From assembly GCA_030612765.1 (NCBI GenBank), contig JAUWNG010000004.1, forward strand, positions 1-64,000: DNA of 64,000 nucleotides, written 5' to 3'. The DNA comes from Planctomycetota bacterium (GTDB taxonomy: Bacteria; Planctomycetota; Planctomycetia; Pirellulales; Thermoguttaceae). A program made the translations under genes and the position numbers. Below are positions 1 through 64,000 of this stretch, one piece after another. Within the stretch, counting starts at the first letter, position 1. Each line of letters begins with the position of its first letter. A model generated the notes under the pieces. The model was given only the letters and a program-made list of their open reading frames with translations, was not told where the DNA came from and made no database searches.

Positions 1-59
1 GGGCGGGGGCGTGGGGGGGGGGTGCAGGGGGGTGTCACTAGGTTGGGCGGGTTCCCGGC

Positions 60-446
60 CTATTTATGGCGAGTCGGGTGGGGGTTTTGGGGGTGCGGGG
101 TTCGGGGTTCGGGATTTGGAATCTCTCTCTGCTGGCGCGGCGGTTGAACTGCCGCACCAAGAGTGAGGGATCCCGATTCCTGAACCTCGAATCCAGAATC
201 CCGGACCCCGAACCCCGCTTCTCCGTCAATGGCCGGTGAACCGGCCATCCCTCGTCGCTGGTCCCCCGCCCCTCGCTCCTCCGCACAGGCATGAACGTGC
301 ATGTAGAGGATGTACATTCGCCGCAATCGGCCGTCGCCGAGCACCAACTCTTCGAGCCGGGCAGCCCGATCGGCCGTCATCGTGCCCTCGCATTGGGCAC
401 CGGCCAACTCGTAAAGTTCACTGTGATAGTCGGGTGCAACCGTCAT
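60..446 (-). pseudogene. FecR/anti-sigma-like N-terminal fragment, truncated inside a low-complexity insertion
   Basis: N-term MTVAPDYHSELYELAGAQCEGTMTADRAARLEELVLGDGRLRRMYILYMHVHAC resembles the N-terminus of planctomycete FecR-like proteins and lies just downstream of an ECF sigma gene; after GMAGSPAID the frame runs into low-complexity sequence and stops at 60. Confidence 0.55.
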
Positions 447-486
447 TTACGACACTCCGCCGCTCGCTCTCGTTTTTCCTGTTTCT

Positions 487-1026
487 CTACATTCGTTCTC
501 GATCCGCCCTGTCCATCGCCTGCTCGACGCACTCCGCCAGCGTCCGTCGAATACGATTGATGGCGTTGTAGACCGTCGAAATCGGGCGTCCCAATTGCTC
601 GGCTATGTTCTTCGCCGACAGGTCCGAATGGTATCGCAAGTCGAATAACTCGTGGTCGGCCGGCGGAAGTTTGTCCATGCAGAGTTTGAGCAGTTCCTGT
701 AGGTCGCCCAGCCGATCGGATTCCGCTATGGTGTCGGCGCCCACCGCGTCGACGAACTTATCGCTGAACTGGAGCACATCCCGTTTCTGCCGTTGCCGGA
801 AGTACATCACCTGAAAGCGGGCAACTTGCAAAGCCCAGGCCGAAAAGTTCGAGCCGGGCAGAAATTCGTCGAACTTGCGCCACAGCACCGACGCCGTCTC
901 TTGCAGCAGGTCTTCGGCATCGGCGCGATGCACGACCAGCGAGCGGATGAAGCCGTATATCCGCGACTGATGCTGCACGAACAACCGGCCGAAATCGTGT
1001 TCGTCGGATGGTGGCTGCGCCGACAT
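487..1026 (-). CDS. ECF sigma-70 family RNA polymerase sigma factor
   Basis: Region 2 (HRADAEDLLQETASVLWRKFDEF) and region 4 (LPPADHELFDLRYHSDLSAKNIAEQLGRPISTVYNAINRIRRTLAECV) motifs in translation. Confidence 0.92.
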   Translation of the reverse strand: MSAQPPSDEHDFGRLFVQHQSRIYGFIRSLVVHRADAEDLLQETASVLWRKFDEFLPGSNFSAWALQVARFQVMYFRQRQKRDVLQFSDKFVDAVGADTIAESDRLGDLQELLKLCMDKLPPADHELFDLRYHSDLSAKNIAEQLGRPISTVYNAINRIRRTLAECVEQAMDRADRERM

Positions 1027-1197
1027 GAAACCGCCTATCGAGAAGAGTTGCTCCGATATCTCCCAGTATACTTAGCCCCAGCAGGCCGCCTAGAAATGTG
1101 CGCCCATAGAGGAAATAGTGGATAGCGGCCGCAATTACCGCAAAAAATGGAAAAACGGCGGAAATTGACGAAACGCGTGCCAAACCGGGGGAGGGGG

Positions 1198-1256
1198 GAC
1201 TATTCCCCGGCAGGTGAGCGATGCTCCGGCAGGCAATTCTTCCAAAAAATAGTTCT
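1198..1256. repeat. Short palindromic element, copy 1 (GGACTATT...CGGCAGG-TGAGCGATGCTC-CGGCAGG...AAATAGTTC)
   Basis: Near-identical to 4896-4954; hairpin GAGC-GAT-GCTC between direct CGGCAGG repeats; outer inverted repeat. Confidence 0.75.
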
Positions 1257-1363
1257 GACACATTTTCTTTGCAATTTTCCTCGACAAGCGAACTTGGGGG
1301 GCTTATAATGATCGCGTAATTTTAACTTCCAGCAGAGACTAACCGAACGTAAAGGAGCCGGAG

Positions 1364-2374
1364 ATGAAAGGGATCGGATTTGTTCATTTGGCAGTCGTCG
1401 CGGTATTGCTATTGCCCTTTGCCGCGCCGGCATATTCCGGCACGATTCGAGACGACAGGAGCGACTCGCTGTACCTCAACTTAGGCGCCGCGCCCACGTA
1501 TACCAGCGTCGGCCGCGTGGACGGCGCGACCCGTAGGTATAACTTCCTGGCCAGTGGAACCCTGATCGCTCCGGATTGGGTGCTGACAGCCGCACACGTG
1601 GTCAAGGACGCTACTTCGCTTAAGTTCACGGTAGGAGGCACCACGTATACAGGGACGAGTTGGGTAGCGCATAAGGAGTTCAAGAATCGCCGCCTGGGCG
1701 CCGGCTACGACATCGGCTTGATCCACCTCGATACGCCCGTGGAAAATGTTGCTCCGGCGACCCGCTACACGGGTTACGATGAACTAGGGAACGTCGCTAC
1801 CGCGGTGGGATTCGGCATGACCGGAACAGGTTTGACGGGGGCCGTCCTAGCGGCCGGCCAGAAGCGGGCAGGCCAGAACATGGTCGACAACTTCTACCCC
1901 ACCCTGGAAAGCATGCCGAACATAATCCTGATGGATTTCGACCAGCCCGGCGATCCTTACGAGAGTTCATTCGGTTCGGCATTACCGCTTGACCTCGAGT
2001 ACCTCTGCGCTCCCGGGGACAGCGGTGGCGGGTTGTTCGCCGACCTCGGTTTCGGCGAAGAACTGATTGGCGTTCATTCGTTCGGATGGGGTTTACTGGA
2101 CGGCGACCCCAATGCAGATTACGGCGACGCTTCCGGAGATACTCGCGTCAGCGTGTTCAACTCCTGGATCGACGGGGCCATAGACGGCCAAATCGTCGGC
2201 CCAGGCAACAGTGGCGGCAAGGGCAAGAAAAGCAGCCGGTCCAGTTTCGTTCTGGGTGACTACGAGTTCGGCTACATTAGAAATTCCTTAATCCCAGAAC
2301 CCTCCACCCTCACCCTGCTGACAATGGCCGCCTTGGGCATGTTGACCTGCATGTGGCGTCGCCGTCGCTCCTGA
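1364..2374 (+). CDS. Trypsin-like serine protease with C-terminal PEP-CTERM sorting signal
   Basis: Signal peptide; catalytic motifs VLTAAHVV, GYDIGLIHLD, GDSGGG; C-term IPEPSTLTLLTMAALGMLTCMWRRRRS. Confidence 0.93.
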   Translation: MKGIGFVHLAVVAVLLLPFAAPAYSGTIRDDRSDSLYLNLGAAPTYTSVGRVDGATRRYNFLASGTLIAPDWVLTAAHVVKDATSLKFTVGGTTYTGTSWVAHKEFKNRRLGAGYDIGLIHLDTPVENVAPATRYTGYDELGNVATAVGFGMTGTGLTGAVLAAGQKRAGQNMVDNFYPTLESMPNIILMDFDQPGDPYESSFGSALPLDLEYLCAPGDSGGGLFADLGFGEELIGVHSFGWGLLDGDPNADYGDASGDTRVSVFNSWIDGAIDGQIVGPGNSGGKGKKSSRSSFVLGDYEFGYIRNSLIPEPSTLTLLTMAALGMLTCMWRRRRS

Positions 2375-2473
2375 TCTTAGCACGGGCGGGTGGCACTGCC
2401 GAGCGAGGATTAATTAATTAAGATTAAGGGGTCGGGAGTCTTTGATGCGTCACAACTTAAGACTCCAGACCCT

Positions 2474-2669
2474 CGGTGGACGGATTAGGAAATCCGTCCT
2501 ACAACTCGCCAAATTGCGGCGTGCAAGCACGCCGGCTAAAACACTATGAAGCGGCTTTACGGCCAATCCCAGTCGTCCGCGTCATCGTCGTCGTCGAGCG
2601 AGGCAAAAACGTGGTCGAGGGCGTTCGTCTCGCTCGGCAGCCGTCTGACGCCCAGCGGTAGGGTCTCGG
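2474..2669 (-). pseudogene. Remnant duplicate of the 3' end plus 3' flank of the giant gene
   Basis: Minus-strand frame ETLPLGVRRLPSETNALDHVFASLDDDDDADDWDWP* and downstream hairpins closely match 5762-5964. Confidence 0.85.
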
Positions 2670-3047
2670 CATCCTCGACACCCTTTCCCGTTCTGGTTCA
2701 ACATCGTGATGCCCTGATGGCGTCCCGACATCAGATGGTTCTCGGATAGGATGCAGTCCGAGGCTGCAACTCGAAAAGCTGCTTCCTGATCGGCGATGAC
2801 GTGGAGCGTACAATGAAAGCACACCTTGCGTCGAAACAAGGGCGAAATGCTCCGCATCTTCGCCAGCAGTTAGTACCTCGAAGTCAGATCGTCGCAGCCC
2901 CAAACACTCGCGCAAACTCTGCCCCAGCAAGCAATACCGGCTGGGCAAGATATTACGGCCTTGGAATCCTCTGTAAAGGGAGTATGCCACGTTTCCGATT
3001 CCGACTATGTCTTATTGTGCGCGCCAAGTTCGTCTTGCGGAATTAGC

Positions 3048-4865
3048 ATGAAAACGCCCACCTTCCGACTGCCATCTGTTTGCCGAAACTGGAATCGTGT
3101 TCGCGGGGAGTCGATGTGGTTTGGACTCGCGCTGAACCCCGTTGTGTTGCTATTTCTGCTCTTCGCTTGCTCCGTCCTGGCGCCAGGTTCCGCCGCCGCG
3201 CTGGAACGCGACGAAATCAAAGTGGCCGACACGTCGAGCCCGCGGACCACCTTGAAGAGCTTCATTGATGGCTGCAACGAAATCTATGAACTCATACATG
3301 CAAAGAAATATCTCGATCAAACTGCACCGGAGCAGGACGAACTTGTTGCGCGGGTTCTGGATTGCATCGACACGAGCAAACTCCCGGCCTTCACTCGGGA
3401 GGAGCGCGCCGGAGAAACGGCCGTATGCCTTAAGGAAATATTGGATCGCGTCAGACTGCCGCCTTGGGATGAGATTCCCGGCACAGAAGAGATCGAAAAA
3501 GCCGGTGGATTCGAGAAGTTATCGCATTGGAGGATTCCGGGTACCCGAATCACGATCGCCCGCGTCGAAGAAGGATCTCGCCGGCACGAGTACCTTTTCT
3601 CCCCCGGAACCGTGGAACGCGCGATAAGGTACTTCCACCAAGTTCAGCCCAAGGAGTATCGTAAAGAGGGGGACGGGCCCGAGGTGTCCAAAAACTTCTA
3701 TCAGTGGTATTTTTCGGTGCCGGGCCATCCGGCGTTAGCGGCAATTGTATCACGGCTGCCGGAGTGGATGCAGCGAGGGCGAACGTGGGGGCTCGCAAAT
3801 TGGAAATGGCCTGGACTTTTCGTCACGCTGCTGATCACAATCGCTCTGATGGTGGTGGCGTACAAGCTTCAAGCATACTTCACCCGCCGATGGCGGGAAA
3901 AAGGGTTGGCAAGACACTGGCTGACACTCCTCTTCCCAATTGCCGCCATGCTGGTTCCTTTGGCCTTCGGGTACGTCACGCGATATTATCTGACAGTGCG
4001 GGGCACTCCACTTTATACCCTAACTTTTCTTTCCATGACGACAATGTTCTTTGCGGCGCTCGTTGTGGTTTTCGGAGTTAGCAGCAGGATCGCCGAAAGC
4101 ATCATTGCATCGCCGCAAATCAACCCTCACGGGCTCAATGCCCAGCTAATCCGCATCGTCTCCCAAACGCTTAGCATAGTCGCAGCGGCGATCCTGTTTG
4201 TTGCAGTGGGACAACATCTCGGCATCCCCATTGCGACACTCATAGCAGGCGCCGGTATCGGTGGCGTGGCACTCGCATTTGGGGCCCAAGACACGCTGAA
4301 GACTCTGTTTGGGACAGTAATGCTCATGGCCGATAAGCCGTTTCGCGTGGGTGAGCGAATCATCTTTGGCAAGTACGACGGCGTGGTCGAAGACATTGGC
4401 TTGCGCTCCACAAAGATTCGTCTGTTAACGGGGCATCAAGTCACCATCCCAAACGGGGAATTGGCCGGCACCGACATAGAGAATGTTGGACGCCGACCGC
4501 ACATTCGCAAGATTTCAGATATCCATATTCCGCTGGACACGCCACGAGAAAAGCTGGAGAAGGCAATTGCAATTATCCGAGCCGCACTCAATAGTCACGA
4601 AGGCATGGATCCGAAATTTCCGGCCAGAGTCTTCTTCACGGACTTCGTTCCTACGGCCTTCAACATTCGAGTGATTTACTGGTACAACCCGCCCAACTAC
4701 TGGGATTTCTTGGCGTTCAGCGAGAAGATCAATCTTGAGATCCTCCGCGCGTTTGAAGAACAAGGAATACAATTCTCGTTGCCCTTCAGGGTAGCCTATA
4801 CGTCCGTCGAAAATGAAGAGAAGCCAATCGAGGTAAGAATGGTCGATGGTCGAGGCACGTCGTGA
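3048..4865 (+). CDS. MscS-family mechanosensitive ion channel
   Basis: Multiple TM helices then LIAGAGIGGVALAFGAQDTLKTLFGTVMLMADKPFRVGERIIFGKYDGVVEDIGLRSTKIRLLTGHQVTIPNGEL, the MscS pore/beta-domain signature. Start could also be 3114. Confidence 0.93.
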   Translation: MKTPTFRLPSVCRNWNRVRGESMWFGLALNPVVLLFLLFACSVLAPGSAAALERDEIKVADTSSPRTTLKSFIDGCNEIYELIHAKKYLDQTAPEQDELVARVLDCIDTSKLPAFTREERAGETAVCLKEILDRVRLPPWDEIPGTEEIEKAGGFEKLSHWRIPGTRITIARVEEGSRRHEYLFSPGTVERAIRYFHQVQPKEYRKEGDGPEVSKNFYQWYFSVPGHPALAAIVSRLPEWMQRGRTWGLANWKWPGLFVTLLITIALMVVAYKLQAYFTRRWREKGLARHWLTLLFPIAAMLVPLAFGYVTRYYLTVRGTPLYTLTFLSMTTMFFAALVVVFGVSSRIAESIIASPQINPHGLNAQLIRIVSQTLSIVAAAILFVAVGQHLGIPIATLIAGAGIGGVALAFGAQDTLKTLFGTVMLMADKPFRVGERIIFGKYDGVVEDIGLRSTKIRLLTGHQVTIPNGELAGTDIENVGRRPHIRKISDIHIPLDTPREKLEKAIAIIRAALNSHEGMDPKFPARVFFTDFVPTAFNIRVIYWYNPPNYWDFLAFSEKINLEILRAFEEQGIQFSLPFRVAYTSVENEEKPIEVRMVDGRGTS

Positions 4866-4895
4866 GCCAAAAGCCAGGGGGTGAAAAAGGGGGCA

Positions 4896-4954
4896 GAACT
4901 ATTTTTCGGCAGGTGAGCGATGCTCCGGCAGGCAATTTTTCCAGGAAATAGTTC
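4896..4954. repeat. Short palindromic element, copy 2
   Basis: GAACTATTT...AAATAGTTC 9-bp inverted repeat; internal sequence as at 1198-1256. Confidence 0.75.
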
Positions 4955-4988
4955 CGACCTTTTTCTTCCCCTATGAAGAGGGACGTTG

Positions 4989-5702
4989 ATGCTGCGAAAT
5001 CTGGTTTATCTCGCCTTGTTGTTCAGCACCGTTTCATGCAGTCGAGGAAACGGTGGTCCAGATGCCGACGTGCCTTCTCGGCGGGATCAGTCTCAAGCAG
5101 GCCCGGGGACCGATGCCGATCGACCGCCCCCGCCGGAAACGTCTTGGACCGCGGAGTACGAGCAAATCAGTGCGGTGCTGGAACTCTCGGACCAGGAGAA
5201 GGCAAAACTGAAAGCTGCGTTCAAAGCCCGCGCTGAAGCCTTCACGCAATGGCGGACGGAGAAGGTCGCGAAGTTGGCTCAGTTTGAGCAGCAGATGAAA
5301 CGAGCCGCGAAAGACCGTGACCTGGCAGGCTTCAGGCGGGCCACGGCAAAGGCCGGGCCGCTGCGAAATGAACTCCGCAAGCTTCTTAAGACGCATCAGG
5401 CGAACATTCTGGAAGCACTGTCTCCCGAATATCGGCTTAAGTGGGAAGCGCACCAGGTGTCCGAGAGAATCCTGGACCTCATGCAGCCGTTGAATTTGTC
5501 CGACCGGCAAATCTCACAAGTGCGGACCGAAGCGCCCTCCACGGTCCGTGCGTCCGTCAACGAGCCCAATCCCAAGGCGGTAGCGTATCTGAAATTGGAA
5601 CGGACAGTTGAACTCAGCGTGTTGACGGCCGAGCAACGTCAGGCCTTTCAGGAGATCAAAAAGAAAAACCCGCTACGGTCGTTGAAGTGGTTGCTGCAAT
5701 GA
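4989..5702 (+). CDS. Hypothetical lipoprotein, coiled-coil rich
   Basis: MLRNLVYLALLFSTVSCSRG lipobox-like leader; helical Lys/Glu-rich body. Confidence 0.7.
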   Translation: MLRNLVYLALLFSTVSCSRGNGGPDADVPSRRDQSQAGPGTDADRPPPPETSWTAEYEQISAVLELSDQEKAKLKAAFKARAEAFTQWRTEKVAKLAQFEQQMKRAAKDRDLAGFRRATAKAGPLRNELRKLLKTHQANILEALSPEYRLKWEAHQVSERILDLMQPLNLSDRQISQVRTEAPSTVRASVNEPNPKAVAYLKLERTVELSVLTAEQRQAFQEIKKKNPLRSLKWLLQ

Positions 5703-5761
5703 ATGACAAAAATGGCATAGCCGCCGGAAAATCTTGCCACACACGACCCCTTTCGGTCCCC

Positions 5762-5825
5762 CGGTGGACGGATTAGGAAATCCGTCCTACAACTCGCCAA
5801 ATTGCGGCGTGCAAGCACGCCGGCC
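5762..5825. repeat. Double hairpin downstream of giant gene
   Basis: GGACGGATT-AGG-AAATCCGTCC and GGCGTGC-AA-GCACGCC; duplicated at 2474-2541. Confidence 0.75.
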
Positions 5826-5849
5826 AAACGGTGAAGCGGCTTACACGGC

Positions 5850-8800
5850 TTACAACCAATCCCAGTCGTCCGCGTCATCGTCGTCATCGTCGAGCGAGGC
5901 AAAGACGTGGTCGAGGACGTTCGTTTCGCTCGGCAGCCGTCTGACGCCCAGCGGCAGGGTCTCGAACATAAGCCCTTCGTCGGCGTGCTCGAAACCGAGC
6001 ACGTGTCCCATCTCGTGCATCACGGTCGTCAGCAGGTCGGCGCGGCCCTCGGCGGCGGTGTCCGACCGGGCCGATAGAACGTCGGAGGCAAGCCAGGCGA
6101 ACTCCTCGTCTTCGCCGGGCGTGGGGTCGACGAACCAGCCGTAGCCGGCCGCGTCGTCGTCGATCAGTATCTTGCCGTCGGTCGTCGCGCCCAGCAGTTT
6201 GCCCGGCAGATCGGTAACTTCGACGGAGACGCCGGCCAAGGCGGTCGCGGCCCGGGATCCGAACGTTTCTTCCAGCCGATACGCCGCTTCCGCCACGATG
6301 GAATAGATGTCCGCGTCCGTTACGGCGCTTGCCGGGCCATCCGGCGGCAGCGACGCCTCGACCGTCAGCGCGGCCAGGACTTGGAACGTGCCTTGGTTGA
6401 TGGAAGTCTGTCCGGCATAATCGGTTACCTGGATCATATATTCGTGGGTTTCCGCGGCCACCGGTCCAAAGACTCCGTAGCAGTAGCCGGCGGCGCTCGG
6501 ACCGCCGACCTGGGAGACGGTCTGGCCATCGACTTCCAACAACCGCGGGGCGACCCCATTGGGGCCGGTCACGGCCCAGGTGATGACCAACTCGTCGCTC
6601 GAATCCAATATGCCGTCGCCTCCCGGTTGCGCCTCGGCGACGACCACCTGTGAGATTACCGGCCCGGCGACGGTCGCCGCCGCCACGTCGAACGTGCCGT
6701 CGTACGTTTTGGTGACGCCGTTGGTGTCGGTCACTTCGATCGTGTAATCGTGGTTTCCCACGACCACCGGTCCGAAGACGCCATAGCAATAGCCGGCGGC
6801 GCTCGGGCCGCCAACATAGGAGGCGGCTTGACCGTCAACCTTTAACGAGCGTGAGGCGACTCCGTTGGGGCCGGTTACGGCCCAGGTGATGACCAGTTGG
6901 TCGTTTGAATCCAGTGTGCCGTCGCCGCCCAGTTGCGCTTCGGCGACGACCACCTGTGAGATCACCGGCCCGGCGGCGGTCGCCGCCGCCACGTCGAACG
7001 TACCGGACTCGGATTTGGAAACGCCGTTGGTGTCGGTGACTTCGATCGTGTAATCGTGGTTTCCCACGGCCACCGGTCCGAAGACGCCGTAGCAATAGCC
7101 GGCGGCGGACGGGCCACCGACCTGGGAGACGGTCTGGCCGTCGACCTCCAACGAGCGTGAGGCGACGCCGTTGGGGCCGGTTACGGCCCAGGTGATGACC
7201 AGTTGGTCGTTTGAATCCAGTGTGCCGTCGCCGCCCAGTTGCACCTCGGCGACGACCACCTGTGATATCACTGGCCCGGCGGGGGCGATATATGTATACG
7301 TTACGCTGTTGTCGCCGCTGGTGGATGCCTGATTGGGAGTGCCCAATGTGTTGTGAGCCATCCCGGCGGCGATTGAGGCGGTGACGGTGCCGCTGCCGGT
7401 CATGCCGGCGACCGACACGTCGTAGGTCGTTCCGTCCACGCCGACTGGCGTCACGGCGGTGACATACGCTCCCAGCGGGTCTCCGCCGATGGTGACGTCG
7501 GCGGCTGCGAAATCGGTCACCGCGGCGCCGAACACCACGCGGAAGACGATCGGCGAGGCCGAGGTTGGATCGACCTGACCGGGCGCCTCGTCGATCGTGA
7601 CCGTCAGCGGCGCCGCGGCGGGGGAGATGTATTTGGCGAGGAAAGCGTCCCGGCCGCCGGCGCTGTGCAACTGATAAACCGCCGCGCTGGGATCGAAGTC
7701 AACGGCGCCGTGGAAATAGCCGGTCGTGTAGACGGCCCCGGTGGCCGAGTAGACGGCCACGCCGCTCGCGCTGTCTTCACCGGTTCCTCCGGTGCGTTGT
7801 GCCCAGACGAAACCGCCGGCGGAGTTCAACTTGAGGACAAAGGCGTCTTTCTGTCCGGCGCTGGTCAGATTGTAGGTTCCCGCGCCGGGGTCAAAGTCGG
7901 CGATGCCGTAGAACCCGCCGGTTACGTAGACGCCGCCGGCGTTGTCCAGGGCGATGTCGCCGGCGAAGTCCCAACCGGTGCCGCCGAATCCGCCGGCCCA
8001 GACGAAATTGCCCGACGAGGTCAATTTAGAGGCGAAGAGCCGTCGGTATCCGGCGCTGTCGAGGTTATACGTTCCAGCGCCCGGATCGAAGTCGACCACA
8101 CCCTGGAAACCGCCGGTAAGATATACCGAGCCGTCGGAGGCGATGGCGACGTCGGCGCCGTATTCATCGTTGGCGCCGCCCATCCGCCTGGCCCATGCAA
8201 AGGCGCCGTCGGCGTTCAACTTTGAGAGGAACACGTCGCTGTCGCCGGCGCAGGAGAGCGCGAACTGGTTGGGTCCGGGGTCGAAATCGGCGACGCCCTC
8301 GAAGCTGCCGGTGGTATAGACGCTGTTGTCCGCGGCCACGGCGATTCCCATACCGTTGCTACTTCCCTGCGACCAACCCGTTCCGCCGACGCGCTTGGCC
8401 CAGACGAAGTTTCCGTCGTAGTCCAGTTTCGAGATAAAGACGTCCTTCGGTCCGATACTGGTGAGATTGTAGACGCCCTCGCCGGGATCGAAGTCGACGT
8501 TCGTACCGGTGATCGCAGTGACGAAGAATCCGGTGGAGTAAACGCTGCCGTCCGTTCCCACGGCGATGTCGTTGGCGACTTCCTCGTTGGCGCCGCCCAT
8601 TCCGCGTGCCCAAACGAGTCCGCCCGCGGAATCGAGCTTCATCACAAAGGCGTCCTTGTTGCCGGCGGCGGTGAGGTTATGGACGCCCGGGCCGGAGAGG
8701 AAATCGGCGGTTTGAGAGAAACTGCCGCTGACGCAAACGACATCGTCCGATCCGACGCTGACGCCGGTGGCTGCGTCGTCGCCTTCGCCTCCGATGGCGC

Positions 8801-11800
8801 GTACCCAAATGAGCGTCCCGTTGGACGAATACTTGGCCACGAAAACGTCGCTTCCGCCGGCGCTGGTGAGATTGTGGGCGCCGGCACTAGGATCGAAGTC
8901 TACCGTGCCGCGGAAGGCGCCTACCATGTAGGCGTTGCCCGCCGAGTCGGTGGCGGTCGATTGGCCTACGTCGTCTCCGGCCGCGCCGGCGCGGATCGCG
9001 AAGTCGTAAGCGGCGGCCGAACCGACCAGTCCGGCGTCGAGATCGTTGTTCGCCTCGCCCGCGGCAAGCGTGAACAGGGCGGTGACGCCGTTTGCATCGG
9101 CGTCGCTGTCGGTTGTATCGTCGCTGCCGACGTTCGCCGAGGTAAACGTATACCCGGTCGGCGAACGGAACACCAGATAGTAATCCAGATCGGACAGCAG
9201 CAAGTCGAAGCCATAGTTCCCGTCGGCGTTGGTGACTGCTTGTCCGTATGAGTAATCGTCGTCGCTGCCGACAACCCCGCTGGGCGAGCAGAGGATTTCG
9301 ACCGTCGCGCCGGCGACTCCCACTTCGCCGGCTTCCAGCATCCCGTCGCCGTCGTCGTTCCAAACGAAGTCGCCGATCGAGGCGGTGTCCTCCTCGGGGA
9401 CCACCGTGATGATAAACTCCTCGTCCCGCCAGTAGCCGGCCGAATCGGTCGTGCGGAGGAGGATATTGTAGGTGTCCTTGTCGCCGAAGTCGAATACCGT
9501 ATTGGTCCGCAAGAGGCCGCCGACGACGCGGAAGGAGGCGTTGTCGTTGACCACCCCCTCCTCGGAGACCAACTTGTAGGCGTAGGCGCCGGGATTCGGT
9601 CCGGTGCTGGAGAGCGCGCCGACCGGGGTGTTCACCGGCGCGTGTTCGACGACGCGGTCGTTGGACAAGAACAGGCCGGTCGGACCGATCCGATCGATCT
9701 CGTAGACATCGCCCTCGAAGTCGCCGTTGTCGTCTTCCGCGCCGACCAAGGCATTGCCGGCCAAGTCGAGGATCGAATCGTTGTCGATCAGGTTCAACTG
9801 CACGGTGCCCAGGTTGCCGGCGCCCGACAGGACGGCGACGGTGTAGGTGTCACCGCTACCGGAGACTTCGTCGATCTTCGTCCCGAACATACCAGTGGTC
9901 TCCAGGGCGAAATCGCTGGCGTTCACTCCGGTGACCGTCTCGTCGAAGGTCACGGTGTAGTAGACGATGGAGTCGCTGGTGGGGTTCGCGCCGGCCAGCG
10001 CGATCGAGGCTACCTGCGGAGAGGTACGGTCGATTTCATAGACCGGGCCGATGACGCTTCCGTCGTCGATTCCCTCGCCGACCAAGAGGTTGCCGGCCAG
10101 ATCGACGATCGTATCGTCGTCGACCAGGTTCAATTGCAACGTGCCATCGCCGTCGCCGGCGGTCACGGTTACGGCGTAAACGTCGTCGGCGCCGGTGACT
10201 TCGATGATCATCGTGCCGGTCAACCCATCGAACACCAGGTCGAAATCGTCGATGTCCACGCCGGTGACCGCCTCGCCGAAGGTCACGATGAAGGTCACCG
10301 TTTCAGCGTTGGTCGGGCTTTCGCCGTCGCGCTCGATGGAAACGACCATCGGCGGGGTTCTATCGACGGTATAGAACTCGCCCTCGAATGTTTCTCCCGA
10401 GGCGGGATCGTCCAACAGATAACCGGAAAGGTCTTGGATCGAGTCGTCGTTGACCAGATCCAATCGCAGCGTGCCTTCGCCGAGGCCGGTGGAGACGGTT
10501 ACGGTGTAAACGTCATCGGCGCCGGTGATTTCACTGATCGCCGCGCCGGTCAATCCGTCGGATACCGGATCGAAATCGTCGATATCCACGCCGACAACCT
10601 CTTCGCTGAAAGTCACGATGAAGGTTACCGAATCGGCATTTGTCGGGTCGGCGTCGCCGCGGACGATGGAAACGACCTCGGGCGGGGCGACGTCCTGGTT
10701 GAAGAAGTCGATGCCCTGGATGATCTGGGCGGCGTTGACGGACACGTTGTATTTTTTCGGCCCGTGTTGCTGCCAACCGGTTTGGGCCACCTCTCGGACG
10801 ATGTACTCTCCCGGGATCACTTCATCGAATACATACGAGCCGTCGAAGGCGGTCGTCGTCGAACGTTCGCCGTCGTCAAGTTGCTGGCTGTTGTTGGCGT
10901 CCAGATAGATCGTCCAGCCCTCGAGGCCGACCTCGCCGACGCCGTGAATCCCGTTGCCGTCGAGGTCGTTCCACTTCGTGCCGTGGATTTCGCCGGGCTT
11001 CGGCAGGATGGTCACTAGATAGTCCTCCACCTCGCCGTCGGAGGCGGGGCCGGTGAACGAAAGGCCCTGTTCGGTGCTCAAGCGGAAGCGGGCGAACGTA
11101 TCGCCGTCCACGGCGACGTCGGGTACGCTGATCGTCAAGGTGTTCGGCCCTTCGTCGACCAGGACATCGCCGGCGATCATTTCACCGGCGTCCAGCCAGT
11201 CGCCGTCGCGGTTGAAGTCGATCCACGCGCTTAGATACGCCTGTTGGCTGGTTTCGTTGGTAACCGTGAAGGAGACGTCGGAGTCCTGTCCCGGAGTCAA
11301 GGATACGCCGGAGAAATCGAAGCCGTCGTCGTCGTCGCCGGTGGCCGTCAGGTTGGGCTTGGGCAGGGGGTCGAGGCTGACCGTCTCGCCCAAACAGAGG
11401 ACGTCCGTCGATATCAAGTGGGACGCGCCGTTGCTGGCCTCCAAGGTAGGATAATCGGGGTCCGGGGCGTCGCCCCAATCGGTCGGCGAGGAAACGACCC
11501 TGATCCGGTAGTCTTCCACCTCGCCGTCGAGGGCCTCGCCGGCCGGCAGCATCGCCGTTCCGTCGGACAATAGTCCGGTCGTGCTGAAGCGGAAGCGGAC
11601 GTAGGCGTCAAAATCGCCCGAGTCGGCCAAGCCCGCCGGAACGTCGAAGGTCAACTCGTTTTCCCCGGCCAGGATGCCGGAGACGGGGGTTCCGACGGCG
11701 TCTCGGAGGACGAGTTTTTCGCCGGTGTTCCAGGTGCCGTCGTTGTTCCAGTCGATCCAGGCGTCCAGCACTCCGTCGGTCGAGGCGGTGACAAAGATGG

Positions 11801-14800
11801 TCTTGGTCTCGCCGGCCTGACTGATCACGTAGTCGCCGTCCGCGAAGTCCACGCCGTCGTCGTGGGCGTCGGCGGTAGCGGCGATGTCCACCTGGGGAGT
11901 GGCTTCGCTGTCGATCCGCTCGCCGAGATGCACGTCGGGAACAATGATGTGCCGGGCGCCGTCGGGAAGGGGCGTGTCGCTCATCGGCGCGTCGCCGAAG
12001 TCGTAGCCGATCAGCTCGATCACGAAACTGGTCGTATCGTCGGAGTGGTTCAGTTGGACCGAGTTGCCGGCCTTGTCGCGAATGTCGTCGCTAAGGTAAA
12101 TAGTGTAGGTGCTTCCCGGCGCCCATGCAGCGCCCGCCGATCGAAGAATGATCAAATCGTTCGTCTTTTCGTAATCGAAGAAGTAGTCCCGGCCCTCGAT
12201 CAATTCTTCTCCGTCTCGCATGACTTGCACGGTCTCGGGGACGACCGTATAGTCGGCGATCCCCGCGCCGTCGCCCTGTAGCCGGATGATGAACTCGGGG
12301 AAGGTTTGATTGCCGACGATGGCCACCGTAACGTCGGCGGGCATCGGGTTGCGGTCGATTCCGGCGGCGTCGTTGTCCGGCGGATCGACCAGGAAAGCGT
12401 TCGGTCCGTCGAAGTCGACGCGGTCGATGGCGCCGCGGTCCTTGAAGGTGTTTTGGCCGAATCCCGACGGCGGCGAGACGTTCGGGTCGTCCATCCGCAA
12501 TTGGCCGAGGATGTCGGTCAAAGGCGCCAGGATGGGCGACAGCGAAAGCCCCAGCGGATCCTTGACGGTGACCATGTTCGCCCGGTCCTGCAACGAGTCC
12601 AGCGAACTGTCGATGATCCTCGAACCGGCGGCCGGATAGAAGTTACCCTCCGCGGCGTCGACGAACAGCGGCTCGTCCGCCGGAATTTCGATGGCAAACG
12701 TCTCGGCGATACCCAGCGTCAGGGTATTAACGTTGTCAAAGTACGCCGTGTTGAAAAAGTTGCCGGAGTACGCAGTAGTGCCCACGACCGTCGTGGTCGA
12801 TAGGTCATTGACGACAATGCCAACCCAGGCGTTGGCGACGACATTGTTCAACATCGTCGGGCTGGCGTTGGGGCCGATCCAGATGCCGAAGTTCTGCGTG
12901 CCGGTTCCGACGCCGTAGATCGTGTTGTTGACAATGCGCCCGAGCGGAACGGACCCAATCGACTGTCCGTTCTGCGGCACGTCGCCACCGAAGTCGATGC
13001 CGATGGCGCCGGAGTAGGCCACGACGTTGTTCCGGATGACGACGCCGGGAACCTGATGCGCGCCGTTGATGACCGCCAGCGGGGCGGTCGGGCCGGGCTT
13101 GGGTATAACCACGTCGCCATCGCGGTCGGCGGCGGAGACCAAAATGCCGGCCTCGCTGGAATAAGTGATCTCGTTGTTCTCCAAAATCACCTGACCCTGG
13201 TCGTAGACCTGGTTCTGGTCCCCCTTCTCGGTGTACTTCGTGGCCGCGACCCCGGTAAACCGCCGCGCCAAACCGCTCACCTCCGAGATGTAAACGTTGT
13301 TTAGCCCGTAGTAATCCTGCATATACCAGCGCCCATCGCCGGCGGACCACTCGACCTCGAAATAGCGGAGCCGATCCGGGGCGTTGGCCAGCGACTTGTC
13401 GTCGTCCGAGTCGGTTATCCACACGCCGACGTAGTCCGGGTTGCTTTCGTCGCCATCGTAGTTGAACCCCCAAGCGGTGATCGCGTGGGCCATGCCTGTG
13501 TCGCTATATATTCCCAGCCCGCAGCCATAACCGGCGCGGAGGAACTCGTCGATCGCCTGCATCGTCTGCGTGTCGTCCGACTCGCTGCGCATGTAGTCGT
13601 CGGCGTTCAGTCTTTGGTAGAAACCGCCGCCTGGCACGTCGACCTCGGCGGCGCCCCAGCCCGAGGTGACGTTGATGCCGCTGAACCACCACTCCCAGCC
13701 GGCGTCCTGCCAGCCGCCCTCGTCGGTCCAATGGGCTTCAAAGTAATCGAATATCTCGTCGGCATCGTACATGCCATCGACCACCCCCCAGCCGGTCCAG
13801 GCAAGGACGTTGCTGGCCGATGCCGCCCAGCACATAAAGTCGTCGCCGGTGCCGGGAGGCATACCATCGGGGTCGTCCGGCGGGACCTTTTCCGTGTCGC
13901 TCCAGACCCCGCCCCAATCGTCCGTGACCATGTAGGTGGTCCCGGTGGCCGGGGCGTCTCCCAGTCCCATGAAGGCACTGGTGTCGCCGTTAAAGTTCAT
14001 CGCGTCGTCCCGCTGGACGAGCAAGGGAGTTTGATTTCTGCCGGTGTCTTCTTCCCCCGGACCGCCGCCGACGGCCGTGACCTTGGCGGCATTGAACAAG
14101 TCCACGCGGCTGCTGTCTTCGATCGACGTGGCCGTAACCCTGAACAACCCCGCCGCGGCGGCGGCGTTGATCGCCTCGACGATGCAGGCGGCCACTTCCG
14201 CCTCGCTCTGGTTGACCGAGAAATAGACCGGCTCGTAGTCCGGGTTGCCGCTCGGAACGTTCTGGTCGAGGAACTGGAACGTCACCGGAGTAACCCCGTC
14301 GCTGATGACAAAGGTCATGCCGTGGGGGATGTCGTTGGCCGGAGGGATCGTGAGCGTGTAGCTTTCGTCGAAGCGGTCGTTGGTGTCGAACGACCGATCC
14401 AGGATCATCGGGTACAAGTTGTCCGGCATCCACGTGGCGTACTCGCTGGCGCCGCGGATCTGGAGTTGGTAGTAGCCGGTCGAGATGACCGTCTCCGGCG
14501 CCGTCGGCGTGAAGACAAAGTCCGTGTTGACCTGGACCTGGGTGGCCATTTCGCCGCGCTCGACGAAGCCGATCATGACATTGTCCAGATAGAAGCCCTC
14601 GTGGGCGTTGTCCTGGCCGCGGGCGATGGTGTTGAACTGGTCGATAAAGTCGGGCGGCAGAAGATCCTCACCGGGTAAGTAATTCGCGTAGGGCAACGGA
14701 CCGGCCCAATCGACCGGGTGGTGGATCATGCGGATAATGCTGCCTTGGACCCTAAACGACGGGTTCCCGCCTGCGAACACCGCGTCGAACGCATCTCCGA

Positions 14801-17800
14801 TGACTTCCGCCACCTCCTCGGCTTTCATCATGGAAGTTATCTCGATCGGGGTGGCGGCGAGCGAGTCGGAGCGGAAGCCGTCGCCCACGGCCTCGATCGT
14901 CGGGTCGGCCGATTGCTCGAGGCCCTCGGCCCGGTTGAGCATTACGCGGTTATCGTAGAGGTCGGCGACAATCGGCTCGCCGAAGGAGTTCGTCAGTCCC
15001 AGGTTGTTGACCGCCGCCACAACCCGCATGGCAACCTGCGTGGTGGTCTCGCCGATCTCGATGGAGATCGCCTCGTTGCCGGGGGCGACCGCGCCGTCGA
15101 GGTCGAACTCGAAGGTCTGCAACGGAACGAGGTCTCCGCCCAGGTCGCGGACCATGACGGTGAACGTCTCGCCGTCGGGGATGGCGTCGCCAGCCACGTT
15201 CGGCAACCGCAGCGCCACGCCCATGTCGAACTCGAACCACTCGCCGTCGACGATCAGCCAGTCCCCGTCCTCGAGCAGGTCGCCGTCGAGTGCCTGCAGA
15301 TAGGCGCCTGTGGTGTCCAGTTCATTGCCCCAGTCGCCGACGTTCATGTCGCCGGCGGTGGAGAAGTCGAACCGCAGACGGACTTCCGCCTCGCCGACGA
15401 AGTCGGCCATGGACCAGTAGTAGACGGCATTGGTGGGGCCAACCTGCCAGGGGTCTTCCGGCGGGGCAAGACGAATCTGATGCCATTGGCCGTTGGTGTC
15501 CAGCAGGTTAGCCGAAGGATTGGCCAGGGTGGCGCCCAGCACTTGCCAAGTCACGCCGTCGATCGAGGCGAACACTCGGGCGGTGTCATAGTTGGCGGGA
15601 CCGCCGGTGTCGAGGAAATACTCAAAGTACAGCGTCGGCGCATCGATCTTGGAATACTGCTCCAGGCTGAATGTTTGTGTCACGAGCGAACCGTATGCTC
15701 CGCCGGGTGCATCGTACGTGCCGTCGGGAGTGCCGCTGTCGCCCAGATAAGGGTTGCTGTCCCAATAGAGGTCATCCACGACTGGGTTGGAGGTATCGTC
15801 GGTTTCGTCGCCGAAATAGAAGCTCCAGCCACCGTTGGGCAATTCCGCCCGCCCCGCCGGCGGCGGCCCAGCCCTGCTTAGGTCGTAGGTCGCGTTCACG
15901 TCGTGGCCGTCGTCATCCGCGCGCCGCTCGGTGGCGTGCCACATGTTGAAGTCGAGGGTCGAGAAGGCCAGGCCGGAAACGGACGTCATCCCGGGCACGG
16001 TGACGCTGGTTTGAGCATCGACGAAGATGCCTTGTTTTTCCACCGAGTCGCCCCCAGCGCCAAGGGCCAAGGCGTACAGATCGCCGGTGCGGGAAACGGC
16101 GAAAAACGTCTCGGCATATTTGGTTTGCTCGACCGTTTGCGGCCCAAGCTCCAAGCCCGCGAACTCGACCCCCTCGCCGGGGTTCTGGTCCGATTCGATC
16201 TCCCCGATGAACCGCAAATGCGCCGCGGCCGGGTTGGGGATCGGCTGTATCTCGTTCGGCACATGATCGTCAACCGGGTTGCCATCCTCATCCAGATCGC
16301 TGATGTCGGGCCAGGTCTTGAACTGCGGCTCGTCGTAATTGACGATCTCGTAGAAGCCGCCCGCGTCGCTGACAGCGTAGAGAGTGTCCCCGAGGAAAGC
16401 CATGCCGGTGATCTTGCCGCCGGGGCCGCCGGAACCGGAAACCGTCAGCGGGGCGTCGGCCACGGGAAGCTCCGTCGACGAGACGTTCAGTAAGTTCACG
16501 TTGCCCCCTTCGGCCGTGGCGTCGACCGAAAAGGGACTGAAATCGATCTGCGCCTGATTGATCGCCGCGGCGATCTTTTGGGCGATTTGCCGGGCGGTGT
16601 CGCCCGCGCCGAACAGAACGATTTGGTCGGCGCCGACGGGGACTTGCAAACCGACCTCGCTCAGCGGGGCGCCGCCGCCGTGGTCGAAGCCCAAGCGGTG
16701 CGTCCAGGCGGCGCCCATTCCGCTGAAGTCGTACACCGTGGCCCCGCCGAACGTGATCCGATCATTCCTTGCGGTCCGGTCGGCGGCGCTGACGTCGATG
16801 GCCGGCAGGTTCAACTCGACCACATCGGCGATTTGATCGCCGAACGACGCCGGGTAGTTAAGCGGCGCGGCGGTAAGAATGCTCTGGAAAACCGGATCGT
16901 CCCAGGCCTCTTCGTAAGGAATCAGGATCGTGCCGGCGCCGGCCGGTCCGTAGCTGCCTTCGACCCGCAGCAGTCCGCCGCCGGCCGGCAAGACCGTGGG
17001 GCTGTCGCTCAAGAGCGAGACGCGGGCCTCGGCGGCCGTGGCCTCGCCCAGCGCGGCCTTGACCACATCGGCGGTCAGGCCGTTGATGGCGGCGACAGCG
17101 GCCGTGGCCACCACGTCGGCCGTGTCGCCCGTGTTGATCGTGACCGCCGTGTTGCCCGACGCCGCCCCGTCGCCCGCCGGGTCGAACTCGAACGTCTCGG
17201 CGTCGCCGTTCTCGTCGGTGATCGTGAACGTCTGGCCTTCGAGGCTTCCCGCCACGTCGGGGCCGAAGACCATCACCGGCCCGCCGTCGAACTCGAACGT
17301 CTCCTGGCCGGTCCCAGTGCCGACGATGAATGTCATGCCGTCGCGGACGTCCAAGGCGCCGCTGCCCATGTCGACGTCGGGACCGCAATCGAACTCGAAC
17401 GTCACCTCGTTGCCGTCGTCGTCGGTGATCGTGAACCGCGTGCCGTCGAGAATGTCGTCGGCGGCGTTCGCGGCATGGGTCGCGTCCACGGCGGCGATCG
17501 CCGTGCCGGTGGCAAGCTGCGCCATGGGAATGATGTTCGTCGGCAACCGGGGCGAACCGTCGTTGGCGATGTCCGGCGGATTGATGGCCCTGCCGTCCGG
17601 CAGCAGCAAGTACAAGAGGTTGCTCTGGTAGGCCACTTCGTTGAAGCCGTTGTTGGCGTTGCCCACCACGTACCAAGCCGCCGGCGTCGTCTGCGTCCCC
17701 GATCTGTAGACGAGCGCCTCCATGTGGACACCGCCGGACTCGCCGAGCGGGTCGTTGTCGCCGGCGACCTCCAGGGCGGGGGCTGGATTAGCAGGATCAG

Positions 17801-20800
17801 TGGAATAGCGGTAGGTGATCAGCCCGTCATCCTGGTCGGAAACCAGTTGGCTGGCGTCCTCCGTGCTAAGTTGGCGGAGCCGTCCGGCGGCGGCGTTCTG
17901 GTCGGCCGCCAGCGCGTTGGTGCCCCGCGTGACGGTATACAGTCGCCCGTCGCTGAGCATCACCAAGTCGCCATAAGTGTAAAGGTTGGCATTGGGGTCG
18001 GTGTCGGGCAAGGCGCCGTAGGTCGTCTCGACCACGCCGGTCCACGGATCGGCCGTAAATACGTTGCCGTCGCTGAGCACGTAGAACGTCACGTCGCCGA
18101 GATGGAACGGGACGGCCGAGAGGTTCAGTTCCAGGGCGGTGGTTCCCGGGAAGAGCACATAGGGCGGGTCCGGCTCCAGCCCCGAGGCGTTCTGGCTGCC
18201 GACGTTGTCCTCGGCCACCCGCCGGATGGAATTGATCGGCTCCCAGCGGAGCATCGGATCGTCGATCACGGCGGAGGCGGTGGCCCCCGTGCTGGTTATG
18301 GCAACGTAGTAGGTATGACCCTCGAGCAGGTAGACCGGACCGATGAACGGGTCGCGGACGCCCACCGAGCCGCGGCTGAGGTCGTCGAGATTGGTGCCGG
18401 CGGTCGGATCGGGTTGGTCGTCGACGATCCCCGAGTCGGTGCCCTGGAGAATCAATGTTCCGGTTTCATCGAATATCCACAGGGTGGTGTCGGGGCGGAC
18501 CAGACCGTCGGCGTAGTCGAGGTCGAACGTCACGGGATAGACCGATCCCTCGGAGGTAAAGCCGTCGATACGCTGGATCGTGTTACCATAGTCGAGGTCC
18601 AGTTTGTACCAATCCACGTCCGTGTAGTCGGACAGGAAGCCACCGACGGTGATTACGTTCTGGTCTGACTGGAGCAGGTTGCCGAGCGCCTGGGCCTCGT
18701 CGAAGGTATCGTTGCTCGTGACGACGGGGTTGTCGGGGGCCTCGGTCTCGTAGATGTCGCTGACCAGCGGAGAGTGGCCAGGCAGACCAAACACCTCGAT
18801 GCCGTCGGTGGCGTAACGGATGTCGGCATAGCGGATCGTAGAGCCTGGATGCTCGAAGACCTTCCGCAACCGAACCTGCATCTGGTACGCGCCGCTGGTC
18901 TGGTGGGCGTCGGGAGCGGACGGCGCCGCGCTGGAAACGCGGATGTAATACGTCCGCTGCTGGCCTTCCGGGCCGGGCAACACCACGCGCATGCCGGCGT
19001 CGCGGGGATTGATGCTGTAAACGTCCTCGTAGCCCCAGTCGTCTCCCTCCAGGGTCAGCGCGGAGCCGAGCAGCAGACCGGGATCCTCGACCTCGTCCCG
19101 CCAGTTGCTGCTGCGGGCCAGCACGTTCCCGTCGGCATCGAGCAGTTCGACCACGGCGTCCAGCGAGAAGGTAGTGCGGTCGATTTGGATCCAGACCTCG
19201 CTTCCGGCATATCCCTGGAAGCTGTACACGTCGACGTCGTCGGGCCGGTCGAGCGCGATCGTCCCCTGGACCTCGAATCCCATACGGAGCACTTCGTCCC
19301 CGCCCTTGTTTTCGTCGGCCAACTGGCCGAGCCACTCCGCCGAGCCGGGGTTGGCGTTGGCGTCGGCGTCGGCGATGGTGGCCGGCTCGGCCTCGTTCAG
19401 GATCGCCACGTTGCGGTCGTTACTGTATTCCTCCAGCTTTATGCTCCGCCAGGCGCCAGCCGTGCCGGTGGAGTTCGGCGTGTTGTCGGTGTCCAGCACT
19501 GTCCTGTTGTCGGGGGTCAGTCCGGCGCCGACCGTGTCGTCCGCCAGATCGGTGAACACCACCGGGCGCCCCGGCGTGCCGAGCACCTGAATCGTTCCAC
19601 CGATGCGGTCGTGGATTTCCAGCGGCCGGCCGGTGGCCGTCAGTCCGGCGTTGGACCCGCGGAGCTTGACGACCAGGCTTTGGTCGGCGCTGCTTTGCAG
19701 CCGCAGTCCGCCGTAGGTGCATAGGTTCGACACCACGATCTCATCGTAGAGTACATGCACGATGTCGGTGTCGTCCCAGATGCCTTCGGTGGTCAAGTTG
19801 CCGCCGCGGACGATCATGCCGTTGATCGTGTTGCCGGACATGCGGTTTTCGCGGACCAGCGGGCCGTGGTTGTCGCCGTACTGGTCGAAAGCGCCGGCCT
19901 CTCCGGTGGCCCGGCCCCAATCGGCCACGTTCAGGTAGTTGAGCGAGTTGACGTCGATCGAGACGACCGGGGCCAGATTGTCGATGAAGGTGTTGCCCGT
20001 TATTACAGGTTGCGAGAAGAGGACGTGAATCACGGCCGGATCGGTGATCTCTCCGCGGCCGTTGCGGTCGCCGGCCGTGTGTGCGGTGTTGTCTTGGAAG
20101 AGCGTGTTCGTTACCCGGACGGTCGCCTGACGGATGTCGATCGGGGCGAAGTAGCCGAACCCACCCTCGATGGCCACGCTGCCGCCGGCGTAGAGGACGC
20201 GGGCCTGGTCGATGCTGCCCTGCGAGGTTGGGTTGAAGTAGAAGCCGCCCCATTCGCCCGGCCCCGGGGTCTGGGTCTGGCCGTTGTTGGTGACGTCGAA
20301 CGTGCCGCCGGCGCCATAGGTGTCGTCCTGCAACGAGGTGAAGATGATTTCGTAACCATCGGTGCCCTCGGCGATAAACTGCGCGCCGATGCCGGTCTCG
20401 ACCCGCGTGCCGGCGAGCTTGACGATCGCGCCGGGGTCGATGGAGAGCCGGCCTGCCATCCGTGCCTGAGTACCCGTCAAACCTCGTACGTCCATCGTCG
20501 TGCCGTCGAGCACCACGCGGTCGCCATCGGCGTTGGCCAAGACGTTCAGAATCGACCCGTTGATAGCATCGGCGATGATCACTGCCACGTCGGCGGGATC
20601 CAGAGGCTCCAAGGTCAGCGCGATGCACACGCTGCCGGTGGCCACGCCGTTGCCGATCAGGTCGAACTCGAATCGTACGGTGTTCAGGCCGTCGTTGATG
20701 AAGAAATAGTCCCGGTCGGTGAAGGGGTTTATTAACTCGTACTCCCAGGTGTCCTCATTGAGTTCCCAATACGCTTCGGGCACGACGAGTTGGTTATGGC

Positions 20801-23800
20801 CGTCGGCCACCAGGGGGCAAGTGCCGACGACTTCGATCGCCCCGCCCGCGTCGCCGGTGATGATCAGGTTTTCGGGGATCGCCAGGACCACGTCCATGTC
20901 GTCGAACCGGGCCGAGACGTCGAGTTGCTCGATCGCGTCGGCGGCGGCGGTGGTCACGCGGAGAAACAGTGCGTTGAGGCTGTTGGCAACGAGTCTATTG
21001 CCGTGCAGATCGGGGCCGATCCGGTCGTAGTCGGCGGCGAACGGACTCTCGCCGAAGCCGTCGTGGAAGGTCGTCTCCAAGAGGCTGTTCGGATCGGCCG
21101 ACATGGCCGCGTCCGCGCTGTAGCGAATGGTGCTGAAGGCGACGGTGGGCCGGGCCTCGAGCATGTGGATCGGATTGTAGACGTCCTGGATGCCGTTGAC
21201 GGCGACCTTTCCGCCGCCGTAACGAATGTCGGCGTGGTTGATATAGTTGAGGAAGATGCCTTCCTGTTCGAGGACGATTCGGTTTAGATCGACCTCTCGC
21301 TCGTCGTAGTCGTAATTGTTTTGGAAAACCAGTCCGCCCCAGTTGCCGGCCGTCGGAACGGTTGTGTTTGCGTAGGTGTCCGTGCCCACCCGCTCGTCGA
21401 GGTAGGAAGTGAAGTATACGCTGTTGCCCGGCGTGCCGAGAACTTGGAGCGAACCGAGGCTGCGGTCGACGGCTACGGCCGAACTGCCCACGGAGACGTT
21501 GGCGCCGCGGAGTTTCAGAATGGTCCCGGCGTCGATCATCAGCGAAACGCCGTGGGGAACCTCCAACTTGTTGCCGTCGCTGAGCGTGTAGCCCAACGGG
21601 CTCGTGCCGATTTCGTATGCCAGATTGTCTTGAAGGGTCGATTTCAGTTCGGTCGAGCCGAGATCGATCATGACCGTCGGACCGTCCACGTTGACGATGA
21701 CGCCGTCGACGGTGGCCCGAGCGTACAAGCCTTCGGAATAGCGAGTGGGCGCCGTCTCACTCAATCCCTCTGGTATCCAACTGGCGGAATTGATTGCCGC
21801 GGCGAGCTTCGCGGCGATGGCCGCCGCGCTGTCGGTGGTATTGAAGACAACCTGAGTGTTGTTCTGGGTGAACGTATTGTTGTTGTCGAACTCGAAGGTG
21901 AAGGTCCGAGTGGCGTCGGAGATGGTGAACGTTTCGCCGTCGACCAGCAGGCTTCCGGAGACGGCCTGGATGCCGTGCCCTTGGTTGTCGTTGGCGAAGT
22001 TGTTGCCAACCACTCGGACGATATCGCCGGGGTCGGCCGCGTCCAGCGCGTCGGAGATATTCTTGTAGGGATGGGCCAGCGTTCCGTCCGCGCCGGCGGC
22101 TGGGGCCAGCTTGTCGACGATCAACGTGTGGTTGCTCGCTACCGCCACGCTGGCACTCTGGATGTTTAACCAGAAGTCGAAATGTTCGCCGGGTACGCCG
22201 TCCGCGTCGCCGTCCAGCGCCGTTCCCCGCGTATCGGTCAACTGCTGATCGACTTGCGGCTGGAAGTCCAAACGCAACTGATACGCGCCCTCGGTCGTTC
22301 CGCCGTCGACGTCCGGGCCGTATTGCGAGTTGCCGGTGGAGCTGACCCCGATGTAATAGGTGCCCGCCTCCAGATGGACGCCGATGAACGAGTCGTCGTC
22401 GAAATAATCGTCGTTGCCGGCAACGATCTGGAACTGGTCGTCGTAGAGCACCAGATAGGTGTCCAGCAAGCTGGAGTTTTGCATCCGCTGGGCAATCGTC
22501 TCCGCGCTCAGGTCGCCCTCCGACTCGATCTGGAACTTGTAAAAGTCAGTGTCGATGCTGTCGTTGCGGTACAAGTATTGGAGAACGGTAATGTCGTTGT
22601 TGCCGGGGAAAGTGACTTCCTGATCGGTGCCGATCGTGTCGATGGTTTCGCTGCTGCCCATGATCTCGAAGGCGGGCAGTTCATAAGAATGCATTACGCC
22701 CAAGGGGTGCATGATCTCGTGCATCATGACCTGCATGAAGGGGCTTCCGTACTCTGAATCGCCCCAGTCGTAATAGCTGTTGACGACCACCAGGCCGTCT
22801 TCGGGGCCGCCGCCGGCCATGCCGGCCGGGGCGCCGGGACCGATTTCAATGTATGGGTTGAACACGCGCAGGTCGCCGGTGACGATGGTCATACCCTGGT
22901 CGGCGGTTTCGATGAATTGCACGCCGCTGTATTGGGAGATCAGCGAGAAAATCTCGCGGGACCGTTGCTTCTGGGCTTCCGTGATCAGGTTCAACGCCGG
23001 GGCTTCTTGGATCGTGCCGTAGACTGTCTGGAAGTTGTAGTTAAAGGTGGGTATTTCGCCGTAGGGACCGACGTCGCCGCTGTCGGGATACGTGTGGCTC
23101 TCGGCCGCCACGTCGGTTGCTCCCTCGGGCAGGTCGCGGTTGCCGGGTGTGTTCCGGCCGCCGGGCCACTGTACGTCGTAATAAATCGGCGAGATTTGAC
23201 CGGAGATCAACCACGATTGGCCCGCCAAGGCATCGGAAGAGTTGATCAATGTTCCCAGGTCGGAGGCTTCGTCGAACGTCGAGCCGTTGTCCACCACGCC
23301 GGTCAACTCTTCGGTGACGATCGGCCGGTACTCGTCGCCGATCCGCAGTCGGAAGGCGCCGGTGGCGTTTTTCGCCGGATCGGCCACCAATTGGGCCAGA
23401 TCGATCGCCGGGTCGCCGTTGCTGTTGACGCCGAAGGTGAGCGTGACTTTCTTCGCCGCCGCGTCGTAGACCGCCTGCGTCGGGGTGATTATCACGTCGT
23501 CGGACGTGTTCGCCGTGTCCTGGGTGGAGATCAGGCTGTAATAAGTCAACGTTAGCACGGAATCCAAGTCCATCGCTTCGCTGAAGTAAACCTCGATCTG
23601 ATTGCGGGCCTGAGAGAGCGTGCCGTCCGGGGCGCGGATGATCGGCTGCGGCACGACGCCGGTGACCTGGGGCCCCAGATTCAAGTCGAAGGTCCAAACG
23701 AAGTTCTGCCCGTCCCAATACGAATTGCCCTCGTCGGGCGTGATCTCGCCGAAGCCGACGGTCATTCCCGCGGTGTTGGAGAAAGGCAGCGCCAGCTTGC

Positions 23801-26630
23801 CGTCCGGACCGTAATAATAGTGGACGTCGTCGCTCCCCTGACCGACAATCGTCACGTGATATATATCGTCCGGCAAGGTTTCGGCGAAGCGAATCAAGAC
23901 CTCGTTGGGGTTCTCGCCGATGCTGATGTATCCCGGCTCGATCACCACGTCGTCGATGTCGTAAGGATTAGTTGCCGGGTCGTAGAACGTCCCGTTCGCG
24001 CCGGCGCGGATAATTTGGATGCCGGCCAGGGTGTCGGGGTCGAGGGTCGTGTCGTTGAAGTGGAGCGTGAGTTCCGTGGGAGCGACATCGATCATGGGGC
24101 TTTCGGTCGCCTGGTAGGTGGTCACGTTGGTGCTGACCGAGATCAAGGCCAACTCGCCGAAGATTTCGGTGCGTGGGTCCTCGAATTGCCATGCCCCCCG
24201 GCCCAGAGTGCCGACCACCAAAATGTTGTCTTGGACGTCGTATTCTATGTCGTAGACGGGGGCGTTGGGTAGATCCTCGCCCAGGGGCGACCAAGTTCCG
24301 AGACTGTCAATCGTGGTGGAGTAGTAAACTCCATTCGAACCTGCCACCACGACGACATCGGTCGTGCCGCTGTTGAAATACTCCACCGCCCGCAAATCGA
24401 CGTTGTTAAAGTCGCCGATTAGATTGAAGCTATCGAAGTCCGTGGACATGAAGACGAGGGATCTCGGTCCGAGTTTGATGACGACAGCTACCCGTTGCCA
24501 ATCGGTCGGATCGACGGCAATGTCCACCACCTCGCCGATAATGACCTGCAGAAAGCCGGCGCCGGCGGCGGTCCGCACGAAAAGGCCGGCGTCGGAAGCC
24601 ACCCACATCGCATCGGGATTGGCCACCCCGTCCCGATAACCGCCATAGATTATGGCATTGGCATTGGCTGCCACGCCGAGATTGGTTAGCGTCTCGCCGC
24701 GGTCCAGGGACTCGAATACCGACGTGGTTCCGCCGATCACGATCCGCGACGGATCGGCCGCGTTGACGGCTATCGGCGTCTTGTATTGGCCGCCGTCGAT
24801 TTGGGCGAAGGTCTGATTGGCGGTCCCAAGCACTACCAATGCCGGCGACACCGTTTCGATCACGTCGTTGTCGGCGTCGACGGTCCGGCGTTGGAAGTCT
24901 TCCAGGTACGCGCCGCTGGAATAACGATAGGATTGATTCAAGTCGGCCAGACTGGCCTCGTCCACGACCACGTCGCCGCCGTCGCCGCCGGTCACTTCGC
25001 GCCACACGAGACTGCCGTTCTCCGTTTGTTCCGAAACGCCGATGTCTTGGGCGCCGGCGATGGCGACGTTCGATACGCTGTCGTAGGCGATGTCGTGGAT
25101 TTCCGCGATTTGCAGGTTGCCGTTCAACGAGAACCAATCGCCGGAGTTGTTCCGCGGGCTGGTGCGGACGTAGATGCCGCCGTCGTCCACTTCGATCAGC
25201 CGTCCGGCGGCGTCGAACGCCATGTCGCGCGACTCGGCGTGGGGAGCGGAGCCGGAGGCCGTGCCGCCGGTCGAATCGGGGATTACCGAATGGGTCAGGT
25301 GGACCCATTGCTCCCCGGCCAACTGCAAGGCATTGCCGCGCAGCAGCAAGCCGGTGAATTGTTCGGCGCCGAACGGCGAATCGTCGCCGACTACCGGTTG
25401 AGTGTCGCAACCGATGTAGACAATGTTCGCGTTGGTCGGGTCGGCGACGATCGAAAAGTGGACCGCTCCCTGGCCGCTGGGCAATACACCCAGACCATCG
25501 CCCACCACCGTCGTAACGCGATCGAACTGGATCGGCTGATCCACGTCGTTGATGGTCACCTGCGGCGTATCCATCTCGGTCCAGGTTGTCCCACCGTCGC
25601 CGGTGCGGAACACGGCAACCAGTTGATCGAGGGTGGTCGATCCGGTCACCTGATTGAGGATGCCCACGTATAGCTGGCCTTCCGGCCCCACGTTCATCTG
25701 GACTCGGTGCGTGGTGTTTGCGCCGTCGGTATTAAGGTATACATCGACCTCCGGCAAACTGACCTTGATCCACGTCAGGCCCGCGTTGGACGACTTGTAG
25801 ATGCCGTTTTCGCCTCCAAAGCCGTCGGCGCCGACCACCGCGGTGTAGAATACGCTCGTGTCGGTCGGATCGGCCGCTAAGTCATACGTAATGCCGCCGG
25901 GTAGCCCGGTGGTGTTCCCATTCCCGTTGGAAATTTGTGTAAACGTCTCGCCGCCGTCGTCGCTGCGAAAGATGCCCACGTCGCCGTACAACCCAGATAG
26001 GGCGTTGTCCATTGCCACCAGGATCGTCTCTCCGCGGACGGCGATGCTGATGCAATTTCTCCCGTTCAAGACGCCGTCGCCGCTGATCTGCGTCCAGGTC
26101 TCGCCGCCGTTGGTCGTGCGCAGCAGTCCGCTCAGTACGCCGCCGGCACGATAATACTCGCTGAATCGTCCCGCCCCAGCCAACAACGTCTGGCCGGTCG
26201 GGTCGGTAGGATCGAACGCCAGCGCGCCGATCGAGAGCGATTCGGCGTCGTCGGTCAATTGCGTCCACATGGGGCTGGCGTCGGTGGCGTTGTCCGTGCG
26301 CCAGATGCCGCCGTTGGTCGTTCCGACGTAAAGGACGTTGGCGTTGGTCGGATGGGTCGCCACCGCGGTGATCGAGCCGACCACCTGATTCAGATACCTG
26401 TCCTCGACGGAATCCCATGGAGCGACGTTCTCGACTTGGCTGTCCGCGTAATTGACCGGAGCAGGCCCGATCGGCGTCCAAGCCCCGATGCTCAACAGCG
26501 TCCGTTCTTCAAACTGCTCGATTCTCAGCGAGCGGCGAAACCGCGATCGGAACGTATCCTGCCGTTGGCGGTTGTGCGATCGGATCGGCTTGGCCATGAA
26601 ACGACGATGCAGCAGACCCCAGGCTCCCAT
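5850..26630 (-). CDS. Giant secreted multidomain protein (6926 aa): LEPR-XLL-like leader, BNR/sialidase-like propeller, Ig-like/SbsA-like repeats, metzincin-like peptidase, beta-helix regions, cysteine-peptidase-like domain, two GEVED-like domains, SdrD-B-like segments, SBBP-type repeats, C-terminal matrixin-like domain
   Basis: Single uninterrupted ORF; leader RRSLRIEQFEERTLLS; HPTNANVLYVGTTNGGIWRT; HEIMHPLGVMH; CWAASASNVLAW/GMAHAITAWGF; FGDAPMSD and WGDAPDPDYPTL GEVED-type motifs; DVFVAKYSSNGTLIWVRAIGG repeats; HEMGHVLGFEHAD. Confidence 0.95.
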   Translation of the reverse strand: MGAWGLLHRRFMAKPIRSHNRQRQDTFRSRFRRSLRIEQFEERTLLSIGAWTPIGPAPVNYADSQVENVAPWDSVEDRYLNQVVGSITAVATHPTNANVLYVGTTNGGIWRTDNATDASPMWTQLTDDAESLSIGALAFDPTDPTGQTLLAGAGRFSEYYRAGGVLSGLLRTTNGGETWTQISGDGVLNGRNCISIAVRGETILVAMDNALSGLYGDVGIFRSDDGGETFTQISNGNGNTTGLPGGITYDLAADPTDTSVFYTAVVGADGFGGENGIYKSSNAGLTWIKVSLPEVDVYLNTDGANTTHRVQMNVGPEGQLYVGILNQVTGSTTLDQLVAVFRTGDGGTTWTEMDTPQVTINDVDQPIQFDRVTTVVGDGLGVLPSGQGAVHFSIVADPTNANIVYIGCDTQPVVGDDSPFGAEQFTGLLLRGNALQLAGEQWVHLTHSVIPDSTGGTASGSAPHAESRDMAFDAAGRLIEVDDGGIYVRTSPRNNSGDWFSLNGNLQIAEIHDIAYDSVSNVAIAGAQDIGVSEQTENGSLVWREVTGGDGGDVVVDEASLADLNQSYRYSSGAYLEDFQRRTVDADNDVIETVSPALVVLGTANQTFAQIDGGQYKTPIAVNAADPSRIVIGGTTSVFESLDRGETLTNLGVAANANAIIYGGYRDGVANPDAMWVASDAGLFVRTAAGAGFLQVIIGEVVDIAVDPTDWQRVAVVIKLGPRSLVFMSTDFDSFNLIGDFNNVDLRAVEYFNSGTTDVVVVAGSNGVYYSTTIDSLGTWSPLGEDLPNAPVYDIEYDVQDNILVVGTLGRGAWQFEDPRTEIFGELALISVSTNVTTYQATESPMIDVAPTELTLHFNDTTLDPDTLAGIQIIRAGANGTFYDPATNPYDIDDVVIEPGYISIGENPNEVLIRFAETLPDDIYHVTIVGQGSDDVHYYYGPDGKLALPFSNTAGMTVGFGEITPDEGNSYWDGQNFVWTFDLNLGPQVTGVVPQPIIRAPDGTLSQARNQIEVYFSEAMDLDSVLTLTYYSLISTQDTANTSDDVIITPTQAVYDAAAKKVTLTFGVNSNGDPAIDLAQLVADPAKNATGAFRLRIGDEYRPIVTEELTGVVDNGSTFDEASDLGTLINSSDALAGQSWLISGQISPIYYDVQWPGGRNTPGNRDLPEGATDVAAESHTYPDSGDVGPYGEIPTFNYNFQTVYGTIQEAPALNLITEAQKQRSREIFSLISQYSGVQFIETADQGMTIVTGDLRVFNPYIEIGPGAPAGMAGGGPEDGLVVVNSYYDWGDSEYGSPFMQVMMHEIMHPLGVMHSYELPAFEIMGSSETIDTIGTDQEVTFPGNNDITVLQYLYRNDSIDTDFYKFQIESEGDLSAETIAQRMQNSSLLDTYLVLYDDQFQIVAGNDDYFDDDSFIGVHLEAGTYYIGVSSTGNSQYGPDVDGGTTEGAYQLRLDFQPQVDQQLTDTRGTALDGDADGVPGEHFDFWLNIQSASVAVASNHTLIVDKLAPAAGADGTLAHPYKNISDALDAADPGDIVRVVGNNFANDNQGHGIQAVSGSLLVDGETFTISDATRTFTFEFDNNNTFTQNNTQVVFNTTDSAAAIAAKLAAAINSASWIPEGLSETAPTRYSEGLYARATVDGVIVNVDGPTVMIDLGSTELKSTLQDNLAYEIGTSPLGYTLSDGNKLEVPHGVSLMIDAGTILKLRGANVSVGSSAVAVDRSLGSLQVLGTPGNSVYFTSYLDERVGTDTYANTTVPTAGNWGGLVFQNNYDYDEREVDLNRIVLEQEGIFLNYINHADIRYGGGKVAVNGIQDVYNPIHMLEARPTVAFSTIRYSADAAMSADPNSLLETTFHDGFGESPFAADYDRIGPDLHGNRLVANSLNALFLRVTTAAADAIEQLDVSARFDDMDVVLAIPENLIITGDAGGAIEVVGTCPLVADGHNQLVVPEAYWELNEDTWEYELINPFTDRDYFFINDGLNTVRFEFDLIGNGVATGSVCIALTLEPLDPADVAVIIADAINGSILNVLANADGDRVVLDGTTMDVRGLTGTQARMAGRLSIDPGAIVKLAGTRVETGIGAQFIAEGTDGYEIIFTSLQDDTYGAGGTFDVTNNGQTQTPGPGEWGGFYFNPTSQGSIDQARVLYAGGSVAIEGGFGYFAPIDIRQATVRVTNTLFQDNTAHTAGDRNGRGEITDPAVIHVLFSQPVITGNTFIDNLAPVVSIDVNSLNYLNVADWGRATGEAGAFDQYGDNHGPLVRENRMSGNTINGMIVRGGNLTTEGIWDDTDIVHVLYDEIVVSNLCTYGGLRLQSSADQSLVVKLRGSNAGLTATGRPLEIHDRIGGTIQVLGTPGRPVVFTDLADDTVGAGLTPDNRTVLDTDNTPNSTGTAGAWRSIKLEEYSNDRNVAILNEAEPATIADADANANPGSAEWLGQLADENKGGDEVLRMGFEVQGTIALDRPDDVDVYSFQGYAGSEVWIQIDRTTFSLDAVVELLDADGNVLARSSNWRDEVEDPGLLLGSALTLEGDDWGYEDVYSINPRDAGMRVVLPGPEGQQRTYYIRVSSAAPSAPDAHQTSGAYQMQVRLRKVFEHPGSTIRYADIRYATDGIEVFGLPGHSPLVSDIYETEAPDNPVVTSNDTFDEAQALGNLLQSDQNVITVGGFLSDYTDVDWYKLDLDYGNTIQRIDGFTSEGSVYPVTFDLDYADGLVRPDTTLWIFDETGTLILQGTDSGIVDDQPDPTAGTNLDDLSRGSVGVRDPFIGPVYLLEGHTYYVAITSTGATASAVIDDPMLRWEPINSIRRVAEDNVGSQNASGLEPDPPYVLFPGTTALELNLSAVPFHLGDVTFYVLSDGNVFTADPWTGVVETTYGALPDTDPNANLYTYGDLVMLSDGRLYTVTRGTNALAADQNAAAGRLRQLSTEDASQLVSDQDDGLITYRYSTDPANPAPALEVAGDNDPLGESGGVHMEALVYRSGTQTTPAAWYVVGNANNGFNEVAYQSNLLYLLLPDGRAINPPDIANDGSPRLPTNIIPMAQLATGTAIAAVDATHAANAADDILDGTRFTITDDDGNEVTFEFDCGPDVDMGSGALDVRDGMTFIVGTGTGQETFEFDGGPVMVFGPDVAGSLEGQTFTITDENGDAETFEFDPAGDGAASGNTAVTINTGDTADVVATAAVAAINGLTADVVKAALGEATAAEARVSLLSDSPTVLPAGGGLLRVEGSYGPAGAGTILIPYEEAWDDPVFQSILTAAPLNYPASFGDQIADVVELNLPAIDVSAADRTARNDRITFGGATVYDFSGMGAAWTHRLGFDHGGGAPLSEVGLQVPVGADQIVLFGAGDTARQIAQKIAAAINQAQIDFSPFSVDATAEGGNVNLLNVSSTELPVADAPLTVSGSGGPGGKITGMAFLGDTLYAVSDAGGFYEIVNYDEPQFKTWPDISDLDEDGNPVDDHVPNEIQPIPNPAAAHLRFIGEIESDQNPGEGVEFAGLELGPQTVEQTKYAETFFAVSRTGDLYALALGAGGDSVEKQGIFVDAQTSVTVPGMTSVSGLAFSTLDFNMWHATERRADDDGHDVNATYDLSRAGPPPAGRAELPNGGWSFYFGDETDDTSNPVVDDLYWDSNPYLGDSGTPDGTYDAPGGAYGSLVTQTFSLEQYSKIDAPTLYFEYFLDTGGPANYDTARVFASIDGVTWQVLGATLANPSANLLDTNGQWHQIRLAPPEDPWQVGPTNAVYYWSMADFVGEAEVRLRFDFSTAGDMNVGDWGNELDTTGAYLQALDGDLLEDGDWLIVDGEWFEFDMGVALRLPNVAGDAIPDGETFTVMVRDLGGDLVPLQTFEFDLDGAVAPGNEAISIEIGETTTQVAMRVVAAVNNLGLTNSFGEPIVADLYDNRVMLNRAEGLEQSADPTIEAVGDGFRSDSLAATPIEITSMMKAEEVAEVIGDAFDAVFAGGNPSFRVQGSIIRMIHHPVDWAGPLPYANYLPGEDLLPPDFIDQFNTIARGQDNAHEGFYLDNVMIGFVERGEMATQVQVNTDFVFTPTAPETVISTGYYQLQIRGASEYATWMPDNLYPMILDRSFDTNDRFDESYTLTIPPANDIPHGMTFVISDGVTPVTFQFLDQNVPSGNPDYEPVYFSVNQSEAEVAACIVEAINAAAAAGLFRVTATSIEDSSRVDLFNAAKVTAVGGGPGEEDTGRNQTPLLVQRDDAMNFNGDTSAFMGLGDAPATGTTYMVTDDWGGVWSDTEKVPPDDPDGMPPGTGDDFMCWAASASNVLAWTGWGVVDGMYDADEIFDYFEAHWTDEGGWQDAGWEWWFSGINVTSGWGAAEVDVPGGGFYQRLNADDYMRSESDDTQTMQAIDEFLRAGYGCGLGIYSDTGMAHAITAWGFNYDGDESNPDYVGVWITDSDDDKSLANAPDRLRYFEVEWSAGDGRWYMQDYYGLNNVYISEVSGLARRFTGVAATKYTEKGDQNQVYDQGQVILENNEITYSSEAGILVSAADRDGDVVIPKPGPTAPLAVINGAHQVPGVVIRNNVVAYSGAIGIDFGGDVPQNGQSIGSVPLGRIVNNTIYGVGTGTQNFGIWIGPNASPTMLNNVVANAWVGIVVNDLSTTTVVGTTAYSGNFFNTAYFDNVNTLTLGIAETFAIEIPADEPLFVDAAEGNFYPAAGSRIIDSSLDSLQDRANMVTVKDPLGLSLSPILAPLTDILGQLRMDDPNVSPPSGFGQNTFKDRGAIDRVDFDGPNAFLVDPPDNDAAGIDRNPMPADVTVAIVGNQTFPEFIIRLQGDGAGIADYTVVPETVQVMRDGEELIEGRDYFFDYEKTNDLIILRSAGAAWAPGSTYTIYLSDDIRDKAGNSVQLNHSDDTTSFVIELIGYDFGDAPMSDTPLPDGARHIIVPDVHLGERIDSEATPQVDIAATADAHDDGVDFADGDYVISQAGETKTIFVTASTDGVLDAWIDWNNDGTWNTGEKLVLRDAVGTPVSGILAGENELTFDVPAGLADSGDFDAYVRFRFSTTGLLSDGTAMLPAGEALDGEVEDYRIRVVSSPTDWGDAPDPDYPTLEASNGASHLISTDVLCLGETVSLDPLPKPNLTATGDDDDGFDFSGVSLTPGQDSDVSFTVTNETSQQAYLSAWIDFNRDGDWLDAGEMIAGDVLVDEGPNTLTISVPDVAVDGDTFARFRLSTEQGLSFTGPASDGEVEDYLVTILPKPGEIHGTKWNDLDGNGIHGVGEVGLEGWTIYLDANNSQQLDDGERSTTTAFDGSYVFDEVIPGEYIVREVAQTGWQQHGPKKYNVSVNAAQIIQGIDFFNQDVAPPEVVSIVRGDADPTNADSVTFIVTFSEEVVGVDIDDFDPVSDGLTGAAISEITGADDVYTVTVSTGLGEGTLRLDLVNDDSIQDLSGYLLDDPASGETFEGEFYTVDRTPPMVVSIERDGESPTNAETVTFIVTFGEAVTGVDIDDFDLVFDGLTGTMIIEVTGADDVYAVTVTAGDGDGTLQLNLVDDDTIVDLAGNLLVGEGIDDGSVIGPVYEIDRTSPQVASIALAGANPTSDSIVYYTVTFDETVTGVNASDFALETTGMFGTKIDEVSGSGDTYTVAVLSGAGNLGTVQLNLIDNDSILDLAGNALVGAEDDNGDFEGDVYEIDRIGPTGLFLSNDRVVEHAPVNTPVGALSSTGPNPGAYAYKLVSEEGVVNDNASFRVVGGLLRTNTVFDFGDKDTYNILLRTTDSAGYWRDEEFIITVVPEEDTASIGDFVWNDDGDGMLEAGEVGVAGATVEILCSPSGVVGSDDDYSYGQAVTNADGNYGFDLLLSDLDYYLVFRSPTGYTFTSANVGSDDTTDSDADANGVTALFTLAAGEANNDLDAGLVGSAAAYDFAIRAGAAGDDVGQSTATDSAGNAYMVGAFRGTVDFDPSAGAHNLTSAGGSDVFVAKYSSNGTLIWVRAIGGEGDDAATGVSVGSDDVVCVSGSFSQTADFLSGPGVHNLTAAGNKDAFVMKLDSAGGLVWARGMGGANEEVANDIAVGTDGSVYSTGFFVTAITGTNVDFDPGEGVYNLTSIGPKDVFISKLDYDGNFVWAKRVGGTGWSQGSSNGMGIAVAADNSVYTTGSFEGVADFDPGPNQFALSCAGDSDVFLSKLNADGAFAWARRMGGANDEYGADVAIASDGSVYLTGGFQGVVDFDPGAGTYNLDSAGYRRLFASKLTSSGNFVWAGGFGGTGWDFAGDIALDNAGGVYVTGGFYGIADFDPGAGTYNLTSAGQKDAFVLKLNSAGGFVWAQRTGGTGEDSASGVAVYSATGAVYTTGYFHGAVDFDPSAAVYQLHSAGGRDAFLAKYISPAAAPLTVTIDEAPGQVDPTSASPIVFRVVFGAAVTDFAAADVTIGGDPLGAYVTAVTPVGVDGTTYDVSVAGMTGSGTVTASIAAGMAHNTLGTPNQASTSGDNSVTYTYIAPAGPVISQVVVAEVQLGGDGTLDSNDQLVITWAVTGPNGVASRSLEVDGQTVSQVGGPSAAGYCYGVFGPVAVGNHDYTIEVTDTNGVSKSESGTFDVAAATAAGPVISQVVVAEAQLGGDGTLDSNDQLVITWAVTGPNGVASRSLKVDGQAASYVGGPSAAGYCYGVFGPVVVGNHDYTIEVTDTNGVTKTYDGTFDVAAATVAGPVISQVVVAEAQPGGDGILDSSDELVITWAVTGPNGVAPRLLEVDGQTVSQVGGPSAAGYCYGVFGPVAAETHEYMIQVTDYAGQTSINQGTFQVLAALTVEASLPPDGPASAVTDADIYSIVAEAAYRLEETFGSRAATALAGVSVEVTDLPGKLLGATTDGKILIDDDAAGYGWFVDPTPGEDEEFAWLASDVLSARSDTAAEGRADLLTTVMHEMGHVLGFEHADEGLMFETLPLGVRRLPSETNVLDHVFASLDDDDDDADDWDWL
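5965..6030 (-). other. C-terminal zincin motif HEMGHVLGFEHADEGLMFE in giant protein
   Basis: HExxHxxGxxH plus downstream Met. Confidence 0.85.
6380..7280 (-). repeat. Three near-identical tandem units (about 306 bp / 102 aa) inside giant gene
   Basis: AGPVISQVVVAEVQLGGDGTLDSNDQLVITWAVTGPNGVASRSLEVDGQ...GVFGPVAVGNHDYTIEVTDTNGV repeated three times. Confidence 0.9.
7630..8990 (-). repeat. SBBP-type beta-propeller repeats inside giant gene
   Basis: Recurring FDPGAGTYNLTSAGxKDxFVxKLxSxGxFVWAxxxGGxxxDxxxxIAxDxxGxVYxTGxFxGxxD. Confidence 0.85.
13450..13960 (-). other. Papain-like/IdeS-like cysteine peptidase candidate domain in giant protein
   Basis: DDFMCWAASASNVLAWTGWG and GMAHAITAWGFNYDG...VWITDSDDDK supply Cys, His and Asp/Asn candidates. 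Confidence 0.6.
22683..22727 (-). other. Internal metzincin-like zinc-binding motif HEIMHPLGVMH in giant protein
   Basis: HExxHxxGxxH in VMMHEIMHPLGVMHSYELPAFEIMGSSE. Confidence 0.85.
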
Positions 26631-26957
26631 GATCTTCCTCTCTTTCCGACGTACAAAAAAACAAGAACGCGTTGCCTTTGCTCAGGAGCGGGCAACGATT
26701 CCCCGCGCCCAACAGCCGCGTGGAAGACGAAAATGCCCCCCTTGCGCACTGTTAGGGCATTAGCCCATATAGTTCCAAAGTAACAACTAGGTAATCTGTG
26801 TCAAGCAAAAGTTACTTGGCGGGTGTCATGCATACACCCGTTGTAGGGTGCCCTCCCTCTTCGGACCATGCCGTTGCCCCCATGAAGTCGCGCGATTTTT
26901 CCCGGCGATAGTGCAAAAAGCTGTAATCTGATATTGTTTTCGTTATTGCGCCCTTAC

Positions 26958-27085
<128 letters not shown>

Positions 27086-27141
27086 TTACACTTGCCGGGG
27101 ACTGCGCCCATCGGTCCTTGCCACTGACGTGGAGTTCGATC

Positions 27142-28068
27142 ATGCGATACGTCGTTTCGTGCCTCGTTGCCTTCGCTTGGCTTGCGGTCCTGTCGCCGGG
27201 GGTTGGCTGCCGTCGGTCCGCCGAAACGCCAATCCAACCGAAAAGAGCCGGGCCGCCGACGATCGGCGTCAGTCTGGCGGATATTCAAGGGCCTTTGCGG
27301 ACCCAACTAAAGGCCGACATCGAGGCCGCGGCGGCCAAACATCCCAACCTCCGTTTGGTGATCCGGGACGCCGCCGGCGACGCCGCAATGCAAAAACGCA
27401 ACCTCGATGATTTTCTGGCGCAACGCGTCAGTTTGGTGATCGTCGCACCCATCGACGCCCAAGCGCTGACCGAGCCGGTGGCGAAACTGTTCGACGCCGG
27501 AGTGCCGGTGATCGTCCTGAACCGGGCTGTTATCGGAGATAAGTACACCTGTTACATCGCTCCCGACTGGAAACGGATCGGCGAGACGGCGGGCAAGTGG
27601 CTGGCCGGAAAACTCGACGGAAAGGGAAAAATCGTCGAGTTCAAGGGGCCGGTCGACTCGACCCCGGCCGATGAGTTGCACGACGCCTTTCGAGCGCGGC
27701 TCCGCGACCCTGGATACCGATTCGTCTTCGAGGGCTTTCTCGATCCGCCGCGCGTCGACGGCGCGAAGCTGATGGCCGCGGCCATCGCGGACGTGGACCA
27801 GCTCGACGCCGTGTTCGCCTTTGACGACGCCGCGGCGCGGGCGGCCTACGAAACCGCCAAGGCCGCGGGCCGGGAAAAAAACACGCTGTTCATCGGCGTC
27901 GGAGGTTTGCCGGACCAGGGCGCAAAGTACGTTAAGGAAGGCGTTCTCAGTGCGTCGGTATTGGTTCCCACCGGCGGCGTCGAAGCGATTCGTGCGGCGG
28001 CGAAAATCCTCGGCGGCGGGAAAGTGCCCAAAAAAATCGTCCCCCCGACGCGCGTATTGGCGGAATAG
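27142..28068 (+). CDS. Periplasmic sugar-binding (RbsB-like) substrate-binding lipoprotein
   Basis: Lipobox-like leader ending GVGC; IGVSLADIQGPLRTQLKADIEAAA...VSLVIVAPIDAQALTEPVAKLFDAGVPVIVLNR...IGETAGKWLAGKL type I PBP pattern. Confidence 0.88.
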   Translation: MRYVVSCLVAFAWLAVLSPGVGCRRSAETPIQPKRAGPPTIGVSLADIQGPLRTQLKADIEAAAAKHPNLRLVIRDAAGDAAMQKRNLDDFLAQRVSLVIVAPIDAQALTEPVAKLFDAGVPVIVLNRAVIGDKYTCYIAPDWKRIGETAGKWLAGKLDGKGKIVEFKGPVDSTPADELHDAFRARLRDPGYRFVFEGFLDPPRVDGAKLMAAAIADVDQLDAVFAFDDAAARAAYETAKAAGREKNTLFIGVGGLPDQGAKYVKEGVLSASVLVPTGGVEAIRAAAKILGGGKVPKKIVPPTRVLAE

Positions 28069-28084
28069 AAACCTGTTGAAAAAG

Positions 28085-28200
28085 TGGGACGGGTTAATCC
28101 GGCTTCGGGTGCCACTGCTGGCTTGTCCAGCAGTGCCGTGTGGGACGGGTTAATCCGGCTTCGGGTGCCACTGCTGGCTTGTCCAGCAGTGCCGTGTGGG
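28085..28200. repeat. 56-bp tandem repeat containing the REP hairpin and the RAYT gene 3' end sequence
   Basis: tgggacgggttaatccggcttcgggtgccactgctggcttgtccagcagtgccgtg repeated twice, third partial copy running into the RAYT 3' end. Confidence 0.9.
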
Positions 28201-28205
28201 ACGGG

Positions 28206-28811
28206 TTAATCCGGCTCGTTGAGCCATTCGGCTGGCAGGCTATGGACGGTCGGCAAACCGATGTATTGTTGCGGAGGATCGACCAGATAGTATCGAACAC
28301 TCGACCACTTCCAATCGACGGCTCTCTTGACAAGTCCCCGACGAACAGGATTATGGTGTAAGTAGTCGATGGCGGTCAGCACGGTCGAGGGCTTGATGAA
28401 GTTCCGGTCGTAACCGGGGCCTTCCTGCCAATAGCGAAATGTCGTGACACCCGGACGTTGACGAATCGTCAGCCGTTGAAGTAGCCGATCCTCTGATTGA
28501 ATGAGCAGTTGCTTGATTCGATAGGAAAACGGCCGTTTGATGGCTTTCAACAGAGCGTCAATGGTGCCTGCTTCGGCAAGGGGATAGACAATCAGATGGA
28601 CGTGCTCGGGCATGAACACAAAGGCGGCGAGTCGATAACGATGGCCTTCCATCGCCCGATCCACGCTTTCGGCCAGCATCTCCCGCCACGGATCGTTGGT
28701 CAGCAAAGGCCAACGCTGATAGCACGAAAACGTCAACTCGTGGACATGGCCGGGATCGTGGTAGTGCCGGATTCGTTTCCGATGTCCCGTAGTCTGTTTC
28801 ATGTCCGCCAT
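28206..28811 (-). mobile_element. REP-associated tyrosine transposase (RAYT, Y1_Tnp/IS200-like HUH family)
   Basis: MKQTTGHRKRIRHYHDPGHVHELTFSCYQRWPLL...FVFMPEHVHLIVYP (HUH), ...VLTAIDYLHHNPVRRGLVKRAVDWKWSSVRYY; flanked by REP hairpins on both sides. Confidence 0.92.
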
Positions 28812-28826
28812 TTTACCCACAACGGT

Positions 28827-28854
28827 CACTGCTGGACAAGCCAGCAGTGGCACC
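28827..28854 (-). repeat. REP hairpin immediately upstream of RAYT start
   Basis: CACTGCTGGACAAGCCAGCAGTGGCACC, inverted relative to the copies at the gene's 3' end. Confidence 0.92.
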
Positions 28855-28899
28855 CGACGAATAAGTGAGCAACAGTCACGTGGAACGGAGGAAGAAAAA

Positions 28900-29304
28900 A
28901 TGTCTTTCGTGCCTTCCTTGAGGTTTATTCTCTGCATCGCTGGTGCGCTTGCTGTGCTGTTAGGTATTGTCGTCACAGCCATCATCGTAACCATGTGGCC
29001 TTGGCTTGGGTCGCCCCCCACGTATCGTTTTCCCGTACCGCCGGGAACTACCCTGACCGAGCAAATCGCCATCGAGTTTTCGAGGAAGGCGTTAATAACC
29101 GACGGAAAGGGGTCACCAGGGATATGGCCTACTCCGTACCGCTCTCAAGGCCCAGGCGAGGACAGCAGGAACCTCTATTTTGCGGTCAATACGATTGACC
29201 CTAACGATGGTTACGTGCTTTGGACGACACGCGATGGTAGTTACAGCGTTAGGGTTAATAAGGTGGGGGATGAGATCGTGTGCCGGGTATCCCGCATGAA
29301 ATAG
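28900..29304 (+). CDS. Hypothetical small membrane-anchored protein
   Basis: MSFVPSLRFILCIAGALAVLLGIVVTAIIVTMWP TM segment; no recognised family. Confidence 0.55.
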   Translation: MSFVPSLRFILCIAGALAVLLGIVVTAIIVTMWPWLGSPPTYRFPVPPGTTLTEQIAIEFSRKALITDGKGSPGIWPTPYRSQGPGEDSRNLYFAVNTIDPNDGYVLWTTRDGSYSVRVNKVGDEIVCRVSRMK

Positions 29305-29333
29305 GGGAGTTTTGGGGTCACCCATAACCGCCG

Positions 29334-29620
<287 letters not shown>

Positions 29621-29810
29621 CGAGCCGCCCAAAAAGCTTCCGGTCGTTCCACCTGCACGTTCCATGCCGGTTGTATACGTAGCAACGGTTCCGCGCATGG
29701 TTTCTCTAAGGCAAAAGACGAGGTCCGGCGGCTCTGGGTTGTTCGACAAGTGCCGAACTGGTCGATACTTATGTCGAGTAGCCGCTGTTTAGATTAACGA
29801 GAGACACATC

Positions 29811-29878
29811 CGTTTAGCGGTCGCTGGCACGGCGGCCCTGGTTTTGCCGCAAGCCGCCGTGCCGGCGGCTGCTAAACG
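29811..29878. repeat. Inverted-repeat element (CGTTTAGC...GCTAAACG) upstream of ftsK
   Basis: Arms CGTTTAGCGGTCGCTGGCACGGCGGC / GCCGCCGTGCCGGCGGCTGCTAAACG, 3 mismatches in 26. Confidence 0.85.
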
Positions 29879-29898
29879 TGTGACGGTATGCAACCACC

Positions 29899-32475
29899 AT
29901 GCTCGAAAACCGCAATCTAAAGACTGACTTGTTGGCGTTGGCGCTGTTGGCCGGCGTAATTTTTCTGGCCTCCGCGCTGATCAGCTACGATCCGGCCGAT
30001 CCGCCCGGCAAGCTCGTCTTCCCGCAAAACAGCCAGCCCACAAACGCCTGCGGCTACTGGGGCGCGACGACCAGCCGGCTGCTGTTCGAGGCCCTCGGGC
30101 TGGGCGCGTACTATTTGCTGCTTTCGTTGGCCGCGTGGGACGCCGCGCTGCTGGTGCGCCGCAAGATCGGCCAGCCGTGGCTGCGGGCCGGCGGGTGGTT
30201 GATCTCCTTGGCGGGAGTTGCCACCCTGGCCGCGATGGCCGCGCCGCGGCTCTCGCCCGGGCCGGTGATCGGCGCCGGCGGATATCTCGGCGCCTTGGGC
30301 AAGGCATTGCTGCAAACGCAGTTTGCAAGCCTCGGCGCGTACATTATCGCCTCCAGCATGGTCGTCGGCGGACTGTTGCTTGCCACCGACTATTCGCTCG
30401 TGCGGCTGTTGGCCTGGGTCGTGGGCAAACCGACACGCAGTTTGGGGCGAGGGGTGCTGCAAGTCTCGACGGCATACGCCCAAAAAGTCCGACGACGACG
30501 CTCCGACCTCGACGGCTACGAAGAAAACAACAAGGACGCCCCGGCGATCCGCGTCTCCGGCCGCATCGCCGACGAGAAAGACGAAGAGGCAGATAAGCAG
30601 AAAGGCCAAGACGAGGAGAACGAGGAGGAGGATTCGGACGGCGGTCGAAGAACCTTCGGCACACGGGTGGGAATCAGCAGGCCAAAACGAAAAAAGCCTT
30701 CCCAAAAAGTCCTCGAAGAGATGGACGAATCCGACTTGGGATCGGACGTCCCCGACTATCAACTACCCGGCTTGGATTTGTTGCTCGAAGGCGAATCGGT
30801 CAATTTCGACCAGCGGGAGAAGGAAGTCCGCCGAAAAGCCAAACTGCTGGAAAAAACCTTCCTCAACTTCGGCTTCAACATCCGCGTGGTGGAGATACAG
30901 ACCGGACCGGTCATTGCCCAGTACGAGGTCGAACTGGAGTCCGGCCTGCGGTTGAGCCGCATCACCGGTCTGGCCGACGATCTGGCCATCGCCTTGCGTG
31001 TGCCGAGCGTGCGGATCGTGGCCCCGTTGCCGGGCAAAAACACCGTCGGCGTCGAGGTGCCGAACCAGCAGCGGCAGGTCGTCCGCCTCCGCGAGGTCAT
31101 GGAAGAGGTCGGCGGCAAGACGCAGAAAATGCGCATCCCCTTGTACTTGGGCAAGGACGTGGCCGGCAATCCACTGGTCGTCGATCTGACCACGCTGCCC
31201 CACCTGCTGATCGCCGGCCGCACCGGCACCGGAAAGAGCGTCTGCCTGAACTCGATCATTGCCTCGATGTTGATGACCCGCCGTCCGGACGAGGTCCGAA
31301 TGTTGATGATCGATCCGAAGATGGTCGAGCTTAGCCCGTATCGATCGCTGCCGCACCTGATGCACCCGGTCGTTACCGACATGCGCAAGGCCGAGGCGAT
31401 CCTCGGCTGGGCGGTCGAGAAAATGGAGGAGCGATACCACATCCTCGCCCGCGCGGGGGTCCGACACATCAGCGTCTACAACCAACTTGGCGAGGAAGAA
31501 CTGTACAAACGGGTGCAGCCGGAGGACGACGAGGAGCGCAGCCACATCCCCACCCACATGCCCTACATCGTCATCGTGGCCGACGAGTTGGCCGACCTGA
31601 TGATGACCGCCGCCAAGGAAGTCGAGGGACACATCATCCGCCTGGCGCAGAAGAGCCGGGCGGTCGGAATCCACCTGGTCCTGGCGACGCAGAAACCGAC
31701 CGTCGACGTGATTACCGGCCTGATCAAGTCGAACCTACCCGCACGGATCGCCTTCCAGGTCGCCAGCCGCACCGACAGCCGGGTGGTGCTCGACGAAATG
31801 GGCGCCGACCGACTGCTGGGCAACGGCGACATGCTCTTTCTCTGGCCCGGCACGAGCACCCTGATCCGCGGTCAAGGCACCTATCTGAACGACGACGAAA
31901 TCTCCCGGCTGATCTCCGCCGTGGCGACCGAGGAGCCGCAGTTCGTCAAGGAACTCGTGCAGTTGAAAACGAGCCTGCCCGACGGCGACAAGAAAAAGTT
32001 CAGCGACCGCGACGAACTCTACGAGTCGGCGATCGACGTGGTGATCCGCGAGGGGCGCGGCAGCGTGTCGCTGTTGCAGCGGACGCTGGGTATCGGCTAC
32101 GGACGCGCCGCGCGGCTGATCGACTTCATGGCCGAGGACGGTATCGTCGGGCCGTACAACGGCTCACAGGCCCGTGAAATTCTCGTCAGCCTCGAACAGT
32201 GGGAACAAATGACCAACCAGGGCGACGACGAACCCGCAACGACAAGCCCGCCAAAACCACTACAAAACAGCAAGATCGTCGACGACGAACCGGAAGAAGA
32301 GGAGGACGAATACGAAGATGATGAATTCGACGAAGAAGAGGACGACCCAGATGAATCGGGCGAGGAATTAGAGGAAGAGGACGAGGAAGACGAAGAATGT
32401 GGCGAAGAAGACGCCACGTTAAAAAAATCTCCCGCAAAATCTTCTCGAAGAAAGTGGAGGGCCGAAAGCGCGTAG
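29899..32475 (+). CDS. ftsK: DNA translocase FtsK/SpoIIIE
   Basis: N-terminal TM helices; GRTGTGKSVCLNSIIASML Walker A; YIVIVADELADLMM Walker B; gamma-like domain; Asp/Glu-rich C-term tail. Confidence 0.96.
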   Translation: MLENRNLKTDLLALALLAGVIFLASALISYDPADPPGKLVFPQNSQPTNACGYWGATTSRLLFEALGLGAYYLLLSLAAWDAALLVRRKIGQPWLRAGGWLISLAGVATLAAMAAPRLSPGPVIGAGGYLGALGKALLQTQFASLGAYIIASSMVVGGLLLATDYSLVRLLAWVVGKPTRSLGRGVLQVSTAYAQKVRRRRSDLDGYEENNKDAPAIRVSGRIADEKDEEADKQKGQDEENEEEDSDGGRRTFGTRVGISRPKRKKPSQKVLEEMDESDLGSDVPDYQLPGLDLLLEGESVNFDQREKEVRRKAKLLEKTFLNFGFNIRVVEIQTGPVIAQYEVELESGLRLSRITGLADDLAIALRVPSVRIVAPLPGKNTVGVEVPNQQRQVVRLREVMEEVGGKTQKMRIPLYLGKDVAGNPLVVDLTTLPHLLIAGRTGTGKSVCLNSIIASMLMTRRPDEVRMLMIDPKMVELSPYRSLPHLMHPVVTDMRKAEAILGWAVEKMEERYHILARAGVRHISVYNQLGEEELYKRVQPEDDEERSHIPTHMPYIVIVADELADLMMTAAKEVEGHIIRLAQKSRAVGIHLVLATQKPTVDVITGLIKSNLPARIAFQVASRTDSRVVLDEMGADRLLGNGDMLFLWPGTSTLIRGQGTYLNDDEISRLISAVATEEPQFVKELVQLKTSLPDGDKKKFSDRDELYESAIDVVIREGRGSVSLLQRTLGIGYGRAARLIDFMAEDGIVGPYNGSQAREILVSLEQWEQMTNQGDDEPATTSPPKPLQNSKIVDDEPEEEEDEYEDDEFDEEEDDPDESGEELEEEDEEDEECGEEDATLKKSPAKSSRRKWRAESA

Positions 32476-32548
32476 CCCGTTAATTGTGCCGACGCAACTG
32501 TCTGCCCGTGATTCCACACCCCGCCGACCGCAGTCGGCGGGCGGTTCT

Positions 32549-32608
32549 CCACTACCCCCTATCCACTACCCACTATCCACTACTCACTACCCACTATCCA
32601 CTACTCCA
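32549..32608. repeat. 7-bp tandem repeat array (CCACTAY) at the 3' end of rlmN
   Basis: ccactaccccctatccactacccactatccactactcactacccactatccactactcc. Confidence 0.85.
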
Positions 32609-33846
32609 CGCCGCAACTGCCCACAAGCGGCGCCGATCCGGTCGCCCTTGCGATGGCGGATGGCGACGTTCAAACCGCCTTGGGTCAAAACATCGACGAA
32701 CCGGGCGGTTGCGGCCGACGATGGTTTGCGATAGGGCAGGCCCGGCACCGGATTGTAGGGGATCAGGTTCACCAAAGCCGGCCGGCCGCGAAGCAGCGCC
32801 GCAAGCCGCCGGGCGTGTTCCGGCCGGTCGTTCACCCCGGAGAGCAACACGTACTCGAACGTTACCCGTCGCCCGGTCAACTCGAAATACTCGTCTGCCG
32901 CGGCCAGAATAGCCGCCACGCCGAAGCCGCGATTGGCCGGTACAAGCCGGTTGCGCAGCTCGTTGTCGGCCGCGTGCAGCGAGACGGCCAGATGGTACGG
33001 CGGAAAAGGGGTCAGGTCCAATTTGTGCGCGGCACCCTCCGGGCCGTTCCGGCAAATTGGACCTGACCCCTTTTCCGCTCCACGGGCGAGACGTCGGATA
33101 CCGGCCGGAATACCGACCGTGGAGATGGTGATCCGCCGTGCGCCGATCCCCAGTCCGTCGCGTCCGGCGGCATCGGCCAGGGCCGGCATTAGCGCGTCGA
33201 GATTCAACAGCGGCTCGCCCATCCCCATCACCACGATGTGGCTGAGCCGTTCGGTTGATTCCAATTGGTTTTGCGTGCTTTCGGGAGAAGACTTGTTTAG
33301 CCCCGGCGTCCACGCCGGGTCAGAACATTCAACTCCGGTCTGTGTTTTCCCTCCCGGCGTGGACGCCGGGGCTAAACGAGGAGTATTCTTACAACGCCAC
33401 GCCGGTCCCTTTAGCAGCCGTTGGATATGCAGAATCTGTTCGACGATCTCGCCACGGGTGAGGTTTCGGACCACGCCGTCGAGGCCGGTGGCGCAGAAGA
33501 CGCAACCCATCGCGCAGCCGATCTGGGTGCTGATGCAGGCGGTGCAGTGCCCTTTGTCGTCGCGGAGCAGGACGCACTCGATCCGCTCGCCGTCGTGAAG
33601 TTGCAGAAGTAGTTTTTCGGCTCCGTCGGCGGCTTTGTGGTGCTTGACGACGGTTGTGGAAAACGTCTGGAACTCGGCGGCGAGTTGTTCGCGGAGTTTG
33701 GCGGGCAGGTCGGTCATCTCCTCGAACCCGGCGGCCCGTTTCTGGAACAGCCACTTTCGCACCTGACCGGCCCGATAGGCCGGCAGCCCATGCTGGACGA
33801 ACCAGTCGCGTAGCTCGGCGGGAGTTTGTTCGAGGATGGGGATCAT
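32587..33846 (-). CDS. rlmN: 23S rRNA (adenine(2503)-C(2))-methyltransferase RlmN, carrying two in-frame palindromic insertions
   Basis: CISTQIGCAMGCVFCATG radical-SAM cluster, LSHIVVMGMGEPLLN, ITISTVGIPAGIRRLA, HLAVSLHAADNELRNRLVP, NLIPYNPV. Confidence 0.95.
   Translation of the reverse strand: MIPILEQTPAELRDWFVQHGLPAYRAGQVRKWLFQKRAAGFEEMTDLPAKLREQLAAEFQTFSTTVVKHHKAADGAEKLLLQLHDGERIECVLLRDDKGHCTACISTQIGCAMGCVFCATGLDGVVRNLTRGEIVEQILHIQRLLKGPAWRCKNTPRLAPASTPGGKTQTGVECSDPAWTPGLNKSSPESTQNQLESTERLSHIVVMGMGEPLLNLDALMPALADAAGRDGLGIGARRITISTVGIPAGIRRLARGAEKGSGPICRNGPEGAAHKLDLTPFPPYHLAVSLHAADNELRNRLVPANRGFGVAAILAAADEYFELTGRRVTFEYVLLSGVNDRPEHARRLAALLRGRPALVNLIPYNPVPGLPYRKPSSAATARFVDVLTQGGLNVAIRHRKGDRIGAACGQLRRGVVDSG
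33001..33077. repeat. Inverted-repeat element CGGAAAAGGGGTCAGGTCCAATTTG...CAAATTGGACCTGACCCCTTTTCCG inside rlmN
   Basis: Perfect 25-bp arms. Confidence 0.95.
33296..33376. repeat. Double-hairpin element TTTAGCCCCGGCGTCCACGCCGGG...CCCGGCGTGGACGCCGGGGCTAAA inside rlmN (81 bp)
   Basis: Perfect 24-bp outer inverted repeat, each arm itself a hairpin. Confidence 0.95.
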
Positions 33847-33867
33847 GGCGAAAAGAACAGCGTCCCT

Positions 33868-35850
33868 CTATTGGCCCTTGCCGACGCCGCGAGACATCTG
33901 TGCCTTGAGTTCGTCGAGGTGCTTTTCGTAGACGCCGCGGGGCGTGGTTTGGTGCTTCTTGCAGAGCGAGGCGGCCATGCCCACCACTTCACCCATCATA
34001 CCGGTGGTCCGTTGGACCCGTACCGATCCCAAGGCCACGTGGGTCACACTGATGTCGCGTCCGGCCATGAACAGGTTAGGCACATTGCGGCTGTAGAGGC
34101 AACGGTAGGGAATGGGATAAGGCCGTATTGGCACGGACTTGAAAATGGAACGAAACTCCTGGTCCGGGAATTGTCGGGCATTTTGCGGATCGGGGTAATG
34201 CAGGTCTATGCCCCAGGTGGTGGTCACACAAGCGTCGGGATAAGACTTCGCTTTGAGGATGTCCTGCTCACACAGGATCACGTCGCCCAGCAGCCGCCGC
34301 GATTCCCGCTTGCCGCCGATGTAGGCCACCCACTTCAGCCGGCGGTTGGCGAAGCGATTTTTGACCGAACTGTGATTCTTCAGATAGGCCCAGTTGCCAT
34401 ACACCGCCCGCAACCCGAGGTCGCGGATCTGCTCGATTTCACCGATTTGATCCTTGCCGATTCCGGCCTCCCAGTCCCATTCGCCGCAGGTCAACGGCAG
34501 GCAGGTTTTCTCGGTGAATTGTATGGCCCAAGGGCAATTGGGAAAAGAGCAAGGGGATTTTTCCAACACACTGTTCCACTGGACCGAGGTGCCCATGATT
34601 AGCTGGTCCGGCTTTTCGGGGGCGAGCGATTCGCCGGTCTGCGCGCGGTTCTCACGTCCCACGCGGAAATCGGCCCCAGCCAACCAGCCAAGTGCGCCGT
34701 CGCCCGTGCAATCGACGAACCACCGGCCGGGAAAACGCAACTCGCGTCCCTCCCTGACGTTCCGCGCAATCACGGCCCGAATCCGCAGGCCGTCTTTTTC
34801 CACTCGGTAGGCGTGGGTGTTCAGAAACAAACTGAGGTTCTTCTCCGCCTGGACAACGCGGAACTTCTTCTGGTCTTCGTAGTTGGAGGCTGGGCCGGCG
34901 TTGTGCGTGAGCTTGCGAGGATCCTTCTTAATGGCTTCAAGGACTTCGCGGCTTCGCGGGCTGTCGGGGTTGCGCAGGGCGTCCTCGTAGTTCCAGAAGC
35001 CGATGGGGCCGATCTGATCCACCAGATCGCCCAAGCGGGGATAGGGCTGCTGATGTATCTGCCCCGACAGCCCCACGCGGATCTCGGAACTGTTGTTGCC
35101 GCCCAGCACGGGCCGATTTTGGATCAGGGCAACCTTGACGCCCAGTCGGGCCGCCGAGACCGCCGCGCAGCAACCAGCCATGCCCCCTCCGACCACGACC
35201 AAATCGAATTGGCCGGCATCGGGCGGCACGTCCGGCAACCCGAGCAGTTTACGTCGCCAATCGTACATTTCGGGATCCCGGTTGGGCGGCACTAGGGTGC
35301 GATCCGTCGTCAGCAGGATCGCGTCGCAACGCCCATCGAATCCGGTCAAGTCGTGCAGACTCAACTCAACTTTCTTGTCGGGAATCTCGATCTGACCGCC
35401 GTCCTGCCAGTGCCACGACGCCCCCTCGGCGCCGAAAGTGGCCGCCAGGGCACGACCGTTGACCAACACTTGGAACTTTCCCGGAGAACCGGAGACATTC
35501 CAAGGAGCGACCCAATCGCGGGTGCGGACCAACACGCGGTACTTGCCCGGCGCGGGCAGGTTGACGGTCGTCGTGGCGTCCTTTACCGGCACACCCAACC
35601 CGTGGGCCAGCAAATACGGGGATCCCATCTGGTCGATCGACTGCGTGTCGATTACCCACCCGCCCAGATCGCGGAAACTTTCGGCCTCTAGCAAAACGGT
35701 TTCCCGGCTGCCGGCCGGCTTTCCTTCGGGGGCCTTAACGCCGGCGACGCCGGATTGTCTCGTAGCGTCGAGCGGCAATTGCCCCGGGAGAATTCTCGTA
35801 AAGCAGAAAACCAAAAATAATATACAGAACGGTATTCGCCATGAAATCAT
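33868..35850 (-). CDS. Secreted FAD-dependent oxidoreductase with N-terminal carbohydrate-binding-like domain
   Basis: LVVVGGGMAGCCAAVSAARLGVKVALIQNRPVLGGNNSSEIRVG dinucleotide-binding motif; FVDCTGDGALGWLAGADFRVG; signal peptide. Confidence 0.9.
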   Translation of the reverse strand: MISWRIPFCILFLVFCFTRILPGQLPLDATRQSGVAGVKAPEGKPAGSRETVLLEAESFRDLGGWVIDTQSIDQMGSPYLLAHGLGVPVKDATTTVNLPAPGKYRVLVRTRDWVAPWNVSGSPGKFQVLVNGRALAATFGAEGASWHWQDGGQIEIPDKKVELSLHDLTGFDGRCDAILLTTDRTLVPPNRDPEMYDWRRKLLGLPDVPPDAGQFDLVVVGGGMAGCCAAVSAARLGVKVALIQNRPVLGGNNSSEIRVGLSGQIHQQPYPRLGDLVDQIGPIGFWNYEDALRNPDSPRSREVLEAIKKDPRKLTHNAGPASNYEDQKKFRVVQAEKNLSLFLNTHAYRVEKDGLRIRAVIARNVREGRELRFPGRWFVDCTGDGALGWLAGADFRVGRENRAQTGESLAPEKPDQLIMGTSVQWNSVLEKSPCSFPNCPWAIQFTEKTCLPLTCGEWDWEAGIGKDQIGEIEQIRDLGLRAVYGNWAYLKNHSSVKNRFANRRLKWVAYIGGKRESRRLLGDVILCEQDILKAKSYPDACVTTTWGIDLHYPDPQNARQFPDQEFRSIFKSVPIRPYPIPYRCLYSRNVPNLFMAGRDISVTHVALGSVRVQRTTGMMGEVVGMAASLCKKHQTTPRGVYEKHLDELKAQMSRGVGKGQ

Positions 35851-36182
35851 GTATATCTCACTTGCTGCTGTAAGCTCGATCGTTCGGTGAAAGGAAATCT
35901 CCGGTTCGGGGAAAACCTTGCGCCCAATCCGTGTATATCAGGATACCGTGCGGCGATCAAGTCAATTCGTTAAGCATCAATCGATGGTTGCGCCTCTGGG
36001 GCGACCGATTGTCATCCGTCAAGCGCGACCACTGGTCGCGGTTTTATGCCCGCCGCTTGTCAGCGAAAGCCGCTTGAGGGTTCCCGCCTTTAGAGGTATA
36101 CTTATATGTTTGGGGTGAAAATGGGTTCCACCCGGTGCGGAGCAGATTAAACCCGCTTACTCTGACCCAGAGTTGTCGCCCA

Positions 36183-38093
36183 ATGTCGCGCCAGACTCCC
36201 GTAGGAATCGACCTGGGCACTACCTTCTCGACCGCGGCTTGGGTGGACGAGTCGGGGCGGACGGAGATTGTCCGCAACGCCGAAGGCGAACTGCTGACGC
36301 CCAGCGCGGTGATGTTCGCCGACGAGGAGTTGGTGGTGGGCAAAGAGGCCCGATCCGCAACCACTATCCATCCCGAGATGGTTGCCGAGTGGGTCAAACG
36401 CGACATGGGTCTCCCCTACTATTCCCGTCCGATTCACGGCCGTAAGCTACCGCCGGAAGTGATCCAGGCTTGCATTCTGCGGAAGCTGAAGGGAGACATC
36501 GTCCACGAACTCGGACGGGTCGATCGCGTGGTCATCACCGTGCCCGCCTATTTCGACGAGCCGCGGCGCAAGGGAACCGCCGACGCCGGCGAGATGGCCG
36601 GCCTGAAGGTGCTCGACATCGTCAACGAGCCGACGGCCGCCGCGCTCAGCTTCGGCGAGACGCTCGGCTATCTGACGCCCGGCGCCGAGCCGAAAGAGGA
36701 GATGACCCTGCTGGTCTACGACCTCGGCGGCGGCACGTTCGACGTTACGTTGTTGCGTCTCTCGCCGGGTAAGATACAGACCATAGCCACCGACGGCGAC
36801 GTGATGCTCGGCGGCCACGACTGGGACCTGCGGCTGGTCGATTACGTGGCCCGGCGGTTCAAGCGGCTGCACAAGCGCGACCCGCGCGAGGATCCCGTGA
36901 TCATCAACCGCGCGTTGGCGGCCGCCATCGACGCCAAGCATGCCCTGAGCGCCCGTGGGCGGACCATCATGCACATCGAGGTGGCCGGCCAGACGGTCGA
37001 GGTTCCCATCACTCGCGGGCAGTTCGAGGAGATGACCGCCGATCTGCTCGAACGCACCACCTACACCACGCGGCAACTGTTGGCCGCCGCGAAAATGGAG
37101 TGGAAGGACGTTTCGCGGGTGTTGTTGGTCGGCGGATCGACGCGGATGCCGATGGTCGGCGAGATGTTGCGGAACTTGAGCGGCATGGAGCCGGACCATA
37201 CGGTCAACGCGGACGAGGCGGTCGCCCGCGGCGCCGCGCTCTACGCCGCATATCTATTGGACAAGGAATCGGGCAACGAAGCACGCGCCGGTTTGTCGAT
37301 CACCAACGTCAACTCGCACAGCCTGGGCGTGGAGGGGATCGACCCGGAAACGCTGCGAAAGAAAAACGTCGTGCTGATCCCGCGCAATACGCCTCTGCCG
37401 GCGAAATTCACGGAACGGTTCGTCACTCGTTCGGAGAACCAGCGCTCGATCGCCGTGCAAATCATCGAGGGCGAGAGTTCCATGCCCGACGAGTGTACGG
37501 CCATCGGGCGGACCGTAATCCGCGATCTCCCCGAAGGACTGCCCAAGAGTTGGCCGATCGAGGTCACCTTCGAGTACGCCGAAAATGGACGGCTGACGGT
37601 CAAGGCCGTCGCGCCCGGCACTCATCAGGGCGCCACGCTCGATATGGAGCGCTCGGTCGGCATCTCCCGCGAGGGCGTGACGCGCTGGAAGCAGCCGATC
37701 GACGAGGCGGCTGGATTCGACGCCTTCGAGTCGATGATCCAGGAGGTAATGGAACCGTCGGCCGACGACCACGACGAGCCGACAACTCCCGAGGCGATCC
37801 GTGCGATGCAGGCCGATTTCAGCGGACCGGTTTCCGGCCCTTCGCGCCCGGGCGGCTGGACGCCTTTCGTCGCCGGTCCCAGGTCGCCGGAACCGGAGCC
37901 TGAAGCGCCGCCGGAGCAGGACGACGAGTCCTTGGTTGCCGACGTGACGCACCGCGTCAAGTCGGTCGCTCGGCCGAGTTTCCCGCGTTGGGTCGGCCTG
38001 ATTGGACACGTCATTGCGGCGCTGTTGGGATTGGCGCTCGGCTATATGATCCTTTGCCGGCTTCGGCCCGAATCGTTCCCCTTTCCCTGGTGA
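36183..38093 (+). CDS. Hsp70/DnaK-like protein with C-terminal transmembrane helix
   Basis: VGIDLGTTFSTAAWV, VYDLGGGTFDVTLL, RVLLVGGSTRMPMV; C-term FPRWVGLIGHVIAALLGLALGYMILC. Confidence 0.94.
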   Translation: MSRQTPVGIDLGTTFSTAAWVDESGRTEIVRNAEGELLTPSAVMFADEELVVGKEARSATTIHPEMVAEWVKRDMGLPYYSRPIHGRKLPPEVIQACILRKLKGDIVHELGRVDRVVITVPAYFDEPRRKGTADAGEMAGLKVLDIVNEPTAAALSFGETLGYLTPGAEPKEEMTLLVYDLGGGTFDVTLLRLSPGKIQTIATDGDVMLGGHDWDLRLVDYVARRFKRLHKRDPREDPVIINRALAAAIDAKHALSARGRTIMHIEVAGQTVEVPITRGQFEEMTADLLERTTYTTRQLLAAAKMEWKDVSRVLLVGGSTRMPMVGEMLRNLSGMEPDHTVNADEAVARGAALYAAYLLDKESGNEARAGLSITNVNSHSLGVEGIDPETLRKKNVVLIPRNTPLPAKFTERFVTRSENQRSIAVQIIEGESSMPDECTAIGRTVIRDLPEGLPKSWPIEVTFEYAENGRLTVKAVAPGTHQGATLDMERSVGISREGVTRWKQPIDEAAGFDAFESMIQEVMEPSADDHDEPTTPEAIRAMQADFSGPVSGPSRPGGWTPFVAGPRSPEPEPEAPPEQDDESLVADVTHRVKSVARPSFPRWVGLIGHVIAALLGLALGYMILCRLRPESFPFPW

Positions 38094-38102
38094 ATAAAAT
38101 GG

Positions 38103-38225
38103 CTAGTGTTGTGTCACGGCTAATTTTTCGGGTTGGGTGCCACTGCTGGCTTGTCCAGCAGTGCGGGAACACGGTTGGACAAGCCAACCGTGGCACCCGA
38201 AATTTTTGTTGTGACGATACACTAG
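38103..38225. repeat. Two-hairpin REP element with CTAGTGT termini and covarying second arm
   Basis: Arms 38136-38163 (CACTGCTGG/CCAGCAGTG) and 38170-38197 (CACGGTTGG/CCAACCGTG); outer imperfect TIR of about 30 bp. Confidence 0.88.
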
Positions 38226-38267
38226 CTCCAACACAATCCGAACACGAGAACAACGTCCTTAACTGAC

Positions 38268-39815
<1,548 letters not shown>

Positions 39816-39829
39816 GCGATTATTGTCGT

Positions 39830-39960
39830 TCAGATTGATGTAGGCCGCGCCATAACGATGTCCACCGGCGGCTTGCGGTCCGCGAGGATCGCCGTGATGA
39901 ACTCGTTGGTCAGGTGGCCGTGCGAGCCACCGTGGCGCACGCCGTCAACGGGCGCTCGCT
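39830..39960 (-). pseudogene. C-terminal remnant of a Gfo/Idh/MocA-type oxidoreductase
   Basis: Minus frame GVRHGGSHGHLTNEFITAILADRKPPVDIVMARPTSI resembles the C-terminal conserved block of this family. Confidence 0.55.
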
Positions 39961-40609
39961 GTACGAATCGAAGAAGCAGGAGTTCACCGCCTACAAGGAC
40001 ATCCTGCTCTATCAGTCCGTTGAAAAAGTCGATTCCCGAGAGTTCGGGTGCCACTGCTGGCTTGTCCAGCAGTGTTTTCCCGGGTGTTTCTCCTCACACT
40101 GCTGGACAAGCCAGCAGTGGCACCCTTTTTCAACGGACTGCTATGCCCCGCTGAACACGCCGCTGCCGGGGACGCCTGCCGCGCCGGTGGTCGGCGCGCT
40201 GCCCGCCGGGGCGCTGGCCGCCTGCGTGGCGCGGGCCCGGCAGCGGGCCGAGCGGATCAAGGCCCACCCGGCCTACACGGTCGCCATCGGCGAGGACTGC
40301 CGCATCGTGGCCCCGGTCGGGCCGCCGCCGTCCACGCAACCGACGCTCAAGGCCGTGGCCGAGACCGACTTCCAGGTGCGGCTGACGTTCGCCATGCTCC
40401 GCCACGACCAGATCGAGCTCCAGTCCAAGCGCGGCGCCGAGGCCGATTTTTCGCTTTTGGCCTACGACACCAACTCGCCGTACCTGGACGCCCGCGTCCC
40501 GCTGGTCACCGGCCAGCCGGAAGTGCGCCAGTACCGCGCCCGCTGGCGCGACGACGACTTGCCCTTCGGCGACTGGAGCGACATCGTGCAGGTGACGGCA
40601 AGGCCGTGA
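39914..40609 (+). pseudogene. Hypothetical protein, likely 5'-truncated, with REP element inserted in frame
   Basis: ...SLYESKKQEFTAYKDILLY-[44 aa encoded by repeat]-APLNTPLPGTPAAP...; GTG start overlaps the oxidoreductase remnant. Confidence 0.5.
40013..40140. repeat. 128-bp two-hairpin (REPIN/MITE-like) element, copy 2 (opposite orientation)
   Basis: Perfect 16-bp TIR CAGTCCGTTGAAAAAG/CTTTTTCAACGGACTG; CTAT on both flanks (40009-40012 and 40141-40144); hairpins 40047-40074 and 40097-40124. Confidence 0.92.
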
Positions 40610-40663
40610 GGGGAGGCGGCTCCTTTGCACGGACCCGCCCCGCCGGGGCAGCGATTGCAAGCG

Positions 40664-41785
40664 CTATCGACTCCCGACCGGCCCCGGCGGGGAATCGGCT
40701 TCACGATCGCTGAAGGTTACGATCCAGTGAATGTATCCGATCATGTAATGGTCTTCGATAAATGCTGGTGCCTCTACTGGAGCACTTCTTCTTTTTCGCC
40801 GGAGCCGCCTCGGCTGGTCCCTGAGTCGTTTCTGCCAGTCTTCAAACTCCGCCTCAGTCATAGGTTCTGGACCGCCGGAGTATGCTATCGCCGAAGTCAC
40901 ATCGTCGTCATTGGCAGCTCGCGCAACCATCTCGGGCCGCCGAAATTTGTATCCATCATTGATGAACCAAACGAGATTCCCGCAATGAGAGAACGTCGGA
41001 AACACTCGCGGCACGAGGTCACCACCATGAACAAAGCGTAAGTACCTTCCCTTTAACTCCGAATTCAGGAAGTGAGCAAGTTGGCCGTTTACGACAAGTG
41101 GCTGCCCAAAGGTGACCAATCCGGCGGGCTTGATACCACCGCTCGCGATGCACTCGTAGGTGAATACGAGAGCCATCGCTCCACCGAGACTGTGGCCAGT
41201 GACCCACACCAGCTTTGTCTCTCCACCATGCTCCTGTACCGCTTCTACAATTCCCTTTAACAATCCTTGCGTCGAGCGGTAAAAGCCACGATGGATTCGA
41301 CCGTGCTCAACTGGGTCGCTGCTAATGCGTGCATCAATCAACCAGTCGCGTAGTTCATACAGGTTGGTCCCTCGGAACGCGACAACCACAGTGCGGTCGT
41401 TTGAAGCCACGTAGGCATACATGGAGCCGAGCGGGAACTCGCTGATCTTCGTCAGACCGAGCTTTTTCAGTGTTGACTCAAGCTCGTAGCCTTCGCTGTA
41501 GGCCGATTCACTAATCTGAGCAAGCGGCAAGATCGGCTCCCAAGGAACCTTCTCGTTGTCAAAATCCCATTTTTGGGCAAGCGGGTTGACAACGATGACG
41601 CCTGGGTCTGGCTCCTTCGGTTGCTTGTGATTGACGACAGTGGGCGTGAACCTGAAAAGGCTGGGATCATGCCTCCATATCCAAAAGACAGAAGCGATAA
41701 TGACACCAAGCACAAACCAGAATGATCGGGAGGCGAGCACTCGTCGCAAGAAGGGCTTTCTCTTTGCAAAATTCCCGTCGCTCAT
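40664..41785 (-). CDS. Class 3 lipase family protein
   Basis: VVVAFRGTN, VWVTGHSLGGAMALVF, FGQPLVVN, HGGDLVPRVFP; N-terminal TM helix. Confidence 0.92.
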   Translation of the reverse strand: MSDGNFAKRKPFLRRVLASRSFWFVLGVIIASVFWIWRHDPSLFRFTPTVVNHKQPKEPDPGVIVVNPLAQKWDFDNEKVPWEPILPLAQISESAYSEGYELESTLKKLGLTKISEFPLGSMYAYVASNDRTVVVAFRGTNLYELRDWLIDARISSDPVEHGRIHRGFYRSTQGLLKGIVEAVQEHGGETKLVWVTGHSLGGAMALVFTYECIASGGIKPAGLVTFGQPLVVNGQLAHFLNSELKGRYLRFVHGGDLVPRVFPTFSHCGNLVWFINDGYKFRRPEMVARAANDDDVTSAIAYSGGPEPMTEAEFEDWQKRLRDQPRRLRRKRRSAPVEAPAFIEDHYMIGYIHWIVTFSDREADSPPGPVGSR

Positions 41786-41813
41786 TTGGCTGTCCTTCCG
41801 CTTGGCAAACGCC

Positions 41814-41841
41814 GGTGCCACTGCTAGCTTGTCCAGCAGTG
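41814..41841 (+). repeat. REP hairpin copy (one stem mismatch) upstream of lipase gene
   Basis: GGTGCCACTGCTAGCTTGTCCAGCAGTG. Confidence 0.85.
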
Positions 41842-41854
41842 TCTGTTGTGGACA

Positions 41855-41914
41855 TGTACGGGTTCCTCTTCTCTGTTCAGCCCCGAAGAGAAAAGAGAAG
41901 AGGAACCCGTACTC
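41855..41914. repeat. Inverted repeat GTACGGGTTCCTCTTCTCT...AGAGAAGAGGAACCCGTAC
   Basis: Perfect 19-bp arms. Confidence 0.9.
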
Positions 41915-41921
41915 CTTCGTC

Positions 41922-42190
41922 TCACGCCAACTTCTTCGCCAACTGCTCTTCCAGAATCTCCCGCACCGTCAGCCCCACGATCACCTTGCCGCTCTTGCGG
42001 AAGAAGGCGTCGATTTCGCGGAGCGCGTCCTCCGTGTAGTCGAAGGCGACGAAGAAGCCCTTGGTGCGGTCCTCGCGCGTCATGACAGCCTCGAACGAGT
42101 CTACGTCCAGCCGGCCGACGCGGTCCTTCTGCTTGACTTGGATCGGTACCAATGTTCCATGAAGTCCAGTTCGCCGGCGTGGCGCGACGG
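41922..42190 (-). pseudogene. Duplicated, frameshifted C-terminal fragment of the adjacent DNA methylase (Mrr-like tail)
   Basis: PIQVKQKDRVGRLDVDSFEAVMTREDRTKGFFVAFDYTEDALREIDAFFRKSGKVIVGLTVREILEEQLAKKLA versus methylase C-term; upstream GELDFMEHWY is in another frame. Confidence 0.85.
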
Positions 42191-42203
42191 TGCGGACATC
42201 CGG

Positions 42204-42512
42204 CTATCGCACAGACATCACTGCCTTTCTGATCGGGTCGCTTATGTCGAGAGCATAGTCGTTCAGCCATTTGTCTCTCTGAGCGGTAGCATAGCATTCC
42301 TGGGCGATCCGCTCAAACGCGTTCGCGACATCCGACTTCCGCGCCCCCGACCGAATGAGCTCGCGGGCTTCCTTACGAGCAAACGCGCACATCGTCTTGA
42401 GTATCATTCCTGATGTTCCGCTGTGACTCTTGGCTGTTTTGAAGTAGCCATCAACAACCTGTCTTGGCACTACTGACATTCGCCACCTCCTTCCGAATTC
42501 TATCGGATTCAC
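42204..42512 (-). CDS. Small hypothetical protein between methylase and its duplicated tail
   Basis: 102-aa ORF; possible start at about 42482 (MSVVPRQVVDGYF). Confidence 0.5.
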   Translation of the reverse strand: MNPIEFGRRWRMSVVPRQVVDGYFKTAKSHSGTSGMILKTMCAFARKEARELIRSGARKSDVANAFERIAQECYATAQRDKWLNDYALDISDPIRKAVMSVR

Positions 42513-44032
42513 GCCAGCTTCTTGGCCAACTCCTCGTCAAGTATCTCCCGCACCGTCAGCGCCACGATCACCTTCCCGGTCTTGCGGAAGAAACGATCGA
42601 TCTCCGTCAACGCATCCGACGAGAAGTCGAACGCGACGAAGAACCCTTTCGTGCGCTCGGCCCGCTCCATCGCCGTCTCGAACGCGTCGATGTCGGGCCG
42701 GCCCGCCTTGTCTTTCTGCTTCACCTGGATCGGGTACCAGTGGTCCATGAAGTCCAACTCGCCGGTTGCCGCCCCGCGCTTCTTCGGGGCGGCCGCGACG
42801 GGGAAGATGCGGCCGTCGATGCCCATGTCGCCGACCTGCGCTTTGTTGGGGATGCCGCCCAGCGCGATGACGGCCCAGTTCTCGAACTCGAACGGCGGCA
42901 TGGCGCGCAATTGCTCGATGCTGCGCGGCAGGTCGCGCACGACGAACCCCTTGCCGGTACGCCAGAGCGCTTCATCCTCGCGAATCTTGCACACGTCGCG
43001 CAGGCGCTTGGCCATGACGCGGCAGGCGGTGGGCGAGATGTCGATGCCGATCCACTGGCGGTTGAGATTCTCCGCCGCCACAAGCGCAGTGCCGCAGCCG
43101 CAGAAGGCGTCAAGGATGATGTCGTTGGGGTTGCTGCTGGAGTTGATGATGCGTTCGAGCAGTGCGAGGGGTTTTTGCGTGGGGTAGCCGAGCCGTTCCG
43201 TGTGAGCGCCTGAGAGCGATTTGATGTCCGACCAAATGCTCTGGACGGGTACGCCCTTTGATTCGTCGATGTACTTCTTCTGGCGAACGTATCCGGTCTT
43301 GGAATAGTGGAGGCGACCCTCCTGCTCCAAACGCTCCATCGTCTCTTTCGAGTATCGCCACGCGCGCGTGTGACCCTTCCATTCAAATACCGGGTTGCCT
43401 TTGGCCTCGCCGCCCGGACCGGTCATCGGCGTGGTCGTGAAGCGACGCCCTGTCTCTGGCTCCTTTAGGCGATAGGTCTCCTCGATGTAGTCCGGGTCAA
43501 GCGGCATATAGAGTTGGTGCCACGTATAGTCGTCGCTACGGGTGTAGAATAGCACCACGTCGTGTACGCGGCCGTAATGGCGCGAGCCTTGTCCCACATC
43601 GTTGTGCGCACCGTAACGCTTCCAAACGATTTCGTTTTGAAAACTACTCTCACCGAGAATCTGGTCGAGCATCACCTTGACGTAGTGGCTGGCGTGCCAG
43701 TCGCAGTGATAGTAAAAGCTGCCGGTTTTTTTGAGCACGCGGGACAGCTCCACGCAGCGCGGCCGCATGTACTCGATGTACGCCTGCGTGCTGGCGTGGC
43801 GGTCCGCGAAGGCCCGCTTCTCCCGGGTCTCGCCCCAAAAAACCTCGTAGTTGCGGTTGCTGTTGAACGGCGGGTCGATGTAGATCAGGTCCACGCAGCC
43901 GTCGGGCAGTTTTTGGAGTTGATCGAGGCAGTCGCCGCAATAGATGATGCGCGTGTCCAACAGCGCCGACGGCCGGCCGACCGGCGCGGCCGCGCGGCGG
44001 GCGGGCTTCGGACTGGAGCGCTTGGGCGACAT
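42509..44032 (-). CDS. Site-specific DNA methyltransferase (N4/N6) with C-terminal Mrr-like restriction domain
   Basis: DLIYIDPPFNSNRNYE, LDAFCGCGTALVAAENLNRQWIGIDIS; C-term GIDGRIF...DHWYPIQVKQKD (D...QxK). Confidence 0.9.
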   Translation of the reverse strand: MSPKRSSPKPARRAAAPVGRPSALLDTRIIYCGDCLDQLQKLPDGCVDLIYIDPPFNSNRNYEVFWGETREKRAFADRHASTQAYIEYMRPRCVELSRVLKKTGSFYYHCDWHASHYVKVMLDQILGESSFQNEIVWKRYGAHNDVGQGSRHYGRVHDVVLFYTRSDDYTWHQLYMPLDPDYIEETYRLKEPETGRRFTTTPMTGPGGEAKGNPVFEWKGHTRAWRYSKETMERLEQEGRLHYSKTGYVRQKKYIDESKGVPVQSIWSDIKSLSGAHTERLGYPTQKPLALLERIINSSSNPNDIILDAFCGCGTALVAAENLNRQWIGIDISPTACRVMAKRLRDVCKIREDEALWRTGKGFVVRDLPRSIEQLRAMPPFEFENWAVIALGGIPNKAQVGDMGIDGRIFPVAAAPKKRGAATGELDFMDHWYPIQVKQKDKAGRPDIDAFETAMERAERTKGFFVAFDFSSDALTEIDRFFRKTGKVIVALTVREILDEELAKKLA

Positions 44033-44129
44033 GCCGGCAGGATAACACGCCTGCGTTTCAGCGTCAACGGCGTACCGCAGACAGGGGCAGCGTTGGCCTC
44101 TGGCCCGTGGCCCTGCCGGGCGGCGTTCA

Positions 44130-44214
44130 CAGGGGACTGTCCCAATTTTCGCGGCGTGAGGGACATTGCCAGACGAATTGACTTGACCGCCGCGAAAATG
44201 GGACTGTCCCCCTT
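44130..44214. repeat. Double-hairpin inverted repeat AGGGGACTGTCCCaATTTTCGCGGC...GCCGCGAAAATGGGACTGTCCCCCT
   Basis: Long inverted arms, each containing GGGAC-T-GTCCC palindrome. Confidence 0.88.
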
Positions 44215-44253
44215 CGTGCCACAACGGTGCCCGCCCCTCCTCGCCAGCAACTA

Positions 44254-45690
44254 CTACATGGTCGACTGCAAGTTCGCCGACTGCGACGGAAGCGTGGCGT
44301 GATCGAGGAAGTCGGCGAGCTTGCTTGCACAGGAAGGCTGTTGCAGCTTGCGGAGCGCCTCGCATTCGATCTGGCGGATGCGTTCCCGAGTGACGGAGAA
44401 AACCTTTCCGACTTCGGAAAGGGTGTAGGAATATCCGTCGGAGAGGCCGTATCGCAAGCGGATGATTTCCCGCTCGCGGTAGTTGAGCGATCCCAACGCC
44501 TCGGCCACGCCGGTGCGAAGCGCGTCTTGGTTGAGGCCCAGCAGTGGATCGTCGAACCGCTTGTCGGGGATCATCTCTCCGAGGTGGTTTTCTCCTTCGT
44601 CGCCCTTCGGATCGTCCAGCGAGATCATTCGCCGGTTTGCCCGCAGCGCGCGTCCGGCCACCGCGACCGAGAGTCCCGCGGCCTTGGCTGTCTCCTCCAG
44701 CGTGGGAGGGGCGGTTTGCTGTTGGGTCAACCGACGGCCGGCGCCGATCACTTTTTCGACGGCGCTGAGCATGTGGACGGGAATGCGGATCGTGCGGCTG
44801 TGGTCGGCGATCGAGCGGCTGATCGCCTGACGGATCCACCAGGTGGCGTAGGTCGAGAACTTGAATCCACGCGAGGCCTCGAACTTGTCGACCGCCCGCA
44901 ACAGACCGGTGTTTCCCTCCTGAATCAAGTCGAGGAAGCTGATTCCGCGGTTGCGATAGCGTTTGGCGATCGAGACCACCAGCCGCAAGTTGGCGGCGGC
45001 AAGTTTTTGGCGGGCGAGATCGTTGGCGCGTTGCAGGACCGCGATGCGGTCCAAGCGGCGTCGAAGCCCGTCGGGCGTATCGCCGGCAATCCTCACCAAA
45101 CGGTGCAACTCCTTACGGACCGCGGCAATCCGCGGCGAAACGGCGCCGCTCTCGCTTTCCGTTTGTCGCAGGAAGGCCAGTTCTCGGACGGCGTCGTCTA
45201 TATGTCGGCTGATTTCCCCAAGCCTCCGCAACACCACCTGAAGATGTTGCAGCCGGACCGGCGTCTCCTCTGCCAGGCGGACCGCCTTGGCCCGGCGGAG
45301 CATCGACCGGCGGCGGATTTCGCGGCGATCGGCGCGCGAGCGACGTTTGGACACGATGGCCGCGAAGTCACCGCGATTGCGCCGCAGCAGGTCGCGCATG
45401 GTGTGCAGGTTAGGACCGATCAGCGCCAGCAAACGTTGTTTTCTCCGACGGTCGGAGAGCGACGCCTCGCAGACCACATCGACGCGCATTTCTCCCAGGG
45501 CTGCCTTTTCCAACATGCCCGCGGCCGCCTGGAGCATATAGTCGCCGGAGAGGATTGCACGGCGGAGTTCCTTGCGCGTTCGGTCGATCCGCCAAGCCGC
45601 TTCGAGTTCTTCCCGGCGGCCGAGCAACGGGGTGCTGCTCATCTGCGTCAGATAAAGCTGGACCGGATCGGTCTGGTTTTCGCCCATCAT
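44254..45690 (-). CDS. RpoD/SigA-like sigma-70 family sigma factor
   Basis: [64 protein letters not shown]-term [18 protein letters not shown]. Confidence 0.95.
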
Positions 45691-45991
45691 GCCACCTTGT
45701 TCCGATTAGCCGAGAAGTGTTCGCCCCGACTTCCCGCTACACGTGGTACGGGAAGTATCGCTGTGTGGTTCGCCGCGAACACGACTCTCACTATCTATTG
45801 TAGACGCCCGAGCAAGGGATAAGTTGCGAAAAACTGCTTGGCTACACTCGCAGGGTTCGTTGCCGCCCCCTCGCGGGTGTCATTAAATCCTCGCTATTCG
45901 CCGTAATTTCACGAATTCCGCCTTTTGACCCTCATATTTCCCCGATCGCCGGGTGTGCAATTAGAATCGATGTATACGGGGGTCGGCGGAT

Positions 45992-46561
45992 ATGGACACC
46001 AAGCGTCAGCCACATTCGGTCGAGACACGGCGAGTCGAGCAGTTCATGGCTCTCTACTCGAGCCATCAGCGGCGGCTCTATCTGTATGCGATTACGCTGT
46101 TGCCCGACTCCGTCGACGCCGAGGACGTGCTCCAAGAGGCGAATCTGGTGCTGTGGCGGAAGTTCAATCAATACCGGCAGGGCACTAATTTCTTCGCTTG
46201 GGCCTGCCAAATCATCCGCTACGAAGTGCTCAAGTATCGCGAGAAGCACGCCCGCTCCGCCAGCCTGTTGGACCCCGACGTGCTGGACCGGCTGGCCGAG
46301 GTGGCGGTGGCGGAAGTCGAACACCTCGACGAGTTCCACCGCAGGGCCTTGATCGATTGCATGTCTCGGCTCAGTCCCGGCGATCGGGAACTGATGCGTC
46401 AGCGTTACGCCGAGGCGATGGCCGTTCGGGCGATGGCCGCGGCCATGAACCGTTCGCCCAACGCCGTCTCCCAATCGCTGGGCCGCGTCCGGCGGCTGCT
46501 GTTGGACTGCATCAACAGCAGCGTCCAGGACCAGGACCGGCAAGGAGGAGATCGGCCATGA
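45992..46561 (+). CDS. ECF sigma-70 family sigma factor
   Basis: DSVDAEDVLQEANLVLWRKF; LSPGDRELMRQRYAEAMAVRAMAAAMNRSPNAVSQSLGRVRRLLLDCI. Confidence 0.93.
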   Translation: MDTKRQPHSVETRRVEQFMALYSSHQRRLYLYAITLLPDSVDAEDVLQEANLVLWRKFNQYRQGTNFFAWACQIIRYEVLKYREKHARSASLLDPDVLDRLAEVAVAEVEHLDEFHRRALIDCMSRLSPGDRELMRQRYAEAMAVRAMAAAMNRSPNAVSQSLGRVRRLLLDCINSSVQDQDRQGGDRP

Positions 46562-48279
46562 ACAACGCCTCCAGCCGCTGGCACGATCTCGATCAATTGT
46601 TGGACCGCGTTCTGGACGGACTCCACTCGAAAGAAGACTCACGGCAACTGAACGATATCCTCCGTACCGACGTGAATGCCTGCCGGCGCTACGTCGCATA
46701 CATGAAATTGCACGGCCGGCTCACCTGGGGCGAGGGACGAGGGTCGGGGGACGAGGGACGAGGGATGGCCGGTTCACCGGCCATTGATCTCCCCGTTGGT
46801 GCGGCGGTTGAACATCCCGTTGGCACGGCGGTTGAACTGCCGTCAGGCCAATGGCCCCGAACCCCGAACCCCGAAGCCCCAATCCCGCCGATCGTCCTCG
46901 ATCTTTCCTCCACTACCCACTATCCACTACCCACCAGCCACTTTTCCGTCGGCAGTTGGGCGTTCTCCTACATGGTCGCCACGGTAATCATGGGCGTGAT
47001 GCTGCTGGGGTTCTGGGCGTACGAAATCACCCATCACCAACATATCGCCGAGGCGCCGTCGCAGTCGGCACCGTCGGACGCCAGAACGGAGATGGTGTTC
47101 GTCGGCCGGATCACCGGAATGGTCGATGTGCAGTGGTCCGACGATCCCCGCTATCTGCCGCCGTTGGGGTTCGCCCACGTTCCCTTAGACAGAAAATACA
47201 TCCTCGACTCCGGGCTGTTGGAAATCACCTACGACTCCGGCGCGAAGGTCATACTCCAGGGGCCTTGCTCTTACGAAGTGGAATCCACCGCCGGCGGCTA
47301 TCTCGCGTTAGGCAAGCTAACGGCGAAGGTAGCGAAGAAGAGGTCAGAGGTCAGAGGTCAGAGGTCAGATCACTATCCACTATCCACTACCCACTATCCA
47401 CTATTTTCCGTCCGTACTCCCACCGCCCTCATCACCGACCTGGGCACCGAGTTCGGCGTCGAAGTCAGCGAGGACGGGCTGTCCGAGTTCCGGGTGTTTC
47501 AAGGGGCCGTGGAAGTGGCGGCGCTGCGCAATGGAAAGGCCGTCGGCCAACCGCGCAAACTCGTCGAGGGGCAAGCCGCCCGGGTGTTTTGGGACGGGGA
47601 CGGGGACGCGTCTTCGCCGAACGCCAGAATTGTCGTCGCCGGGCGCACCGATTCGCGGGGGTTTGTCCGGGCGCTGCCGGCGCCGGTCTTTTGCACGCAT
47701 CAACTCGGCCTGGTCGGGGAGTTCACTGCCGCCAAGGACGACTTGATGGGCGCCGGGCAGCCCACGCTCGCCAAGATCGAACTCAACTCCGGCAAGACGA
47801 TGTATGCCAGCAGCGTTCTGCAACTCAACGATGGCGACGTGTACCACGAGTGGAAGAATACAAAGACCACAACCACCTTCAACCCCTTCGACGGCGCGGT
47901 GGTGACGGTAACGCTCAATACCGACCTGCACCCGCGCGGCTACGACATTCGTTCGATCGTTTCGTTAACCGGCAGCGGCGACAGGCGCGGTCAGGACCGC
48001 TCCTCGCAGAAGTTCGACGTGGCGTATTCGTCGGTCGACGACCCGGACGTCTTTATTCCCTTGCGGTGCGACAAGGGCGCCACGGTAAACCGCGTCTCGC
48101 ACGGCTGGCAGGAATTGCAGGCGACGTTGGCCTGCCGGGCGGAGGACGCCCCGATTGCCCGCGGCGTGGCTAAGCTGCGGTTCGTTTTCCACGACACGGA
48201 TTCCAAAGACCCCGAGTCGATGTACCGCGAGATCGACGTGTTCGGCTCGCCGACCGGGGAGCGAGTGGAAGGGAGGTGA
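46558..48279 (+). CDS. FecR-like trans-envelope regulator partnered with the ECF sigma factor
   Basis: Start overlaps sigma stop (ATGA); TM SYMVATVIMGVMLLGFWAYEI; VRTPTALITDLGTEFGVEVSEDGLSEFRVFQGAVEVA FecR motif. Confidence 0.9.
   Translation: MNNASSRWHDLDQLLDRVLDGLHSKEDSRQLNDILRTDVNACRRYVAYMKLHGRLTWGEGRGSGDEGRGMAGSPAIDLPVGAAVEHPVGTAVELPSGQWPRTPNPEAPIPPIVLDLSSTTHYPLPTSHFSVGSWAFSYMVATVIMGVMLLGFWAYEITHHQHIAEAPSQSAPSDARTEMVFVGRITGMVDVQWSDDPRYLPPLGFAHVPLDRKYILDSGLLEITYDSGAKVILQGPCSYEVESTAGGYLALGKLTAKVAKKRSEVRGQRSDHYPLSTTHYPLFSVRTPTALITDLGTEFGVEVSEDGLSEFRVFQGAVEVAALRNGKAVGQPRKLVEGQAARVFWDGDGDASSPNARIVVAGRTDSRGFVRALPAPVFCTHQLGLVGEFTAAKDDLMGAGQPTLAKIELNSGKTMYASSVLQLNDGDVYHEWKNTKTTTTFNPFDGAVVTVTLNTDLHPRGYDIRSIVSLTGSGDRRGQDRSSQKFDVAYSSVDDPDVFIPLRCDKGATVNRVSHGWQELQATLACRAEDAPIARGVAKLRFVFHDTDSKDPESMYREIDVFGSPTGERVEGR
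46733..46936. repeat. Composite of 7-bp tandem repeats (GGGACGA, CCCGAAC, CCACTAY) inside fecR-like CDS
   Basis: gggacgagggtcgggggacgagggacgaggg; ggccccgaaccccgaaccccgaagccccaatcccg; ccactacccactatccactac. Confidence 0.88.
47339..47405. repeat. Adjacent 7-bp tandem repeats (AGAGGTC x4, CCACTAY x4-5) inside fecR-like CDS
   Basis: aggtcagaggtcagaggtcagaggtcagatcactatccactatccactacccactatccactat. Confidence 0.9.
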
Positions 48280-48451
48280 TGCAACGGACTAAAGCGATAG
48301 CCGGCGGCCAACGGCCGCCGGGAACAACCGAGTTGTAGGGTGCGTGAAACGCACCATGAGCGAGGCAACGCCGTTCTCAGGGTTTATGTTCTCGGAGTGT
48401 TTCCGAGTGCCCGGAGAGAGGCAACACGTTTTACGTACAGGAGTTTTTCCG

Positions 48452-49279
48452 ATGAAAACGAGCAAGTATTACCTTGTCGGCCTTACGGCCATCGTCGTGA
48501 GCCTGATGTGCTGCGGTCCCGTGTCGGCGGAGTATATCTATGACTTCAATGGCTTGACCGCGAATGGAGCTTTGCATGGCCAAGACGGTTGGGCCAAAGA
48601 CGGCGGCAACACCTCGACTGTCCGGGATGAGGCGACGGCTAAAGCCAGTTTTCCAATCGCCGACCAGCCAAACTGGACCGGGTTCAGCGGGAATGTTGTC
48701 AATGGCGTTAGCGATGTTGGTCACTACCGCCTCAACGACGGGAACTGGAGCTTCTCCATCCCAAGTTCCGCGCCGGAAGTCCGGTTCTCGTACACGATTT
48801 TCACCAGAGGTTCCGCGGCGGGAAACGTGGGCAACATGGCCGGGCTCTACATGGGCGACCAGCAACTGTTTCGCTTAGGCGTTAAGTGGGACGAAAACAA
48901 GTGGCGTTTTCGGGACCGCGACAATGACGACACCTTTGCCGTGGGCACCGGCGACGCAACGTTGACGGACAGCCACCAGTCCTACATCCTGACGGCGGTC
49001 CTCGATTTCACCACCGATCCGACGAAAGTCTACGCCGACATGTGGGTGGAAAATCTTACCGCCGGCACTGCCGCGGTGGAAGTGATGAGCGACATCGATC
49101 TGGGCTTGGTGGGTGACGAACTCGACCCATCCAATTGGGATAAGCTCTTCCTCCGACTCAAGACTTCCGGCGCCATAGACGACATGACGGTCACGGCCAT
49201 TCCAGAGCCTTCCACGTTGGCGCTGCTGGCCACGGGCCTGATCGGGCTGCTGTGCTACGCATGGAGGAAGCGAAAGTAA
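48452..49279 (+). CDS. PEP-CTERM secreted protein, unknown function
   Basis: Signal peptide; C-term IPEPSTLALLATGLIGLLCYAWRKRK. Confidence 0.9.
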   Translation: MKTSKYYLVGLTAIVVSLMCCGPVSAEYIYDFNGLTANGALHGQDGWAKDGGNTSTVRDEATAKASFPIADQPNWTGFSGNVVNGVSDVGHYRLNDGNWSFSIPSSAPEVRFSYTIFTRGSAAGNVGNMAGLYMGDQQLFRLGVKWDENKWRFRDRDNDDTFAVGTGDATLTDSHQSYILTAVLDFTTDPTKVYADMWVENLTAGTAAVEVMSDIDLGLVGDELDPSNWDKLFLRLKTSGAIDDMTVTAIPEPSTLALLATGLIGLLCYAWRKRK

Positions 49280-49285
49280 AGTTTA

Positions 49286-49329
49286 GTGGCCGGTGGCCGG
49301 TGGCCGGTGGCCGGTGGTCAGTGGCCGGT
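49286..49329. repeat. 7-bp tandem repeat (GTGGCCG)
   Basis: gtggccggtggccggtggccggtggccggtggtcagtggccgg. Confidence 0.92.
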
Positions 49330-49581
49330 AAACAAGAAAAACTCCCCTCTCCCTTTGGGAGAGGGGCCAGGGGTGAGGGCGGTTGGCGGCGTGGATGAAC
49401 GTGCCGAACGCCGCCCTCACCCTAACCTTTCCCCATGGGGAAAGGGGACAAAATGGATGGTGAATGTGTCGTGGTAGGCGCATCCACCATCCGAGTTTTC
49501 TGCCCTGAAGGGGCGTGGGTTTGCCCAGCCCGGGGCATCGCCCTGGATAAGTTCACGTTCAAGGAGAAAAGGCATTCGATC

Positions 49582-51060
49582 ATGTCGGTCAGCCGGTGTC
49601 CCGCCAAGTGCGGTTGTTGTGGATCGTCGATCAGCCGCAGGAAGTTCGTTGCCGCGGCTTCGACCTCGCTGCTTTCCGCGTCCATGTTGGGCGGGTGGCT
49701 GCCGGGGCGGCTTGCGCTGGCGGGCAAGATCGAACAAAAAGGTCCGGCCGCAAGTTGCGTGCCCGCGATCAAGGCCTGCTTCGTTCGCCGACGGGAGGAA
49801 TACGGCATGGCGTGGCCGGGGCAAATCTACGACGGCGAGGCGGCACGGAAAAAGTACACCAAACAGATTATCGAAACCGCCAAGAAGCTCAACGTAAAAC
49901 TCGATCTGGCGCCAAAGCCGATCCACGGCGAGCACGAAGCTGATGCCTGGGTCGCCGAGGCAACCGCCGCAAAACCCGACGGCCTGCTGGTCGTCCTGCT
50001 CGACCGCCAGCAACACGCCTGGCCAACCGCCTATAAGGCCATCGACAGCAAGATTCCGACGGTCGTCTTTTCGCCCGTGGGAAGCTCGTTCACCACGAAC
50101 ACTCGCCGACTGGCGGGAAAGCCGGGCTGCTTCGTCTGCTCGACCGACGATTTCCGCCAAGTGCAATACGGCATGAAGATGCTCCACGCGCGGGCCAAGA
50201 TGCGGGCTACCCGTTGCCTGGTGATCGCCGGTTCGCGGAGACATGACACCGAGATTCCGCAACTGGGCATCAAACTCCGCTACATTCCCGCCGCAACCTT
50301 CCTCGATGAGTACAACAAAACACCTGTCAACGAGGAAATCCAGGCGATGGCCGGCGAGTTGATCCGAGGGGCGCGCCAACAACGCGGCGCGACGGACCAA
50401 GACGTTATAAACGGGATCAAGAGCTACGTCGTCGCGCGGACGCTCCTGGAGCGCGAGAACGCCGACGCAATTACGATGGACTGCCTCGGCGCGCTGGGTA
50501 AGAGTAAAATCAGCTTGCCTTGCATCGCCTGGTCGAAGATGAACGACGACGGCATACCGGTCGCTTGCGAGGCCGATCTCGGTGCGGTGGCCAGCCACGT
50601 CATGGTACAATACCTGTTCGACCGGCCCGGCTTTCAGCAGGATCCCGTCGCCGAGACCGCGCGACGGGCGATCGTCGGGGCGCATTGTAGCTGTCCGACG
50701 AAGCTGGGCGGCTTCTCCTCGTCGCCGGAGCCGTATGACATCATGCATCACCACGGCGCGCGAGACGCCACCAGACGGACACTCTGGAAGAAAGGGCAGC
50801 GAGTCACTTCCGTCGACGTGATAACGGATTGGAGGAACAAGAAGCCGCCCTCGGAGGCGCTCATTTCCGCCGGAGAGGTGCTGGAGAACGTTTCCGCTCC
50901 GCCTGCCGGTGGTTGCGTCGTTTCCGTGATGGTCAAATTCGACGGCGACACGAACGTGTTGGCGTTTCCGGGCTTTCACCACGTATGGTTTTTTGGCGAT
51001 TACAAGCAAGAGTTGGCGGATTTCTGCCAACTCCTGAACGTTAAGTCAACCATTGTCTGA
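49582..51060 (+). CDS. Tat-exported protein, fucose/arabinose isomerase-like
   Basis: [21 protein letters not shown] twin-arginine leader; body resembles sugar isomerase-like proteins. Confidence 0.7.
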
Positions 51061-51074
51061 ATTGGAGCAGTATT

Positions 51075-52220
51075 ATGGAACCAAATCCACCATCCACCAC
51101 CCACCATCCAAAATCTCCACACGGTTTTACACTTGTCGAGCTTTTGGTGGTAATCACGATCATCGGCATTTTGATCGCGCTGCTGCTTCCGGCGGTGCAG
51201 GCGGCGCGCGAAGCGGCAAGGCGATTGCAGTGCATGAATAACCTCAAACAGATCGGTCTGGCGGTGCTGAATTACGAGGAGATCCACGGGTACTTTCCGC
51301 CGTGCGCGCAGTTCTCCCCCTCGCAGTTGGCCAATCTCCCGAACGGCTCCGACCAATACCTGTGGCCGAACAACTGGGTGTGCCTCATCCTGCCATTTTT
51401 GGAACAGCAGGGCCTGTTCGACAAAATTGTCCCGAGCGCGATGATGAGCAGTGCGGCCAACGCTCACGTCCGCAGCCAGCGGTTGGCCGTGCTGCTCTGT
51501 CCATGTGACAGCAATAACAACGAGCCGTTCAACGGCTCGGCGGCCGGCCGGTCGGACATGGGCAACGGCTGGGCGCGGTGCAACTACGCCGTCAACGCCT
51601 CCCTGGGCGCCATGAACGGAAAGAACAATTGCCATTATTACGATCCCCAGCAAAAGGTTCCCAACTGCTGCGCCGGGGGCGGCACTCCCGGCTGGGCAAG
51701 CGACAAGCTCCGCGGCCTGATGGGCGCCAATAGCTCGGTCACGATGGCCCAAATCTCCGACGGCGCCAGCCACACCATCATGCTGGGCGAGATACGCGCG
51801 GGACTGAACGAACTCGATTGTCGCGGAGTCTGGGCCATGTCCGGCAGCTCCAACAGCCTCTGGGGGCACGGTACGCTGATGGGCGACGGCAACGGCCCTA
51901 ACTCGCCGGGCATCGGCGGCGACAACGTCGCGACATGTCAAGCGCTGGCGCAGTCGCTCGGTTGCGCAGGCCCCAACCCCTGCCCAGCGCTGGAGATGGA
52001 GAATATGAGTTGCTACCAGCATTACAACAACCAGCAGCGGGCATGCAGTATGCACGCCGGCGGCGTCCACGTGTGCCTGACCGACGGCAGCGTACAATGG
52101 ATCAGCGACTATATCGACGTCGCTAGCGGCGATTACAGCAGCTATCCGATGAGAACCTCCGTCTGGGACCGGCTGAACCTGTCGGCCGACAGTGATATCC
52201 TGCCGGCCAACGCCTTTTGA
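51075..52220 (+). CDS. DUF1559-family protein with prepilin-type N-terminal methylation motif
   Basis: [48 protein letters not shown]-term [22 protein letters not shown]. Confidence 0.96.
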
Positions 52221-52221
52221 C

Positions 52222-52247
52222 GAGGGGAGAGGGGAGAGGGGAGAGGG
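52222..52247. repeat. 7-bp tandem repeat (GGGGAGA)
   Basis: gaggggagaggggagaggggagaggg. Confidence 0.9.
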
Positions 52248-52282
52248 ATGACAAGGCACAAATTACGCACGAGGAAGTAAAC

Positions 52283-52768
52283 ATGACCACTATCCACTAT
52301 CCACTACCCACTACCCACTATCCACTATCCACTATCCACTACCCACTATCCGCTGCTCTGGCGGCCGCGTTCGGCTTGGCGTTGCTGGCCGGCTGCGGGG
52401 CGCAGGAACCGTTCGAGTTGATAAAGGTCTCGGGCAGAATCACATACGAGGACGGTACGCTCTTGCCGGCCGAGGGCAACTACGTGCGGCTGACCTTCTA
52501 TCCGCAAGCACCGCCGCTCGATTCAAAGACCCATCCTCGTCCGGGGACCGCGGAGGTCGATCTTCAGGACGGTACCTTCTCCATTGCAACCACCCACCGC
52601 TGGGGCGACGGCCTGACGTCGGGCAAGCACAAGGTCGTCGTTTCCACCACGGTGCTCCAAGTGGTTCCCAAGGGCGTGCCGCCGGAGTACAACGACCCCG
52701 ACCGCACACCGCTGGAAGTAGACACCGCCCAACAGCCCTTCGAGTTGAAAATCCGCAAACCACAATAG
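52283..52768 (+). CDS. Hypothetical lipoprotein whose n-region is encoded by a heptanucleotide array
   Basis: MTTIHYPLPTTHYPLSTIHYPLSAALAAAFGLALLAGCGAQ; nucleotides 52287-52349 are nine CCACTAY units. Confidence 0.8.
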   Translation: MTTIHYPLPTTHYPLSTIHYPLSAALAAAFGLALLAGCGAQEPFELIKVSGRITYEDGTLLPAEGNYVRLTFYPQAPPLDSKTHPRPGTAEVDLQDGTFSIATTHRWGDGLTSGKHKVVVSTTVLQVVPKGVPPEYNDPDRTPLEVDTAQQPFELKIRKPQ

Positions 52769-52809
52769 ACCGGTTCACCCCAGCCCGGAACAGAGAAGGA
52801 AAATACCCC

Positions 52810-55275
52810 GTGAGATACCATACCTGTCTATTCGTCGCCGTGGCGACCATCGTCTGTGCCGTGCCGCGCCAATTGCCGGCGGCCGGCGGCGCGGCCGACT
52901 ACAACGTCGTCTGGAACTCGCCCAGCACCACCTCGAATGGCTCGATGCCGTTGGGAAACGGCGACATCGGCGTGAACGTCTGGGTCGAGAACAACCGCGA
53001 TCTGGTGTTCTATCTGAGCAAGACCGACGCCTGGGACGAGAACGGCTGCCTGCTAAAGCTCGGCAAGGTCCGCGTCCGCCTGCCCGAGAACGCACTGTCT
53101 TCCAGCGTTGCGTACCGGCAGGAGTTCCGCCTCCAGGACGGGACGATCCGGATCGACGCCGGCCAAGGCAGCGCCGCCACCGCGGTGACGCTCTGGATCG
53201 ATTCGCACAATCCGACCGTCCACGTCGACGTTCAACGGGCGACGGCTTTCAACGCCGACGTCGGCTTCGAGCCTTGGCGGACCAGCCGCCGGCAATTGAC
53301 CGGAGATGAATTGCACATGGCCTACGGCGAGATGGGCAGCCCGGACCCCGTGTACATCGAACCGGACACCATCGTAGGCGGCCAGACCGATCGTATCCTC
53401 TGGTATCACCGCAACGAGCGGTCGGTCTGGGCGAAGAACCTTCAGGTGCAAGGGCTGGATCCGAACGACACCGTCGGGACCGACGTGCTGATGCACAACA
53501 CGTTCGGCGCCGCAGTCACCGGCGCCAACCTGCAAAACATCGACTCGACCACGCTGCGCACCAACCAGGCGGCCACTCGCCAGGTGATCTCGGTCCACGC
53601 CTTGACCGCCCGGACCGACACGGCCCAACAGTGGATCGACCAACTCGACCAGCGGATCGTCCAGACCGAAAGCGTTCCGTACGCCCAGCGCAAAGCGGCC
53701 AACGACCAGTGGTGGAACAATTTCGCCAATCAAAGCTACATCCGCGTCACCGCCGGCCCCAACGCCGAGGTCGTCTCTCGCGGCCACGCGCTGCAGCGGG
53801 CGATGAACGCCTTTTCCGGCCAGGGCGGATCGCCGATCAAGTTCAACGGCTCGATCTTCACCGTGGACTACGGAGGGAACCCCGATTATCGCCGCTGGGG
53901 TGGGCCATATTGGTTCCAAAACACCCGGTTCCCTTACTGGTCGATGCTCCAAAGCGGCGATTTCCAGCAAATGCAGCCGTTGTTCGACATGTATCTGCGG
54001 AACCTGGACCTGGCCAAGGAACGGGTACGGACATACTACGGCCAACAGGCCCAAGGCGCATACTTTCCCGAGACCATGACCCACTGGGGAACCTACGCCA
54101 GCAGCAACTACGGCTGGAACAACCCCGATCCGCAAAGCGGCGTCTCCACGAACCAGTACATCCGCTACTACTGGCAGGGAGGCATCGAAGTGACGGCGAT
54201 GATGCTCCAGTATTACGATTACACCAGCGACCGGCAGTTCGTCCGCGAGAAGCTGTTGCCGCTGGCCACGGAGATCGTTACTTTCTACGACACGCACTAC
54301 CCGCGCGACGCCGCCGGCAAGATCCGCTTCGAGCCGGCCCAGGCGCTGGAGACGTGGTGGACGGCGGTCAACCCCTTGCCCGAGGTGGCCGGGCTGCACT
54401 ACGTGCTCGACAAGTTGCTGCGGCTACCCGAGACGGAGACGACCGCCCAGCAGCGCGATCAATGGGCGCGGATGAAATCTGAATTGCCCGCCATCCCCAC
54501 GCGAACGGCGGGCGGAAAACAGATTTTCGCCCCCGGCCAAGAATACTCCAACAAGCGGAACGCGGAGAACGCCGAACTGTACGGCGTCTTTCCCTACCTG
54601 ATCTCCGGCGTAGGTAAGGACAACCTTCAGATGGGGATCGACACCTTCAACAACCGCACGGTGAGGCGCAACGGCAGTTGGCACCAGGACAGCATCCAGG
54701 CGGCGATGCTCGGGCTGACCGGCGCCGCCCAAAGCTTAGTCACCCAGAACTTCCTCGCCTCCAGCAGCCGGTTCCCCGGATTCTACGGACCGAACAACGA
54801 CTGGACTCCCGACCAGTGTCATCCCAACGTGGCCTCGATCGCCTTGCAGCGGATGTTGATCCAGGTCGATGGCGAACAGGTGGAGTTCTTTCCCGCCTGG
54901 CCGACCAACTGGGACGTCGAGTTCCGGCAGTTCGGCCCCAATGGGATGATTTTCATGGGCGACTATGAAAACGGCGCCGTGAAATGGATGGACCCGACCG
55001 CCGACGGTCTGCTGAATCAGGCCGACTACCAACTGGTGATGGCCAACCTTGGTTACGACAACCAATCGAACGAGGGGGACCTCGCCTCGCTGTTGCTGGG
55101 CGACGTGAACTTCGACGGCCGAGTGACGGACGCGGACCATGTGGCACTGTTTTCCGCAGCCGTTGAGTTGGGCATCGACCCGTCCGGCTGGCAGATCCCT
55201 GAGCCGTCCACGCTGGCGTTGCTGGCCACGGGCCTGCTTGGCTCGCTCTGCTACGTCTGGCGGAAGCGGAAGTAA
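52810..55275 (+). CDS. Glycoside-hydrolase-like (DUF5703/GH95-like) protein with dockerin-like segment and PEP-CTERM tail
   Basis: VVWNSPSTTSNGSMPLGNGDIGVNVWVENNRDLVFYLSKTDAWDE; LLGDVNFDGRVTDADHVALF; IPEPSTLALLATGLLGSLCYVWRKRK. Confidence 0.85.
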   Translation: MRYHTCLFVAVATIVCAVPRQLPAAGGAADYNVVWNSPSTTSNGSMPLGNGDIGVNVWVENNRDLVFYLSKTDAWDENGCLLKLGKVRVRLPENALSSSVAYRQEFRLQDGTIRIDAGQGSAATAVTLWIDSHNPTVHVDVQRATAFNADVGFEPWRTSRRQLTGDELHMAYGEMGSPDPVYIEPDTIVGGQTDRILWYHRNERSVWAKNLQVQGLDPNDTVGTDVLMHNTFGAAVTGANLQNIDSTTLRTNQAATRQVISVHALTARTDTAQQWIDQLDQRIVQTESVPYAQRKAANDQWWNNFANQSYIRVTAGPNAEVVSRGHALQRAMNAFSGQGGSPIKFNGSIFTVDYGGNPDYRRWGGPYWFQNTRFPYWSMLQSGDFQQMQPLFDMYLRNLDLAKERVRTYYGQQAQGAYFPETMTHWGTYASSNYGWNNPDPQSGVSTNQYIRYYWQGGIEVTAMMLQYYDYTSDRQFVREKLLPLATEIVTFYDTHYPRDAAGKIRFEPAQALETWWTAVNPLPEVAGLHYVLDKLLRLPETETTAQQRDQWARMKSELPAIPTRTAGGKQIFAPGQEYSNKRNAENAELYGVFPYLISGVGKDNLQMGIDTFNNRTVRRNGSWHQDSIQAAMLGLTGAAQSLVTQNFLASSSRFPGFYGPNNDWTPDQCHPNVASIALQRMLIQVDGEQVEFFPAWPTNWDVEFRQFGPNGMIFMGDYENGAVKWMDPTADGLLNQADYQLVMANLGYDNQSNEGDLASLLLGDVNFDGRVTDADHVALFSAAVELGIDPSGWQIPEPSTLALLATGLLGSLCYVWRKRK

Positions 55276-55473
55276 GGGCAATCCCTACGTGGATCCGCGG
55301 CAAGCACATTGGTCGCTTAAGTAGCAGTCGCACCTCGTTTTCTCACCTTGGGATGGTGGTAATACTTCCGTCCCAACCGAGGCCCTCACCCCCGGCCCCT
55401 CTCCCAAAAGGGAGAGGGGAGTTCGGTTCCGCCCCTTTCTCAATGAGAGAGAAGAGTTCCGCTGAACGCCGCG

Positions 55474-56832
<1,359 letters not shown>

Positions 56833-57241
56833 GCTCTCCTACAGATAGTTTCGCGGGCTGCCGGTATTACGATACTTTTCGGCGACACCACCCGCCTGTC
56901 GCAAATCTCATAATACTTATTTTATGTATCCCCCATATCGACGACAACCCCCGGCAAAAGAAATGTAAACCATTGAATATGCTAATAATGATTACCGAAA
57001 GGTGTTTAATCGGGGTAAACTATCCCGGCGAATGTGCAATTCAATGAATCCACGGGGCAATTCTCCCATGGAAGCGGGTGCGGTACAAGCTGCTAGTATT
57101 ACAAAATGTAATTCCAGCCCGCTTTTTCACCACGGAGAGAAAAGTTGCGTCGGCGCTCCCCACTCGTTCCCATGCTCTACGCGGGAACAAAATGTTCGCT
57201 CCCACTAATCCAACGGTATTGGGGCTTGCCGGCAATTGATT

Positions 57242-57730
57242 TTAGTCGAGATGATATACCTCGGGGATGCTCTTCCACTGCTCGCCCTCCGGCGTGCCGG
57301 GCAGGCGGATTTGGCAGGGGTCAGTCTCCTTCCACCACTCTTGAGTCTTCGGATCGGCCGCCATCTTCGCCATGTCCGCCTCGAAGTCGTCTCCAACGTA
57401 CTCGAAATAGCTGAACAGATAGAGCTTGCCGTCCAACTCCGTCTCGTAGATCGAGTAGTTGCGGATGTTGCACTTCCTCAACATCTCGTTGATCTCGGGC
57501 CAAGGATAGGCGTGCAGCTTGTTGTAGAAATCCTTCTTCTCCGGCAACAGACCAATGACCGAACCGAAACGCTGGACCTTGACGGGTTTTGTCATTGAGG
57601 TTTCCTCCGATTGATGGGGCTCTTTCTTGCCGGTCGCCTGGGAGTTTGACCTGCCGCAACCGAAGCCGATAAATGCGCCAAGCAACAGCACGATCGCCGC
57701 GCCGGATAATAGCCTAACGTGCAGTCTCAT
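57242..57730 (-). CDS. L-rhamnose mutarotase family protein with lipoprotein-type leader
   Basis: LHAYPWPEINEMLRKCNIRNYSIYETELDGKLYLFSYFEYVGDDFEADMAKMAADPKTQEWWKETDPCQ; leader MRLHVRLLSGAAIVLLLGAFIGFGCGRS. Confidence 0.85.
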   Translation of the reverse strand: MRLHVRLLSGAAIVLLLGAFIGFGCGRSNSQATGKKEPHQSEETSMTKPVKVQRFGSVIGLLPEKKDFYNKLHAYPWPEINEMLRKCNIRNYSIYETELDGKLYLFSYFEYVGDDFEADMAKMAADPKTQEWWKETDPCQIRLPGTPEGEQWKSIPEVYHLD

Positions 57731-57905
57731 CGTTCTGGCTCCAAGTGTACCGCAAAGGTGGGGCAATCGGTAATCCTGGTGAAAACTTACGGCCATTGTG
57801 GCACGCCGGCCAACGATGTCAAGCTCGGCTGAACTTGCCTCACCCCGCCGACCGATGCTATCCCTAGACCCATTGTGTGAAGATTCTTTTCCCGCACGGC
57901 ATCGA

Positions 57906-58820
57906 ATGATCCAGACCGGGCTGATACCGATCGGCGGAGCGGTTTGCGCACCCGTGGCGGGAAAGGCGGAGCTTCCCTGTCAGGTAAAACAGTGGGAGTT
58001 GGTCGAGTTTGCCGCGCAGGGGAGCCTGGCGCAAATCTATCGGGCACGCCCGGCCGGATCGCACGCGGATCGAACGGCCAACTATGCCGTAAAAATGCTC
58101 CGCCCGGCTTGGCGGGATGATCCCCAAGCGGTTCGCCTATTGCAACGCGAGGCGCTGGTCGGGCAACTCGTGTCCCATCCTCATTTGGCGCCGGTTTTGG
58201 CCTCCTCCGTGCTCGATCCGCCGCGGCTGCTGGTGATGCCTTGGTTGGAGGGGGCATCGCTTCGGGCACGTATGGACGTCGGCCGACAGTACGACGCGGC
58301 CGAAGCGCTGTGGATCGCCCGGCAGACGGCCGAAGCGCTCGACGCCCTGCACGCCGCCGGCTGGATGCACGGCGACGTTACGCCGGGCAACATCCTCGTC
58401 TCGCCCACCGGGCATGTCACGTTGATCGACTTGAGTTTCGCGCGACGCAGACTGGAGGTCGGTTCCGCCGTCGATCGGCCGATCATGGGTACGTGCCATT
58501 ACATCGCGCCGGAGTATCTCACCTCCGTCCTGCGCGGCGACATCCGCAGCGACATCCACAGCCTGGGTGCGGTGTTGTACGAGATTTTTTCGGGCTGTCT
58601 GCCCTATCCGGCCGCCGATCTGGCCGAGTTGGCGACACTTCAGCGTCAATCCGCTCCGCCGGAGTTGGCCCGACTGGTCCCGCACGTCCCGCGCGAGGTG
58701 GTCCGGCTGGTAACTCAGATGATCGCCAAGGATCCGCTCCGCCGCCCGCAATCGCCCCGCGAGTTGATCGACCGGTTGGTCGCGCTCGAGATCGGCGCGT
58801 TCTCCGCTCGGGCGTGGTGA
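57906..58820 (+). CDS. Divergent Ser/Thr protein kinase-like protein
   Basis: YAVKMLRP...; MHGDVTPGNILVSPTGHVTLIDLSFAR; GTCHYIAPEYL. Confidence 0.85.
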   Translation: MIQTGLIPIGGAVCAPVAGKAELPCQVKQWELVEFAAQGSLAQIYRARPAGSHADRTANYAVKMLRPAWRDDPQAVRLLQREALVGQLVSHPHLAPVLASSVLDPPRLLVMPWLEGASLRARMDVGRQYDAAEALWIARQTAEALDALHAAGWMHGDVTPGNILVSPTGHVTLIDLSFARRRLEVGSAVDRPIMGTCHYIAPEYLTSVLRGDIRSDIHSLGAVLYEIFSGCLPYPAADLAELATLQRQSAPPELARLVPHVPREVVRLVTQMIAKDPLRRPQSPRELIDRLVALEIGAFSARAW

Positions 58821-58821
58821 T

Positions 58822-58881
58822 GTAGGACAGGTTGGCAACCTGTCGTTGAAGCGTATGGGACAGGTTGACAACCTGTCCTAC
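58822..58881. repeat. Double-hairpin element between convergent genes (GTAGGACAGGTTG...CAACCTGTCCTAC)
   Basis: Arms GACAGGTT-GGC-AACCTGTC and GACAGGTT-GAC-AACCTGTC, outer inverted repeat. Confidence 0.92.
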
Positions 58882-61661
58882 GGGATTGGAAACGGCCAAC
58901 CGGAGGCCCAGATTTCATATTCCGAAGCGGCTCTGTAATATGCGTCTTGTTCACCTGAGGCGATAATAATCGCATAACGATATAAGTTGGACTCTTTCTC
59001 AACTCCAGGATATTCAAGAGGCAGTACTTTCGTTCCGGCCGACCAGATAAACGGCTTGTGGGCCGTTATTTCAAAATCAGAGGGTAAGCGAGATTCATAC
59101 ACTAGGTACTTATTCTCTTGACACCAAGTGAAAGAAGTCTGCAATCCATCGGGGAAGTAGAGGAACGGCTCGCCCGTATACGGGTCGGTCGGGAGCCGGT
59201 CGAGGCAGGGGCCGACCAGTTCGTCGAGCGTCTTCGGCAGCGAACCGTGTTGAAGTTTCCACGCCTCCAGCGCCAAGATAATGCGCACGGCGCGGCGTTG
59301 GGTCTCGATGGCCGCTCGTTGACTCATTACCTCGTTATCGTCACACAGAAGATAATCTTGTATCAGGTTTTCCAGGGTGAAGAAGTTGGCGGTGATCCAC
59401 GATCTGTATTGCGGACGACGCGGCCCGAAGACGTTGTGCCGCCAGAGCCTATTGTCCGATGCGGCTTCGCGGTCCAAGTCCGCTGAAAACGCAAGTAAAC
59501 CGCGGGTCCACGAATTCAAGAGGCGCAGGCTGCGAGCTCGCTCCCAGGGAAGGCACCGCCAATAAGTCGCCAATTGCAGCCGGCGCTCTTCTGCCGGATC
59601 ATCGAATAAATCGATAGTGTTTAAATTGCCTTCAAGAAATCGCCGCAGTGGCATGTGTCTGAGTATGATTGCGTTTCTTATCGAGAAATTCTTCGTGATC
59701 TGTTCCAGTTGACGCTGGGCAGCGAGTATCCTCTCGGGCGTTTGACCGGGGCGGATCGCCCAAGTCGGCAACTGGTCGTAAACGAGTCTCTCGATGTTGT
59801 TCGCGCTCAAATAGTACCACCGGAATTGGCCGGCAATCCTGATTGCCGCGAAGTAGCGTTCGAGGGCCTCATCCAGTTTACCCTCGCGTTCGAGTTTCCT
59901 CGCACTGTCAATCAGCGATCTGGCAATACAGAAAAGAGCTCTCGGGTTGGGTAATTTGCCGCTGGATTTTCCCCGGCTGGCCTTGATTGCCAGCGCAAAT
60001 GCCTCTTCGCGGGGTATTTTATATTTTTGCAGCGCCTGCTCGTATTGCTCGAGAGTGGTCCGTTCTTCCGGCGTCATTTCTCGGGCAAACTCCTCGGGGG
60101 AGAAGCCCGGATCAACCAGCGGAATCTGATAGACGCGATACAGCGGAACGGCCGTCAGCAACGCCACGGTGGGGATCGTCAACGCCAGGATTGGACGCAG
60201 CCATGCCCGGGGCGTGTTGCGTTCCACAAGCCAGTCCCGCGTCCGCAGCCTGGTCGCCAGCAGCAGGGCCAGCGGGATCGGCAACATCGACCACAGCCAG
60301 CTGACTTGCCAGAGCCACATCAGTCCGCACCAACCGGCCAACACCAGTGTCAGAATTATGCTGAACAGTCCGGCCAGGATGCCGCTGTGGAAGAACATCG
60401 AGCAAAACTGCCCCGCCGCAACCGATAGGATGACGTAGCCGATCACCATTATGCAAATTGCCGCGATCAGCCGCGCGACCGGCAGTTCGCCGCCGTTGAT
60501 CAAGTCGATTACCGTCGGGGCGAGGAAGAGCGCCGCGGCCAGCAGCGCGGGCAGAGCCGCCGCAACCGACGCCCAACAGATCAACTGCCGACTCAGCCAG
60601 ACATATTTTGGCGGCGCGCCGCGGTCGGCCAGAAATCGGTAGCCTCGCCCCCATTGGTCCGGGTGAAACGCGATCAAACCGAGCAACGATACGCCCACAA
60701 AGGCCGGTACGATGCCAAAAAAGAACGAAATCGGGGTGGATGTAAAATGATAATTTGCCCCATTCGTTTGGTACTGCCAGAAATTCGTCGGCGGCTCCAA
60801 CATGACGAGCCGCCCTATGCAGATTACAACCAGCGGGAGCATAGTCGCGCCGACCAAGATCATCGCCAGCCGTGAGGTCTGCCGCCAGTGCTGCCAGACC
60901 AGCCGGCTGATGGTCGTTAATCGACCCGGTCTGAAAAAATGATCGGACCACGCCGATGCGCCTACGCCTAAAATCGGTTGGGCGAAGCGTCCGCGCCGCT
61001 CGCGCTTCTCGCGGAACCAGTTGATGCCGAGCCACAGGTCGGCCAAGGCCACGGCGGACGTCAAGACCACCAACTCCGGTGCGACCCACAGGTCTTTTCC
61101 CCAGAAGTGGCTAAACCAGCCGCGGGCAAAATAGAAATGAATCGACGCGACCGCCACGCCAAGGACGGCGGCCACCAGCACGCGCCTCAACAGCAATGAA
61201 AAGAACGTCGCCCAAAGGAGCATTTCCAGCCCCAGCAGCGGCATCCGCTTTGCCAGCGCGACGGCGTATCTATGCATAATTTCCACCGGATTTACGACCA
61301 CTCCGGGATGCAAAAACATCAGCGCCAGCCCGACCAATGCGAACATCGCGGCCGCGCTAACGAAAGCAAAGGTGAATTTGGCCGCGAACACCGTCTTGGC
61401 CCCCACCGGCAGCGACCGCTGAAACTCATACGTGCCCTCCTCACGCTCGCCGGCGAACAGCGTGGCCCCGCATCCCAGACAATAGAAGGCGGGCAATGCC
61501 AGGCCAATCGAAAACTGCCAGTAGAACCGTTCGGTCGAATTGAGCGCAAACACGTGGAACAGAAACAGCAACATCGCGTTCAGCAGGGCCATCGCGATCC
61601 ACAACGCCCGTTGCAAGCGGTATTCCTTCCAGATCAGACGCCGAAATGCCGTGCCGTTCAT
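58878..61661 (-). CDS. ABC transporter permease with large C-terminal extension
   Basis: Many TM helices, GEREEGTYEFQRSLPVGAKTVFAAKF typical of ABC-2 permeases; follows ATPase gene. Confidence 0.85.
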   Translation of the reverse strand: MNGTAFRRLIWKEYRLQRALWIAMALLNAMLLFLFHVFALNSTERFYWQFSIGLALPAFYCLGCGATLFAGEREEGTYEFQRSLPVGAKTVFAAKFTFAFVSAAAMFALVGLALMFLHPGVVVNPVEIMHRYAVALAKRMPLLGLEMLLWATFFSLLLRRVLVAAVLGVAVASIHFYFARGWFSHFWGKDLWVAPELVVLTSAVALADLWLGINWFREKRERRGRFAQPILGVGASAWSDHFFRPGRLTTISRLVWQHWRQTSRLAMILVGATMLPLVVICIGRLVMLEPPTNFWQYQTNGANYHFTSTPISFFFGIVPAFVGVSLLGLIAFHPDQWGRGYRFLADRGAPPKYVWLSRQLICWASVAAALPALLAAALFLAPTVIDLINGGELPVARLIAAICIMVIGYVILSVAAGQFCSMFFHSGILAGLFSIILTLVLAGWCGLMWLWQVSWLWSMLPIPLALLLATRLRTRDWLVERNTPRAWLRPILALTIPTVALLTAVPLYRVYQIPLVDPGFSPEEFAREMTPEERTTLEQYEQALQKYKIPREEAFALAIKASRGKSSGKLPNPRALFCIARSLIDSARKLEREGKLDEALERYFAAIRIAGQFRWYYLSANNIERLVYDQLPTWAIRPGQTPERILAAQRQLEQITKNFSIRNAIILRHMPLRRFLEGNLNTIDLFDDPAEERRLQLATYWRCLPWERARSLRLLNSWTRGLLAFSADLDREAASDNRLWRHNVFGPRRPQYRSWITANFFTLENLIQDYLLCDDNEVMSQRAAIETQRRAVRIILALEAWKLQHGSLPKTLDELVGPCLDRLPTDPYTGEPFLYFPDGLQTSFTWCQENKYLVYESRLPSDFEITAHKPFIWSAGTKVLPLEYPGVEKESNLYRYAIIIASGEQDAYYRAASEYEIWASGWPFPIP

Positions 61662-61665
61662 GGTG

Positions 61666-62601
61666 CTACACCTCCTGCGGAAGGTTTTCGACGGCGTTCT
61701 CGCGCCGATCATCGCACACGCCGTCGCCCTGCATGTAGGCGACGAAGATGTCTTCCAGACTGGCCGTGTTGATCTCCAGGTTTTCCACCGCATCGTGGCC
61801 GGCCAGCGCGGCCAACTGCTCGTCGGTCACATCGCGGACCAGTGCCTGCCATTGCCGCGGTTTGAATCGCTGTGAAAGGATCGTGCCGCCCGGCTCCGGC
61901 GGGACCGCGCCGTCCTTCAGGGTCAAGGTCAGACGCCGCACCCGGGCCTTCAACTCGTCGAGCGGTTCGACCAACAGCAGCTTTCCCCGGCGGAGGATAG
62001 CCACCACGTCGGCTACCCGCTCCACCTCGGCGATCTGATGGCTGGAGAGAAAGATGGTTTTTCCTTCCGCTGCCCGATCGACCATGCTATCGAGGAATTC
62101 GAGGCGGATCATCGCGTCCAGCCCGGAGGTCGGCTCGTCGAGGATCAACAACTCCGGCCGATGCGCCAGCGCCAAGGAGAGTGTCACCTTGGCCCGCATC
62201 CCCTTGGAAAGCGCTTTGATTTTCTTCTTCGGCGGGAGCTTGAATTGATCGACCAGGCCGGCGTACTCGGGCAAAAAACCGCCGCCGTAGAACCCGGCCG
62301 TGAACCAGCCGATCTCCTCGACGGTCATCCACTCGTAGAGTGTCGGACTTTCGGGCACGTAACCGACCCGCTGCCGAATCTCCATCCCGCGGGCGGCGCT
62401 CGGCAACCCCAGCACCTCGGTCCGTCCGGAATTCGGCTCGGCCAGTCCGAGCATGATGCGGATGGCGGTGGTCTTTCCCGCCCCGTTTTCGCCCAACAGA
62501 GCAAACACAGTTCCGGGATGCACCTCCAGCGAAACGTCGTCGAGCGCCGTTTCCGAGCCGAAACGCTTCGTCAGTTTTTCGAGCCTTATGACCGGTGGCA
62601 T
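61666..62601 (-). CDS. ABC transporter ATP-binding protein
   Basis: LLGENGAGKTTAIRIMLG Walker A; LSKGMRAKVTLSLALAHRPELLILDEPTSGLD. Confidence 0.96.
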   Translation of the reverse strand: MPPVIRLEKLTKRFGSETALDDVSLEVHPGTVFALLGENGAGKTTAIRIMLGLAEPNSGRTEVLGLPSAARGMEIRQRVGYVPESPTLYEWMTVEEIGWFTAGFYGGGFLPEYAGLVDQFKLPPKKKIKALSKGMRAKVTLSLALAHRPELLILDEPTSGLDAMIRLEFLDSMVDRAAEGKTIFLSSHQIAEVERVADVVAILRRGKLLLVEPLDELKARVRRLTLTLKDGAVPPEPGGTILSQRFKPRQWQALVRDVTDEQLAALAGHDAVENLEINTASLEDIFVAYMQGDGVCDDRRENAVENLPQEV

Positions 62602-62603
62602 AA

Positions 62604-62993
62604 TCAATCCTCCTTTGCTTCGATAGCGGCCAATTGACGTTTCACCAACGCCCGCAGCTTGTGCGGATCGAGCCTGCTCTGTCTGGCTTCCGCAAATACC
62701 TGTTCCAACCGGGAGCGGATCAATTCCACCCGCTCTTCTCGACAGCGTCGGGCGGCCCCGTCGGCGACGGTCAATCCCGTGCCGCGGACCACGTCGAGCA
62801 CGCCGTCGTCCTGCAATCGCCGATAGGCCCGGGCCACGGTGTTCGGGTTGATCGTCAACTCGCGGGCCAGTTCCCGAACGGATGGGGCCAACTCGCCCTC
62901 CCGAAGCACTCTGCCGGCCACCGCAAACTTGACCTGCCGGACGATCTGATCGTAGATGGCCAATTCGTTGCTGAAATCGATGTGAATAAACAT
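62604..62993 (-). CDS. GntR-family (YtrA-type) transcriptional regulator
   Basis: IYDQIVRQVKFAVAGRVLREGELAPSVRELARELTINPNTVARAYRRLQDDGVLDVVRGTGLTVA. Confidence 0.94.
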   Translation of the reverse strand: MFIHIDFSNELAIYDQIVRQVKFAVAGRVLREGELAPSVRELARELTINPNTVARAYRRLQDDGVLDVVRGTGLTVADGAARRCREERVELIRSRLEQVFAEARQSRLDPHKLRALVKRQLAAIEAKED

Positions 62994-63098
62994 GTCGCGT
63001 CCTCTGTACTAGCGTGATAGTACAGTATTCGATTCGCGGTGTCAAGCGACTTTCGGAAAATTTTTGGAATATTCCGAAAATTGTCCCAATAAAAGCTA

Positions 63099-63181
63099 TT
63101 TAGCCCCGGGTGAATACACCCGGGGGCAATGTACGTGAGATGAAACCGCTACTCCCCGCCGTGTATTCACGGCGGGCTAAA
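63099..63181. repeat. Double-hairpin element TTTAGCCCCGGGTGAATACACCCGGGG...CCGCCGTGTATTCACGGCGGGCTAAA
   Basis: Same TTTAGCCC/GGGCTAAA termini as 33296-33376 but different stems. Confidence 0.88.
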
Positions 63182-63250
63182 TGGTGAGTGCCGCGATTGC
63201 TGGGCGGATCGGCTCGGGCAAGTTATAATGCCGCTTGAGGGGAGTTGGGC

Positions 63251-64000
63251 ATGGCCGATCGGGATCCATACGCCGAAACAGTAGATTCGCCGCAGGAAAA
63301 GTCTTCCGACGAGCGGTCCATCGAGGTTGAACTCTGTTCGGACGACGGACAGGTCGCGGAGACGCTGCCGGCCGACGCCTCGACCGCGGGCCGGTCGGGC
63401 GATACCGTGGTCGTCCCGCCGACGTCGAGACGATTCGGAAATTACGACCTGCTGGAAGAGATCGGCCGCGGCGGGATGGGCGTGGTCTATCGCGCCCGGC
63501 AGCGCGCGGCGGGCCGCGTGGTGGCCCTGAAAATATTGCGCCGCGACCGGCTGGAATCGCTCCCCCGCGACACCCAGGCCAGCGCGATGGACCGCTTTCG
63601 GCAGGAGGCCCAGGCCGCCGCGCGCCTCGAACACGATCACATCGTCACCGTCTACGAGGTTGGCGAGGTCGACGGCCAGCAGTTCTTCTCGATGCAATGC
63701 GTCGAGGGGCAAACGCTTTCGGAAATGCTCCGCGATGGTCCGATCCAGAACCGCCGCGCCGCCGGCTACCTCGAACCGGTCGCCCGCGCCGTGCATGAAG
63801 CCCACAGCCGCGGGATACTTCATCGCGACCTGAAGCCGCAAAACATCCTCGTCGACGCCAAGCTGGACCGTGCGCTGGTGGCCGATTTCGGACTGGCGAA
63901 ACTAGCCGAGGGGCAGGAGCAGCTTACCCGCGCCGGCGAAATCATGGGCACCCCTTCCTACATGTCGCCGGAGCAGGCGAAGAACTCGACCGACGTGGCG
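63251..64000 (+). CDS. Ser/Thr protein kinase (partial, runs off window end)
   Basis: YDLLEEIGRGGMGVVYRARQ, VVALKILR, ILHRDLKPQNILVDAKLDRALVADFGLAKLA, GTPSYMSPEQ. Confidence 0.95.
   Translation, partial: MADRDPYAETVDSPQEKSSDERSIEVELCSDDGQVAETLPADASTAGRSGDTVVVPPTSRRFGNYDLLEEIGRGGMGVVYRARQRAAGRVVALKILRRDRLESLPRDTQASAMDRFRQEAQAAARLEHDHIVTVYEVGEVDGQQFFSMQCVEGQTLSEMLRDGPIQNRRAAGYLEPVARAVHEAHSRGILHRDLKPQNILVDAKLDRALVADFGLAKLAEGQEQLTRAGEIMGTPSYMSPEQAKNSTDVA

Follow-up and report, generated by a model that had tools for sequence, protein, structure and literature searches.

Peptides encoded by palindromic DNA within proteins are regarded as a curiosity of Rickettsia, with scattered REP cases elsewhere. 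The Rickettsia palindromic elements are dispersed, are inserted in frame in unrelated housekeeping proteins and comprise several families per genome (PMC10969869), and to our knowledge no mobiliser has been established for them. In-frame REPs of the GTAG/CGTC type have been reported in Opitutus terrae, Thauera and R. conorii, for example in uvrA/uvrD, where they encode 20-30 aa (PMC3733652). A second relevant system is that of the TIR repeats. Y1 transposases flanked by GGGGWSAS inverted repeats are designated TIRYT or TIRtrons (Di Nocera et al. 2013, PMC3733652), and most TIRYT transposases belong to TnpA subclass 2.1 (PMC6006769). The relevant sections of the TIRtron papers (PMC3733652, PMC6006769) make no mention of TIR repeats inside coding sequences, and the literature searched contained no biochemical demonstration of TIR-type Y1 transposition. 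Finally, MITEs (ERIC, Correia, NEMIS, Nezha) are non-autonomous, have ends in common with an autonomous element and are occasionally fused to an ORF.

The locus described here lies in a window of 64,000 nucleotides, the whole stretch of DNA that was analysed. The rlmN product was recognised by the profile TIGR00048 with 350 bits (cut-off 290), and the match was split into three stretches with gaps exactly at two segments, elements a and b (Table 1). The claim of a preliminary description, that two palindromes lie in frame in an otherwise complete RlmN, was thus upheld by both the profile match and the inverted repeats, with small corrections. Element b, given there as a perfect 25-bp repeat at 33001-33077, has arms of 26 nt (33000-33025 and 33053-33078) that are 100% complementary and enclose a 27-nt loop made of three mini-hairpins. 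Element a, placed there at 33296-33376, has arms of 28 nt (33292-33319 and 33353-33380) that are 96% complementary, with a perfect core at 33295-33377; its label 'double hairpin' is apt, since each arm contains its own internal hairpin CCGGCGT-CC-ACGCCGG. Extra loops of about 27-45 aa (a) and about 26 aa (b) had been proposed, while the palindromes encode 28 aa each. In RlmN, b puts 28 aa in place of 4 aa, and the whole site-a linker has about 53 aa versus 3 aa in the relative G002. Peptides predicted from the inserts include GSGPICR, LDLTPFPPYHLAVSLHAADNELR and LAPASTPGGK.

Table 1. Features of the rlmN locus and its surroundings (positions in the window).
Feature	Position	Strand	Remark
rlmN, both palindromes in frame	32587-33846	-	419 aa; TIGR00048
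Element b, 79-nt palindrome with perfect arms	33000-33078	-	predicted translation EKGSGPICRNGPEGAAHKLDLTPF
Element a, double-hairpin palindrome TTTAGCCCCGGCG..CGCCGGGGCTAAA	33292-33380	-	predicted translation RLAPASTPGGKTQTGVECSDPAWTPGLN
Site-a linker, HIQRLL to ERLSHIV, hypervariable length	33253-33411	-	sibling comparison
Site-a palindromes			TTTAGCCCC this genome; GATAAAGGGGTCGGGAGTCTTTG sibling G004; CACTGCTGGCTTGTCCAGCAGTG sibling G041
Family c palindrome, context copy outside rlmN	26973-27052	.	inverted-repeat scan
Family c palindrome, context copy outside rlmN	40046-40125	.	inverted-repeat scan
Y1 transposase ORF, amid family c half-units	28206-29072	-	PF01797

The two palindromes of rlmN are unrelated to each other. 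The window contains seven palindromes of such size, two of them inside rlmN, and locally shuffled windows contain 0-2, so that a chance origin can be excluded. Both elements belong to dispersed repeats: as BLAST queries, b returned 76 matches, with both arms and both strands included, that correspond to about 40 sites, and a returned 85, of which many are single half-units. Some 4 kb away from rlmN, the Y1 ORF is surrounded by many half-units of family c (28113-29607), a REPtron-like arrangement. Two more long palindromes of other families are found in the window at 41856-41912 (GTACGGGTTCCTCTTCTC) and at 58822-58881 (GTAGGACAGGTTGGCAACCTGTC, with a GTAG foot), and positions 5850-26630 of the minus strand are occupied by a single ORF of 6926 aa with many repeats, apparently coding for a giant surface or secreted protein. 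Tandem copies of CACTACCCACTATCCACTAC at 32550-32604 overlap the 3' end of rlmN, and therefore the last residues of RlmN, GVVDSG, derive from yet another repeat; the C-terminus of the protein in sibling G004 differs (RSSG).

A non-functional gene with an intact rlmN elsewhere would have refuted the preliminary description, as would homologous segments without palindromic DNA in RlmN of distant relatives. Neither was found. The assembly (88% complete, 228 contigs) holds only one rlmN; a second intact gene as a backup was not found in it. The dN/dS of rlmN between this genome and sibling G004, with the insert regions excluded, was 0.21. Alignment to the solved RlmN structure 6fz6 locates the inserts between its chain residues 161 and 165 and between 224 and 229. 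In an AlphaFold model built from 3 input sequences (pLDDT 48), from which nothing but the succession of helices and strands was taken, they follow helices 131-146 and 247-258 and precede strands 201-207 and 284-289. In radical-SAM barrels the helix-to-strand loops face away from the active site. From this topology, and with the low confidence of the model in mind, we infer that both inserts would occupy helix-to-strand loops on the barrel face opposite the active site.

Comparison bore out the proposal that RlmN of related planctomycetes lacks the segments, apart from b in sibling G004. At site b the element is missing from about 20 RlmN genes of the same bacterial family, each of which is shorter by exactly 72 nt; here the 79-nt palindrome has taken the place of 7 nt of ancestral sequence (net +72 nt). 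Sibling G004, which matching coordinates identify as MAG CSMAG_2480, has the same b copy, and its b peptide is unchanged at a dS of 0.13. At site a, G002 and G036 have linkers of 3 aa and 14 aa, both free of palindromes, while the three members of the genus have a long linker with three unrelated palindromes; element a is missing from both siblings, which have other palindrome families there, that of G041 being family c. These results indicate that the b copy of rlmN was inherited jointly with G004, that the a copy was acquired separately, and that site a is a hot spot for palindromes.

The copies of b share AAAAGGGG(A/T)CAG, followed by a variable complementary six-base middle and TTTG, around a 27-nt loop of the form CCGGAACGG-CCCnnnGGG-TGCTTCGCA. 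Positions of the middle stem covary, nearly always to another Watson-Crick pair, and the arms pair perfectly in the Watson-Crick manner, G-T pairs being almost absent. The element starts with (A)AAAGGGG and does not meet the test for a GTAG/CGTC foot, while family d starts with GTAG. Length variants mostly have +12, +18, +21 or +39 nt, mostly multiples of 3. In some copies (L005, L060, L069 and L012, compared with L156) the loop is enlarged by an extra hairpin, GGGCACCGACGCGCAGCGTTGGTCGTC, again mostly by a multiple of 3. The exact b pattern was found at 34 sites of this genome, and in 12 of 120 genomes of the bacterial family (10 of 40 genera), and it was absent from all 394 further genomes drawn from across the phylum; the named records that contain b are MAGs of Pirellulales and of other Planctomycetota, among them Candidatus Anammoximicrobium. 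When the palindromes were compared with known RNA families, nothing reached threshold, and hairpin-like chance matches were far below it.

The dispersal of b, which the copies themselves establish, takes place largely within genes. By a codon-score test, 26 of the 37 b copies of this genome that could be scored are inside coding sequence and in frame with it, in contrast to 5 of 51 for the a, c and d families together (Fisher p 4e-9). Since 60% of random segments drawn from the surveyed stretches count as coding, b does not avoid genes and a, c and d do. The survey covered stretches around repeat matches, not the whole genome, and is biased thereby. Family b is thus mainly intragenic and a, c and d mostly intergenic, which makes element a in rlmN an exception within a mainly intergenic, REP-like family. 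The hosts of b identified with Pfam are a UvrD/Rep helicase with three copies, PurL, PheT and HemD with two each, and PdxA, LpxK, BirA, BioD, a Mur ligase, a PurF-like protein, an exosortase, a histidine kinase, a DEAD helicase, a glycosyltransferase, a sigma factor and RlmN; in the housekeeping genes, Pfam domains span the elements. The three copies of the UvrD/Rep helicase gene (L094:2578-4773, G000 C42) lie in one reading frame; compared with G004, the first is absent there and the third has the opposite loop orientation.

Several observations show that the insertions respect the reading frame. In this genome and others, 60 b copies keep the frame and 14 of 74 with coding sequence on both sides look shifted, although the test misjudges some of the 14 apparently shifted or non-coding copies. 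No in-frame copy contains a stop codon. The b consensus is open in 6/6 frames, a property shared by 2.7% of shuffled palindromes, and its reading phases KGTGPIC, KGDRSNL and RGQVQF are used 31, 24 and 5 times (p 6e-6), the last being nearly absent. In ortholog comparisons with two siblings, 30 of 30 at 20 sites differed by a multiple of 3, many of them with a clean empty site in the sibling, and the cases compared separately, among them rlmN site b, agree; not all of these counts are independent. Six b hosts gave dN/dS values of 0.08-0.43, and the host genes tested are therefore under purifying selection. We infer that the b inserts are translated as extra protein loops and that these are harmless to the host protein; the data come from MAGs only, without transcripts or peptides.

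Turnover of b is visible between siblings. It is present in one and absent in the other at BirA, BioD, the histidine kinase, LpxK and other genes; the orientation of the loop is flipped at PheT (twice), UvrD and PurL; and in G004 it is replaced by a GTCGGGAGTC element at PurL site 2 and in the C170 gene. The pdxA gene of G041 (L358, C230) carries a mutated b whose arms no longer match and which is still in frame, a fossil copy. Complementarity of the flanks extends past the b core by 2.87 nt, compared with 1.34 nt for shuffled pairs; one UvrD site shows it in a single species only. This extended complementarity and the upkeep of the arms might reflect correction by template switching, which remains an unproven inference.

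Nine Y1 transposase matches were found in this genome, and the correspondence between palindrome arms and the TIRs of such genes is plain. The TIRs of the TIRYT gene at C16:17328-17990 (GAATAAACGGGACAGGTCTAATT) are identical to a b arm of the same genome at 21 of 23 positions, the site-a palindrome of G004 rlmN is identical at 23 of 23 to the TIRs of the C252 TIRYT gene, and three further subfamilies have arms that match those of other TIRYT genes in their TIRs. Of the G004 site-a family, four full copies were scored, and all of them continue the frame of a coding sequence. With GGGG(A/T)CAG, b copies also meet the GGGGWSAS criterion for TIR repeats. At least four separate pairings of a Y1 gene with a palindrome are present in this 4-Mb genome (L143, L141, L137, L138); they involve families c and d, a TTTTGGGGTCAGAGCGC TIR and a b-like TIR. 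No Y1 gene flanked by exactly the main b ends, and thus no such autonomous element, was found; one candidate (L178, arms 1042 bp apart) was rejected because it consists of two b copies in one ORF. Among 98 copies, direct flank repeats were not in excess over shuffled pairs, and apparent target-site duplications of 5-7 nt at BirA and the L093 gene did not rise above shuffled flanks. HUH enzymes of the IS200/IS605 kind are expected to leave no target-site duplication. From the match between arms and TIRs, in the absence of biochemical data, we infer that b is probably mobilised by Y1/TIRYT transposases.

The explanation we consider likely is that TIRYT-mobilised palindromes spread via coding DNA and persist as tolerated, translated loops; translation, mobilisation, harmlessness and template switching are its inferred parts. 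Element b would be a non-autonomous palindrome made of two TIRYT-type terminal inverted repeats, each with an outer AAAAGGGGWCAG and a subfamily-specific hexamer, around the conserved loop of three mini-hairpins. Y1/HUH transposases of the TIRYT class would probably act on it in trans, and its occurrence in coding DNA is roughly proportional to the coding share. The survivors would be insertions with a net gain of a multiple of 3, without stops and in a permissive loop, each adding by translation about 24-28 aa to a working protein. In rlmN, one b copy would be an inheritance in common with G004, and a second loop would separately have received a member of the REP-like family a.

Four other explanations were weighed. 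The inserts might be spliced from the RNA or bypassed by the ribosome, as with mitochondrial byp elements, giving a protein without them. The strong mRNA hairpins and the intact catalytic motifs on either side would suit this, but removal requires neither multiples of 3 nor open frames, and therefore the 30 of 30 net lengths, the lack of stops and the avoidance of one phase make it very unlikely, as does the lack of any known ribozyme or RNA family at threshold. Equally improbable is that the palindromes are ordinary gene-breaking insertions, left open by chance in host genes that are in decay, rlmN included. An element that is stop-free in all frames need not bring stops, and some copies look frame-shifted; against this stand the dN/dS values of 0.08-0.43, the single rlmN, the different in-frame inserts in three siblings, and the presence among the hosts of PheT and PurL, which are normally essential.

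It is also conceivable, though unlikely, that the peptides have been co-opted, for instance as loops for regulation or interaction, and that protein-level selection maintains them instead of merely tolerating them. The identity of the RlmN b peptide in two siblings, the phase bias and the frame retained by the decayed PdxA copy of G041 speak for it, whereas in siblings the same sites are empty, flipped or filled with unrelated palindromes, and the hosts are functionally unrelated. A main role of recombination and template switching in spreading and reshaping b, without a transposase, is possible but less likely than the preferred reading. It is supported by the flank complementarity (2.87 versus 1.34 nt), the loop flips, the perfect Watson-Crick arms with almost no G-T pairs, and the frequent replacement of a few target bases at insertion. 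However, a copying-insertion step is needed to account for new, unrelated sites that are occupied in one species only and cleanly empty in its siblings, and the arms match TIRs subfamily by subfamily. Beyond the preferred reading of TIRYT-mobilised, tolerated loops, a bolder one would see b as specialised for intragenic life: moved by TIRYT enzymes, selected to be stop-free in six frames and to change length by multiples of 3, with loop flips giving alternative peptides, and subject to steady insertion, flipping, replacement and loss wherever core enzymes of the family offer permissive loops. On balance we lean slightly against going that far.

The likeness to the Rickettsia palindromic elements, already suggested in the preliminary description, was supported and involves many housekeeping genes instead of rlmN alone. 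Two criteria for such an element, a palindrome in many copies and in-frame insertion in unrelated functional genes, are fulfilled by b, and by analogy b may work in the same way, with sequence homology untested and the presence of the peptides inferred. We do not class b among them because homology is untested and both length (about 70-90 nt versus about 150 nt) and phylum differ, b being a mostly intragenic element of planctomycetes. Moreover, b arms match transposase TIRs, whereas the CGTC repeats, including RPE-4/6, had no linked transposase in the 2013 survey. The REPs of Opitutus terrae, Thauera and R. conorii are mostly intergenic, unlike b, which is mostly in genes and has no GTAG/CGTC foot; families a and d are nearer to ordinary REPs. 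With TIR repeats (Di Nocera et al. 2013; PMC6006769), b has in common the GGGGWSAS ends, the Y1 genes flanked by TIRs and the TIR-derived repeats in the same genome, but it lies mainly in coding sequence and its three-mini-hairpin loop is common to subfamilies with different hexamers. From MITEs of the DDE type it is set apart by the unmet criterion of target-site duplication and by the related transposases, which are HUH/Y1. As had been supposed, no earlier description for planctomycetes was found in the literature searched. The phenomenon is only partly new, since a paper of 2013 had already described REPs in frame in genes outside Rickettsia (PMC3733652); the novelty of b lies in its being mainly intragenic, tied to a transposase class and recurrent in hot loops.

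The phenomenon extends well beyond rlmN. Annotators of these MAGs should be aware that conserved proteins may contain peptides of about 25 aa derived from mobile DNA, and the b sites in RlmN, PurL, PheT, UvrD and BirA are natural maps of permissive loops. Because dozens of core enzymes are involved, with precise and empty sites and a candidate transposase class, the origin and the tolerance of protein-invading DNA become directly testable.
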